Positions 1 through 57,085 of a stretch of 57,085 nucleotides of DNA are shown here, piece after piece; the stretch's first letter is position 1, and each line of letters opens with the position of its first letter. A program made the translations under genes and the position numbers. Origin of the DNA: an uncultured bacterium (lineage in GTDB: Bacteria > Patescibacteriota > Gracilibacteria > Absconditabacterales > Absconditicoccaceae). The notes below the pieces were generated by a model. It was not told the DNA's origin. It ran no database searches and saw only the letters and a list, made by a program, of their open reading frames with translations. Where the stretch lies: NCBI GenBank assembly GCA_946408385.1, contig CAMJSB010000008.1, positions 1 through 57,085 on the forward strand. The letters run 5' to 3'.

Positions 1-256
1 CATCAGTTTGAAGTCAAACGATAGTTTCCAAGTCTTTATCAATATAACCTGGTTTATGAGAAGTAATAGTAGAGATAGTAGATGGATCAGCAGCTCTGAG
101 TCCATTATTATCTCTCTCCTCTTTTAAATATTTTTTCACTTCTTCCATCAATTTTGTTGTCCTTTCTGTAGGACCTGCAAGAAATGAAGCATCTCCATCA
201 TATGGAGTGATGTTGTCATAGACAAACTGTCTTACATTCAATGACATCTTGTTCAT
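1..256 (-). CDS. pflB: Formate acetyltransferase (pyruvate formate-lyase), 5' part
   Basis: N-terminal 85 residues of PFL; the gene continues past the window edge. PFL is a cytoplasmic glycyl-radical enzyme that converts pyruvate and CoA to acetyl-CoA and formate under anoxia. The visible part aligns from memory with E. coli PflB: NVRQFVYDNITPYDGDASFL matches NVRDFIQKNYTPYEGDESFL, followed by TSHKPGYIDKDLETIVGLQT. The glycine in IVGLQT is encoded by TGA at 14-16, which would truncate the protein under the standard code. The start is the ATG at 256; an internal Met at 247 is a possible alternative. The active-site cysteines and radical loop lie outside the window, and no PFL activase is seen here. 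It lies 27 bp downstream of a 40-codon ORF and may be co-transcribed with it. Confidence 0.93.
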
Positions 257-283
257 CGTAAAGAAATAAAATTCTGAATTATA

Positions 284-406
284 TTAGAATATAATTAGCT
301 CTCTCAAAAAATTTTCGCGCGATTCTTGTTGTAATAAATTGGGATTCATCTTCAAGCTTAATAAATCACCATCTACCAATTTGTCAAATGAATTTTCAAA
401 ACTCAT
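284..406 (-). CDS. Hypothetical 40-residue ORF between the secreted protein and pflB
   Basis: A small open frame of 40 codons whose ATG directly follows the TAA of the upstream secreted-protein gene (TAA then ATG, no gap, same frame). It ends with TAA 27 bp before the pflB start. The peptide starts MSFENSFDKLV and is polar with no recognisable domain. It could be a real short gene translated by termination-reinitiation, or a former C-terminal extension of the upstream protein cut off by the TAA. No homology is recognised, so this is a tentative call. Confidence 0.3.
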   Translation of the reverse strand: MSFENSFDKLVDGDLLSLKMNPNLLQQESRENFLRELIIF

Positions 407-2047
407 TTAAGATCCAAGCACAGGAGATTTATAATTTTGATCAATTACAATAAGAGATGCATTCTTATAAGGATTTCATTTAGAATCAGGACAAAAATTA
501 CCATCACTACCATATCCATTATCACAGCTCCATGAAAACACATTTTCCAATCTATTGATAGTATCTTTGGTCGTAAATTTTCCATAAATAAAATATTTAT
601 TATTCAGTTTCCCATTAGTTCCACCTCCTGTTCCTGTTACATTTCCATTCACAATAAAGTTTCATCTAATAAAAGATCATACTGCCACATCTCCTGAGAT
701 ATAATTATCAGGATCTCTAGAGACATTTCCAGAAAAATCACTTACTGAAGTACTAGAAACAAATCATCCCGTATTGAAAACAAATTTTCCATCATCATTT
801 TCAAGCCTACTTTCATCTATAATTAAATTTCCACTCAAAAGATATATATCATAATTCCTCGTTTCATTCCTACCTGTGAATGGTTTCACCGTAACATTTC
901 AATTTTTTACAATCAATGTTTTTCTCGCAATTTGATCCAAACTTACAGGATCTGGAAATCATTTTTCAGAACAAATAATTATATCACTACCATTGTTATT
1001 CCCCCATTTTCATCTACATAAAGATTCAGCTTTTTTTACTGCATAATTCATTAACGTAGCATTTGTTACACTTTTTGTACCAAAATATTGCATCTTTGTA
1101 TCTGTAGAATTCCCCTGTCAGCCAAACAAGTTTCAATTCTCATCTACTCAAACTATTCATTCTATGATGATTTTTACTAAATCATTTTCTGCCGAGAACC
1201 CACCACAGTTTATTCATGCCAAATTTCCAGTATAAACTACTTGAGGTTCTTCATCTCAAGAAAGAATAAAGATTTGAGTAAGTTGTTCTCCATTATTTTT
1301 ATATTCTTCAAAAAGGTTTTTCATAGAACCACCTGTTAGATTCGTAAATCTACATCATGCAAGTCATACTCATCCATTATAATCATATATAAATCATACT
1401 GGATACCTATTATTTATTCTAACAAAAGTCGGAGACAAATCTGAATCCTTCTTAATAGAAAGAAACTGAGTCCCTGTATCATAATTTACTCCAACAACTA
1501 AATGATACTCCTTTCACGAATAAACATGATTTAAACTTCCATAATATCAATAATTATCAGGTTTAAAATCATTTTTCACCCTATTTACACAAGAATCGTA
1601 GTCTTCCGTACTATCTTCTTGACATTCTTTCAATTGTGTTACATATCAAGACTTAGCACAATTCGTATATATTCATCATGACATATCTAATCATCCTATT
1701 GGCAAATCTTCACTACTCAATGGCCATAATCTCTCTCACCTTTCTGCATTATAATAAAATCATTTCATTTTTATTCCACACTCATAACTAGATGTTTTTG
1801 ATGTTCAAACCTCATATGTTCATGTCTGATCCCATGATTTATTTGAAAAATATATAAATCATCAGAAATCATTTCAATTATCCGCAAAATGAACATACAT
1901 CATATTATCTGTAAGCATTTTCTGTGTTAAAGCTCCTAATCCTTCAACATTCAAATGAAAAATCGTCGCAGATGTAAAAGATAAACTAAACATTCAAATA
2001 GCAAATGCTATTAACCCAAATTTTAGCTTTTGAATTTTGTTTTTCAT
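407..2047 (-). CDS. Secreted or surface protein of unknown function (546 aa)
   Basis: Starts MKNKIQKLKFGLIAFAIGM, a clear signal peptide with a basic n-region, then a hydrophobic stretch and small residues (SFTSAT) where cleavage is likely. The mature part is rich in Gly, Asn, Tyr and paired Cys (for example YECGIK, CVNR, LAGCRF), suggesting an extracytoplasmic disulfide-containing fold. No catalytic domain is recognised. The C-terminal third has beta-rich, Asn/Gly-rich segments (NGNVTGTGGGTNGK). Many glycines are TGA-encoded. It may be a pilin- or adhesin-like surface protein, but that is only inference from the leader and composition. It ends at a TAA immediately followed by an in-frame ATG. 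Confidence 0.85.
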
Positions 2048-2111
2048 GTTTTATGTAAAGAAAAATTAAAATTTTCCACATTCAATTATACACACAACTA
2101 TTAAAAAAGTC

Positions 2112-2146
2112 AAAAAAAATCAGACTTTTTTCATCTGATTTTTCAT
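2112..2146 (-). terminator. Rho-independent terminator after ruvC
   Basis: Read on the minus strand, AATCAGA and TCTGATT form a 7-bp stem followed by a T-run, about 20 bp after the ruvC stop. Confidence 0.7.
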
Positions 2147-2166
2147 TTTCTTAGAATTATAAAAAT

Positions 2167-2637
2167 TTACTTCCTTATTTTTGCCAAATATGCAAATCAA
2201 AGTGCATCTGCAGCATCATTATATTCAGGAATATCCTGCAAATTATAAAACCTTCTAATCGTTTTTTGAACCAACATTTTATCAGCTTTTCCATTTCAAG
2301 TAATAAACTTTTTTAGTTCTATAGGAGTAAGTTCTAATACTGGAATATTCTTTCTCAAAAATAGCATCATCAACGCTCATCTAATTGCATATACAAATTC
2401 AGCATTACTTTGATTGTAATCAGTAAAGAATAGTTTTTCCATAGCGATTTTTTCAATTGAATATATTTCCAACATCTCTGAAAAAAAATCAAAAATCTGA
2501 TTTGCTCTATTGAACTGATCCTCTCTGGTTGGAGATTTTTTATCTTGCAACAAAATCCCTGCATCGATAATTTTCAAATTATCATCTACCAATGCATAAC
2601 CCAATTTCCTAACTCACGGATCTATTCCTAGATACAT
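2167..2637 (-). CDS. ruvC: Crossover junction endodeoxyribonuclease RuvC
   Basis: 156 residues, the usual RuvC size. RuvC is a dimeric Mg2+-dependent nuclease that resolves Holliday junctions. The start MYLGIDPGVRKLGYALV carries the first acidic residue (Asp6) in the family motif GIDPG; the Gly before VRK is a TGA codon. AMEKLFF supplies the second acidic residue, and the C-terminal DAADALGFAYLAK matches the family H/DxADALA motif. Three TGA-glycines occur. It is followed by its own terminator and preceded by a REP-like cluster, so it is probably monocistronic. RuvA and RuvB are not in the window. Confidence 0.93.
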
Positions 2638-2663
2638 CGATTTTATTGTAAATAAATACTAAC

Positions 2664-2796
2664 TGTCATTCTGAGCGTTAACGAAGAATCCATTTTTCTT
2701 CATATTGTCATCCTGAACGAATGTGAAGGATCTTAAGTGAAAAAACAAATAAGACAGATAAGATTCTTCATTCCACTTCGTTCCATTCAGAATGAC
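2664..2796. repeat. REP-like palindromic repeat cluster
   Basis: Begins GTCATTCTGAGCG, ends with the inverse CAGAATGAC, and contains internal AGAATCC and AAGGATCTT arms. It lies between dnaJ (stop at 2804) and ruvC (start at 2637), both on the minus strand. Same family as the copies near 4.4, 16.8, 32.1, 41.5, 42.7, 51.4, 55.3 and 56.9 kb. Confidence 0.85.
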
Positions 2797-2803
2797 TTAT
2801 ACA

Positions 2804-3877
2804 CTATTTCCCATCTCTTAATTTTTTCCACAATCATTCCTCTTCCTTGCTCAATTTCTTTGGAATTGAAACCTCAGTCTCCACTATCATATCTCATTTA
2901 CTCTTGAATAATCACTTTTCTCCAAATCAGCGACCAGATATTTTGATTTTGTCTCAGATTTGTGTTCATTTTGGAATTTTTACCATCAATTTTCACTCTG
3001 GATGTGGCACTTCCACATCTCCTCAAAGAACTAAATCGAATATTGTAACACTTGCTTTTACATACAAATCATCTCATTCACGGCGATATTTTTTATTTGG
3101 GACAATGCGAATCTTGAGGTACAAATCTCCATCTGGAGCATCTCATATTCAAGCATCTCATTTTCACGAATATTTAATAAAAGAATCTTCCTTAATTCAG
3201 GCAGGAATCTTAATATCAATCACTTCTTTACTTTCTTCAAGTCAACCATTTCAAAGTTCTTTTCAGTTTTTTTTGTAAATCTTTCAGATTCATCCACATT
3301 GTCTACACGCACTAGAAGTTTGCATTACTCCAAATGGAGTCTGAGTTTGCTGACTAACTTTTCATTTTCCATTACAATTTGGACAAACTTCTTCAATTGC
3401 TCAATCCACTTTTTTCATCCTAGTATAAGTTATCTTCTTTTCACATCATAAATATGAATCTTCAAAACTAATTTCTATAATTTTTTTTAAATCTTCTCAT
3501 TTACGTACCTTTGCTCATCTTCATCCGAATCATCATCAAAAGAATCCTCAAAGCAAATCCCCTAAATCAATATCCACTCCTTCTCAACCTCAAAATCCTC
3601 CGAATCATCAAAAATTTCCAAAATCAAAACCTCATTGTCATCATCAAAATCCTCCCGTAAATCCTCATTTACGGAATGCATCATACTGTCACCTCTTTTT
3701 TTCATCAGAGAGAACTTGATAAGCTTCATTTACTTCTTGAAATTTTTCCTTACTTCATCACCTATCTGGATGATGTTTTATAGCCAGTTTCCTAAAAGCT
3801 TTTTTTATTTCCTCTGTGGATGCAGATTCACTTACTCAAAGTATATCATAATAATTCTTTTTAGGATCAAAATCCAT
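2804..3877 (-). CDS. dnaJ: Chaperone protein DnaJ with a reduced zinc domain
   Basis: 357 residues. DnaJ is the Hsp40 co-chaperone that stimulates DnaK ATPase and delivers substrates. The J domain spans roughly residues 8-70 (YYDILGVSESAS, then KHHPDR with the HPD motif). A Gly/Phe-rich linker follows that is built largely from TGA-glycines, including runs of consecutive TGA. The cysteine-rich region has only two CxxCxGxG-type motifs (CPNCNGKG and CRQCGGIG) instead of four. The C-terminal substrate-binding domains follow (IKIPAGIKEDS, DLVLGGDVEVPHP). The two surviving motifs resemble II and III, so Zn site II seems kept and Zn site I lost. DnaK and GrpE are not in the window. Confidence 0.95.
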
Positions 3878-4024
3878 CTTTATATTTATTATTGTATTAA
3901 AAATGTAGCACTTTTGTCTATTAAGTGATATTATAAATAAACAAAAACTGAATGCAATGGAAAAAGAATTTGACTTTTTCTTGCCCTCTTTTTCTTGCCC
4001 TCTATAAATATAATAAAATTTTAC

Positions 4025-4052
4025 TTGACATTTGATAGTATATCTTTAAAAT
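4025..4052 (+). promoter_or_regulatory. Sigma-70-type promoter for the small gene at 4077
   Basis: TTGACA, a 16-bp spacer, then TAAAAT, ending 24 bp before the ATG at 4077. Confidence 0.65.
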
Positions 4053-4076
4053 TAAAAAGTCAAAAATAAGAAAACT

Positions 4077-4292
4077 ATGAAACATTTCAATGTACCGGCA
4101 ATTGATGGTATTCCAGGTATTATGCCAGGAACTATAAAGGTTCCACCGCCACTCGAGTTCGATGATGAGGAGTATGCACCTGCTCCAATTACTGATGAGA
4201 CTTATGCCCAAAAAATGGCAAAGATTCCCAGATGTCGACGGCAAAACTCGACGGGCCACAAGCAACGTATGATGCCACACGATCAGGATTAG
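4077..4292 (+). CDS. Small protein of unknown function (71 aa)
   Basis: Supported by a promoter just upstream and a terminator 18 bp after the TAG. The N-terminal half is acidic and proline-rich (GIMPGTIKVPPPLEFDDEEY); the last 20 residues are basic and polar (RCRRQNSTGHKQRMMPHDQD). No signal peptide or membrane segment. All glycines are GGN codons with no in-frame TGA, and the 3' part has CGA/CGG arginine codons and a higher GC content than its neighbours. I do not recognise the family. The basic tail after an acidic arm could suit nucleic-acid or ribosome binding, but that is a guess. Confidence 0.6.
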   Translation: MKHFNVPAIDGIPGIMPGTIKVPPPLEFDDEEYAPAPITDETYAQKMAKIPRCRRQNSTGHKQRMMPHDQD

Positions 4293-4310
4293 TCCAGATT
4301 TCTATTTCAA

Positions 4311-4347
4311 AGCGGAATCTTAGTATACGAAGGTTCTGCTTTTTTAT
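4311..4347 (+). terminator. Terminator after the small gene
   Basis: AGCGGAATCTT pairs with AAGGTTCTGCT (two G-U pairs), followed by a T-run. Confidence 0.75.
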
Positions 4348-4386
4348 TTAAATTTTTATATCAACATACTAATATGTATCTCTAAT

Positions 4387-4469
4387 GTCATTCTGAGCGA
4401 AGCGAAGAATCTTAAGTGCAAGCTATTTTTCACTCAGCTAAGATGGGCTGATATTCGTCCAGAATGACG
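4387..4469. repeat. REP-like palindromic repeat
   Basis: About 83 bp, opening GTCATTCTGAGCGAAGCG and closing CCAGAATGACG, so the whole unit can fold as a long hairpin. It lies between the terminator of the small gene and the thrS leader. Confidence 0.85.
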
Positions 4470-4574
4470 TAAAAACCACAAAGAACATATAATAAAATAT
4501 TCTTTCAGATTTCTCTTGCATTCCATTTTAAAAATAATAAATTTTTTATTAGTTTATAATTTTGATTGGAAACT

Positions 4575-4625
4575 ATGAACAAGATAACAACGACTACAAC
4601 CACTACCACATGCCATATTTGGTAG
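4575..4625 (+). CDS. Threonine-rich leader peptide of thrS
   Basis: A 16-codon ORF reading M-N-K-I, then eight consecutive Thr codons (ACA ACG ACT ACA ACC ACT ACC ACA), then C-H-I-W and TAG. Its design is that of amino-acid attenuation leaders such as E. coli thrL. The TAG lies inside attenuator segment 2, so a ribosome that reaches the stop covers segment 2, whereas one stalled on the Thr codons covers only segment 1. A TATAAT-like -10 at 4555-4560 would put the transcript start only a few bases before the ATG. The peptide itself probably has no function beyond sensing charged tRNA-Thr. Confidence 0.85.
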   Translation: MNKITTTTTTTTCHIW

Positions 4626-4677
4626 GAGTTTTCTGTTGTTATAAATTCAAGAGCTCCTACCATTTGGTAGGTTTTTT
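4602..4677 (+). promoter_or_regulatory. Threonine attenuator of thrS (four mutually exclusive segments)
   Basis: Four complementary segments are visible: 1, ACTACCA (4602-4608, inside the Thr codons); 2, TGGTAGGAG (4620-4628, containing the leader stop); 3, CTCCTACCA (4654-4662); 4, GGTAGG (4666-4671) followed by six T. Pairing 3:4 gives an intrinsic terminator, 2:3 a 9-bp antiterminator, and 1:2 protects the terminator. Low charged tRNA-Thr should stall the ribosome on segment 1, free segment 2, and allow thrS transcription. The pairings are read directly from sequence; the regulatory behaviour is inferred from the known trp/thr/his attenuation model. Confidence 0.85.
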
Positions 4678-4697
4678 ATTAGATTACGATTATCAAG

Positions 4698-6593
4698 ATG
4701 TCAAATCATGAAGACACGCCTTTATTTAGACAACGTCACACACTAGCACACGTATTAGCAGAAGCTGTTCAGAGAGTTCAGCAACGAGATGTGGAAGTAG
4801 CAATCTGACCAGCAATTGATAATGGATTGTATTACGATTTCCTTTTTAGTGAAGAAAAACAAATCTGAGAAGATGACTTGAAAAAAGTTCAGGACCAGAT
4901 GGTAAAAATCATAAAAGAATGACAGGATATAATCCGCATCGACGTAAATGCTGAAGAATCAGATTTCCTTGTAAATAAATTGATGAAACAGAAATACAAA
5001 GATGAGATGAGAAGAGAATTTCTTGCTGATGGAGAATCTATTTCATTCTATGTAAATACCATCGCAGAAGCTGCTAAAGATAGAATTTTGGAATGAATTG
5101 ATGAAAACTACATCAAATATTATGAAGAAATAACTAAATTCTTACAAGAAAAGCATGCTGATAAATTCACAGGAAAATTTGCTACATTCCTAGATATGTG
5201 TGAATGACCTCACGTAGAAAATACCAAAGAAATCGATCCAAAAGCTTTCCAGATAGATAAATTAGCCTGAGCTTACTGGAGAGGAAACTCTAATAATGTA
5301 ATGATGACTAGAATTTATGTTTGGGCCTTCGAAGATAAAGAACATCTAAAAGCTTATGCTGAAGAAGTAGAAGAAGCAAAAAGAAGAGATCACAGAAAAT
5401 TATGAAAAGATTTATCAATTTTCATGTCTCATGACTTAGTTGGTAAAGGAATGCCTCTTTGGTTGCCAAATGGTGCAGTAATTAGAAAGCAACTTGAAAA
5501 CTATATCTACGAGAAAGAAAGAAATATGGGTTATATGCACGTATATACTCCATGCGTAGGAACAGTTGATTTGTACAAAACTTCATGACACTGGGATCAC
5601 TATCAAGAAAATATGTTCCCTTCAATGAAAGTAGATGAAGAAGAATTTGTACTTAGACCAATGAACTGTCCTCATCATATGTTAATTTATGCAAACGATT
5701 TAAGATCTTATAGAGATTTACCAATCAGAATTTGAGAATTTGCTACAGATTTCAGATATGAAGCAAGTGGAGTGGTTAAATGACTAGAAAGAGTAAGATG
5801 TATGTGTCAGAACGATGCCCATCTATTCGTTAGACCTGATCAAATCTGAGAAGAATTTAAGAAAGTGGTAACTTTGATTCTTGATGTGTATAAAGATTTC
5901 GGATTAACTAATTATAAATTCAGACTTTCATTAAGAGATCCTGCAGATAAAGAGAAATACTTCGATGATGATAATATGTGGAATGAAGCAGAAAATAAGC
6001 TCAGAGAAGTATTGAATGAGTTTGGATGTCCTTATACAGAAGCTATCTGAGAAGCTGCTTTCTATGGTCCTAAACTAGATGTAGAAGTTAAACCTGCAGT
6101 TGGTCCAGAAGTAACTTTGTCTACATGTCAGCTTGATTTCTTATTACCTAGAAGATTTAAACTAGAATATACTGATAAAGATGGAGAAAAGAAAACTCCA
6201 GTAGTAATTCATAGAGCAATATTCGGAACATTTGATAGATTTACTGCATTCTTATTAGAAGAAACTAAATGAGTATTCCCTTTCTGGTTAGCTCCTGAAC
6301 AAGTAAAAATCCTTCCAGTAGCAGATCCTTTCATTGACTATGCGAATAAAGTTTGTGAAGATCTGAGAAAAGAGAATATCAGAGTTTCAGTAGATACAAG
6401 TGCTGATAGTTTGAATAAAAAGATTAGAAATGCTGAACTTATGAAAGTGCCTTATATATTAATTGTATGAGAAAAAGAAGTAAATTCTGACTGAGTTTCA
6501 GTAAGAGTATTCAAGACTAAGGAACAATATGAACAAAGTGAAGCAGAATTCATAAAGGCTGCTGTTGAAAAAAGAGATAGTAGAGCGTTGTAA
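4698..6593 (+). CDS. thrS: Threonine--tRNA ligase, without TGS domain
   Basis: 631 residues. Charges tRNA-Thr in the cytoplasm. The protein begins directly at the editing domain (HTLAH at residues 14-18, matching the HxxxH zinc/editing motif; CEGPHV later), so the ~60-residue N-terminal TGS domain of typical ThrRS is missing. The class II core is intact: motif 2 region around [16 protein letters not shown], the zinc ligands Cys in MNCPHH and the later His residues, then [13 protein letters not shown] (motif 3). The C-terminal anticodon-binding domain starts near [10 protein letters not shown]. About fifteen glycines are TGA-encoded, including AIGPAIDNG and IGEFATDFR. The start at 4698 follows the attenuator by 20 bp; no earlier in-frame start adds a TGS domain. 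Confidence 0.96.
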
Positions 6594-6607
6594 TTCACAA
6601 AATATAA

Positions 6608-6680
6608 GAGATCGATTTCATAAGAGTCGGTCTTTTTTATTTTTAATAATCAAAAAACAGGTTTATCACCTGTTTTTTAT
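6608..6680 (+). terminator. Tandem terminators after thrS, the second bidirectional
   Basis: First hairpin AGATCGATT/AGTCGGTCT plus T-run (6608-6638). Second is AAAAAACAGG, a 7-base loop, CCTGTTTTTT (6653-6680), with an A-run on one side and a T-run on the other. The second can also end the converging minus-strand gene that stops at 6699. Confidence 0.75.
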
Positions 6681-6698
6681 TTTTAATTACAAATGTTT

Positions 6699-8222
6699 TT
6701 ATTCTTCCTCTGTTAATTTTTCAAATTTCAAATTAGTAGAAAAATCATTCCATGCTCCATCATTCATTTGAACAACAAACTTTTTATCCAATCTATCATA
6801 AACAGCTATTCATTCAGCCCAAGACTTTTCAACACTTCAATCACACTCATAAATTCTTACAGCTGGAGATATTTCTAAATTCTCTTTTTCTGAATACTTA
6901 ATTACATTAATAACATAAGAACAAGTCACATCATTCCTTCCAAAATTTTCTTTAATCGGACTTACTGAAAATGAAATATTCGATGATGGAAAGCTTAATA
7001 AATAACCTCATCTAGAAGACTTATACTGTAAACATCATTCCTTAGCCGGACTTTCTAAACATTCTTTTTTAATTGGAAGTTGTGGAACATTTGCATCAAA
7101 AGCTGTGGCTGAAACAGGTAAATCAATAGAGTCTCATGTAGATTCTGACACATTTTCTTCTTGGATATCTGAAGCCACTACATCACCTCAAATCACTAAA
7201 CTCTGTAATGTTCATTTGGTTGGTAAACTAAAATCAACCAAAATTTGGCATGTCATTTGTTTTTCCATTCCATCTCACGAAACTGTTACAATTAATCCCT
7301 CCTGCTTCAATGCGACTTCTGAACTGTTTACTTTTTGAAGTTTTTCTCATGATCACTGACAAATATTAGTTGCACGGGATTTTATCCATTCATTCACATT
7401 TTTTTCATTTGCAAACTTTATCAAATCTTTTAATTCAAATACTACATCATCAGAGACATCATGAATAAATATTCCCCACCAATCTCCATTTGATACAAAC
7501 CAAGAACGATCTTCACTCTGTTTATAGAAAATATCTCATTCAGAGGTTACAAAACTTTGTGCATTATTTTTAGAAAATGTTTCATTTAATCATTTACAAT
7601 TCCTATTTGGATCTGATGGATTACAACGGAAATAATTAATTGCAATTTCTTCTCAAGAATCAATCTTCTTAATCAAAAGTTTTCAGTCTTTTCAATCATT
7701 AAGTGGAAAATATTCATCATAGAAAGCAGGCAAAAGCAAAATACCAGCTTCTGATATATAATATCAATCATCACCATCAAATACCATATTCACCTGATTT
7801 CATAATCCAACTTTAGTTCATGAAATACTATACACTTTTACCACAGGAGTATTTTGATAAAATTTCTCAACAATTCCTGTAAGTTGGACAAAACCTGCAT
7901 ACTCTGAAAGATTTACAGAATCTGAATCCGACCTTATTCAAATTTTTCCATAGTTTATATCATCAATTGTATACGGATGAATAGTAATATTACCATCCAT
8001 TTTTATTTCTCACTGCAAATAAACTTCATCTCATAACGAAAAATTAAAATCCTGATTAGATTCCCACTTACTTCCACCAAAAATTTTAAACACAACTAAT
8101 CACGTTATCAACAAAATTAATAAAATAAACAAGAAAATCCAAACCTTAGATGTCTTCTTTTGTCTAGAATAAGGTCTGTTATTATACATTTTCTTTTGAA
8201 AAAAATCTGCTCTACTATCCAT
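6699..8222 (-). CDS. Membrane-anchored extracytoplasmic protein of unknown function (507 aa)
   Basis: Short basic N-terminus (about 25 residues with YNNRPYSRQKKTSK), then one hydrophobic helix (VWIFLFILLILLITGLVVF), so probably a type II single-pass protein with about 460 residues outside. The outer part is acidic and beta-rich, with an IKMDGNITIHPYTIDD segment and several Cys pairs (FRCNPSDPNRNC, CQILVDF, ECLESPAKEGC, TCSY, YECDG), suggesting disulfides. No known domain is recognised. Convergent with thrS; divergent from the small membrane protein and DsbA-like gene that follow, so those thiol-oxidising functions might act on it, but this is speculative. Confidence 0.8.
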
Positions 8223-8560
8223 TTCACTAAAACAATAAATAAAAAAACGAACCTAATTAATATAAAAAATTAACTACTTATTGCAATCCAAGATAATTTT
8301 ACCAGTTATAATAAGCATTTATTCACATAATAATCATAAATTTAACAACGTATTCAACATCAAATATACCATCCAAACTATTCATATCCATAAAACATTT
8401 GACTTATATACATAATTTATTTTTGTCAAAATAATTAAACAAACATAATCAAACCTGTCAAATGTTTTTATATTTATAACAACAATTCATCTTGTTTTAA
8501 CAATAAAAATGCCTAGTTATTAAACAGTATCGATAAAATATTTTACATAAATTGTATCGA
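8223..8560. other. Divergent intergenic region, 338 bp
   Basis: Very AT-rich gap between two divergently transcribed genes (8222 minus, 8561 plus). It must hold promoters for both. Partial elements such as TTGACT near 8399 are visible, but none has a convincing -10 at the spacing used elsewhere. No ORF, hairpin or repeat stands out. Confidence 0.5.
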
Positions 8561-8974
8561 ATGAAAACAGATAAAAAAGCAGGTTCTATAACGAAAAAAC
8601 AAAAAACTTCCGCAACTAAAGAATCTTCCCAAAAAACATGAAAAGCTAATGCTGTTGCAGAAAAAAAAGTTTCAAATGCCTGAGACACTAATGTTTCTGT
8701 TTTTACTAGAACAACAAACCCTAAAGTGATTATACAATCTGAAAACATAAAAGATAATTGAAAAATTTCTTGTCATAGAAATCGAAATAGTCATAAATTA
8801 ATAAAGTTTGTATGTTTTATCGTAATATGTTTAATCGTATTAATGACATTCTTCCTATCTCTCAAAACTTACAATATCGTAAATAATTTATCCAATTCTG
8901 TTAATGAATTATCCGGTACTGTAAATGAAACATCTGATACCGTTAACGAAATATCAGATTATTTTACACCATAA
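8561..8974 (+). CDS. Small single-pass membrane protein (137 aa)
   Basis: The N-terminal ~80 residues are strongly basic and Ser/Thr/Lys-rich (KTDKKAGSITKKQKTS). One transmembrane helix follows (FVCFIVICLIVLMTFFLSL), then a C-terminal ~40-residue heptad-like tail with the repeated pattern VNELSGTVNETSDTVNEIS, probably a short coiled coil. By the positive-inside rule the basic arm is cytoplasmic and the coiled coil outside. No known family. It lies 50 bp upstream of the dsbA-like gene on the same strand and is probably co-expressed. Confidence 0.75.
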
Positions 8975-9024
8975 TATCAAACTATTGATATACAATTTAT
9001 TTTATTTTTTATACTTTATAAACC

Positions 9025-9954
9025 ATGGTAAAAAAAGAATCAACTACTTGTGAAAACTGCAACTGTGGAAATTGTTGCGGATGAAACTGCCTAAGCGTAA
9101 TTCTAACTGCTATCTGATGTATAGCCGCTATCATTGCATGTTTTTTTGCTTTCAAATCATCACAAGCAGCACAAAATCTTTATGATTTTAATGTTCTATC
9201 TGCTGGTTGAGAAGAAAATTTCAACAGAATGAATGAAGTTTATAAATCTAAAGCTTATGTAGATTATGCTACACAACAAGCAGACCAAGCAGAATCTTAC
9301 TTTTCTTCAGCTTGAGATGATGCAACTACTTCAGGTACAGCTACTTCAGATGAAGTTAATACTGAAGAAGTTGCTAATAATATTGTAGCTTGAGGTGATG
9401 AAGTAAAATCTTTAGCTGAAAGCATGGTAGCTTCTAGCCCAATTCGCGGAGATAAAGATGCAAGATTTACTATCGTTGAATATACAGAATTACTCTGTCC
9501 TTTCTGTCAAAGACATTCTACTGAAGGAACAATTAACTCTGTAATTGAACAATTCTCTGGAGAGGTTAATTCAATTTCAAAAAGTTTCATCATACATGGA
9601 GAAGAAGCCTTGAAATTATCTTCTGCTATGGAATGTATAGCTGAATTAAAAGCAGACGTTTATCATGAAGTATTTGAAAAAGCTTTTGAAGCTTATCCTG
9701 TAAATATGGATAGTTTAATCGGTATTGCAACTTGACTTGGTGTAGACGAAGCAGCACTAAAAGCCTGTGTTGACGAAGGAAAATACACTGATGCTGTTAA
9801 TAATGGAATGTCTCAAGCTTCTTCATTATTTGGAGTAAATGGAACTCCAGGAAATGTAATTATCGATAAAGAAACTGGAAATTATATTGTAATCTCTGGT
9901 GCTTATCCTGTTGATGAGTTCGTTAAAGCTATCAATGAATTGAAAAACGCATAA
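9025..9954 (+). CDS. DsbA-like thioredoxin-fold disulfide oxidoreductase, membrane-anchored
   Basis: 309 residues. The first ~18 residues are cysteine-rich (CENCNCGNCCGGNC), followed by one transmembrane helix (LSVILTAIGCIAAIIACFFAF) and an Ala/Ser/Glu-rich stalk to about residue 140. The thioredoxin fold follows, with redox motif CPFC at residues 158-161 in the context EYTELLCPFCQRH, and the cis-Pro loop region GVNGTPGNVI. This is the DsbA/DSBA-like class that oxidises or isomerises disulfides in exported proteins. The cysteine-rich cytoplasmic tail is unusual for the family. A strong terminator follows. Many exported proteins in this window carry Cys pairs and could be substrates. Confidence 0.9.
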
Positions 9955-10008
9955 TAGCTAACAAAAACTCAAAATAATCAGAAAACAAAAATTCTGACAA
10001 AAGAAAAG

Positions 10009-10032
10009 CTCTGTAGAATTACAGAGTTTTTC
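10009..10032 (+). terminator. Terminator after the DsbA-like gene
   Basis: Perfect 7-bp stem CTCTGTA/TACAGAG with loop GAAT, then a T-run. Confidence 0.85.
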
Positions 10033-10073
10033 TTAAATTTGATTTTTCACTAAAAATAAATAGGAATATAATC

Positions 10074-10802
10074 ATGAAAACAATTGAACAACTATACCGT
10101 GGATTTTATTTGAACAGTGAGAGTGCAAATTCTCAAATTTCAAACTGTCAAAATCCTTTACGAGTAGCTCCAATTAAAAAAGTAAATAATTATGAGAATT
10201 TGGAAATAGATTATGAGCATTTTGCATTTGCAGAAAAGAATGAAAACTGAAAATTAGAATATTTTCATGGATTGAAAAACTTTTTACGGGTAGAAAAATC
10301 AGACTTTCCTCCTATTTTCATTTTTGATAATCATAACCATGCAATCACTTTCCGATATAATATTATATATACAAAAAAAATCAAAAATGCCGAATTGATC
10401 CACATTGATCAACATTCAGACTGTTGGAAAAATAAGAACCATTTAGAATTGAATTGGAATGAAAACGAACTAGAAAAGGTTTTCGAGTTCTGAAACGAAA
10501 AATGTAATGTATGAAATTTCATTCTTCCTGCAATTGAATTATGATTGATTAATACAGTTGAACAAATCAATACAGAATACAAATTATTAAATTTTCAGAC
10601 AGATAAAAATAATATAATCTTAGATGTTGATTTGGATTTTCGAGCCCCAGAAATGGGTATCGAAAAACATTTAAAAACTATCGAAAAAATAAAAGAATTG
10701 ATCTCAAAAAGTAACATAGTAACCATAGCCACATCTCCATATTTTCTAGATCAAAAAGTTGCTATATCAATAATCGATGGTCTATTAAAATACAGCAAGT
10801 AA
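10074..10802 (+). CDS. UPF0489 family protein (arginase/ureohydrolase-like fold)
   Basis: 242 residues, cytoplasmic, no signal. Diagnostic motifs of UPF0489: IFIFDNHNHAI near residue 80, then ELIHIDQHSDCW, and later IILDVDLDF. The Asp/His clusters (DNHNH, HIDQHSD, DVDLD) match the binuclear-metal ligands of ureohydrolases. Members of this family include peptide arginases that turn Arg into ornithine in ribosomal peptides, but no peptide-modification cluster is visible here, so substrate and role are unknown. Separated from the dsbA-like gene by a terminator and from the next gene by 69 bp. Two glycines flanking the central region are TGA-encoded. Confidence 0.85.
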
Positions 10803-10871
10803 TTCGATTGTTAACAAATTTTCTATATAATCAAATATCATATTAATTTTAATATTTTACACAAACCATTT

Positions 10872-11552
10872 ATGGAAAAGAAACTCACAACAAAAGATAT
10901 CATAGAAAACAGTCCATACTGACCATTAATAAGCACTGCCATAATACTATTTCTAATATGATACCCAATTTACATAGCATGGAACAATTTTAGCATAGAA
11001 CGATTTTCAAGATTTGTAGAATCTATAGTTGAATATAAATACCGAATACTATTCGTTATAATTACTAACCTAATAATTATCCTCTTGAAAGCATCTCCAT
11101 CCAAAAAACCAAAAATTTTAAAACTATTTTTAACACGACGAATAGCAATCGTTTGCATATCCATATTTGTGTATCCATTTTTACCTGACTTTCAGCAAAG
11201 ATTTGGGAAAATTGCCGACAACAATATAACAGATTTTTATGCTATATTTTTGCCAATATTCATCATGTTTGCCTTGATCAGTATAATGAAGACATGAGAT
11301 AACGATTTTTTAAAAGAAATGGAAGGTTTATTATCTATAAAATCCAAAACAAATTACAAAACAGAGTCATTAGTTATAAATTTTTCAAAATCTATTATAT
11401 TTTTAGGCTATTCGTTTCTTTTCTTAATTTTTATTTGACGATTATGCACAATAAATAAAATAGATTCCTGATATAAAGACATTATCATACGATATCCCAT
11501 AATAATTCTCTGCTTCATTTTAGGTATAAATATACTATTACACACAATATAA
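10872..11552 (+). CDS. Polytopic membrane protein of unknown function (226 aa)
   Basis: About five to six hydrophobic helices: near residues 17-36 (LISTAIILFLIGYPIYI), 54-70 (ILFVIITNLIIILLK), 83-100 (IAIVCISIFVYPFL), 120-137 (FYAIFLPIFIMFALIS), 172-190 and the C-terminal YPIIILCFILGINILL. Connecting loops are basic (SPSKKPKILKLFLTRR). No catalytic motif or family is recognised. It follows the UPF0489 gene on the same strand and may be co-transcribed with it. It ends 184 bp before the next gene, which has its own promoter. Confidence 0.75.
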
Positions 11553-11680
11553 AAAAATAAATCTGAAAAAGAACCAAAATATAATAATACTTCAGAAAAT
11601 ATAAAAGGCACGAAAAAGAAAACCACATAAAAACATAAAATTCGACTTTTTGTAAATAACACACCCCTAAATAAAAATAC

Positions 11681-11708
11681 TTGACTTAATTTATAAAAAA
11701 TTTATGAT
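11681..11708 (+). promoter_or_regulatory. Promoter for the gene at 11736
   Basis: TTGACT, a 16-bp spacer, TATGAT, 27 bp before the ATG. Confidence 0.65.
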
Positions 11709-11735
11709 TTAAAATAGTTTACATGTTTTTCAGTT

Positions 11736-12410
11736 ATGAATAAAGTAAAATTAAGTATAGTATCAATTATTTTTTGACTGTCATTAATATGAAGTCTGTG
11801 CTTTGCATGAAATTGATTCGTCCGGAGCCTACTTTGAACTCAATTAGAAATTTGACTAAATCAACGTTCAAATATTTGAGAACTAATAGACTGAAAAATA
11901 AGCAATTCACTGAGCTTTCAACAAGAATTAACAGATCAGGATAAATTCAACTTAATATGACAATTGGATAAAGCAAAAACAGAACAAGAAAGATTAAAAA
12001 TTATAGATCAATACATTATATTACTTAATGATTCGATAACAAATTGAGAAAATTTAGGAAACTACGAACAATCCCAAATAGACTACTACAAATCTGAAGC
12101 AAAAAAATGTGAAGAACCTATTAAATGAAAAAATTCAGAATTTTCTGATGCTGTAAAGAATTATAACTATGAAAAAGCTGAAGCTATTTCAAATGAAATA
12201 GCTGAATTACGTGCCTGCGTCGCCAGAAATGAAGTTTATGCAAAAGCTCATGCATCATATGCATCTTCTAGTAAATTATTAAATAATCTCCAAAAAAGAG
12301 CTGATTATCTATCACAAAATAGAGAGAAAATAGCAAAATATTATGAAATTTTAAAACCAGACTTGTTAAAAGAATTATATGATATTTCAAAGACCGTAGA
12401 AGATTTTTAA
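11736..12410 (+). CDS. Secreted coiled-coil protein (224 aa)
   Basis: Signal peptide MNKVKLSIVSIIFGLSLIG followed by SLCFAGN, a likely cleavage site. The mature protein is highly charged and almost entirely helical by composition, with long Gln/Glu/Lys heptads (ELTDQDKFNLIGQLDKAKTE, NYNYEKAEAISNEIAELRAC) and two cysteines (KKCEEP, ELRACV) that may pair. It resembles periplasmic helical-bundle or tethering proteins only in general form; no family is recognised. It has its own promoter and could form a transcription unit with the following 457-residue membrane protein, which begins 81 bp downstream. Confidence 0.78.
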
Positions 12411-12490
12411 GAAATTAATTTGGTTTGATTTTTACAGAGATTATAATATATTTTAATGAGTGAAGTTTTTTATGTTGAGAAATTTAGACC

Positions 12491-13864
12491 ATGGCCTTTT
12501 TAGTGACATTCTTTATGTTTGCATTATTCTCTACTTTTTTCTATCGCATAGGATTATGGTATTTAGCATTATTACCATTAGCTGTACTTGTTTTTATGCT
12601 ATCACACGGAATTAAAAATGTCTTCACATGAATAAAACTAGAAATTTTACGAGAAAAATGGAGTCTAATCTTAATTCGATTGATCACAATGATTGGACTT
12701 TCTTGAATACTATTTTTCGTATGAATCAAAGAAATCTCTGTATATATGTCATTACTCATTCTCAATATATTATTAATGTTTTGATCACATATTTTTGATT
12801 ATGAAGACGGAAAATTAATTTTCGAAATATGAGCACGGCTGATGGTGATTGTAATTCTTTGAACTATACTATTTTCCTCATGAATATTCGCATTTTTTGA
12901 TGCAGTACTTTTAATCGCAAGTCTAATGCTTTGAGTTTATGCATTCATGCAATTTATCATATGAATTTTTTGTCCAACCGACGAAAAATGGCTCTACGAA
13001 ATTGTTATATTATGAGCCATTGTAATATGATGAAGCATAATTAATCATTTTTATCCTGCAGAATGGATATTTGCATTATCGTTTGTCTTATTGGCATTAA
13101 TCTTTTGTGGAATATACATCGTTCAACAACGGGAGATGCCAAAAGAACAGACAGCTAGAATTTCAGTTCGTAGAATATTAGCATGAGAAAGAATTTTTAA
13201 AAAGCTGAATGTACCAAAACGAAAAATTATACTTCACGAATGGCTAGAAAAAAGCCCAAAACGATTTTGTCATATGTTCGAATTTTTCAATATCGGATTA
13301 CTAATTTTTCTTCTTTTATTCTTTTTTTGGTGAATATTTACATCATCAGAAGTATCTCTATGACTTGGATATTGGTTAGGAATTGCCTTATTTTTGATAA
13401 ATACTTTTTTGCTCAAAAGAATTTGATATGCAACAGATGTATCTAGATTTTCTTTAGCATTAATCACAAACTTCGTATTGTATTCTGTCCTTTTAATAAG
13501 TGGATCAAGCATAGGATCAGTTTTACCATTCCTAATTGTTCGGGGATTTATATGCCAAATTGCATTATTCTTCGTAGATCGTATAAATCTTACACTTTTT
13601 TCAGACAAAGATTTTGTATACTGGATGGTAGTAACATTTATCGCATTTATATGTAATATAATATTACTGTGTCACGAAAATTTACCAGGACAATTCTTAT
13701 TCTCAATAATATTTCTATATATATGAACAGAATTAATGCTAATGTATTATATTTTCAGATTTTTAAATGAAAGAAGAGAAAGAATAGCAAATGCTGAATT
13801 AGAAGAGAAAAAAATCATTAAAGAATTAGCTGGTAATGATAATACAAATTCTGGTTCTGGTTAA
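12491..13864 (+). CDS. Large polytopic membrane protein of unknown function (457 aa)
   Basis: About twelve hydrophobic helices in two groups, separated by a basic cytoplasmic loop near residues 215-250 (QQREMPKEQTARISVRR, KKLNVPKRK). The start MAFLVTFFMFALFSTFFYR enters the first helix directly. The C-terminus is a short charged tail (RRERIANAELEEKK) ending Gly/Ser/Asn-rich. Glycines inside the helices are mostly TGA. The two-group plan suggests a transporter or flippase-like protein, but I see no signature motif, so the function is open. It is preceded by the secreted coiled-coil gene and followed by a 190-bp gap with a new promoter. Confidence 0.75.
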
Positions 13865-13988
13865 TACATTCTACAATTCAGAAACAAATTATCACATTGT
13901 ATAATAATGTAATTACCCCATCTTTTACTGGCAATTTCCTTAATTTTTATATCATAAAAAAAGAAATAGACATTTTTTAATAAAAAAG

Positions 13989-14016
13989 TTGACAAAAATA
14001 AAAAAATAAATATAAT
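13989..14016 (+). promoter_or_regulatory. Strong consensus promoter for the gene at 14055
   Basis: TTGACA, a 16-bp spacer of A and T only, TATAAT. Both hexamers match the sigma-70 consensus exactly. Confidence 0.8.
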
Positions 14017-14054
14017 ATAAGCACTTTAATAATTTTATTTTTTAAACCTATACA

Positions 14055-14441
14055 ATGGAAAAAATAGAACAACAGGAAAGTTTACCAATTACAGAGCAAC
14101 AAATTAAAGAATTTTTTTGATGGTATAAGAAATTTTCTGGAAAATGAAAAACGGTGGATGTTTGACCGGGGAAGACAGAAACTAGTTTTACATCATATGA
14201 AAAAGATGGAAAGAAATATATTAACGCAACAAACGTTCTAATGAATGCGACATGGATGTATAATCCTGAAGAAAACACTATTAGTGTATTCCATGATGAT
14301 ACAAATACTTTATGAAAGGCTCTGGGAAAAAATTGAGAACTAGATAAAAAGAACCTTGAAAGTGATTTAAAACGATTCAGAGACTGTATCCCTACACGAA
14401 AAGAAAAGACAAAGGAAGGAATTAAAAATCTATTTAATTAA
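14055..14441 (+). CDS. Hypothetical cytoplasmic protein (128 aa)
   Basis: Soluble protein without signal or membrane segment. Starts MEKIEQQESLPITEQQIKEF and continues with a Lys/Gly-rich section and a probable beta section (YINATNVLMNATWMYNP, TISVFHDDTN), ending in a basic helix (RKEKTKEGIKNLFN). No family recognised. It is a self-contained unit with the best promoter in the window and a strong terminator, so it may be well expressed. Several glycines are TGA-encoded, so it is adapted to the host code. Confidence 0.75.
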
Positions 14442-14460
14442 TATCGGAAAGTAACAAAAA

Positions 14461-14487
14461 AGCTGACCATAATGGTTAGCTTTTTTA
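14461..14487 (+). terminator. Terminator between the 14055 gene and pnp
   Basis: AGCTGACCAT/ATGGTTAGCT stem (one G-U pair) flanked by A-run and T-run, so it can serve both converging genes. Confidence 0.85.
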
Positions 14488-14499
14488 TTATTTTAATAA

Positions 14500-16635
14500 T
14501 TATTTCAATCTTTTAACTGCGATTTTACCATCAGCTCAGATTGATGAAATTACACATTTTAATTTTTCTCCAACTTTGAAATGATGAGTAATTCATTCTG
14601 GGAACTTTTCTCACATATTTGATACATGACAGAGTCCTAATTTACCCTTAGGTAATTTAACGAAAACTCCATATTCTTCTACTCTAGTAATTTCAGCTTC
14701 AAATTCCTGTCAAACCTCTAAGTCTGTAGCAATTTCCATTATAAGAGCTTTAGCTTTATCTATCATAGCTTGATCTGGATGAGTTAGGAAGCATGTTCCA
14801 TCATCTTCAAAATCAATTTTGATATTGTCACATTGAGCAATGATATCATTGATAACATCTCATCATTTTCCGATGACTTCTTTAATCTTTTCAGGATCGA
14901 TTTTGAACACGTGAATCTTTGGAGCATATTTACCTACATGGTCTCTAGGAGCAGGGATCGTTTCAAGCATTACATCCATGATTTCGTTATATCCTTCGAA
15001 AGCTTGATCGATAGTCTCAAAAACGATAGATAGAGGAATTCACTTTAATTTAGTATCGAGTTGAATCGCATTTACTCAATCTCTAGTTCCAGCTACTTTG
15101 AAATCCATATCTCCGATAAAGTCTTCAGTTCCCATAAGATCAGTTAATACCATATGGTCAGTAATATTTCCAGCTTCGTCATGGTCAGTGAATAATCACA
15201 TTGCTACTCCAGCAACTGGTTTTTTGATAGGTACTCATGCATCCATCAATGATAGACAAGAACCACAAACAGATCCCATGGAAGTAGAACCTCCAGATCC
15301 TAAACATTCAGAAACAACTCTGATTGTATAAGGGAAATCTTCTTTAGAAGGAATCATATTTTCAAGAGCTTTTTCTGCCAATCTTCCGTGTCAGATTTCT
15401 CTTCTTCCTGTTCCACGAATTCATTTAGCTTCTCATGTTGAGAATGGTGGGAAGTTGTAATGATGAATATATCTTTGAGTATCTCCATCGTGTTCCATAT
15501 CATCTAAGATAAGGTATTCCATAGGTCCTCCAAGAGTTACAGTCGAAAGAACTTGAGTATCTCATCTCCAGAAAAGTCCAGTTCCATGAGTACGTTCAAA
15601 TAATCCAACTTCACAGTATAAAGGACGAATATCTTTTTGAAGTCTGTCATCTACTCTCTTGTGCTGAGAAAGAGTTCTTCCACGAATGTGATATTTAGTC
15701 ACATTGAAGAAGGCCATTTTAATTTTTGATTCAGTGTGTTCTTCGTCATTTTCGTCTTCGATTTGCTCTTTGAAATGTTCTACACATTCTTTTTCATATT
15801 GAGAAAATTGTTCATTAAAAGGAACTTTTGTATTTCACATCATTCCTTCTAATTTTTCTTCTCATAGGAAATTTCTAACTTCTTCTTCGAGTTCGTGAGA
15901 TGGTTTATTGAACATTACTTCCTTTGGAGTAACATTTAATTCTTTTAAGAATTCTAATTGGAAATCACAAGCTCTATTAATTTCTTCTTGTCAGATTTCA
16001 AAAGCTTTTTTCAAAATATCCAAAGGAATTTCTTTAGATTCATCTTCAATCATGTTGATAGAATCTCTCTTTCAAGCTACCAATAAATTTAACTCAGCTT
16101 TTTCTAATTCTTCACGAGTAGGATTTACGATAAAGTTTCCATCCAAGTAAGCGATTTGAGCAGCTCCGACTGGTCCATCAAATGGAAGTCATGCGGCCAT
16201 AATTGAAATAGAAGCCCCGATGATTGAAATTACTCCAAGTGGATATCTAGGATCCATTGCCATAGGAGTAGAAGTCATTACTACATCGTTAATCATTCCC
16301 TTTGGAAACATTGGTCTAATCGCACGATCTGTAAGTCTAGCATTCAAGATAGCTTGATCAGAAGCTTTTCATTCTCTCCTTCTATAGGCAGCTCATCCAA
16401 TTCTTCCAGCTGCAGAAAAAGATTCTCTCATATCTACCATCAAAGGTAAGAAATCTGTAGTAGGCACTGGATTCTTATTCATTACAGTGGTGAATAATAC
16501 AGCCCAATCTTCGAATTTCACTGTAATTCCAGAGTCTGCTTGCATAGCTAGTTTACCTTGCTCGAAGGTCAATTTTTTACCAGCTCGCTCAAACGATTTG
16601 CGGTTCTCATGAACCTCTCTTTTAAATGTTGGCAT
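14500..16635 (-). CDS. pnp: Polyribonucleotide nucleotidyltransferase (PNPase)
   Basis: 711 residues, the normal family length. PNPase degrades RNA 3'-to-5' by phosphorolysis and can add tails; it is a trimer and often the core of a degradosome. Visible domains: first RNase PH domain ([37 protein letters not shown]), the helical linker, second RNase PH domain ([49 protein letters not shown]), KH domain with GKGG (KEVIGKGGDVINDI) and a C-terminal S1 domain ([29 protein letters not shown]). The ATG at 16635 is preferred over TTG at 16641. No rpsO upstream, unlike many bacteria; the gene stands alone, with REP-like sequence in front of it. Confidence 0.96.
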
Positions 16636-16702
16636 AAGCAAAAAATAAAAAATAAAAGTCTGAAATTCATTTCTGGAAACTGATTATAGAAAAGAATTCT
16701 GA

Positions 16703-16880
16703 GTGTTGTCATCTTAAAGCCGATCCAACAGCTGAAGAATCTACTACACATTATGCTCGTCATCTTGAGCGAAGCGAAAGATCCTGAAAGACACAAAGCA
16801 AATAGATTCTTCGGTTTATAAATAAACCTCTGAATGACGAATATACGTAGATAGATTTCTCACATCTGTTCGAAATGACG
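16703..16880. repeat. REP-like palindromic repeat cluster, degenerate
   Basis: Contains TGTCATCTTAAAGCCGAT, then CGTCATCTTGAGCGAAGCG, AGATTCTTCGG, CTCTGAATGACG and a final CGAAATGACG. At least two overlapping diverged units, just upstream of pnp. Confidence 0.75.
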
Positions 16881-17047
16881 ATTTTAGTTATATTAGAACT
16901 CCTTTTTGTAATCACCTTCCTATGAAATGATTTCACTAAAAATATACTTTTTTACCTAATAAATGCAAACTTAAAAGAATTAAAATAAATATTATATCAC
17001 AGAAAAAAAATAAAGCAAATCAAAAATAAAAAATAAAGTCTATTTTT

Positions 17048-17076
17048 TTGCATTTTTTTATGTTTTGAACTATAAT
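17048..17076 (+). promoter_or_regulatory. Promoter for the 17108 gene
   Basis: TTGCAT, a 17-bp spacer, TATAAT, 31 bp before the ATG. Confidence 0.55.
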
Positions 17077-17107
17077 TGATTATGTACTTTACGTCATAAA
17101 TATATTA

Positions 17108-19444
17108 ATGAAAAATCTTTTAAAACAAATAAAACAACGAATATCTAAATACAAAAAAAAATTAATTTATGGAAGTTTAGCACTATTTATCGGTCAACTT
17201 TGTTTTTTTAATTTATGATGAATTTGAAATAACTACCACGTCTTTGCACAAGAAACCAAAACATCACAAGATGATACTGGAAAACAGCAAAGTGAAAAAC
17301 GGAACAATACCTTCTCTTTTTTCAACAAAGCTGTATATATTTTAATTTATCCAATGATTGTATTAGCTTGAAAATTAGCAGACAATTCATTTGTATATTG
17401 AGAAATATTCGGATTTGATGCCGTATTATGGCATCTGCGAAATATTATAAAAAATTTAGCAAATTTTACACTATGATTTCTATTTGTCTTTAAATTATTC
17501 AAATATCTCATTTGAGACAAAAAATGAGATGACCTAAAAAAGCTCATAAGATGACTCCTAATTGCATGAATATGAATTCAAGCTAGTCGATTCATTATGG
17601 CTGCACTAATTGACATATCTACTATTCTAGCATATTGAATATGATGATTACCTATTTCAGTACTAAAAGACTCTAATAACGAAAAAGATTTTGATTCTAA
17701 ATATAATCCATATATACTAAAAAATGTAATTGATGTCGATGTATCAGATCTAGATTCAATGCACATTTATTTAACCAACACTCAATCATGAGAAAATAAA
17801 GAATGAATGTTTTATATCTCAGAATGTAGCACTTTTGTATATAGTGGAGCCTGAAATAGCGAAGAAGTTATTCTAGCCCCTAAAATGATTTATTATAAAA
17901 ACAATTCTTGAAATTATATACCTACTGACTCTAATAGATGCCACATTTATGGTCAAGTATATTATTTTAGTAGTTTATATAATGAATTAAAAAACTTTAC
18001 ATCAGGTGAAAAATTTAATAGTCAATCTAGTCGAACCGGTGCTCAGTGAGAATACGAAGCCGCTCTAGCAAACACACAAACCGCTGTCATAACAGGTTGA
18101 AGCTCTACAATAACAAGTCTAATTGAACAATGAACAATTCTAGAAATATGAGATGCTCACAGTACATGATGAACAATATGAAACTTGTGGACAGGAGTAT
18201 ATACACCAGATCAAAAACTATGATTAGACGTAAACAATGAACGAACTGGAATTTCATGATCCACAAGTAAATTACAAGACATTTTAAACTGAAACTCCTA
18301 TGTTTGAGTATTTACATCTTTGTATTCCAATTTATTAAACCTAAAATCGTGAGTCATCACAGCAACCGATTGATGAATCTATACCAAAGTATTAAATAGT
18401 GCTTTAAATTTGTGATATATCTTAGCAATTTGAATTCCACTAATTGTAGTAGCTATCGTATTTTTAATTAGAATTGGTGTAATCTGGATAGCCATAGCCA
18501 TATCACCATTTATTGTCCTAGGAGCATGTTTTAAAGAAATCTGAGAAAAAATATTTAAATGAAAATTCTGAGAATATTTTAAAATAAGCAATCTCATACC
18601 AATTATTTTCTCTCCTGCTATTATTTGTTTTGCTATCAGTATGTCTGCTGTTTTAGTCCACATCATATCAAATTTAAATACTGCAAAAATAGCCTCAGAA
18701 TCAAGTAGCATCTTGTGATGATTAATCGTAATGAATATTGGAAGCTGAACAATTCCTCTCGCAAAACTCATTATCTCTGTATTTTGAGTTGCCATTACCC
18801 GATTTATCGTATGGGCTGCTATAGAAACATCAAAAATATGAGAATCTGGAATCATAAAGTCACTTAAAGATTTAACAACTACTGCATTATGAAATATTCC
18901 AATAGTACCTATCCCTTGAAAAGAAGGTAAATGAACAGAATGGATATGAGCCAACTCTGCATTCGGTTTAAATGGTAACCAATGAATTCTATCCCAAGCT
19001 ACCAACAACATCAAAACACAATTTGAAGGTGAAAACAATAAAGCTTTAGAAGCACGATTAGATCCAAACAGAATAAAAGAAACAGCTCAAAATAATGCTA
19101 AAACAAACAGAGTTACTCAATATTTAAGCAGTCTTGGTGCTGCAACGGTTAATTGAAATTGGTTAGATACCGCTATGTTTACTCCGAATGATACACTAGG
19201 AACAGATACTGTAAATACTACATTTAATACATTAGAATCTGATGCAGATAAAGAAAAAGTAATCGAAGCAATTAATAATTTATCTGATGAAAATAAACGT
19301 AAAGAATTTGGTACTAATGTCGGAGAAATAAAAATTTGAGATAATACATGGAAATTCGATTCAACAAAATCTAAATACGAAAAGCAATCCAATCCAAGCA
19401 ATCCTACTCAAAACGGTAATACTCCTACACCTTCAACAACATAA
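17108..19444 (+). CDS. Large polytopic membrane protein, VirB6/TrbL-like architecture (paralogue A, 778 aa)
   Basis: N-terminal hydrophobic signal-like segment (LIYGSLALFIGQLCFFNL, then VFAQE), a small cluster of membrane helices (NKAVYILIYPMIVLAG, FTLGFLFVFKLFKYLIG, GLLIAGIGIQASRFIMAALI), a large polar loop of about 230 residues carrying paired cysteines (ISECSTFVYS, SNRCHIYG), a second helical cluster (YILAIGIPLIVVAIVFLI, VIWIAIAISPFIVLGACF, LIPIIFSPAIICFAISM, IPLAKLIISVFGVAITRFI) and a charged ~190-residue C-terminal tail. The next gene shares order and motifs, notably GIQAS followed by hydrophobic residues and IDIS. The plan recalls channel-like type IV secretion proteins (VirB6/TrbL), but no VirB4, VirB8-10 or coupling protein is seen here, so the assignment is tentative. 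Confidence 0.7.
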
Positions 19445-19473
19445 AAAAATTATATTTAAATTTATTGAAATTA

Positions 19474-21459
19474 ATGACAAAGAAAAAGCGAATTAAAACA
19501 TGAATATTAATAATCATTACATGTGTAATATGTTTTCCTAGTTGAAGTTTTGCGGCAAATGGTGATGGAGATGCTTTAAGTTTTTCTTTAAACTATATAG
19601 TAAGTGTTTTAGGTCGAATATGGGTATTTTTCGCAAATCTTGCTGGAACTTTTCTAACCAATAAATGGATATATGGTGAAATTCTATGATGGGATTCCTT
19701 ACTATGGAAATATTGGAATATAATGAAAAATATAGCCAACTTTTGATTATGATTCTATTTTATATATGTATTATTCAAATGATTAGTGGGTCAAAAAGGT
19801 AGTAGCATTATACAAAATTTCAAAAAAATTATTGTTCGACTACTAGTTGCATGAATATGAATTCAGGCTAGTTGGTTTTTTGTAGCTACTGTAATAGACA
19901 TTTCATCTATCACTTTAGCTGCAGCTGGAGCATTTCCATCTCAAGTAATCTCTTCAAGTTCATCTACAGCATGATCTATAAGACAATCTTTATCAGAATA
20001 TATATCCCAAAATCAAATTGTAGACAAAAGCAAAAAAATTACCCTATTTCCAGACAAAAATAGCGGAGAACCTCTACTAAAAACCGAAACTCTAGAAGTA
20101 ACATCCAATGAAAATTATGATGGATTAGTAGACTCTTTTATGCCAAATTCAGATAATATTTCCTGACCTTTATACTTTATCTGATTTTCTATTTTAAAAA
20201 CAAATGTCATAACGAGTATAAATACAAGTGATGATCAATGAATAAAAGCTACCCTATTCAACACAATCATGCAATGATGAACTACTATAATTTTTTCAAT
20301 TGAAATGGCTATTTTGTGCATTTTAGCAATAATGAGAATACTATATTTACGAATGTTCATCATTTTGTCACCTCTCGCCATACTAATACGATGTATAGAC
20401 AAATCGTGAGAAAAAATATGAAATGATAACAAATCATTTCTATCCAAATTTGCAAAACATATTAATTTTAAAACATTTTTTATAAATGTATTTAAACCTA
20501 CAATTATAGTTCTATGATTTGGGATTGCTCTTCTATTCGTTTCTCTAATGAATAAGGTTGTCTTAGATTATAATGATACCCCTCTTGATATAGGATGAGT
20601 AACAATAAGTCGCAGCAACCCAAAAATTAATCCAAATGAAAACGCATGAGATAACAAATATACAAGCAATATAGATAGCAAACTTGTAAGCTTTACATTA
20701 CGCTCCGCATGAAAAGATTTACTAGATTTACTATTATCCATAATTACAGTAATCATTGTTTACTTTATTATCAAAGTTGCTATAAGCCTCTGAGATTGAG
20801 AAGATTTCATTTCAAAAAATATAACAAATGTACAAAAAGAAGTCTGAAATTTAATGGGTAATATTCCTGTCATACCAGTCGCCTGATATGATGAACAAGG
20901 AAAACCAACTACTCATTATATTAACGCCAATCAAACATTTGGTATATGAGGTAAGAGTTCTATAATTGAAGAAAAGATTAGACGACAATCATGAAAAGAA
21001 AGAGAAAAAATTTCAAAGGAAAATGAAATTATCAATTCTCGATTTGGAAATAAAATAGAATATCTATCTAGTAGCGAAAAAACAACAGTCTCAAACGCAT
21101 TAACAATGTGAAAGAACTCTCTTGATCAATTAAACAATGTAAAATCCGAAATAGCTAAGTTAGCAAAGGAAGAGTGAAGATGATTAACTCTAAATGCACA
21201 AACAGATAATGGACGATGGCGTAATCAATTTGAAGATTGGCTATCCAAAGCAAATAAAAATATTACATGAACAAACAATAATAAGAATTGGCAAGATATG
21301 ATTAAAACATGGCAAGATAAAAAGAAAGAGTCAAAAAATTACACATTAGAACAGTTATTCAGCAATCAATATTACAGAGATGCTTATGCCAATTTCTTTG
21401 GTTTATCTAATATAAATTCTTGGACTGACCTAGAGAATGCAGATATTTCCAAAAAGTAA
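19474..21459 (+). CDS. Large polytopic membrane protein, VirB6/TrbL-like architecture (paralogue B, 661 aa)
   Basis: Signal peptide (RIKTGILIIITCVICFPSGS, then FAAN), first helical group including LLVAGIGIQASWFFVATVID, which matches paralogue A; a shorter polar loop than A; a second group (TIIFSIEMAILCILAIMRIL, RMFIILSPLAILIRCID, PTIIVLGFGIALLFVSLM); a polar loop; one more helix (SIITVIIVYFIIKVAISLG); and a C-terminal charged, helical tail of about 220 residues (KSEIAKLAKEEG, WLSKANKNITG). It begins 29 bp after paralogue A ends and is probably in the same operon. ILSPLAI with a nearby basic stretch resembles the conserved SPLA-type segment seen in VirB6-like proteins. No enzymatic motif. Confidence 0.7.
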
Positions 21460-21569
21460 TTAACCAATTCTTTTAAAATTATTATTTTGATTTTGTAAAT
21501 AAGCATTTGCATTTTTTATCACTATTTATAAATTAAGTTCAGATTTATATTTTTTGAGAAATTTAAATT

Positions 21570-23024
21570 ATGGAAGAGAAAAAATTACATATCTACAATA
21601 CAATGAGTAGACAAAAGGAAGAATTTATTCCACTAATTGATGAATGAAAAAAAGATTTCGTTTGAATATATTCATGTGGACCTACAGTTTACTGGAATCC
21701 TCATATCTGAAATATGAGAGCTTTTGCATTCGCTGATTTGCTCAGAAATATAATCAAAAATGTACTTTGATACGAAACTAAACATGTTATGAATCTAACT
21801 GATGTTGGACATTTGACTGACGACTGAGATGAATGAGAAGACAAAATGGAAAAATGAGCAAAAAGAGAAAATAAAACTGTTTGGGAATTGGCAGATATGT
21901 ATATTGAAAAGTTTTATAGTTATCTAGACAAGCTTCAAATAGATAAATTTGATGTAATGCCTAGAGCTACTGACCATATTCAGGAGCAGATTGAAATGGT
22001 GAAAACTTTGGAAGAGAAATGATACACATATGAAATTCCTGATGATGGAATCTATATGGATACAAGTAAAATTGGTGACTATGGAAAACTTGCATGAATT
22101 GAAAATCAAGAAAGGATTGCATGAGCCAGAATCCAAAATGACAATAAAAAGAATTCTACAGACTTCGCTTTATGGAAATTTTCTCCTAAAGATCAAAAAA
22201 GGCAAATGGAATGGGATTCTCCTTGGTGAGTTTGATTCCCAGGTTGGCATATTGAGTGTAGTGCAATGTCTAGCAAATATCTTTGAGAACAGTTTGATAT
22301 TCACACATGATGAGTAGATCATATTTGAGTGCACCATACCAATGAAATCGCTCAAAGTGAATGTACATTCTGAAAAAAACCTTGGGTAAAATATTGGATG
22401 CACAACCAATTTCTGAATCTATGATGAAAAAAATTATCAAAATCTGCATGATGATTAGTTACAGTCGATGATTTAGAAGAGAAATGATATTCTGGATTAG
22501 ATTTAAAACTGCTCTACTATACCGCTCATTACAGAAACTTTCTAGATTTCAACGAAACTGTTTTGGAACAGTCCAAAGTTCAAAGAAAAAATATGATTAA
22601 AAAAATCAGCAAGACTGAAAGGATTGATTTGAAAGGTAAAAATTATAAAGAAATCGCAGACGAGCTCAAAACTGAAGAATGACTCAAATTCTTATCAGAT
22701 TGTCTAGATTGTCTACTTGATGATTTGAATACTCCAAAACTGCTTGCAACTATCAATTCATGACTCAAAAATCCATCTCCAGAAATTATATGAATCATAG
22801 TCCGGCTAGATAAAAATGTCATGAAACTAGATTTACTGTGAAAAAATGAAAAAACTGAAGTGACTGAAGAAATTCCTGAAGAAATCACTCAGCTAGCTAA
22901 TCAACGTTTACAAGCAAAACAAGAAAAAAATTATACTCTCGCTGATGAATTAAGAAATCAGATTCAATCAAAATGATATAATATCAAAGATATTCCTTGA
23001 TGATTTGAAATTGAGAAACTATAA
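21570..23024 (+). CDS. cysS: Cysteine--tRNA ligase
   Basis: 484 residues. Class I synthetase that charges tRNA-Cys. The HIGH motif appears as NPHIGNMRAF with its Gly encoded by TGA, after the zinc-ligand Cys in [10 protein letters not shown]. Further landmarks: [15 protein letters not shown] with a second zinc Cys, [20 protein letters not shown], and the KMSKS equivalent KKLSKSAGG, again with a TGA-glycine. The usual C-terminal DALR-like helical domain follows ([25 protein letters not shown]). At least 25 TGA-glycines occur. No T-box or leader peptide is seen upstream, in contrast to thrS. It ends 27 bp from the convergent gene at 23052, without an obvious terminator. Confidence 0.96.
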
Positions 23025-23051
23025 AAGAATGACTATCTCAAATATTTATAA

Positions 23052-25793
23052 CTATTTAGATACATTTCATCCACACGATTTTTTGTATCTATCATAAATT
23101 AATGGGTTCACATTTGCAAAGAAAACCCTTGGATTATTTAATATCTCAATCAACTGAGATTCATTCTCTGATGTAATTTCTAATGATAAATTCCTAATTT
23201 CAAGAGGTCTTTCACAGTTTCTATAAACAATCTTACTTAATACCTGAGTAGTTGTGTCATAACAACCTTGTAATTCAAAATCTCATAAAGTAAAATCTAC
23301 CAAAAATATATCAGATTTTCATTCTACATCATGTATATCATCCGGTACAATCTTAAAATGAATACGGAATTGATTGATAATCTCTAATTTCTTTTCAATA
23401 TTTCAATCATCATCAGACTCAATAGTAAAATCAACTATAGACGTAATTAAACTTGGAGTTGAATCCCTCATAAACAATACTCCATCAAGTTTTTCTTTTA
23501 CTACTTTTTCTAAATTCTCATCACTTATACTATAAGAATCTAATATTCATTCAACTAATACAAAATTATACTCCACATCTCACTTGTAAAGAGAAATTGA
23601 TGATTCATCACATGTATAAACAGTAATATCCTCTCTTTCCATAAGCTTTTCACAGAATGTTGGTTGATCTTCCTTCTGTTCTGAAGCCAACTCATATCGC
23701 ATTCAAACTTGCTCATCGATATAATTTAACATTGCATAGAATGTTACATCTCATTCCGATAAATATATATTCAAAATATCTGAGAACTTACGCTGATTTG
23801 CGACCTTAATACTATCCACATACAACACATTATCTTGCCTATGTAATACAGCCGTAACTTTCAACGTCTCACCATTGGTTACACTTAATATTTTATCTGT
23901 AAATACTTCAGTCTGAACTCTAATTTCATCATCAGATATAATATCAACTTTTCTTATTTTCAAACGATCCGTCATCGCATAATATTGAGCAAATATTTCT
24001 TCTAATGTCTTTTTTTCTGCCACAATTCCAGTAAAGTCTGATGCTGTTTGAGCTACATCTGAAATTGTCAACTGTGACAATAACGAAGCAGATCACATAT
24101 TATTTCAGTTATTAATTTGATCTATTTTTATCTTTATATCTGAAGAAAGTTTTCATTTTTGCATAAGTTTTTGAGACAATTCATCCATATTAAACACATA
24201 CAACAAATCTTTATAAATAGGCTGTAAATAACGATTTGTACCATTATCCTTATTTATCAAAGTTTGTACATATTCCAAATAACTCTTGATATAATCTTCA
24301 TTTAATGCCGTTCAATCTAAAATTTTATAAACATTTTGCTGAGCAGACAAAAGCTTATATGCATTCAAATCTGGATCATCAAATACATCACTCGCAACTG
24401 ATGGCCCTAAAGAATTTTCCAAGGCTATAAAATCAACTAATTTTTTATAATAAATCCTCTCATCCTCCCCACAATATTCCATTACATTAACTAATAAATT
24501 CAATGAGTCAGATCTACCACCAACACGTAATGTATATTCTTTTACCATATTACAAATAGGTTCAATATCCTTACCTTCTTTTCTCAAATCTTTCACTAAA
24601 CCAAGAAGCTCAGAAGCATACTGAGCTAAATCATAATATTTTCCATATTTATAAAAATTTCACAAAAATTTATCACACACAAAATCTGAAAATTTACGAT
24701 TATTAAGACATGACAAGTTAAATCAATCTCTCAATCATCATTCAAATCTATTAGCAATCCATCTTGTATCTACAACATTAGGTAAATTTGTAGTTTGTCT
24801 ATAAATAGAATCATTCGTTATCAAAACATTTATTAAATTTTTTATATCATCACGCGTTAAATTTTTTATATTACCATCCTCCAACGAAACAAAATCATCT
24901 GAATTATATTTTATAGAAGCTAACTGTGGCAATATCACTCAGTTATATGAAATCAAATTACTCTTTGAATTAAAAGATTTTGAATTAAGTGAAACTGCAC
25001 CATAAGGAATAAGTACATCCACTTTCACTCCACTTTCCACTAATGGTAATAAAAGTTTATCAGACGTTTCTTCTATCCATTTATTTTTATTCTCTATTAA
25101 TGAATCATTAATAACCTGAACTTCAGTATAATGAGCTTTTACCTGAAGAATGATTCAAAATAAGATTCAAATTATTGAAACAACAATAAAAATTCACCAT
25201 TTAAAGAACAAACGATTCAATATCTTATATTTTTTCACTATATCAAGCCAATTATTATCCACCAAAAAATCCAAATTGCTATTAACAGCCCCAGGCACTC
25301 ATGAAACTATTGCTGATCTATCAGTATCCGACATTTTATCTGAATCCACATAATCATCTTGAGATAAGATAGATCACTCAATATTTTGAGTTTGCTCATT
25401 TCTTTTTTCATTTTCTACTTTTTGATTGAAATCAGAGTTTTCTACATTATTTAACATATCAGACTCATTTTCACTTTCAGATCATACTGATGAAATAGTA
25501 TTAGACTGATCTTCCTGTAAAAAATCTTTAGAATCCCCTTCTTTATCAACAAAATTTCATTCACTATTTTTTAAAAGTTCTGATAGATCTGGAGCTTTAA
25601 CCTCTTCCGATGATACATCCACGATTTCCTGACTTATTTCCGTATTTTCTATAGATCAACCATTATCAAAATTTTCAGAATTTACAAAAATATGCTGTCA
25701 ATCATCCTGACTTCAAATATTATCCTGCCCTAATGGGGACTGCTGATTCCCCTGAAGTTCGTCTAACACATCATCACTTGGCCTAAAGGTCAT
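23052..25793 (-). CDS. Large single-pass membrane protein of unknown function (913 aa)
   Basis: The N-terminal ~190 residues are acidic, Ser/Gln/Asn/Glu-rich and low-complexity (QGNQQSPLGQ, KVENEKRNEQTQN), so probably disordered and cytoplasmic. A single helix follows (IFIVVSIIGILFGIILQV) after a basic segment (KYKILNRLFFKWG). The outer ~680 residues are mixed alpha/beta with scattered cysteines (LSCLNNRKF, PICNMVKEY, EYCGEDE) and no recognised domain. It lies between cysS and rsmI, transcribed opposite to both. Close to the two VirB6-like paralogues, so a role in the same envelope structure is possible but unproven. Many glycines are TGA-encoded. Confidence 0.75.
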
Positions 25794-25959
25794 ACATATT
25801 CAACTTAACAAGTAAAATATAACCAAGTAAATTATACTCAGCAACGATACTTTTGTCAAATTTTTTAGCAGATTTTTTACAACATATATAATATAAATTT
25901 AATTGGAAAATTATATGTAATTAACTATAATTCATTGTGTTTTATATTATCATTCTGTG

Positions 25960-26631
25960 ATGTTATACTTTGTGCCTACTCCAATCTGAAATAAAGAAGA
26001 TATAACTTTAAGAGCTTTAAGACTTTTAAAAGAAATTAACATCCTATTTTGTGAAGATACAAGAACAACAAAAAAATTATTATCGATATATGACATTTCC
26101 ACCATTTGAAAAGAATTTTTCTCAATCACGAGTTTTACATCTCAAGGAAAATTAGAGTTCTATGCGAAATTATTACAAGAAAACGATGCCATAGTTATTT
26201 CTGAAGCATGAACTCCATGATTATCTGATCCATGAAAATCTTTAATCCAACTTTGTAATGAAAATCAGATTCCTTTTTCCATTTTACCTGGTGCAAATGC
26301 ACTAATCCCATCAATCGTAGCAGCATGATTTGATACTACTCAATTTACCTTTATATGATTTTTACCACAAAAGAAGTGAAGACAAACAGCAATAAAAAGA
26401 ATGATTGAAAGTGAAATTCCAACATTTTTCTATGAATCTGTCCACAGAATGCCAAAGCTTTTGGATGAATTAAAAAATCTGAATTTTAAATGAAAAATAT
26501 TCATAGCCCGTGAAATTAGTAAAGTTTTTGAACAATTTTTCACCTGAAATTTAACTGATTGTGAAGAATTTATCAAATCTTGAAAAATCGTTATCAAATG
26601 AGAATTCGTAATATGATTATCTAACAATTAA
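25960..26631 (+). CDS. rsmI: 16S rRNA (cytidine(1402)-2'-O)-methyltransferase RsmI
   Basis: 223 residues, somewhat shorter than E. coli RsmI (286), mostly by lacking the C-terminal extension. SAM-dependent tetrapyrrole-methylase fold. Motifs: LYFVPTPIGNKEDITLRAL at the start, CEDTRTTKKLLSIY, SEAGTPGLSDPGKSLI (the SAM loop, with Gly by TGA), PGANALIPSIVAAG and FIGFLPQKKGR. With RsmH in this same window it methylates C1402 of 16S rRNA in the ribosomal P site. It is divergent from the 913-residue membrane protein across a 166-bp gap. Confidence 0.94.
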
Positions 26632-26640
26632 TAACTCATA

Positions 26641-26668
26641 TTGACTTTTTGCTATAATAAATTATAAT
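26641..26668 (+). promoter_or_regulatory. Promoter for the polysaccharide deacetylase gene
   Basis: TTGACT, a 16-bp spacer, TATAAT, directly after rsmI and 35 bp before the ATG at 26703. Confidence 0.7.
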
Positions 26669-26702
26669 AATAGTATATTTATTTGATAATTTTTTTATTC
26701 AA

Positions 26703-27593
26703 ATGAATAAAACAATATGAACTATCTTAATTGGAGCTATGCTTACGCCTCTAGATTCAGATACTCCAAAATATGAACCAGATGAAGTAAAACAAGAAAT
26801 TTCAAAGGTTTTATCACTCGATGAATTAGAAGATAAACAAGAAAGTATATCATATAAAGATCAAGAATACATACGACAAGAAGCTCAATCACCAAATCAA
26901 CAACGTATTAATAAACTAATATCCCAGATAAAAGAACCCATAATCATTTGAGACATGAATCAACCTAATGTCGCAATAACAATAGACGATGGATATGGAA
27001 AAGAAAGTATAGAGTATATACTAAATATTTTTGAAAAAAATAATATTAAAGCGACATTTTTTGTAATTTGAGAATGCTTAAAACTTCATTCCACACTTTG
27101 GAGAAAAGCAGCCCAACAATGACACGAAATTTGCAATCACACACAAACTCATAGCAAATATTTCAAAACATGAAATGAACCTGAACGTTTTGAAAGGGAA
27201 CTTTTGTGATGGGAAAAGACAGTAAAAGAAGTTTTGTGAGAAAACTATCTCATCAAAATGAAAAAGAACCATCCTTTTTTCCGTTTTCCATGAATGCATT
27301 GAATTAGAGAAAAAGCATACCTAGATATTTTAAAAAAGCATGGATATATACCTATTTGACGGCGACATACAGAAAATCCAAAAGATTGAGTGGTAAACAA
27401 TTGAGATATATTTCTCCGACATTTTAAGAATCAAGATACATTAAATATCAAGAAAAATCTGGAATTAATACTAAAAAATGGGAAACAAGCTAAAACTGTA
27501 TCAGATATTATCATGTCAGAAGAATATACAGAACCTATTTGATGGCACAATGTATACAAAAAAAGAAGCGAATCAAAGACCAAAAAACATTAA
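26703..27593 (+). CDS. Polysaccharide deacetylase (NodB homology domain)
   Basis: 296 residues. A short hydrophobic start (MNKTIGTILIGAMLTPL) may be a signal or anchor. An acidic linker runs to about residue 80, then a carbohydrate esterase 4 domain: motif 1 AITIDDGYG (Asp-Asp), motif 2 GHEICNHTQTHS (metal His residues as HTQTH), motif 3 FRFPGMHG, and a later GRRHTENPKD and RHFKN segment. The family removes N-acetyl groups from peptidoglycan, chitin or other wall glycans. Here, together with the L,D-transpeptidase at 44 kb, it suggests cell-wall remodelling. Its stop overlaps by four bases the code-25 stop of the convergent gene. Confidence 0.9.
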
Positions 27594-28066
27594 ACAATTT
27601 TAAAAAAGACCTCGGCAAATAACCGAGGTCCTTTTAGTCATTTGATTTTCAGCTTTTTCTCATCCTCCCTATACAATTTATATACATCCCCATATGAATA
27701 CGTATATCTAAATAGGAACCATAAGTTATTCTCTTTGTCCTTCATAATATAGTATACATACCTATTCACAGTATCCATACGATTTATATCACGACACACC
27801 AAAGACAAAGTATCTTTTCCTGTATCAAAGATAGTTTCTCCAGGATTTTTTCGTAATACTTCCGTGAGAGGAGCTGGGAATCCATTAAAAACTAAATTAG
27901 AATTTCGTTTCATTCCTACCATCTTTTGGTAGAATATTGAATCTGCATTCCCAATACATTGTTCTTCTTTAGTTTCAGTTTTGCAGGATAGAGTAACTAA
28001 ACTTCCCACAACATAACCTATAAAAAACATTAATAAGGTTAACAAAAATTTCAAAAATTCTTCCAT
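27590..28066 (-). CDS. Membrane-anchored small protein; TGA before terminator (142 or 158 aa)
   Basis: Starts MEEFLKFLLTLLMFFIGYVV, an N-terminal anchor or signal, then a Cys-containing outer part (LSCKTETKEEQC) and a beta-like region (NLWFLFRYTYSYGDVYKLY). No family recognised. Over 142 codons all glycines are GGN; the only in-frame TGA (27638-27640) falls at codon 143, eight bases before a perfect bidirectional terminator. Under code 25 the frame runs on for 16 codons through the terminator to a TAA at 27590, adding GLKGPRLFAEVFFKIV. The natural end is probably the TGA, implying a gene from a standard-code donor, now perhaps extended. Coordinates follow code 25; the alternative end is 27638. 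Confidence 0.65.
27608..27635. terminator. Bidirectional terminator between deacetylase and the 28066 gene
   Basis: Perfect 8-bp GACCTCGG/CCGAGGTC stem with 7-base loop. Six A precede it and CTTTT follows, so it can act on both strands. Confidence 0.85.
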
Positions 28067-28230
28067 CTTGTTTATATATTTATTTTTTTATTATATGTAG
28101 CTTCACAGCTACATCATTAATTATATAGATTTTATATTTAAAGTCAATATATGTCAATTTGTTCTGATTTCTCTTGTTTTTCTCATAAAAAACTATAAGT
28201 TCAAGTGAGTTTATTTTGTATGAATAAAAA

Positions 28231-28674
28231 ATGACATTGTTAGAAAAAATTACGGAAGATTATAAACAAGCAATGAAAAATCATGAAGAAGTGAAAAAGT
28301 TGGCTTTGAACTACTTATTAGCTCAAATTAAGAATAAAAAAATTGAATTACGTACAGATCCCACAGATGATGATATAATTGCAGTTATCAAAAAAGAAAT
28401 AAAATCTTTGAACGAAACTTTATTATTTTTGGAAAAGGCAAATAAATCTGATGAAATATCAGTAGAAACTCAGAAAAAAGAAATTTTACAATCGTATTTG
28501 CCTACAATGTTATCCAAAGAACAAACTGAAGCCTTGATAGATGAAACTGTTGCTAAGCTTTGAATTACGGATCTCAAAACTCAAAGATGACTACTTATGA
28601 AAGAATTAATGGCAAATCACAAAAGTGAGCTAGATGGATCTATAATAAATGATATTATTAATTCTAGATTATAA
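28231..28674 (+). CDS. GatB/YqeY domain protein
   Basis: 147 residues, typical of the YqeY family. The sequence LLEKITEDYKQAMKNHEEVK, then ALNYLLAQIKNKKIELR and the tail EILQSYLPTMLSKEQTEALI matches the helical GatB/YqeY domain related to the tRNA-binding tail of the Asp/Glu-tRNA amidotransferase subunit. Stand-alone YqeY proteins have no settled function; a link to tRNA is assumed from homology. Two TGA-glycines occur near the C-terminus (KLGITDLK and TQRGLL). Probably co-transcribed with the 28721 gene (46-bp gap). Confidence 0.9.
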
Positions 28675-28720
28675 TTTCATCAAAATCAGATTTTTACTTC
28701 TTATAAATTTTTATTAGTAT

Positions 28721-29221
28721 ATGAACACTGAAAAACCAATAACGGAAAAACAAGCTATGAAAAAGAAGCTGATTCACAATTTAATAAAATTGGTTATATG
28801 ACTTATTCTTTTGGGTATGTGTTATGGATATCTTCAATCACACCCAGCAGAGAAAATTAGTTTTTTCTCATGATACAAAGTAATATACCAACAAACTGAG
28901 ATATTTTTCCAAAATTTATTTGGTAAGAATTGAGAATGGTTAAAACAAAAATACAACCTAGAATCATATTATCAAGCTCTAATTACACTATCCGAAGAAA
29001 AGCCTTGTGTAGATCCAGAAGTTGTTAAAGATTTACAAGAAACATATGCGGCACTACAAAAAGAGCCAAAGAACACACTTGAACACAACTTACAACAATA
29101 TATAGATAAACAATATGAATTTGATGGAGAATTAAGAAAAGAATGCCCTAACGAAAATAATAACGAATTAGAAATCCCTGAGACTATCGAATCAATCTCT
29201 CCAAATGCACAAATTATGTAA
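28721..29221 (+). CDS. Single-pass membrane protein of unknown function (166 aa)
   Basis: Basic N-terminus (EKQAMKKKLIHNLIK), one helix (LVIGLILLGMCYGYLQ), then a polar outer domain with two cysteines (EKPCVDPEV, RKECPNEN) that could pair, and an acidic C-terminus. Helical composition with aromatic-rich start (FFSGYKVIYQQTEIFFQNLF). No recognised domain. Lies between the YqeY gene and tRNA-Ser, the latter on the opposite strand. Confidence 0.75.
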
Positions 29222-29242
29222 ATATATCAAACCAAAAAAAAT

Positions 29243-29329
29243 CGGAAAGTCAGGGATTCGAACCCTGGTCCCGCATAAACGAGAACACGTGTTCGAGACG
29301 TGCGCCATCAACCACTCGGCCAACTTTCC
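29243..29329 (-). tRNA. tRNA-Ser (anticodon CGA)
   Basis: Cloverleaf read on the minus strand: acceptor GGAAAGT/ACTTTCC with discriminator G; D-arm GGCCGAGTGGT; anticodon stem CACGT/ACGTG with loop CTCGAAC, so anticodon CGA (codon UCG); a long variable arm typical of class II tRNA-Ser; T-arm with GTTCGAATC. CCA is not encoded: the sequence after the discriminator is ATTTTTT, which may also serve as a terminator. Confidence 0.95.
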
Positions 29330-29380
29330 ATTTTTTACAACAAAAAGTATATAAATTTCATTTAAATTTTCAATTTTTAT

Positions 29381-29407
29381 AAAAAAGCTCCCCAAACGAG
29401 GAACTTT
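29381..29407 (-). terminator. Terminator after the 30464 gene
   Basis: On the minus strand GTTCCTC/GGGGAGC with loop GTTT (one G-U pair), followed by six T. Confidence 0.75.
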
Positions 29408-29435
29408 AGATATAAATTTTCATATAAACAAATTC

Positions 29436-30464
29436 TTAAACCGCAGGATTTGTTGGAGTTGGTTGTTGAATATCTCAAGGTTGAACTTCCACTGGTTGTT
29501 GAACTTGAGGTGCAACTGGTTGTTGAACTTGAGGCGCAGCCGGTTGCTGTACCTGAGGTGCTGCTGGTTGCTGTACTTGAGGGGCAGCTGGTTGCTGAGC
29601 TGCAATTTCTATTGGTGCATTTACTTCATCCATTACCTTCTGAGCATCTTTACTTGAAAAAGCAGACTTAAAATTATCTCGTAAATTAGCAAAAAATCAT
29701 TTTGCTTTTTGTCATGTTTCTTGTAATGTTTCCCTTGCTTTTACTCATAAATCTTGTGCTCATTGTGAAACTTTATCTTGAAAATTTTCCACCTTTTGAG
29801 CCACTTGTCATGGCAAAACTGCTCATGCAACATCATTAACAGAATTTTTTACAACATTTCAAGCAGATGTAGCCACATTTGACACAGTTCAAACTGCTCA
29901 ATTTACCACAGATGTTCACGTATCCATTACATTTGATGCTACATTTCCCACAACATTCGCAGTAGTCGTTACTGTTCACTGAACAACAGCTTTACCTGAT
30001 TCTAAAACTCATTCACCAGATGTTACTCAAGCTACTACATTTCAAAATCATTCCTTAATATCCTGTCAAACACCTTTAATCCCTTCGATAGCACTTTGAG
30101 ATGTCTCCTTTAGTATATCTCATCATTTTTCAAGAGTATCTTTTACTGATTCTACTCATTGAGATGCTGCAGATTTTACTCACTCTATTCATGCTTGTCA
30201 AATTCATTTTACCTTTTCCACACCCGTATTTAATGTTCATGAAATAAACTCTTTACCACTTTCAATTAATGTGTCTCCCTGAATTTCATCAGCCTCTAAA
30301 AGTCAATCATGTGATGGTCCAGGAATATTATCACTTGTAGTCTCCGCCACAGTATTATCAGCTAACCCATCATTTACAAGTTGATTTGTATCCTCTGTAG
30401 TAGAAGTTGTCATATTATCTTGTACAGAAGTTACCTCTTTTTGTTCATCTTGTGTTTGTGTCAT
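29436..30464 (-). CDS. Repetitive amphipathic-helix protein with Gln/Pro/Ala C-terminal repeats (342 aa)
   Basis: No signal peptide. The N-terminal ~70 residues are acidic and polar. Roughly residues 75-275 form a long run of short amphipathic repeats in which Gly, Val, Ser and Ala recur every 11 residues or so (SAASQGVESVKDTL, GAVGTVSNVATSAGNVV), resembling phasin, apolipoprotein or LEA-type helices that coat surfaces. The C-terminal ~65 residues consist of about five copies of QQPAAPQV-like octads. Glycine is overwhelmingly TGA here, more so than in any other gene in the window. Possible roles are membrane- or granule-surface binding; this rests on composition only. It has its own terminator. 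Confidence 0.75.
29455..29600. repeat. 24-bp tandem repeats encoding QQPAAPQV
   Basis: About five to six imperfect 24-bp units at the 3' end of the 30464 gene (minus strand), coding QQPAAPQV, QQPVAPQV and a final QQPVEVQP. In-frame unit gain or loss would lengthen or shorten the tail without frameshift. Confidence 0.8.
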
Positions 30465-30610
30465 AATTATTGTTTAATAAAATAAACTTAACTAAAGTAT
30501 AAAGAAAAAAAATATAAATGCAAATTTTTAGGCACTTTTTTATTATTTTTTCCACTTGTATAAAATATCAGAAAAATTAGATTAAAATTAGATTTATAAT
30601 AGTTATTATA

Positions 30611-31516
30611 ATGCAAGAAATAATTTATGAATGAAAATGATGAGATAGAATAGATTCATGGCTAAGTTCACAGTTTTCATACTCCAGAAATTTTTTTCAT
30701 CACATTATTGAAAGAGGATGAATCCAAGTGAACGAGAAAATTGTAAAAAAATCATATAAACTTAAGCCATCAGATAAGGTTCAGATTGATGAATTAGAAC
30801 GTTATTTATCACCAATAATTTTGGATGAAGCGAAAGAAATAGATATTCCAATTATTCGTGAGGAAGAAGACTATATTATCCTGAACAAACCGAAATGAGT
30901 ACTTTCTCATCCAAACAGCATTCGAGACGCAAAAAAGCCATCAGTTGTAGCTTTTTTGTATCAGCATTATAAAGATTTACCTAGTTATGGAAATTTTATT
31001 AGAGCATGATTAGTTCATAGATTGGATAAAGATACTGATGGATTAATGATTGTGGCAAAAACAGAGAAATGACTTCAACATTTTAAATCTCTTTTCCAAG
31101 AAAAATCAGAAACTTCGACTTTACAAGAAAAAGAATCAATTCCTCTCCAAAAATATTATCGTGCAGCTTGTGAAATTACCCCAAAGTGAGCAGAATTTCT
31201 AAAGGAAATAGAAAAAAGCTGATTACCATTCTACACCCAGGAGACAGTAATAGCAAAAGTTCCAAATTGTACGCCCAAAATATGAATCACAAAAATTTTG
31301 GATTTTGAAGAAATCTGAAATTGATTAGTAAAAATACAGTTACAAATCCTTACATGAAGAACTCATCAGATTAGATACCATTTATCAAATCACTGACTAC
31401 CAATTCAATGAGATTATTTGTATTGAAAAGAAGATGAAAATATTCCAATGCAACTTACAGCTTGGAAATTAGAATATTTGGATTTAGATTGAAAGATCCA
31501 ATCAGTATCAATTTAA
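30611..31516 (+). CDS. RluA/RluD-family pseudouridine synthase
   Basis: 301 residues. N-terminal S4 RNA-binding domain (GDRIDSWLSSQFSYSRNFFH, GIQVNEKIVKKSYKLKPSD), then the catalytic core: VLSHPN region, GLVHRLDKDTDGLMIVAKT containing the invariant catalytic Asp of HRLDxxTSGL-type motif II, and the C-terminal TGRTHQIRYHLSNHGLPIQGD. The enzyme isomerises uridine to pseudouridine in rRNA or tRNA; the exact target (RluD, RluC or TruC type) cannot be set from sequence alone. Serine of the usual DTSGL motif is Asp here (DTDGL). Followed by a bidirectional terminator. Confidence 0.92.
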
Positions 31517-31535
31517 ACCCAATTTTTACTTTCAT

Positions 31536-31564
31536 AAAAAAAAGCCACTCATTGTGGCTTTTTG
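31536..31564. terminator. Bidirectional terminator
   Basis: AAAAGCCAC/GTGGCTTTT stem with A-run before and T-run after. Ends both the pseudouridine synthase gene and the converging surface-protein gene. Confidence 0.85.
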
Positions 31565-31576
31565 TATACAAAACAT

Positions 31577-34500
31577 TTATTTCACACTTCTCATAAGCAT
31601 TATCATCACATATCCACGCAGCTCCTTCATATTCGGATCTGTATTCGTTATTATTCACTCTCCTTCCATCTTCTCCATATGATGTGTATAATACTTTGGC
31701 GTTGATCTATATTCTCCATCTGATGTATTATATAGCATTCTAGATAAAGCTGTCACAAATTCTCATCTAGTTACTTCGTCATTTGGTCTGAAGCGATTAT
31801 TTGGCATATTCTGTCACATAATTCATAGCTGATATGCGAGAGTTACTCAATCATCATAGTCAGAATTTTGTTTATCTGTCACATCGTTGAATTTATTATT
31901 TATTGTTTCATCAGGTTTTTGTCAGAGAACGTTCATAGCATATTGAGATAACATTTTAGCCATTGCTATTCTAGTAAGTTTTCAATTCATATCAGCTTTT
32001 TGAATGGTTGGCATTGTGGTAATTCATTTTCCTTTTGCAAATTCATAGGCTTCTTGGAATTCCTGTGTGTATGTCTGTCATTCTGAGGCTTCAGCCGAAG
32101 CTTGCTCACCTTGTTGAGAATCTTGTGCATTTTGATTGTCATTCTGAGGCTCTGCCGAAGAATCCATTCACGTATCACCGTCTTTTTGTTCAGTGGATTT
32201 CTCACTATCGTCCGAAATGACATCACTTGAACTTTTACTACTTCCACCTCATCATCCAGAGCTTCATAATTTCTCCCAAGTAGCTTTAACTTCTAGATCT
32301 TCTGCAGGCATTGTAGCAGGGATTTCAGGTTCCCAACCGATAAATTTATATCAATTCTTAGTTGGATTAGCTGGTGCTATAATTGGACTACCATAATCTC
32401 ATGTAATTGTTGTAATATTTCCATCTACATCAATTGTAATTGTGTATTGATTTATCTCCCAGCTTGCCGTTATTGTTTCTCAACTTAATGGCATTGTAGC
32501 AGGAATTCCCTTATCCCAATGTATTGTATATCATTCTTTCGTCCATTCTGGATACTGTGTTTCTACCACTGATTCATAGGCTCATGTATAAATTACATCT
32601 GTTTCTGTTCAGCTTCAGTCTACAAATGTTATCGTATATTCGTTCGATATCCAACTCGCTGTTATTGTTTCTCAACTTAATGGCATTGTAGCAGGGATTC
32701 CCTTGTCCCAATGTATTGTGTATCATTCTTTTGTCCATTCTGGATAGTCTGTCGTTACTGTTGTTTCATATAATCATGTATAAATCACTTCCGTTTCTGT
32801 TCAACTTCAGTCTATAAATACTATTGTATACTCATTTGGCGTCCAATCTGCATAAAGTGTCTGACCATCCATATCTGGAAATACTATTTCATCCACAATA
32901 TTTCATGATGCATCCAACCATCCAGAAAGAATAAATCATTCTCTAGTAGGTGAATCAATTCATGATCATGGTGCTACTCATGTAGCATTAGACATATATC
33001 ATCACGTAATAGTTCATACTCATCCATTTGCATCATATTTCACATTACATGCATTTGCTGTGCTTACTAGCCAATTTGCGTGTACTCCACATCTTCATGG
33101 CTGATTATCTGAGAAGGTATTTCTATCAGATGATGGTACTGTGATTCATGATACCAAGTCAGATACTTTTTTATTGAATGTATAACCTGAAGAATCGAAG
33201 GCATTTTGATATCCACTTGTTTTGTTGTATGCTGCAGAAGTTAATTTGAATGAATCTGGTAATGTAGTTATTTTTCAATTTTCGTTGAAATAATCGAAGA
33301 AAAAACTTCCTGCCGTTGTGATTTTACTCGTATCAAATGATCATGTCGGTAAACTTGTTAGTTGTCATCTATAGTTGAAATTTTGGAAGAAACTAGTTCC
33401 TGCCGCTGTGATTTTACTCGTATCAAATGATCATGTCGGTAAACTTGTTAGTTGTCAATTATAGTTGAAATGAGAGAAGAAAAAACTTCCTACTGATCAT
33501 GATATATTAGATATATCAAATGATCATGTCGGTAAACTTGTTAGTTGTCAATTATAGTTGAAATGAGAGAAGAAAAAACTTCCTACTGATCATGATATAT
33601 TAGATATATCAAATGATCATGTCGGTAAACTTGTTAGTTGTCAATTACTGTTAAAAGAAGCGAAGAAAGAAGTTACTGCCGTTGTGATATTACTTGTATC
33701 GAATGATCATTCTGGTAAACTTGTTAGTGCTCAATTCATGTTGAAATACTTGAAATAATTATCTCCAGGAGCTGTTGCATCAGCACCAAATCAGACTGCT
33801 AATGATGGCATGTACGTTATTTTTACTCATGTCATCGTTGTTCCATTCGTTGGCACTAATGGCTTACTTCCATCTTTGAAAGTCCACCTATCTGCTCATC
33901 ATGTAAGTGATAATCTAATCTCGTATGTTCATGCTGTGGAGTATGTGTGCTGTGTATCCGCTGTCAGATTTCATGTTGTTCAGTCTCACCAATCTACTGT
34001 ATAGGCATTAGCGAAGTATTTGTTGATTTTTAATGTCTGATCAGCTGCTGTAGATGTAGCCTCTAGTTTAATATCTTTATTGACTGGAGGTTTTACATAC
34101 TCATTTTTGAAACAACGCACGGCGTACCCGTACCCACGATAGAAATCACCATTCGCGTACAAATTATCAGGATATAGGTAGAATCTATAAGCGTATTCAG
34201 CATGATTGTATGGACTAGATGACCAATAGTTACCATAAGCACAAGTAAGAGCATCGTATGAATAGACATTACTTTCATAACCACGGCAAGCTACAAATGG
34301 TATCTGCATATCCTCCGAAAATTTTATTCAAGCTTTATCTACTGAAATAGCAGACAAACTATTTAATAGATAAGAACTTGATATTCATGAGTTCCTTCAC
34401 CATAAATATAATAAAGCGTTCCATTCTCAGATAGTTGGAATATGATACCCATCCGGACACATTGCCTTTCTATCTCAAGTATTAATTACCACAAAATTTT

Positions 34501-35011
34501 CTGTATCATATCACCAAAATCAGTTTAAGTTTTTTTCGTCTCAAGAACCTCACCATAAATTTCTATTATCTGAGCTATCTCGTTTTCCTTGTTTTATCCA
34601 AGTTTCATTACTGTATGTTCATGGAGCGTATCACTCAGCAGAAATAGCTGTAGCTCATGAAATAATTAGTGTAGTTGTATCTGCTGTTGAAGGAAATGGA
34701 TAATTATTCCCTCGTTGATATGTATTTCAGAATGAATTTGTATCGTTTCATGAAAATGATATTGCTGTAGCTCATTCATTCATAGCTTTAATGGTGATTC
34801 ATACATCCTCATTATTTCAGTTTTTTCAATAAATTGTAATGATAGGTATGCTTCAGTCACATCAGTACACAATTCCACTTGCATACGTTGTAGTTGGAAC
34901 TGTTCATTTTCACTCCCAACAGCTAGTATCACTAGCATTCGCCACTCATATCGCCAATGTTCCCATTATTCCCACGAGTCATAATGCAGTTCTAAATAAG
35001 TGTTTGTACAT
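31577..35011 (-). CDS. Large modular surface protein: FISUMP-like, BspA-like repeats, InlB-type repeats, SLH (1144 aa)
   Basis: Signal peptide (YKHLFRTALGLVGIMGTLAI, then VANAS). Domains in order: an N-terminal beta-rich part; a Fibrobacter-type major paralogous (FISUMP-like) domain near residues 170-340, with MCPDGYHIP and YWSSSPY...AVRCFKN; tandem BspA-type repeats (LTSLPTGSFD with FNYN) encoded by 93-bp units; several Listeria/Bacteroides InlB-type repeats (GYTIHWDKGIPATMPLSGE); a low-complexity linker around 32.08-32.22 kb derived from REP-like DNA; and a C-terminal S-layer homology region (LTRIAMAKMLSQYA, FRPNDEVTRGEFVTALSRM). Probable adhesin held to the cell surface through SLH. (ATT)9 sits against its start codon. 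Confidence 0.88.
32077..32222. repeat. REP-like repeats inside the S-layer-type gene, in frame
   Basis: At least two diverged units (GTCATTCTGAGGCTTCAGCC; GTCATTCTGAGGCTCTGCCG) lie within the coding sequence without breaking the frame. They encode a polar linker including DSSAEPQ, QDSQQGEQASAEASEG between the InlB-type repeats and the SLH region. Confidence 0.85.
33345..33716. repeat. 93-bp tandem repeats (BspA-like) in the surface-protein gene
   Basis: Units start at about 33345, 33438, 33531 and 33624 (93-bp spacing; the next is 90 bp on). The two central units are essentially identical over their whole length, pointing to recent duplication. Each codes about 31 residues. Confidence 0.9.
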
Positions 35012-35038
35012 AATAATAATAATAATAATAATAATAAT
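35012..35038. repeat. (ATT)9 microsatellite abutting the surface-protein start codon
   Basis: Nine perfect AAT units on the plus strand (ATT on the coding strand), immediately before the ATG at 35011. It occupies the place of a ribosome-binding site and spacer. Confidence 0.95.
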
Positions 35039-35111
35039 AGATAAAAATTTTCAAGTCCATAATATCAATAATATCCCAAATTTCAAACTTTTTATTTTAA
35101 ATTTTTCAATC

Positions 35112-35142
35112 AAAAAAAGCCAACCACACGGTCAGCTTTTTA
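35112..35142 (-). terminator. Terminator after the NrdD glycyl-radical gene
   Basis: AAAAAGC..ACC/GGT..GCTTTTT imperfect stem with T-runs on both strands, 19 bp past the stop at 35161. Confidence 0.55.
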
Positions 35143-35160
35143 TATATCTGAAATATTTAA

Positions 35161-35376
35161 TTACATTCCACAAGGGCAAGATGTATTACCAAATTTTCTA
35201 AGGAACTCTGAATTATCTACTAGATTTTCTTCAAAATATTTTCTTCCATAAAATTCTGATTTTTTACCTTGATTGTAATTTGAAACTGGTCTAATATAAC
35301 CCATAACTCTTGTATAAACTTCACAAGGAGTTCTAGAGATTTCTTTTCCTTCTTTGTTTACAAATGTTGCTGCCAT
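35161..35376 (-). CDS. Stand-alone glycyl-radical domain of anaerobic ribonucleotide reductase (71 aa)
   Basis: Matches the C-terminal end of class III NrdD: TPCEVYTRVMGYIRPVSNYN followed by QGKKSEFYGRKYF. In intact NrdD this RVxGYxRP loop carries the radical glycine; here it would be Gly26, encoded by GGT rather than TGA. The protein has its own ATG, and the larger subunit upstream ends with TAA at its zinc region, so the enzyme is made as two chains. The tail ends SCPCGM, with two further cysteines. It begins 53 bp after the large-subunit gene and is presumably in the same operon. The stand-alone radical domain recalls YfiD/GrcA, which can replace a damaged radical loop in pyruvate formate-lyase. 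Confidence 0.88.
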   Translation of the reverse strand: MAATFVNKEGKEISRTPCEVYTRVMGYIRPVSNYNQGKKSEFYGRKYFEENLVDNSEFLRKFGNTSCPCGM

Positions 35377-35429
35377 TTTTTTAATAGAATAATGAAATAA
35401 AAGAATATATTTTAGAATTTAGTCGCATA

Positions 35430-37658
35430 TTAATCTTTTTCTACTTCCTTTCAGTTTTCCATCTGCATTCTACGAAGATGTTCAAGTTTATCTGGATCAT
35501 CTGTATACTTCTTTCTCACTTCCATATTGTATTCTTCTCATGTGTATCAGATTTCCTCATCACATTTCGGACAGTAATCATGTTCTCAGGCTATATATCC
35601 ATGTTTAGGACATATGGAGAATACGGGAGATACTGTAATATACGGAAGCTGATAATTTTCTATCACTTTTCTGATTAGATTCCTACAAGCTCTAGCATCT
35701 GAGATCCTCTCTCACATATATAAATGTAGAACTGTTCATCATGTATATAGACATTGTAAATCATTTTGCAACTCCAATGCTTCAAATGGATCATTAGTAT
35801 AACCAACTGGGATTTGAGATGAATTTGTGTAATAAGGAGCATCATCAGTACCAGCCTGAATTATATTTGGAATCTGTTTTTTGTCTTCTTTGGCAAATCT
35901 ATAAGTTGTTCCCTCTCATGGAGTAGCTTCTAGATTGTAAAGATTTCATGTTTCTTCTTGATATTCCTTTAGCTTTTCTCTGATAAATTCTAGTATTTCT
36001 TCAGCAAATTCCATTCCCCATGGTGTTGTAATATCTTCTTTTCAGTTTGTGAAGTTTTGAATAGCTTCATTCATTCCGTTTACTCCGATTGTAGAGAAAT
36101 GATTTCTAAATGATGGTAAATATCTCTTTGTGAATGGATATAGTCATGAATTTAACCACTTAGTCATCTCTTTTCTCTTTATTTCCAGAGATGTTTTAGC
36201 CAGATTCATAAGATACAAAACCTGATTTTTGAATCATTCTTTATCTCATTTGTAGTTGTATCAGATTCTTGGGAGATTGATAGTAACTACTCATATTGAA
36301 CCAGTCATCTCTGCAGAACCAAACAATCCTCATCCACGTTTCTCTAAAACCGTAAGATCAAGCTGTAATCTACAACACATTGATCTAACTGCTCATGGTT
36401 TATAAGCATTTGGATTTGGTACTTTAACTATATTTCATTTTTCATCTTTCTGCACTTTGAATTGAGATCCTACGAAATTCTGGAAATATGGGATTCAATA
36501 TTTAGCGGTCATTTCGAATAATGCATCTACATTTGGTCCATCCCAGTCAAAATCTTCTGTAATATTGTATGTTGGGATAGGGAATGTAAATACTGCTCAG
36601 TTTGCATCTCATTCTGTATAAATTTCAATCAGAATTTTATTGATAAGATCCATTTCTTTTTGAAGTTCTCCGAATTTCTTTGGATAATATCAGCATTCTA
36701 TTCCTCATAGCATTAATGCTTTTTCTTTCAAATCTTCTGGACAAGTCCAATCTAGTGTGATATTACTAAATGGAGTCTGACTTCCCCATCTTGATGGAAC
36801 ATTCATATTAAATACAAAGTTTTGAAGATTCTGCTTTACATATTTATATGTTCTTTCATCAATGTATTTTTGTCTTTCTTCTCACTGTAATGATGACTTT
36901 GTATCTTCTAATTCCTTCTCAACTGACACTTCATATTTATGTACAAATGGTGCCAAGTAAGTATCAAATGAACTAAAAGCCTGAGCTCCAGCCCATTCAT
37001 TCTGCAAAGTTCAGATGAAGTTTACCATCTGATTTACAGCTGACTGAAGATGTCTAGGAGGTTTAGAAGCTAATTTCCCTGAAACTCCATTGAATCATTC
37101 CTCAAGCATCTGTCTCAAACTCCATCATGCACAGTATGGAGTAAACATTCCTAAATCATGAATATGATAATCTCCATTTCTATGAGCATTTCCTACTTCT
37201 GCAGGATATATTTTTGAGAGCCAATAATTAGCTACGATTTTTTCTGAATTTTTGAGAATTAATCATCAGATTGAATATCATACATTTGCATTTTCATTAA
37301 TTCTCCAATCGAGATGTCATAAGTATTCGTCCATGGTTTTGTCTACCTCAACTACGATATTCTTTACATCACGACTTTCAGCTCTTTTCTGACGGTATGT
37401 AATATATGCTTTAGCTACATCCTCGAATTGCTGTAACATAAGTACATTTTCTACTTCGTCCTGAATAGTTTCGATATCTGGAATTTCATTTCAGATTTTG
37501 GATTCTACATTTGATATAACTAAGTCAACAAGAGCAGGAATATGCTCAACTTCTGGGTTCTGAACAGCTTCAAATGCTGCCTGTATTGCAGCTGTAATCT
37601 TTTCTTTTTCGAAAGTTACAATGGAACCGTTTCTTTTTCTAATCTTATAAATTGTCAT
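35430..37658 (-). CDS. nrdD: Anaerobic ribonucleoside-triphosphate reductase, large subunit without radical loop
   Basis: 742 residues. Class III RNR makes dNTPs under anoxia using a glycyl radical generated by NrdG (not in this window). The N-terminal ATP-cone is clear (IYKIRKRNGSIVTFEKEKI). Catalytic barrel landmarks: GDYHIHDLGMFTPYC, NFIGTLQNEWAGAQAFSS, NVPSRWGSQTPFSN, GGLFGSAEMTGSIGVVTINL and TPGEGTTYRFAKED. The C-terminus has the zinc region (SICPKHGY, YCPKCDEE) and then stops; the radical Gly loop is on the next gene. It is preceded by two NrdR boxes. The ATG at 37658 is chosen because it starts the ATP-cone; an upstream in-frame Met at 37724 would overlap the boxes. Confidence 0.95.
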
Positions 37659-37687
37659 TTTTTCTAGTGTCTGATAATTTATGTAAA

Positions 37688-37735
37688 ACACAATATATAG
37701 TGATTTGTTTTTTATTTTGACCACTATATATTGTA
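37688..37735 (-). promoter_or_regulatory. Paired NrdR boxes upstream of nrdD
   Basis: Box 1 ACACAATATATAGTGA (37688-37703) and box 2 ACCACTATATATTGTA (37720-37735), both close to the NrdR consensus acaCwATATATwGtgt. Centres are 32 bp apart, three helical turns, as is typical of NrdR pairs. They would cover the core promoter of nrdD and repress it when the dATP-bound NrdR state is high. nrdR itself is not in this window. Confidence 0.88.
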
Positions 37736-38047
37736 TTTAGTATCAATTACAAGAGAAAAATCTATAAAAATTTTTGGATAGTGATATCTTTTAGTTTGCA
37801 CAGATTTGAAGTTTTTAACATTTTTTGTGTTTATAGAATGCGCCCTTTCAAAGAATGATTAAATTTTAACAGTTAAAAACTGTTATTTTATCACATAAAG
37901 TTTTTATCTTTTTTTTAACATTTTTCTTGAAATATTAACAAATCAACGCATATTCACATTTTTATTGTACATCACAACATAAAACAATCAAAAAAACATA
38001 GGTCACAACTACATATTAAAGTAGTATTGACATTTTTAAAAAATGAT

Positions 38048-38075
38048 TTGACTTTTGCTTTTAAATCATTATACA
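38048..38075 (+). promoter_or_regulatory. Promoter for the Ig-repeat surface protein
   Basis: TTGACT, a 16-bp spacer, TATACA, 43 bp before the ATG. A second TTGACA lies 20 bp upstream without a matching -10. Confidence 0.6.
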
Positions 38076-38117
38076 AAATCTTGTTAAGACAATTTTTTAT
38101 TCTTTCTCCTTATAACC

Positions 38118-40280
38118 ATGAAAAAACTTTTATGAATGATGCTTGCCTGAATTTTTGGTTTAGCATTATCTGTATGAACAGCATCTGCTGCATCATCAGA
38201 TTGTCTCAATGTAAAGTTCTACAATTGAGACAACATTTGCCTCGGAATCAATAAAAATTGATCCAAAAATTTCGAGATATCTGTTGATAAGAATAATCTC
38301 GAAAAAAATTCCACTGTAAGATGTTATGTCATCCTACCTAATTCTACTATGTATTCCCTTAACTGATGTAAAGGAACTTTTTCTTACGCATGAGCATGAT
38401 CTCAAGATGTTATAGTATCTGCCACATACGTAACAAAGAATGACAATTTTTATTCAAAAAGAATTCCTACTGTAATTAATTTTAACAATGGATCTTGGGC
38501 TTCTAGTAGCAATACATCAAGCTCTTCTAGTTCTTCATCATCAAACAACAGCGATGAAGTTAAGCTTTCTACTAATAGAACTTCTCCTTCTACTAGCCAA
38601 TATGTTAATCTAACTATTAAAACTGATAAAAAATATACTGGTAAATTAACTCTATCTGCTAAATATAGAAGTTCGTCTTCCAGCAGCTGGTCTAGCATTT
38701 CTAATACTTCATCTACTTACTTCACGAATTATTCTGATGAATGGGATGATGGATATTACAAGATGACTTCTTCTGACAAAGGTGAAATTACATTAAGCAA
38801 TTTACTTAAATTCAAGAAAAATGGATATTATAGAATTTATGTTAAAGACACTGATGGAAACGAGTCTTATATCCAATTTAACGTTTGAGTAAGCTCAAGC
38901 TCTAACAGTTCTAATGAAGATCTAAAAGTTTCAGCATCTCCTTCTAATCCTGATACTTATGAATGGGTTAAATTAACCATCGAAACTGATGATGATTACA
39001 CTGGTAGAATTAATTTCTCTAAATTCCAATACAAATCTAGTAGTTCATCTTCTTGGTCTAGCATATCTAGAACTTCTAGTACTTATGTCTCTGATTATTC
39101 TAATGAATGGAATAATGGTTATTACAAAATGACATCTTCTGACAAAGGTGAAACTACTTTGAAAAATTTTATACAATTCAAAAAGAGTGGTTACTATAGA
39201 ATTTACATAGAAGATACTGATGGTAATGAATCTTATGTACAAGTTAATGTAGACACATCTAGCTCTTCATCTTCTAGTTATAATGGTAATATTGAACTTT
39301 CTACTAACAGAAAATCTCCTTCTACTAATCAATATGTAAACTTAACTATTGAGACTGATGATGACTATGTTGGTAATTTATCATTCTATACTAAGTATAG
39401 AAGTTCTTCATCTTCTAGTTGGACTACTATCTCTAAAACTTCTAGAACTTCTTCTACTTACTTCTCTGATTACTCTGATGAATGGGCTGATGGTTACTAC
39501 AAAATGAGATCTTCTGATAATGGAGAAATTACTTTGAAAGATTTAGTTAAGTTTAGAAAAAGTGGTTACTACAGAATATATGTAGAAGATACAGATGGTA
39601 ATGAATCTTATATCGAATTTAATGTAGATACTTCTAGTTCTTCATCTTCTTCAAGCAGTAATGATGAAATTGAGCTTTCTACTAATAAAGAATCTCCTTC
39701 TACTAACCAATACGTAAATCTTACTATTGAAACTGATAGAAAATACACTGGAAAATTAACATTATCTGCTAAATATAGAAGTTCTTCTTCTAGCAGCTGG
39801 TCTAGCATTTCTAATATTTCATCTACTTACTTTTCAGATTATTCTGATGAATGGGATGATGGATATTATAAAATGAAATCTTCTGACGATGGTGAAATAA
39901 CTCTAAAGAACTTAATTAAATTTAAGAAAAATGGATATTACAGAATATATGTAGAAGATACTGATGGAAATGAATCATACATCCAGTTTAATGTTTGAGA
40001 TGTAGATGATGATAGTAATGAAAGTAGCATAAGCGGTTTTTCCAAAAGCCAATTAACTAAACTAAAGAACGTATACAAAGAATGGGATGATATGATGTGA
40101 GAGATGAAAAGAAGATACCCTTCTTTGAAAAAAGATAATTATTGGATAAAAATATCAGATAACTTCTACAATGACATGGGAGACGTAATTAACAACAAAA
40201 GATACAGAAACTTCAGTGACTACAGCGATTTCCAGGATGCATTTGATGATTGGTACAAATATACAATGAGAAATATATAA
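38118..40280 (+). CDS. Secreted protein with four Ig-like tandem repeats and Ser-rich linkers (720 aa)
   Basis: Signal peptide (KKLLGMMLAGIFGLALSVG, then TASAAS), an N-terminal domain with four Cys (CLNVKFYN, CLGINKN, VRCYVILP, GCKGTFSY), then four repeats of about 120 residues, each with an opening like ELSTNRKSPSTNQYVNLTI, a core KYRSSSSSSWSSIS, YSDEWDDGYYKM, and an ending YYRIYVEDTDGNESYIQFNV. The repeats are joined by poly-Ser linkers. A C-terminal alpha-helical domain follows (LTKLKNVYKEWDDMM, DNFYNDMGDVI). Likely an extended surface or secreted adhesin. Glycines within the repeats are almost all GGN, while TGA appears mainly at the signal peptide and repeat boundaries. Followed by a strong terminator. 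Confidence 0.88.
38550..40000. repeat. Four ~370-bp tandem coding repeats
   Basis: Units begin near 38553, 38920, 39291 and 39668, each coding one Ig-like domain. Units 1, 3 and 4 are close to each other; unit 2 is more divergent. Confidence 0.85.
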
Positions 40281-40299
40281 TTTGTACAAAGGAGAAAGA

Positions 40300-40332
40300 A
40301 AGCTGACTTATTAAATTGAGTCAGCTTTTTTA
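40300..40332 (+). terminator. Terminator after the Ig-repeat protein gene
   Basis: 8-bp AGCTGACT/AGTCAGCT stem followed by T-run. Confidence 0.85.
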
Positions 40333-40424
40333 TCATTTAGATTTTTGTTTGATTTTAAAATGAATTATTATATAATTAAAAAGATAGAATAAAATACAAA
40401 TTTTAGCCTTTATAATAGTTAAAA

Positions 40425-40754
40425 ATGGCAATTAACGTAATTATCAAAGATCCTCAATGAAATGAAATATGACAATTTACTGCTGAAAATGGAAAAAATA
40501 TTGCAGAATTGGCTGCTATGCATGGAATAGATATTCCTGTAAGCTGTGGAGCTGGAGTGTGTGGAGTATGTTTGTGTAAAGTAGAACAGTGAAATGATGC
40601 TGTAAAGGCTGATGCTTTCAATTCTCCATTAATGCCACTTAAAAGTGATGAAAATTGAAATCCTGAAGAAATTCTGACTTGTATCGCTGGATTTAACCCT
40701 GAAAAATTCGATGATTGACAGGATCATACAGTCATATTACAAAGAACATATTAA
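40425..40754 (+). CDS. [2Fe-2S] ferredoxin (plant/adrenodoxin-like fold)
   Basis: 109 residues. Start MAINVIIKDPQGNEIGQF, then IDIPVSCGAGVCGVCLCKVE supplying three cluster cysteines in the C-x4-C-x2-C pattern, and the fourth in EILTCIAGF. A small cytoplasmic one-electron carrier. The partner is unknown; oxygen-sensitive nrdD and its activase, which needs reducing power, are plausible users in this organism, but genetic linkage is weak. Several TGA-glycines. No terminator is obvious before the sigma-factor gene 133 bp downstream. Confidence 0.92.
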
Positions 40755-40887
40755 ACAAAACGCAAGTGAAAATTTTCACAAAATAAAAATAAATTCGTTT
40801 AGTATTAAGATGCAAAAAATATTTGAATCAAAGTATAAGTTAAATTTCCCTGTTAGTCTCGTACTTTTGGATTATTAAAATGAATAT

Positions 40888-41445
40888 ATGGTAATAGACT
40901 TTATTCTTGCATTTAAACAGCTTTTAGTCCAGCAGGATGAAGAAGCTTTCAATAAATTCTATATGGAAACTGTCGATATTTTTTTCCGTTATTTGAGATC
41001 CAACTATTTTATCGATGAAGATGATATGCAGGATATTATCGCAGATTTTTATATTAAATGCTGGAATGGATTCCCAACTTTTGATTTAGATCAGAATTTT
41101 TCTGGTCGGGTTTGGTCAGTCTTCAAAAATACTCTCAAAGATTTCTGGAAAAAGAAATGAGAAACTGCATTCAGTGAAATAGATTTGGATGATGAAATTA
41201 CTTTTGAAGACTCTCTCGAAGATGAAGAAGATTTTACTCAAATTCTCGATAATGAATATACTTACGAACAGATTCAACAAGCTATGTACAATTTGGACGA
41301 AATAAGCAAAGAAATTATTTCTTTGAAATATATCGAAGATAAGAGTTATGGAGAAATATCTGGAATATTGTGAATTTCCCAAGATTTAGTAAGACAGAGA
41401 TGCTCTAGAGCTTTGAAAGCTCTAAAAGTAAAACTCTGATGATAG
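40888..41445 (+). CDS. Sigma-70 family (ECF-like) RNA polymerase sigma factor
   Basis: 185 residues with only regions 2 and 4, as in ECF sigma factors. Region 2: EAFNKFYMETVDIFFRYL, DDMQDIIADFYIKCWN and FKNTLKDFWKKK. An acidic linker (DLDDEITFEDSLEDEEDF) separates it from region 4: AMYNLDEISKEIISLKYIED, then KSYGEISGILGISQDLVRQR, a helix-turn-helix. No anti-sigma gene adjoins. The gene ends with two consecutive TGA (Gly-Gly) directly before the TAG, which shows plainly that TGA is not used as a stop here. Confidence 0.88.
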
Positions 41446-41448
41446 TCT

Positions 41449-41571
41449 GTTATCCTAAACGAATGTGAAGGATCCAGTGTTTATCGTCATTCTGAACGAA
41501 GTGAAGAATCCAGGATAAATAAATAAGCTTTCTGGATTCTTCGGTCGATTCTCTCCCTCTGAATGACATAT
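41449..41571. repeat. REP-like palindromic repeat cluster
   Basis: Contains TTATCCTAAACGAATGTGAA, CGTCATTCTGAACGAAGTG, GGATTCTTCGG and CTCTGAATGACA. Lies between the sigma-factor stop and the dus start, both on the plus strand. Confidence 0.8.
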
Positions 41572-41614
41572 ACAATAATGACGATAACATTAACTTTAAA
41601 TAACTCAATAACGA

Positions 41615-42682
41615 ATGTACCTGTGTTTTGCACCCATGGATTGAATTACAAATTGCGCTACAAGGTTGATTACCAACCAGATTTTTGAGAAATATTGAAA
41701 CAAAGAAGACACGTTGGGATTGCGAACAGAATTCATGAATGTGGATGGTTTTTTGATAAATCCACACCAGGTAATCAAACATGCATTAACGACCGACTGA
41801 CAGAAACCCATTCTACAAATCTATTGATGAAAAGAAGAAACTCTGATTAAAGCAGTTGAAAAGATTCAGAAAGAATATTCAGATTTATTTAGTTGAATCG
41901 AACTCAATACTGGATGTCCAAGCAATACAGTGATGAAAGTATGATGATGAAGTGATATGCTCAAAGATAAAGAAAAAACTCTGAAAATAATTCAGGAATT
42001 ATCTGAAATTCAAGGCTCACTTCCATTCTCGCTTAAAACTAGAGCATGACTAAATGACTCAGATAAAGAATCTCAGAAAATTTTCATCAGAAAATCCAGT
42101 AAGTACTGTGGTAAAATTTCAATTCATTGAAGAACATTGAAACAACTCTACACTTGAATGACTGATCGAATTTTTATCTCAGAGATTAAAAAAGATATCA
42201 AAACTAACTGAAATTCTGTATGTAAAATTATATGAAATGGATGAATCACTTCTTACGATGATGCTGAGAATAAACTTTCTCAGTTTAATCTAGACTGAAT
42301 CATGATTGGTCAGGCTACAATTTGAAATCCACGAATATTTACTCCTCACAAACCGACTAGTAAAGAGAAACTTGAAACTATATTGAAACATTTGAATTAT
42401 AGTATCGCCTGTGATCAGCGATTTGATGAAAAAGTAGCTTGTAAATCATGAGAGATTACTATTCAAGATTTAGAGATTCCTCTCGATTGGATTGAAAACA
42501 GAGCAAAAGAAAATCAAAAAAAATCTGACCTTCAACCACATACAATAGTAGAATTCAGAAAATTTCTATTTCAATATGTTAAATGAATTCCATGATCTAA
42601 AGAATGGAAACAGCAGGTTCTAGTTTGTAAAGATTATCAAGAATTAAAAAATCAGATCATAAATTTCTTTTCTGCGTTTTAA
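41615..42682 (+). CDS. dus: tRNA-dihydrouridine synthase (Dus family)
   Basis: 355 residues. FMN-dependent reductase of tRNA uridines in the D-loop. TIM-barrel landmarks: MYLCFAPMDGITNCATRL at the N-terminus, GIELNTGCPSNTVMKVGGGS with the catalytic Cys, FSLKTRAG, ISIHGRTLKQLYTG, IIGNGGITSYDDA and IMIGQATIGNPRIF (FMN phosphate binding). Two TAA codons lie just upstream in frame, so the start at 41615 is well fixed. The C-terminal domain is shorter and divergent from DusB. Which uridine it reduces cannot be said. Flanked on both sides by REP-like clusters. Confidence 0.92.
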
Positions 42683-42686
42683 TATG

Positions 42687-42833
42687 TCATTCTGAGCGTA
42701 GCGAAGAATCCAGGAAAACATAAAGTTAATGGATTCTTCGGTCGTTTACCCCGCTTAGCGGGGCAAGCTCCCTATGAATGACAACAAAACACAAAAGATT
42801 CTTCGTCATCATTGCATTCCTCCCCAGAATGAC
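42687..42833. repeat. REP-like palindromic repeat cluster
   Basis: Opens GTCATTCTGAGCGTAGCG, includes a CCCCGCTTAGCGGGG hairpin and ends CCCCAGAATGACA. Right after the dus stop. Confidence 0.85.
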
Positions 42834-42863
42834 AAAAAAATTCAGACTAAAACTGAACAAAAA

Positions 42864-42888
42864 AAGCTGACCATAAGATCAGCTTTTA
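42864..42888. terminator. Terminator after the 43879 gene
   Basis: AAAGCTGA/TCAGCTTTT stem with A-run and T-run; can act on the minus strand for the gene ending at 42908. Confidence 0.7.
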
Positions 42889-42907
42889 TATTAATAACTA
42901 AAGTTTA

Positions 42908-43879
42908 CTATTTATTATCAGATTTTCTGAAGAATACTACATATGCTCCGTATAATACGATAGCTGCAATTGCTACGTACAATACATTTTCAGCAGGACC
43001 TGTAGCTGGAGTAGCTGGAATTTCTGGTTGAGGCTCTCATCTTTTAGCATCAGCCTTATATTTTACACCTTTACATCCATTTGTAAGCTTGAAATTTTGC
43101 TCTCAATCCCATTGCATTTTGTAATCAAATTTTTCATCACTCATTTTTACAGTTCATAAACTCTTATATACCTCCTCTTTTGGATCAAGAACTGCAATTT
43201 CTACACTATCACCATCCACAGTATTCCATTTAAGAGTAAGAACATCACCATTTACTGAATGTGTAACACCAGCCAAATCCATTCATACACAATCAGATGC
43301 TGCACCATGTCTCTCTATCTCTTCTTCATCTCATGCAGCAGCAGATAACGTATCACATGCTGTATCCTGAAGACACATATTACTAGCTAACTTAAAACAA
43401 ATTTCCTTTGATGGAGCTCCAATTTCATCATACATATTTACAGGAGAGATAAATCCATAATACTCAACATTAGGATCTACATCATCAGCAGAAATTTCAA
43501 ATTTTATATCATCACCTGGTTTAGTAATTTCCACTTTTTTCATCATAATTTTTGAGATATCTACAGAAGAATCTCAATCTTTTATTTGATCCATACGATA
43601 TGGACTAATAAACAAATTATAAATATTTGCCTCATCTTTTATAGAATCCTCAACTACAGAAGAAGTAATAGTAATCCCATTGTTAACATCACAAGTTACT
43701 GAAGCATCAAAATATCATCGAGAAGTGTCATAATCACTTAGTAATTTTGTATAAACACCATCTTCTATTGGTTGTCCTTCAGAAAATAAATCAGAAATAA
43801 CTAGCTGAGCATTAGCCACTCATCACAATGTAGCGGACAAAGCCACAATACCAGCCAAAGACAATAAAGTTTTTTTCAT
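42908..43879 (-). CDS. Exported protein with C-terminal PATG/transmembrane sorting-like tail (323 aa)
   Basis: Signal peptide (KKTLLSLAGIVALSATLGG, then VANAQ). The mature domain is acidic with Cys pairs (ASVTCDVN, EICFKLASNMCLQDTACD, SDCVGMD, TNGCKGV). The C-terminus reads PEIPATPATGPAEN, then a helix VLYVAIAAIVLYGAYVVFF and a basic end RKSDNK. This order (PxTG-like motif, helix, positive tail) is that of sortase substrates; the motif is PATG or TPATG rather than LPXTG. Alternatively it is simply a C-terminal membrane anchor. The neighbouring gene at 45208 has a similar tail with VPKTG. Confidence 0.82.
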
Positions 43880-44016
43880 TGGATAAATAAATCATATAAA
43901 AAACAATATAATTCTCACTAATTCGCTTATATTATTATAATAATAAATTGCAAACAAAAATAGCTAAAATTTAATGAAAATAAATTCTCTTTTATTGCAA
44001 TTAAATATATAATTAT

Positions 44017-45033
44017 TTACTTTTGAGATTTATATAAATTTTTAGATATGAAAATATCAGTGTTTTTTACATCTCTTACCAATGAATATAATATATTTGC
44101 ATAAACTCATGGTACTCTAACACATCAATGTGAAAGTGGATATCAAGAAACATTTCACTGATGTATATAAAATCCTCAACAAAAATTCAAAGCCTCTGGC
44201 ATTGCTGCATTATTATATTTATGAGAACGTTTATAAGGATCCTTATTCAATACTTTAAATTGTCACGTCAGAGTTCTTCTATTATTAAGTCCGACAGAAA
44301 CATACGTAGCCATAAACAATTCTCAATTTCTATAAAGAGCTAATGCTGATTTTCATGAAGGAACTTTTTTCACCACAATATCATAGATAAAATCAGACTT
44401 ATTTTGAGCTTTCTGTGTCTTATTTTTACCTGCAACCATTTTAGCTAGATCTGACTTATTCGGATCCGAAAATCATTTAAAGCCATCTTCCTCCAACTGA
44501 TCAGATAAATACCAAGAAAAATCATTATTTAATAACGGATCTATAAGTTGGAATCTAAGGGTATCTCCTACTTCATATTTTGTATCGCTTGTAATTTTTT
44601 CTTTACGAGGTTTTAATTTCTGAGAAACTTTAGATCTCTCAATTCAACCTTTTCAAAGCAATGCTCAAAAATCCTTTTTTACCCCTGAAACCGACAATGG
44701 ATGATTGCGATTTCAATATTTTTGAAACAATTGAGATATCGGAAATTCTAATACTGTATTTTGAGAATCTGAAATTTTTTCCAATACATTTCTATGTGTA
44801 AACGAATTTTCAGCATCCGTAACTAAACACACAGAAATTTGCTTGTTTATACCCTTTTCAAGTTCACATAAACTAGGAAAATCTTCTACATTCACACTTT
44901 CTTTTTCCACAATTTCAATTACATCACTATTTCAACTAGGATCTTCAGCTTTTGTATCCTCAGAACATTTAGCACCCCCTCCAAACATAGATACAGAAAC
45001 AATAGACGTCAACACTTTATTTCAAATTCTCAT
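44017..45033 (-). CDS. L,D-transpeptidase (YkuD domain) protein
   Basis: 338 residues. A short N-terminal hydrophobic segment (NKVLTSIVSVSMFGGGAKCS) is a weak signal or lipoprotein-like leader with the Cys at residue 21. The C-terminal half carries the YkuD signature: NAAMPEALNFCGGFYIHQGN and SGYPLSHGCVRVPGVYAN, with catalytic His and Cys of the HG...SHGCxR motif. L,D-transpeptidases cross-link peptidoglycan stems (3-3 links) or attach proteins to the wall. The context, with PxTG-tailed exported proteins on both sides, suggests a cell-wall locus. TGA-glycines occur throughout. Confidence 0.9.
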
Positions 45034-45207
45034 GTCTATATGAAATATAAAACAGATTAACTATTATAATATATAGATTTTATATACAATGTCAATATTA
45101 TTTATAATACCTGCATCTTTATCAAACATAAAAATAAAGTTTGGATTTGATTTTTATATTTGTAAATTTATAAGGTCATCGTTATGCTTTTATTTATTCA
45201 CTCTTTC

Positions 45208-45513
45208 ATGAGGAAATTATTTACACTTCTTTCGGTGATTTTAAGTCTATTTATTTCTTTCTCATTCGCCGCTCCTAATACATTAGATTCTTCATATTCA
45301 ATTGAATGAAACGAAACTGAACATACTTTACTGTCAGAACACTCTGCTGCTACTGATAATCAATCCACACAAAAAGACAATCCAACCATCACTAGAACAG
45401 TAATAACTGCCGTCCCAAAAACTGGACCAAGTTTCAGTTTAATATGAATTTCTTTAGCAACATTAGCAATATTTGGTGGATATATTTACATAAAAAAAAG
45501 AGCTGACATTTAG
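45208..45513 (+). CDS. Small exported protein with VPKTG-type sorting tail (101 aa)
   Basis: Signal peptide (RKLFTLLSVILSLFISFSF, then AAPN), a short Ser/Thr/Glu-rich middle of about 45 residues, and the tail AVPKTGPSF, helix SLIGISLATLAIFGGYIYI, then KKRADI. VPKTG-helix-basic is a near-canonical LPXTG sortase signal. The start at 45208 puts the signal peptide at the N-terminus; an in-frame ATG at 45184 adds eight residues and is the alternative. The stop codon lies within the stem-loop of its own terminator. Divergent from the YkuD gene. Confidence 0.78.
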
Positions 45514-45526
45514 TCAGCTTTTTTAT
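45501..45526 (+). terminator. Terminator overlapping the 45208 gene stop
   Basis: AGCTGAC/GTCAGCT stem whose loop region contains the TAG; T-run follows. Confidence 0.85.
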
Positions 45527-45534
45527 TTTCAATT

Positions 45535-46089
45535 TTATGTATAATTGTTTCTTTGGTCTATTCCAAGAATTAAAGCAACATTTTCAATTCAATCTTTGAA
45601 GTCTGCCAATCATTTATTTAAAGCTTCTTGCTGATTTGGATTCAACATATCATATCCAGAACTTACTACATATCCTATCTTAGACAATTGCTTTTGTGTT
45701 TCATTGTTGCCCAAAACTTCTCATGCCATTTTTCAGGCATCAGGTTCCCCAATAGCATCAAGAGGTTGGTCATTCTTATCTAAATGCTCTCATACCTGCT
45801 TCATTGCTTCTTGAAAATTAGGATCTTCTTCCATTTTCTTTTGAATATCATCTTTTATTGATTTATATTCAAGAATTATTCATTTATAACTTTTTAATTC
45901 TTCGCCTTGTATATTATTTAAATAATCTTCAATTTTTTTCATTTTATCCAAAACTACTTTTGTTTCCTCTGATTCAAGAACATCTTTAACTTCTTGTTGA
46001 GCTGCTTCTTGTGTTTTTGGTGCTTCTTGTATTTTTGGCGCTTCTTGTTGAGCTGCTTCTTGTATTTTTGGTGCTTCTAGTCCGGACAT
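45535..46089 (-). CDS. Hypothetical protein with Gln/Glu/Ala repeats (184 aa)
   Basis: The first ~35 residues contain imperfect QEAPKIQEA-type repeats (KIQEAAQQEAPKIQEAP), then a helical acidic region (VVLDKMKKIEDYLNNIQGEE), and a C-terminal part with aromatic residues (NNETQKQLSKIGYVV, NPNQQEALNKGLADF). No signal or membrane helix, so presumably cytoplasmic or secreted without a leader. Last gene of a three-gene minus-strand set (46940 to 45535) with gaps of 21-23 bp. No family recognised. TGA-glycines are present. Confidence 0.75.
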
Positions 46090-46112
46090 TTTGATATATT
46101 TAATAAATAAAA

Positions 46113-46631
46113 TTAATTATTAATTAACAAATGAAAACCTTTTTCATCTTGACTGAGTGAATATGTCCACAATTCTTTTCAGATTTGAATTTCATATTTA
46201 TTATCTCAATTTGGGATACTATACACATTCTCTCAATTTTCGTCTTTAATATGAATAACTAATAACTTTGTTCTTCTCTGTGAATCGTATCGAAAGTTAA
46301 TTGGAATAATACAGTCTCCATTTGGAGTAAGAGTTGGTTCTATATCATTTCAAATCACTTCAAATCAGAAATGAATTCCATTTCTTTCTCATCATTCAAA
46401 ATCTACTAATCATCCATCTTGTAAATCTTGTTTAATAATATGAAGATTATGTTTTGTTAATTTTTTTTCTTCATTTTTGTGGGTAAGATTTTTAGCAAAA
46501 GATGCCAAATCCGACAATCCACTTGATTCATCAGCTATTAATGCTCAAAGATCTGCTTCGAGTCATTTAAGTGGATTAATTTGTGGCGCTTGAATTCCTT
46601 GCACCTCTTTATTATCTATGTTTTTTGTCAT
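46113..46631 (-). CDS. Hypothetical protein (172 aa), middle gene of a three-gene operon
   Basis: Starts MTKNIDNKEVQGIQAPQINP. A helical N-terminal half with Leu/Ala (GLEADLGALIADESSGLSDL) and a beta-rich C-terminal half (GIHFGFEVIGNDIEPTLTPN, RTKLLVIHIKDENGEN). Soluble, no signal peptide. No recognised domain. Spaced 21 bp from the upstream gene and 23 bp from the downstream one, so clearly co-transcribed. Because all three proteins are of unknown family and begin with MTK or MSG without leaders, they may form one cytoplasmic complex or be substrates or effectors; this is not testable from sequence. Confidence 0.75.
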
Positions 46632-46652
46632 TTTTTTATTGAGGTTAAGGAA

Positions 46653-46940
46653 TTAAAAATCATTAAGCTTAGAATCTAGTTCTTCCAAGCTTTCAGCATC
46701 TTTTTTAGCTTGCTCTTTTTTTTGTTTGTCAAAATTCTCTACTGCCTGTATAGTTTCTACCATCTTATGTTTATCTATAATATCACTAAGATTATCCATC
46801 GCCCTTTTAAAAGCGATAACAAGCAAGTTCATAGTATGATCATCAAGTTGGTCATTTTGAACCATAGCCTTGATTCACCATCACATTTCCCAATCAGGAA
46901 ATATTTCTAATACGGATAGGATATACTCTTTTTTTGTCAT
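46653..46940 (-). CDS. Hypothetical helical protein (95 aa), first gene of a three-gene operon
   Basis: Starts MTKKEYILSVLEIFPDWEMG and continues as a mostly helical, charged protein: VIAFKRAMDNLSDIIDKHK, then KQKKEQAKKDAESLEELDSK, a probable short coiled coil. Two TGA-glycines flank a Trp (GWGIK). No recognised family. It heads the operon with the 172- and 184-residue genes. Confidence 0.72.
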
Positions 46941-47017
46941 ATTGAGTAATTTAATCTAAAATCCACAATTAATTATAATCAGATATACAAAAAAAGTCAA
47001 AAAAAATCGGACTTTTT

Positions 47018-47440
47018 TTATTCTATAATTTTATAAACATTTCAACAAAAAAAGCTCAGAGATCCACAAACCTCCGAGCCTAAATTTCAGTCTACAGACA
47101 CACATAAATCTGCAAGTTTTCTTTTGATTTTCTCCCTCTCTTCTGAATTCTTAGTAAGTTTATAACAAAGCATCAACTCTTGTCTACTCACTTTTAGAAG
47201 TTCAACCTGTGCTAATGTCCACCATGCAATAGCAAATATACAAAGTACAAAAAGCACAAATAACAATACTTCTACTAAAATCCATCTAGAATCATGAAAT
47301 TCATACCACATAAATCCAATTGCCATAAATGAAAACAGCATTCCCGGTACTATAATAGCACTAATAATTTCATCCTCATTACCGTAGGGAAGCTTTGAAA
47401 TTAACCATTTAAGCAACCTTGATTTTCTAATTCTCCTCAT
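47018..47440 (-). CDS. Two-helix membrane protein; TGA before terminator (117 or 140 aa)
   Basis: Starts MRRIRKSRLLKWLISKLPYG, then two hydrophobic helices (AIIVPGMLFSFMAIGFMW and ILVEVLLFVLFVLCIFAIAW) and a basic helical tail (KNSEEREKIKRKLADLCVSVD). A strong Shine-Dalgarno AAGGAG lies 6 bp before the ATG, unlike most genes here. No in-frame TGA occurs until codon 118 (47087-47089), which is followed within 8 bp by a terminator. Under code 25 the frame continues 23 residues, reading a second TGA, to a TAA at 47018. The likely original end is the TGA, so the gene looks imported. Coordinates follow code 25; the alternative end is 47087. No family recognised. Confidence 0.6.
47046..47080 (-). 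terminator. Terminator after the 47440 gene
   Basis: On the minus strand GCTCGGAG/CTCTGAGC with a loop of about ten bases and seven T. It lies within the code-25 extension of the gene. Confidence 0.8.
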
Positions 47441-47575
47441 ATAATCTCCTTTTGTTTAATAAGTTTTATTTTGTAATTATAATAATACATAACAAACAGG
47501 AACAAAAAATAAGATTGTAACAATCTTATAAATTATTTTATTTAAATTTAGGATATTTACATACTTTCATTATCA

Positions 47576-47653
47576 TGGGGCGAGCTATGGGATTCGAACC
47601 CATGACCCTCTGGACCACAATCAGATGCTCTAACCAACTGAGCTAAGCTCGCC
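47576..47653 (-). tRNA. tRNA-His (anticodon GTG), CCA encoded
   Basis: Minus strand: eight-pair acceptor GGCGAGCT/AGCTCGCC including the histidine-specific G(-1):C73 pair, then encoded CCA; D-arm GCTCAGTTGGTTAGAGC; anticodon loop TTGTGGT with GTG; T-arm ATGGG-TTCGAAT-CCCAT. The base pair closing the anticodon stem is A-C, a mild irregularity. Confidence 0.95.
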
Positions 47654-47776
47654 ATACCATCACAATCATGATTGTAAAGATTTCCTTATTAAATTCAAGC
47701 ATGTTTTCCTTACTTGAAAATTTTATACAAAAATATAGGATACAAATTATATTAACAATTTATTTTAAAGTAAAAT

Positions 47777-48652
47777 ATGAAAATTGCTTTAGCAATATTT
47801 ATATCCATCTTATTATGATATTTCTGGATTTGGTTGATTCAACATATTTTTGCCAAACAAGAAAAGAAAATATCACGAAAATTATTTTGAACCAGTTTTT
47901 TACTAGTCTGATCTTTATTAGCCTTTAATTTTATAATCAATGCTATTTTTCCCAATGTAAAGATTTATAATGAACAAATTTCTTTTGGACGACTATGTCT
48001 ATTCTTACCATATTGTGGGCTAATATTTTTATTCCTTATATTATTGAGCAAAACTCGAAAGAAAAAACAAATTCGATTTCTATTTTTGATTCGAATGTTA
48101 TTATTTGCCATTGTTGGTTTTTTTGGCTTGAAAATATGAATTTCTGCAACTATATTATATTATTTTATCTTAGCATATTCAGAAGAATTCCTAAAGATCT
48201 GAGCAACTGAAAATGAAGTAAGTAAAACTGATTTTTACTCATCAGATCTATTATTTTTTTCAATATTTATAGCATTAGGATTTAGTATCATTGAAAATCT
48301 TTTTTACTTATGAAGAGAAATCTTTTCCTCAAATCAAAATTGAATTTGGTGATTAATTTTCTGAAGATGAATCTTTGCATCATTATTACATTTCATCGCG
48401 ACAGTTTTAATTGCCTTAATTTTATATAGATTTTATCAACAACGCCACCTAAAAGATTTAAACATACGAAAAAAAATCTGAATAATTATACTAGCTATAC
48501 TAATTTGAGTCTCCATTCATCGATGATACAATTTATCAATAAAATATAATCTATCTCTCTTATTTATATACATTATATTAATTTTCGTTGGATATTTTTT
48601 ACTTACATATTTACTATTTTTAAGCGATTCTCTCTATCTTAAAAAAGAATAA
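47777..48652 (+). CDS. PrsW-family intramembrane protease-like protein (291 aa)
   Basis: About eight membrane helices. Diagnostic PrsW motifs in helices: YSEEFLKIG (Glu-Glu pair), ALGFSIIENLFYLG (E-N), and ASLLHFIATVLIAL (His). PrsW-type glutamic-type proteases cut anti-sigma factors or other membrane proteins, and in some lineages the fold has other roles. An ECF-like sigma factor is encoded at 40.9 kb, but no anti-sigma partner is seen, so a link is speculative. Flanked by tRNA-His upstream (opposite strand) and a bidirectional terminator downstream. Confidence 0.82.
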
Positions 48653-48668
48653 AAAAGATTTTTTAAAA

Positions 48669-48696
48669 AAATCGATTCAAATGAACCGATTTTTAT
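48669..48696. terminator. Bidirectional terminator after the PrsW-like gene
   Basis: AATCGATTC/GAACCGATT stem (one mismatch or G-U) with A-run and T-run on opposite sides. Confidence 0.7.
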
Positions 48697-48706
48697 CATA
48701 TAGTAA

Positions 48707-49267
48707 TTACAATTTTCACATCAAATCTCCTAAAGCTGCTTCTTGATCTTTCTTGGCTGCCTCAGCCTCTTGTCATCTATTCAAAGTATCAAGTACTGCA
48801 TTCCATTTTTTCAACCTAACTTGTCTTTCTGATATCAAAGCTTCCTTTTCTCATTCATCTTCTTCATTCATTAATATTTGAAGATTCATTTGTTCCTCAA
48901 TATATATTTCATATAACCTAAGAATTTGGAATGACCACAATTCTGAAACTGTCTTAACAATTGATTGATCTCCACTTTTCACTGCAATATACAACTCCCA
49001 ACCATTATCATCTTGCTTCAATTCATAATCACTAGAAAAAGAGCCAATTACTAATTTTTGTAATATATCCCAATCAAAATCATCTTCCAAGTCTTCTGGA
49101 GTAATATAAGACTGTATAGGAAACTGTGATAGATAATCAGTATACCAAATTTGATCTTTAATATCTCACTTTATTTTTCAAAAAGCTTTTTCATACTTTT
49201 CTACAATTTCCTTTTTATCTTCTTTTTCTCTAAGTTCTTCAATAAACGCAGGGAAATCAAACAACAT
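48707..49267 (-). CDS. Hypothetical acidic protein (186 aa)
   Basis: Starts MLFDFPAFIEELREKEDKKE. Charged, helical N-terminus; a central part with DDFDWDILQKLVIGSF and NGWELYIAVKSGD, probably alpha/beta; and a C-terminal helical, possibly coiled-coil part (SERQVRLKKWNAVL, GQEAEAAKKDQEAAL). No signal or membrane segment. Family not recognised. Convergent with the PrsW-like gene; separated by 112 bp from the DUF2461 gene on the same strand. Confidence 0.73.
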
Positions 49268-49379
49268 GGCAAAATTTTATAAGAAATTAAAAACGTTTCC
49301 TTTCTTACCAAATACTAGAATAAACAAAATTAATATCAATGCAAGAGAAAATAAAAAACATATTTTTTAGCACAATTTT

Positions 49380-50099
49380 TTAGAATCCTCTCAAAAGAAA
49401 ATCATTAAAATTTTTCATTTTCTTAAATCATGAAATAACTTCATTATATCACTTTTCACTCAAAATCTCATCATCCATCAACCTATGTGAAACTGTCCAA
49501 GCCACATAACGCAAAACTTCTATCATTTCAGGATTATTTACTACTTTTCTAGCCAACCTCTCTCCTGCTTTTTCTAGCAACTCTTTTCCAATTCTAGATT
49601 TGAGCCTCCTTTCCGCATCCACATTATCTTTCCACTCTATTTCTCAATAATATCTTTTAAAGAGCTGATTTTCTATAATGTCTTTTCGCTCATCTCGATG
49701 TTTCCAGATATGTAATCTGATACGATTTACCTCATCTCTACTAGGACACCAAGAACCTCATCATATCATAGAATTATTTCCTGGCTGCACATGAATATAA
49801 TATCATGGCAATGATGATTTTCTTCATCCGCTACACAAAAATGCCCCAAAGTGTAATTTATACGGATGGGATTTATCTGGAGAAAAACGTAAATCTTTAT
49901 TAAACCTATAAATACAATCCTTAGCAACAATTCAATTCAGATTTGGATCTATTTTTTGCATATCTATAATTAAATGCTCTACCATCTCCGTAAATCTCTT
50001 TCTTTCTTGAAGATAAAGATCACGATTTTTGTGCATTCGTTCAGTATTGTTATTTATTTTTACTGCTTCTAAAAATTTTAATGTTATTGGTGAAAGCAT
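49380..50099 (-). CDS. DUF2461 (TIGR02453) family protein
   Basis: 239 residues. The pattern matches the family: NNNTERMHKNRDLYLQERK (equivalent of NNNREWFxxNRxxY), then DCIYRFNKDLRFSPDKSHPY (RDxRFSxDKxPYK type), HFGAFLCSGGRKSSLPGYYI, VQPGNNSMIGGGSWCPSRDE and a C-terminal helical part. The function of DUF2461 is not established. Cytoplasmic. Several TGA-glycines sit in the GGGSW loop. It heads a minus-strand group of small genes. Confidence 0.85.
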
Positions 50100-50138
50100 T
50101 ATAGATGCAATTATTTATTATATAAATATTCAATTCTT

Positions 50139-50504
50139 TTATTGATCGATATTTATAGTTTCTACATTTACTCACATTGATGTTTTACTATTATTTTCTT
50201 TTAACTTATCTCGATTAATTTTTTTTAAATCGAGAATATCTGTTTTGATGATTTCATGATTGAACGTTGTATTGTTGTATTTATTCCTAGCATCTCTAAG
50301 AAACCATCACTGTGTTGAGGATTTATTGATGTAAATCAAAAACACCAATATACAAAACAATACAGCAAAAAGCAATATTCAAATTTCTACCAAAGTAACA
50401 AATTCTTTTTTTACTCTATATTTATTTAGCCAACTTTGATATACTTGATGAAATTTTCATTCACGGAAAAGAACTAATTTCTTAATTAAACCACGACTTT
50501 CCAT
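50139..50504 (-). CDS. Small single-pass membrane protein (121 aa)
   Basis: Basic N-terminus of about 35 residues (GLIKKLVLFREGKFHQ, LNKYRVKKE), one helix (LVEIGILLFAVLFCILVFLI), then a polar extracytoplasmic or cytoplasmic tail rich in Asn/Lys (KYNNTTFNHEIIKTDILD). No recognised family. It lies 34 bp downstream of the SIMPL lipoprotein gene and 39 bp upstream of DUF2461, probably one operon. Confidence 0.72.
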
Positions 50505-50538
50505 TAAGTTATGACAACAATATTATAAATCAGATTTT

Positions 50539-51282
50539 TTATTTTATAGCATATACCACAGACACATCTAATATAAGTTTCATCTCTCATAATTCAATAG
50601 CTCATCATCACATATCAGCTTCTTCTTCAATAGTATCATCAGCCATTTTAGCCATTGCATAATTAGCAGTACTTACAGCATAATCATAACTTCTATCTTC
50701 GATAATTGATATTGGATCTCAGAGTTTTACATTTCCATATTCAGCTAAATCAGATGCTTTTTGATAAGCTTTTTCCATAGCAAGTTTTCTAGCTTCTTTG
50801 TAGAATGGAGCTTTATCATAGATATCATAGCTGATATTATTTAGCAATACTCCACCGATTTCAGAAACCTGAGCGATAATTTTTGAAGCAATTCATTCGT
50901 TTTCAATATTTGCTTTTTTGATTTTAACTTCTAGTGTATGACTAGCTGTATATCCTAAAGAAACTCTACCAGATTCTCTCCAATCGTATTGTTCATAAAC
51001 ATTTGCATTTGTAGTTTTGATGTCGCTAGATTCTACATCATATTGTTTGATGATAGCCTTCACTTGATCAATTTTTTCATTTGCATTTTTCTGAGCTTCT
51101 GCAGTTGTAGGAGCTGTTTCTTCTACACGGAAACTTAGAATCAAAGTGTCAGGAGTCACATAAACCTCTCCATTTCATTGAACTGAAATTGAATGTTCAG
51201 CTTTATTGAAGTTTTTGCTTGCATAGTAGCAAGATCCGAAAATTGTTAGACAGATAACGATAATTGCGATAATTTTTTTCAT
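50539..51282 (-). CDS. SIMPL-domain (DUF541) protein, probable lipoprotein
   Basis: 247 residues. Leader KKIIAIIVICLTIFGSCYYA with Cys18 in a lipobox-like IFGSC. The SIMPL domain follows: ISVQGNGEVYVTPDTLILSF (family pattern IxVxGxGxxxxxPDxxxxxxxV), AEAQKNANEKIDQVKAIIKQ, GYTASHTLEVKIKKA, AQVSEIGGVLLNNISYDIYD and a final KLILDVSVVYAIK. DUF541 proteins are exported, of uncertain function, and associate with stress or outer-surface assemblies. The last ~30 residues include a TGA-encoded Gly-Gly-Gly run. Confidence 0.88.
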
Positions 51283-51363
51283 GATTATTAGATTATGAAA
51301 TAAAAGTTTAATCTAATATATTAACGAATTAATTTTGATTTTGTGGCAAGAATTTTTTTAAGC

Positions 51364-51483
51364 TGTCATTCTGAATGGAACAAAGTGAAATGAAGAATCT
51401 TATGTGTCACACCTAAGATCCTTCACGTTCGTTCAGGATGACAGGCATAGTATGAAGTGGATTCTTCGCCAACGCTCAGAATG
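51364..51483. repeat. REP-like palindromic repeat cluster
   Basis: Opens TGTCATTCTGAATGG, has internal AAGATCCTTCACGTTCGTTC and TCAGGATGACAGG, and ends CGCTCAGAATGA. Between the SIMPL gene start and the deaminase stop. Confidence 0.85.
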
Positions 51484-51488
51484 ATAAA

Positions 51489-51959
51489 TTAATACTCAAT
51501 TTTATCATTTTTTTCTTTCCATTCTTCAAAAACTTTTAGAGCATTTTCACTTTCTAAGCGATGAATTGGTAGACTTCTTTCTTCCATTTTTTTCTCCAAT
51601 TCCTGATAAATGAAATCATCATCAAATCAGATTCATGCTGCATCTTTTCTATCATTTGCATAATATACAGCCTTTGGTCTAGCTCGGTAAATTGCTCACA
51701 TACACATTGGGCATGGCTCACAACTTGTATAAATTATGCAATCATCAAGCTGAAAACTTCATAAATTTTTACAAGCATCTCTGATAGCCACTACTTCGGC
51801 ATGAGCAGTTGGGTCATTTTCAGAGGTAACATGATTGGCTCATTGTCATACGATTTTTCAACCTTTTACGACAACGGCTCAGAATGGTCCACCTTTTCCA
51901 GCTCTCATATTTTCTAGTGAAAGTTCTACAGCTTTTTGCATAAAATCTTCGTGATTCAT
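51489..51959 (-). CDS. Cytidine/deoxycytidylate-type nucleoside deaminase (guanine deaminase-like)
   Basis: 156 residues. Zinc deaminase with HAEVVAIRDA (His and catalytic Glu) and SCEPCPMCMGAIYRARP (two Cys zinc ligands). MNHEDFMQKAVELSLENMRA, then GGPFGAVVVKGGKIV, is the usual start of GuaD-like or tRNA adenosine deaminase (TadA)-like proteins. The FDDDFIYQEL region and the overall length fit guanine deaminase better than TadA, but the distinction is uncertain. TGA-glycines are at FGAVV and elsewhere. Followed closely by the TspO gene upstream on the same strand (8-bp gap). Confidence 0.88.
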
Positions 51960-51967
51960 TTTTAATA

Positions 51968-52444
51968 TTAGTTATTTAATAAATAGAAAGCAATGGTTAA
52001 ATAAGATGCAAACAAAATCCACAAAATATAAGGAATCTGAAGTAATCAAGCAGTTTTATCTTTTTTGTACATTTTTACTACCATCCAGATTACTAAAATA
52101 TCCAATAATATAATCCAGAAGAAAGAGAACAATCTCCATTTTAGTACGAAAAATAATATTGACCATAATGCATTTACTCAAAGCTGAACATAATATAAGA
52201 TATTCAGATTTTTATCGAGCAAATTTTTATCTTCTAATCTTGCATAAGATATTCACATTAGAATATAGAGTATAGTCCAAACGATAGGGAATGCTATACT
52301 TGGCGGTGCTAGAAATGGGCTTTTGAGAACTTCATAATCGATAAATGATGACATAATTCGTCCAACGATTGAACCAACTAATACAGGGATTATGATTCAT
52401 TTTGCATAAATCCAAATCCTATTTTTGGAGTTTTTCTTTTGCAT
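51968..52444 (-). CDS. tspO: TspO/MBR family membrane protein
   Basis: 158 residues with five predicted helices. Family landmarks: SPFLAPPSIAFPIVWTILYI then LMGISYARL in the second helix region, QLGVNALWSILFFVLKWRLF, LDILVIWMVVKMYK and the terminal QIPYILWILFASYLTIAFYL. TspO proteins bind porphyrins and lipids. The gene lies 8 bp upstream of the deaminase on the same strand and is probably co-transcribed. No haem pathway gene is seen in this window. Confidence 0.9.
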
Positions 52445-52572
52445 GGAAATTTGTATAAAAAATAAAAGATATATTATATAGTAAGAATACAGATAATTAA
52501 GTCAAATATTTTCTGTTGCCTTTTTTAGTAGTAAATTTATAAGAAAGAAAATTTTTATATAGTAAATTTCTT

Positions 52573-52839
52573 ATGAACATATTTGAAATTATTGGGATAA
52601 TTGCTGGATTATCTGCTGCGATACCATCAATTCCACAGATTATTCAGACATTAAAAACCAAAGATGTGAAATGATTATCTCCTTTGATGTTTTGGATATG
52701 GGCGATATGAGGAGTATGCTGGATAATTTATGGTTGGTATTTGGGTTCTTGGCAGATGGAATTTTTCAATTCAATTACTACGATTTGTTCAGTAATAATG
52801 TTGGTATTGATTTGGAAGTATTCTAAGAGAAAGAAGTAA
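52573..52839 (+). CDS. SemiSWEET-like (PQ-loop) sugar transporter
   Basis: 88 residues with three helices, the SemiSWEET size. MNIFEIIGIIAGLSAAIPSI, then PQIIQTLKTKDVKGLSPLMF includes the PQ motif and the conserved K-S-P turn. Acts as a homodimer with six helices for sugar or other small-molecule uniport. The substrate cannot be read from sequence. It is divergent from tspO, with 128 bp between. Confidence 0.9.
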
Positions 52840-52916
52840 AGAATTGTATTTTTTCTTGCATATTATATGGTTATTAGTAAAAAGACATTGAGATATTTAT
52901 ATTCTAAGTTTTTTTC

Positions 52917-53414
52917 ATGAAAAAATGATTTAAAGAATGCCCTTATTGTGCTAATGAGATTAAAGAATGAGCAAAGAAGTGTCAATACTGTCATGAATTT
53001 TTGGAAATGGATATTAAGAAATGTGAAGTAAAGTGAGACGAATGAAAATGAAATAATTCTAAACAAGCAGATTTAAAAGAAAGGAAAGGATCTAAAAAAG
53101 AAAAGGTTGTTAATGAAGAAATTTTTAGAACGCCTATTGATAATTCGTATATAAAATGTTATGAATGTGGATATGAATGACTTTGATGAAGAAAAAGGGT
53201 GACTAAGGTGTCTGATTATGTTGTTAGATGAGCGGTTGCAACGCTAATTAAAGAAACAGGAAGAAAAGATTTGGTTATTTGCCCTGAATGTGGTTCGTCA
53301 AATATTGTTGAAACTAAATTAGAAAAAGCGTCACGTAAAGATAATTTTATTGCGTATTGAATTCCATGGATTATTGTTGTTGTAATAATATTGTTAATAA
53401 TATTTTTGTCATAA
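52917..53414 (+). CDS. Zinc-ribbon protein with C-terminal membrane anchor (165 aa)
   Basis: Two zinc-ribbon pairs at the N-terminus (ECPYCANEIKEGAKKCQYCH) as in many small regulatory or scaffold ribbons, a lysine-rich linker (EVKGDEGKGNNSKQ), a second four-Cys ribbon (KCYECGYEG; VICPECGSSN), and a C-terminal helix (GIPWIIVVVIILLIIFL), so a tail-anchored cytoplasmic protein. No further family assignment. It starts 77 bp after SemiSWEET on the same strand. Confidence 0.82.
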
Positions 53415-53451
53415 AGTATTATGGTGTCACTATGTAATTTGATGGTATATT

Positions 53452-54342
53452 TTATTTAACTTTTTCAATAATTCTTAACTTAGCACTTCTGGCAGCTTTA
53501 TTAGCTTCTACTTCTTTATAATTAGGTTGAATAACTTTTTTATTTACTAGGTGGAAATTTCCACTTTCTTCAAGCTCTTTGAATGCGATTTTTGTCATTC
53601 TATCTTCAATGCTGTGATATGTCATAATCGCGCATCTTCCACCGATATTCAAGCATTCTCAGAAATCTTTCAAAAAAGTTTCAAGCTGGTCTAACTCATG
53701 ATTAGTTTGAATTCTGATTGCTTGGAAGATAACAGCGATTCTTTTATCTCAAAATCAAAGTTCATGTAGAGTGGTAGTCAAATCACTTGTCGTTTCTATC
53801 GGACTTTTTTTTCTTTTTTCTATGATTCATTTGACTACATATTCTGCATTTCTGGGAGTGAAATCTCCGTATTTGATTAGCATTTCTTCTAATTCTTCTT
53901 TGCTTCATTTATTGATTAAATGAGAAGCTAGCTGTCATTTTGAAGTATCAAATCTCATATCAAGTGGAGCATCGGATTTTATGCTGAAACCTCTACTTCC
54001 ATCTTTGAAATGTTCCAAATTCACTCATAAATCTAGTAGCATAAAATCAAAAAGTCATTCTTTCTGAGAAATCTCTTTGATATTTGCATAAGAAGAATGG
54101 TAAAAAGAAATCTGATTCTTTCGTTGAGCTACAAATTCTTTTCATTTTGCCATTACTTTTTCGTCCACATCGCAAGCTACGATTTTCAAGTTTTTACATT
54201 CGTCTGGATTATCCTGCTCTAGGTGTGTGAAAAAATATTCCACATGTCCACCATGTCAAAATGTCCCATCAAATGAAAGTCTGAGTGGATGTGGGAGATT
54301 TTCGTATGTTTCTTTTGCGAGTACGGGATGATGTCTAAGCAT
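53452..54342 (-). CDS. rsmH: 16S rRNA (cytosine(1402)-N(4))-methyltransferase RsmH
   Basis: 296 residues, typical length. MLRHHPVLAKETYENL start, then LSFDGTFGHGGHVEYFF (SAM motif DxTxGxGGH, with a TGA-glycine), FDFMLLDLGVNLEHF (DLGVSS type), RGFSIKSDAPLDMRFD, then the RMTxxIxRAIxxxHN-type helical insert, IFQAIRIQTNHELDQLE and GGRCAIMTYHSIEDRM. It modifies the same C1402 as RsmI encoded at 26 kb. Often the first gene of the mraW-ftsLI cluster, but here no ftsL or mur gene adjoins. Confidence 0.95.
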
Positions 54343-54504
54343 TATTTGGATAATCAATAAATCTTCAACTATTTATTTTATTAATTTATTATTTTAAATC
54401 AAAAAGAAATGGGCTATAAATCTATTTCGTTGAATAAAATAGAAAAATCCTTATATTATACTTAATAAATAAAATGTTAAACAAATAAAAATAGGAGGTT
54501 ATCT

Positions 54505-55161
54505 ATGAGATTTGAATTAGTAAAAGATGTGATTTTCAAAAATGAGAAAATCCATCCTATTTTGGCAACAATGGATGATGATACAAAAGATGCATTTTTC
54601 TTGCATTTTTACTATCATCCTACACTAATTTCTTTTACTAGAATGATAGATAATACTAAAGTAAAAAAGACGATTGAAGAGTTTATCTCGTTATTGCCAC
54701 CAGACAAACATGGGGCAATTCATCTTGTCGAATTGTTCTTTCACTGGAAACAGTATTTTGATGGATTTGAAAAGAAAATCTTGGACATCATTTCCTCCAA
54801 CCCAAAACGGGAAGAGTACCTATTCCTGAGATCTTCAACATTCCTAAATAATAGAGAATATTGGGAGAAAGAAGGTATAGACAAATCTGGAGATGAAATT
54901 AAAAAATCGTATTTTGAATATCTGCATCGACGCATGAAGGCTGATGAATCATTGGGGAAATATTATATTATTAAGGATAATTATGATTCCAAGATTCTTG
55001 CAAATAAGTACACACATCAGCTTTATCATTTGATAAAAACTGTGGATGTGTCGGGATTCGCAAGTGGTCAAGGCTTCTCTTTGATTCCGCTTATGATTAA
55101 GTACGAAGGTGTATACGAAACTCCAATTGAAGAACATGAAACTTGGGATGGAAAATTTTAA
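54505..55161 (+). CDS. Hypothetical protein with standard-code features (218 aa)
   Basis: Has a strong Shine-Dalgarno AGGAGG 6 bp before the ATG, no in-frame TGA at all, all glycines as GGN, and CGG/CGA arginine codons; this differs from host genes and suggests recent acquisition. Alpha-helical with aromatic-rich segments (KDAFFLHFYYHPTLISFTRM, IHLVELFFHWKQYF) and a charged middle (SSNPKREEYLFL, YFEYLHRRMKADE). No domain, signal peptide or family recognised. It ends with TAA and a terminator. It lies between rsmH and comEC, without a neighbour of the same type except the two other atypical genes noted at 27.6 and 47.0 kb. Confidence 0.7.
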   Translation: MRFELVKDVIFKNEKIHPILATMDDDTKDAFFLHFYYHPTLISFTRMIDNTKVKKTIEEFISLLPPDKHGAIHLVELFFHWKQYFDGFEKKILDIISSNPKREEYLFLRSSTFLNNREYWEKEGIDKSGDEIKKSYFEYLHRRMKADESLGKYYIIKDNYDSKILANKYTHQLYHLIKTVDVSGFASGQGFSLIPLMIKYEGVYETPIEEHETWDGKF

Positions 55162-55173
55162 ATTTATCAAGAG

Positions 55174-55203
55174 AGGATGCTGAAATTCAGTGTCCTTTTT
55201 TCT
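55174..55203 (+). terminator. Terminator after the 54505 gene
   Basis: AGGATGCTGAA/TTCAGTGTCCT imperfect stem and T-run. Confidence 0.65.
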
Positions 55204-57028
55204 ATTTTGTTTCATCTAAAATTTCATCAAAAATCTGATTTTTCTTTTCTTTGTCCTTGTTCTGTCATTCTGAGGCTTTAGCCGAAGAATCCATAGGTGT
55301 CATATTTCCTGGATCCTTCGCTTCCGTTCTGGATGACTTTTTTACATAAATCTTCCAATAAGCAAAAATTCATAATCAAACAAACAAAATAACCATTACA
55401 TATTTCTTCCATATTTCTCCACTTTGCAGGAATATAGCATATTTTGCTCAAATTTGAGATAATCCGTAAATGATATCCATGAGTAGTTTTTCTGGTCGGA
55501 TTCGGATACTTCGTTTGATAATTAATGATAAAATCAGACTAATAAATCCATAAATTGTTACGATTGGAATGATTGGAACTATGATTACGTTCAAAAGTAT
55601 TCCGACTAGATTTACTCAATTCATAAAGAATATCAAAATTGGTGCAGTTCACAGACTGGCTCAGATAGTTGGAACTAAGTATTCTTTCCAGAATTTACAA
55701 TCAAAAAAGTCTGATTTTTCTTTTTTGTTTCACTTCTTTTTCTCTTTTCTTTTTTCTACTAAATTTTGTGAAAATTTTTGGAATAACACAATTCAAATTA
55801 TAGCTCCAAAACTGAGTATAAATCCGATATCATATCATAGACTAAATGGATTGAAAATTAGGATTGCCATAAATGCATACATCATTGATCTCCGGATTGA
55901 AATTTCTCTTCCTCGGAATAATGCGATTAATGTCAAACTTCACATTACAGCAGCTCTAAAAACGCTAGCATCACTTCCGCATATCATTGCATAGAAAATA
56001 ATTCATACTATAAGGAAACAATTTCTGACATAGAACGGCAAGAATGACAAAAGAAAAGAAAGCAGAATCAAAACCATAGCGATATTACCTCCACTTACAG
56101 CAATAATATGAACGAGTCAACTATCTACGAATGTATTATAATTATCACTTGGAATCATGGATTTATCTCCGATAAAGAGTCCAAGTAAAAGTCATGAATA
56201 TTTATTTTCTCAGAAAATGGAGATTACTGTGTTTTGCATTCGAGCACGAATTTTGTCTATTTTGCCTAGTTCTTCAAAATGTGGAGATTTCCCATTCATT
56301 GTAGATTTACTACAATCTTGCTTTCAATCTTTGATTTCACATTCAGCTTTGAAACTTGTTTTTTCATACATTGAGCCATCTACTCATTTCATGAATAGCC
56401 ACTTATCATAGTTGAAATCGTAATTCCAAAATTCTTTGGTGAATATTGCATTTCCACTCAAAGAAAAAATATTAGAAAAATCTAAATCTTTTTGATTGGC
56501 AGATAGATAAAGGATATCTCAGATATGATAATCCTTTTCACTATTTAATGCATAAGTTTTTCAGTCTAGAGTTTCTACATAGTATCTGTGATATTTTTGA
56601 GTGTCAGATATACGAACAAAGTCATTGAAAACTCTTCGTTCAGGAGTAGTATATTCATAGTTTTTAATTCCAATAAACTGCTGAAAGTATTCAGGATTTT
56701 TGTGATATAGGTGTCATGAAATTACTACAATTGCAAGTGAATTTGCGATTATTCATCGTAATAGATTTTTGAGAAAGAACTTGAATCGTTTCTTCATCGT
56801 TTGTCATTTTGAGGCACCGCTTAGCGGTGTAAACTTTGCCGAAGCTTGCTCAGCTAGCTGAGAATCTTGTATATTAGACCTAAGATTCTTCGCTTCATTC
56901 CATTTCGCTCAGAATGACACTAGTATGGCTAATAAAACGATTGCAGGAATGAGAAAAATCTCAGAATTTCCTAAATTCAAAAATAAAGTGAAAATTCGAA
57001 TACTGCCTGCAAATACTAGAAAAAACAT
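55202..57028 (-). CDS. comEC: DNA-uptake channel ComEC/Rec2, with two REP-derived segments
   Basis: 608 residues from the ATG at 57028. Core motifs: GLFIGDKSMIPSDNYNTFVDS, then GLVHIIAVSGGNIAMVLILL (ComEC signature), the polytopic competence domain with FYAMICGSDASVFRAAVMGS, LILFNPFSLGYDIGFILSFG and EYLVPTIGASLGTAPILIFF. N-terminal helices: MFFLVFAGSIRIFTLFLNLG plus IFLIPAIVLLAILVSF. A start at 56797 would miss these, although it avoids the REP. Two REP-like segments (56804-56919 and 55262-55339) are read in frame. There is no C-terminal metallo-beta-lactamase domain, so it is the short form. ComEC moves single-stranded DNA into the cytoplasm. Confidence 0.9.
55262..55339. repeat. REP-like repeat inside comEC (C-terminal), in frame
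   Basis: GTCATTCTGAGGCTTTAGCC...GATTCC...TTCCGTTCTGGATGAC within the coding sequence. It encodes SSRTEAKDPGNMTPMDSSAK then ASEG, in the cytoplasmic tail after the last helix. Confidence 0.85.
56804..56919. repeat. REP-like repeat inside comEC (N-terminal), in frame
   Basis: TCATTTTGAGGCACCGCTTA...GCTCAGAATGAC. Read on the minus strand it gives GAKWNEAKNLRSNIQDSQLA, then EQASAKFTPLSGASKG, between helices 2 and 3 of ComEC. I checked the frame codon by codon: no TAA or TAG between 57028 and 56797. Confidence 0.8.
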
Positions 57029-57031
57029 AGT

Positions 57032-57085
57032 TTAGTTTTTATCTAAATCTGAAAGATTGACTTGAATTTTATGACTATCATGAAG
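57032..57085 (-). CDS. Possible C-terminus of an upstream gene
   Basis: The last 17 codons of a frame that enters from beyond the window edge, reading LHDSHKIQVNLSDLDKN and TAA, three bases before the comEC ATG. It may be a gene co-transcribed with comEC. Too short to identify. Confidence 0.35.
   Translation of the reverse strand, partial: LHDSHKIQVNLSDLDKN

Follow-up and report, generated by a model that had tools for sequence, protein, structure and literature searches.

A probable ribosome-mediated transcription attenuator sensing charged tRNA-Thr upstream of thrS in a bacterium of the Absconditabacterales

A threonine-run leader and alternative hairpins precede thrS

The window analysed here (57,085 nucleotides) is contig 8 (CAMJSB010000008.1) of a 1.09-Mb genome of an uncultured bacterium of the order Absconditabacterales (class Gracilibacteria; GenBank assembly GCA_946408385.1), which reads TGA as glycine (code 25). 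On its forward strand, which carries all features described below, thrS (4698-6593) encodes a threonyl-tRNA synthetase (ThrRS) of 631 amino acids, with TGA as glycine (TIGR00418; PF00587, PF03129 and PF07973). Upstream of it, a 16-codon open reading frame (4575-4625) runs from ATG at 4575 to TAG at 4623-4625 and encodes the leader peptide MNKITTTTTTTTCHIW, and homologous leaders exist in a further 24 genomes of the order. Eight regulatory threonine codons in a row (4587-4610; ACA ACG ACT ACA ACC ACT ACC ACA), at which threonine is retained among the leaders and third positions vary, are followed by TGC CAT ATT TGG and the stop, so that the 16-codon frame with eight consecutive Thr codons described in the first-pass annotation matches the sequence base for base. 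A putative promoter (4516-4543), TTGCAT (4516-4521) and TAAATT (4538-4543) spaced by 16 nt, was inferred by alignment with TTGCAA-16-TATACT and TTGCTT-17-TATAAT of two relatives (L009 and L041, respectively); it remains tentative, as a consensus scan did not detect a promoter there.

Four segments of the leader RNA can pair in mutually exclusive ways. Segment 1 (4584-4608) is made up of an outer arm (4584-4592) and an inner arm (4603-4608) pairing with 4634-4642 and 4620-4625, respectively. The outer stem, ATAACAAC(G) with (T)GTTGTTAT, has 8 bp and one G-U, its 3' arm at 4634-4642 reading TGTTGTTAT, and the inner stem joins CTACCA (4603-4608) to TGGTAG (4620-4625) by 6 bp. Segment 2 (4620-4632), with the core TGGTAGGAG (4620-4628), holds the leader stop codon and has either segment 1 or segment 3 as its partner. 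With segment 3 (4650-4662) it forms the antiterminator, in which TGGTAGGAG is paired with CTCCTACCA (4654-4662) over 9 bp exactly, or 13 bp including two G-U. Part of segment 3, CCTACC (4656-4661), also pairs with segment 4, GGTAGG (4666-4671), giving a hairpin of 6 bp with the 4-nt loop ATTT, followed by six T (4672-4677). This intrinsic terminator (4656-4677) lies 20 nt before the thrS start and is the only one detected in 321 bases (0.1 in shuffles). All three pairings (1:2, 2:3 and 3:4) had been proposed at first pass and were reproduced base for base, as were the location of the leader stop inside segment 2 (TAG 4623-4625 within 4620-4628) and the six T directly after the 3:4 hairpin; only the longer outer 1:2 stem had been missed.

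Neither the codon run nor the folding resembles chance expectation. Among 897 ATG-initiated reading frames of 8-25 codons in the window, the longest Thr run was 0-1 in 877, 2 in 19 and 8 in a single one, the leader, which is thus the sole small frame with a run above 2, and apart from the leader, the complete 1.09-Mb genome has just one run of six Thr-like triplets. The whole leader folds into 1:2 (outer and inner stem) plus 3:4 at -27.7 kcal/mol, compared to -16.2 +/- 2.9 kcal/mol for shuffled leaders (z = -4.0; 0/200 as good). If folding starts at segment 2, the antiterminator 2:3 is the most stable structure (-18.6 kcal/mol, z -4.4); if it starts at 4634, the terminator is preferred, the 3:4 hairpin alone reaching -8.8 kcal/mol. 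The outer 1:2 stem is not equally strong in all leaders, as a single-sequence test gave p < 0.05 in only 9 of 24.

As thrS is under T-box control in many Firmicutes and the ThrRS encoded here is Firmicutes-like, a T-box or an amino-acid riboswitch, to which uncharged tRNA or threonine itself would bind directly, has to be considered. A T-box shares antitermination in response to tRNA charging with the leader described here, but it is a long structured RNA binding the tRNA directly, which is absent at this locus: the leader comprises only about 125 nt, nearly all of them taken up by the reading frame and the hairpins, and no T-box, riboswitch or known Thr leader was matched above the Rfam threshold in the window, nor any T-box or riboswitch at E <= 5 in the leader. 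We regard this possibility as virtually ruled out.

Conservation and covariation within the order

Of the 49 genomes of the order, most yielded thrS together with its upstream sequence. The leader, a type of element about 100 nt long, is associated with thrS in 25 of the 49, is absent in 20 and could not be judged in four; it is not universal at thrS, since 20 thrS genes of the order lack it. In 22 genomes it lies immediately 5' of thrS and in two (L001 and L040) a NUDIX-like gene is placed between both, the reading frame of which seems damaged in L040. The leader L069, also counted among the 25, is located at a contig end with a thrS fragment on a separate contig; it carries a palindromic repeat-like insert (GCCTACCTGTCGGTAGGCAGG) between segments 2 and 3 (L069:9-139). 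Changes within the Thr run fall on codon positions 1, 2 and 3 in 22, 24 and 70 cases, respectively, and the leader L006 is translatable only with TGA as glycine, as an in-frame TGA is found ahead of its Thr run.

Covariation was analysed in two alignments, an unfitted MAFFT alignment (A1) and a model-fitted one (A2), which is aligned to the structure and hence biased towards it. For 1:2 and 3:4 in A2, 12 of 14 pairs were changed on both sides (7.3 in shuffles), with 43 double-change cells versus 19.5 +/- 3.2 in shuffled alignments (0/500), far above slid versions. A1 gave 22 double-change cells versus 12.9 +/- 2.7 (0/500) for the same stems, and the count of doubly changed pairs was not significant in this alignment. 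Covariation of 2:3 within the order was not significant by column shuffling; this pairing covaries only weakly there and the shuffling is uninformative, as its segments barely vary. When each sequence was tested on its own, the 2:3 pairing was better than 95% of shuffles in 37 of 49 leaders from within and beyond the order. In addition, the 2:3 arms are wholly different between families with their complementarity kept, as in TGGTAGGAG with CTCCTACCA and AGTGTGGAG with CTCCACACT, and further family-specific pairs of arms are TTGCGGG with CCCGCAA and GTAGAGGTTT with AAACTTCTAC. The first-pass annotation had pointed to the Thr run of close relatives and to compensatory changes among orthologues as the features on which its reading would depend: the run is retained, and compensatory changes were found for 1:2 and 3:4, with 2:3 remaining weak within the order.

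Several features of an attenuator are present, namely a Thr-codon reading frame, mutually exclusive pairings, a terminator with U-run, the geometry of the stop, evolutionary support and a Thr-linked downstream gene. Reading frame, codons, exclusive pairings, geometry, conservation and covariation are all seen or computed, the evolutionary support resting on covariation of 1:2 and 3:4 and, for 2:3, on complementarity across families only.

The same comparison bears on feedback by the synthetase. The 'ribosomal' autoregulation mentioned at first pass is wrong for E. coli, where ThrRS regulates thrS by binding to the mRNA of its own gene. If the same applied here, the synthetase would bind a tRNA-like element of the leader and block expression, and the gene is indeed thrS, segment 2 holds GGU (a Thr anticodon) and UUUGGUAGG varies little within the order. 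This GGU, however, is situated in a stem instead of a 7-nt loop, no anticodon-like loop is conserved, and GGU is missing from other families in which the architecture is the same (AGAGGGATTT, AGTGTGGAG and GTTGCGGG). ThrRS binding would also leave unexplained the translated Thr run with its synonymous changes, the terminator and the leaders at other genes (see below), making it a very unlikely explanation. Both systems share a feedback on thrS, which in E. coli is translational and uses a protein-bound operator and here would be transcriptional and operated by the ribosome.

Leaders in other families and at other genes

A covariance model built on the leaders of the order was used to search 353 genomes of the class and gave low-scoring matches in 22 that do not belong to the order. 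A Thr-rich leader frame together with a terminator was found at 21 places of the class outside the order, in other families. As the model was trained on a single order, leader counts beyond it are lower bounds. Weak matches of the R1 model without a visible Thr frame (L071-L075 and L099-L101), one without a Thr run (L094) and one in which a Thr-rich protein tail precedes a terminator by chance (L084) were not accepted.

Twelve of the 21 leaders precede thrS. Two precede a gene for aspartokinase/homoserine dehydrogenase (L083 and L097; G258 and G259), with threonine synthase (thrC) further downstream in L083, and the leader at this gene has Ile codons followed by seven Thr codons. The presence of aspartokinase/homoserine dehydrogenase in L083 and L097 falls within a class of mostly reduced biosynthesis. 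One leader (L080) is located before asd; in it, Thr codons alternate with Lys codons (MQINLTTKTKTAHLLRG), as though two end products were sensed together, threonine and lysine being products of the asd pathway. An isochorismatase-fold gene and a gene that could not be identified by Pfam follow one leader each. The remaining four precede the gene of a short helix-turn-helix (HTH) protein; at one of these loci, thrS follows three genes downstream. This orphan protein of approximately 100 amino acids (L086, L090, L096 and L098) has N-terminal Cys pairs like a zinc ribbon, followed by a transposase-like HTH; its gene occurs with Thr-run leader and terminator in three families, looks interrupted in L098, and possibly encodes a Thr-responsive DNA-binding protein. 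Outside the class, three more leaders were found in the wider phylum, L102 before thrS in another class, and L105 and L106 before other genes; in L105, from another part of the phylum, the Thr-run leader MNKIFLTTTTTTIFFSY is followed by a HAD/phosphoserine-phosphatase-like gene. Judged from the sequences, the match between codon content of the leader and function of the gene is strong evidence for a predicted amino-acid sensing. Within the genome of the window, no leader with cognate codons was found upstream of 11 other synthetase genes (valS, ileS, leuS, metS, serS, proS, glyS, tyrS, trpS, pheS and lysS), identified from protein sequence and family.

As any stall ahead of segment 2 would free this segment, the leader could also be imagined to sense general translation speed, e.g. 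under antibiotics or general starvation, instead of threonine. That is hardly credible, however, as only Thr codons are run-like and conserved, as the codons accompanying Thr vary with the pathway concerned (Ile for aspartokinase/homoserine dehydrogenase and Lys for asd), and as none of the 50 loci inspected, a subset of the matches in a search for runs of six His codons across 341 genomes of the class, had a convincing His leader. Similarly, the frame might be an upstream reading frame acting on translation (by reinitiation or mRNA stability) or a small gene for a Thr-rich protein with its own terminator, all pairings being incidental, since any small gene has a stop and may have a terminator, just as in the chance match L084. 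Incidental pairings do not explain the covariation of 1:2 and 3:4, a 2:3 pairing above shuffles in 37 of 49 leaders, the fixed spacing and the placement before Thr genes, and the thrS start, 72 nt past the leader stop, is too far away for simple reinitiation. Such an origin of the frame is very improbable.

Predicted switching by the position of the ribosome

The RNA downstream of a ribosome at each codon was folded in a simple equilibrium model, with the front edge of the ribosome assumed to be 11 nt past the first base of the A-site codon, a value based on general knowledge of ribosome footprints. For the leader of the window, the modelled probability of the terminator was 0.00 for a ribosome on any of the Thr codons, 1.00 for one on the stop codon and 0.97 without a ribosome, and rose to 0.87 in the stalled state when the segment-2 stretch was shuffled. 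Medians for the leaders of the order (n = 24) were 0.01 (stalled), 0.99 (stop), 0.99 (no ribosome) and 0.93 (stalled with segment 2 shuffled). A switch of more than 0.3 was obtained for 33 of the 49 leaders of the order and beyond; the remainder did not switch in this equilibrium model, among them L013, L020, L076, L077, L079, L080, L090, L095 and L106. In most leaders, the best 2:3 arm starts 7-15 nt past the first base of the last Thr codon (12 nt in the window). According to the model, a ribosome stalled on the last Thr codon would extend just up to the start of segment 2.

Apparent exchange of ThrRS beneath the leader

Outside the order, the closest relatives of the ThrRS found in the subgroup of the window are those of gut Bacilli (about 60% identity), and the enzymes of other members of this genus fall into two further clades. 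The clade splits were well supported in a tree of 24 rows, and AU tests rejected a single ThrRS clade for each of three genera (g1, p 1e-47; g12, p 2e-66; g20, p 2.5e-7). The DNA of the leaders is not divided in this way: L001 shares 92% of the leader and 48% of ThrRS with L028, and 95% and 61%, respectively, with L014, compared to 88% and 97% for L007 and L006. In all three genomes of genus g20 (L252, L253 and L254), the leader and three upstream genes are the same, and ThrRS and the downstream genes differ; one of these upstream genes appears RelA/SpoT-like by eye. ThrRS of different clades is also seen under a near-identical leader in L255 and L256 (g12) and the window (4575-6593), and no shared neighbourhood was seen for g1. 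The simplest reading of these comparisons would be a replacement of ThrRS, the product of an essential gene, in place under a conserved attenuator, with the reservation that hidden paralogues are not excluded and that the tree was derived from metagenome-assembled genomes.

Comparison with known systems

The thrL leader of E. coli thrABC (RF00506, Thr_leader) shares with the leader described here a Thr-run peptide, a stop near segment 2, antiterminator and terminator hairpins and a U-run. In contrast to thrL, the target is thrS and not threonine synthesis, the phylum is another one, TGA is read as glycine, and there is no common sequence apart from the Thr codons; the RF00506 model gave only 19.3 bits on the leader, below its gathering score of 55. 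The closest functional parallel to thrL in the class is the leader with Ile and Thr codons before aspartokinase/homoserine dehydrogenase (G258 and G259). No report of leader-peptide attenuation in CPR bacteria/Patescibacteria, or on thrS, was found in the open-access literature; Lopatovskaya 2010, cited in PMC4833913 and reportedly a comparison of attenuation among amino-acid and aminoacyl-tRNA operons, could contain thrS cases. Attenuators of synthetase genes, which share a peptide with cognate codons and alternative hairpins and differ in amino acid and phylum, have been described for trpS and leuS in Streptomyces and pheST in gamma-proteobacteria (PMC1262725), as well as for hisS/hisZ in Bacillus (PMC2965389). 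As of 2010, no leader-peptide systems were known beyond Proteobacteria, Actinobacteria and the Firmicutes case of that study (PMC2965389). The kind of regulation is thus known; the family, the lineage and, as far as it can be checked, the target thrS are apparently new, and attenuation in CPR bacteria is apparently undescribed.

Proposed mechanism and implications

From the retained Thr run, the covariation of 1:2 and 3:4 and the complementarity of 2:3 across families, the thrS leader is very probably a classical ribosome-mediated transcription attenuator sensing charged tRNA-Thr, and the first-pass reading of ribosome-stall attenuation acting on a synthetase of a CPR bacterium finds computational support. 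Like the promoter, stalling, termination in vivo and the response to threonine are inferred, in the absence of RNA or expression data. Transcription would start some 25 nt 5' of the leader, and the leading ribosome would translate its 16 codons close behind RNA polymerase. With plentiful Thr-tRNA, the ribosome would get to the TAG in segment 2 and mask this segment, leaving 3 to pair with 4 and transcription to stop at the U-run. If charged tRNA-Thr is scarce, it would stall within the eight Thr codons; with its leading side then extending no further than approximately the first nucleotide of segment 2, segment 1 would be occupied and 2 free, 2:3 would form and thrS be transcribed. Without a ribosome, 1:2 and with it the terminator would be expected to form (superattenuation).

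Homoserine dehydrogenase was not detected in any of the 49 genomes of the order and was detected in 14 control genomes, so that threonine is probably not made by the usual route and the switch would act on charging alone; presumably, these bacteria obtain threonine from their hosts. Charging of tRNA-Thr would be a concrete regulatory input for bacteria probably unable to make the amino acid.

As attenuation requires the first ribosome to keep up with RNA polymerase, conservation of the leader is indirect evidence for coupling of transcription and translation, which to our knowledge is still an open question outside a few model bacteria. This evidence concerns barely studied CPR cells, most of which can neither be grown nor manipulated. 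With the chances evenly balanced in our judgement, the Thr attenuator may be an old and persistent regulatory module, shared by much of the CPR, which outlasts the genes located under it, thrS genes of different clades, one of them Firmicutes-like, having been swapped in place and other Thr-related genes having been put under the same type of leader; this would imply tight transcription-translation coupling in these bacteria, including those reading TGA as glycine.
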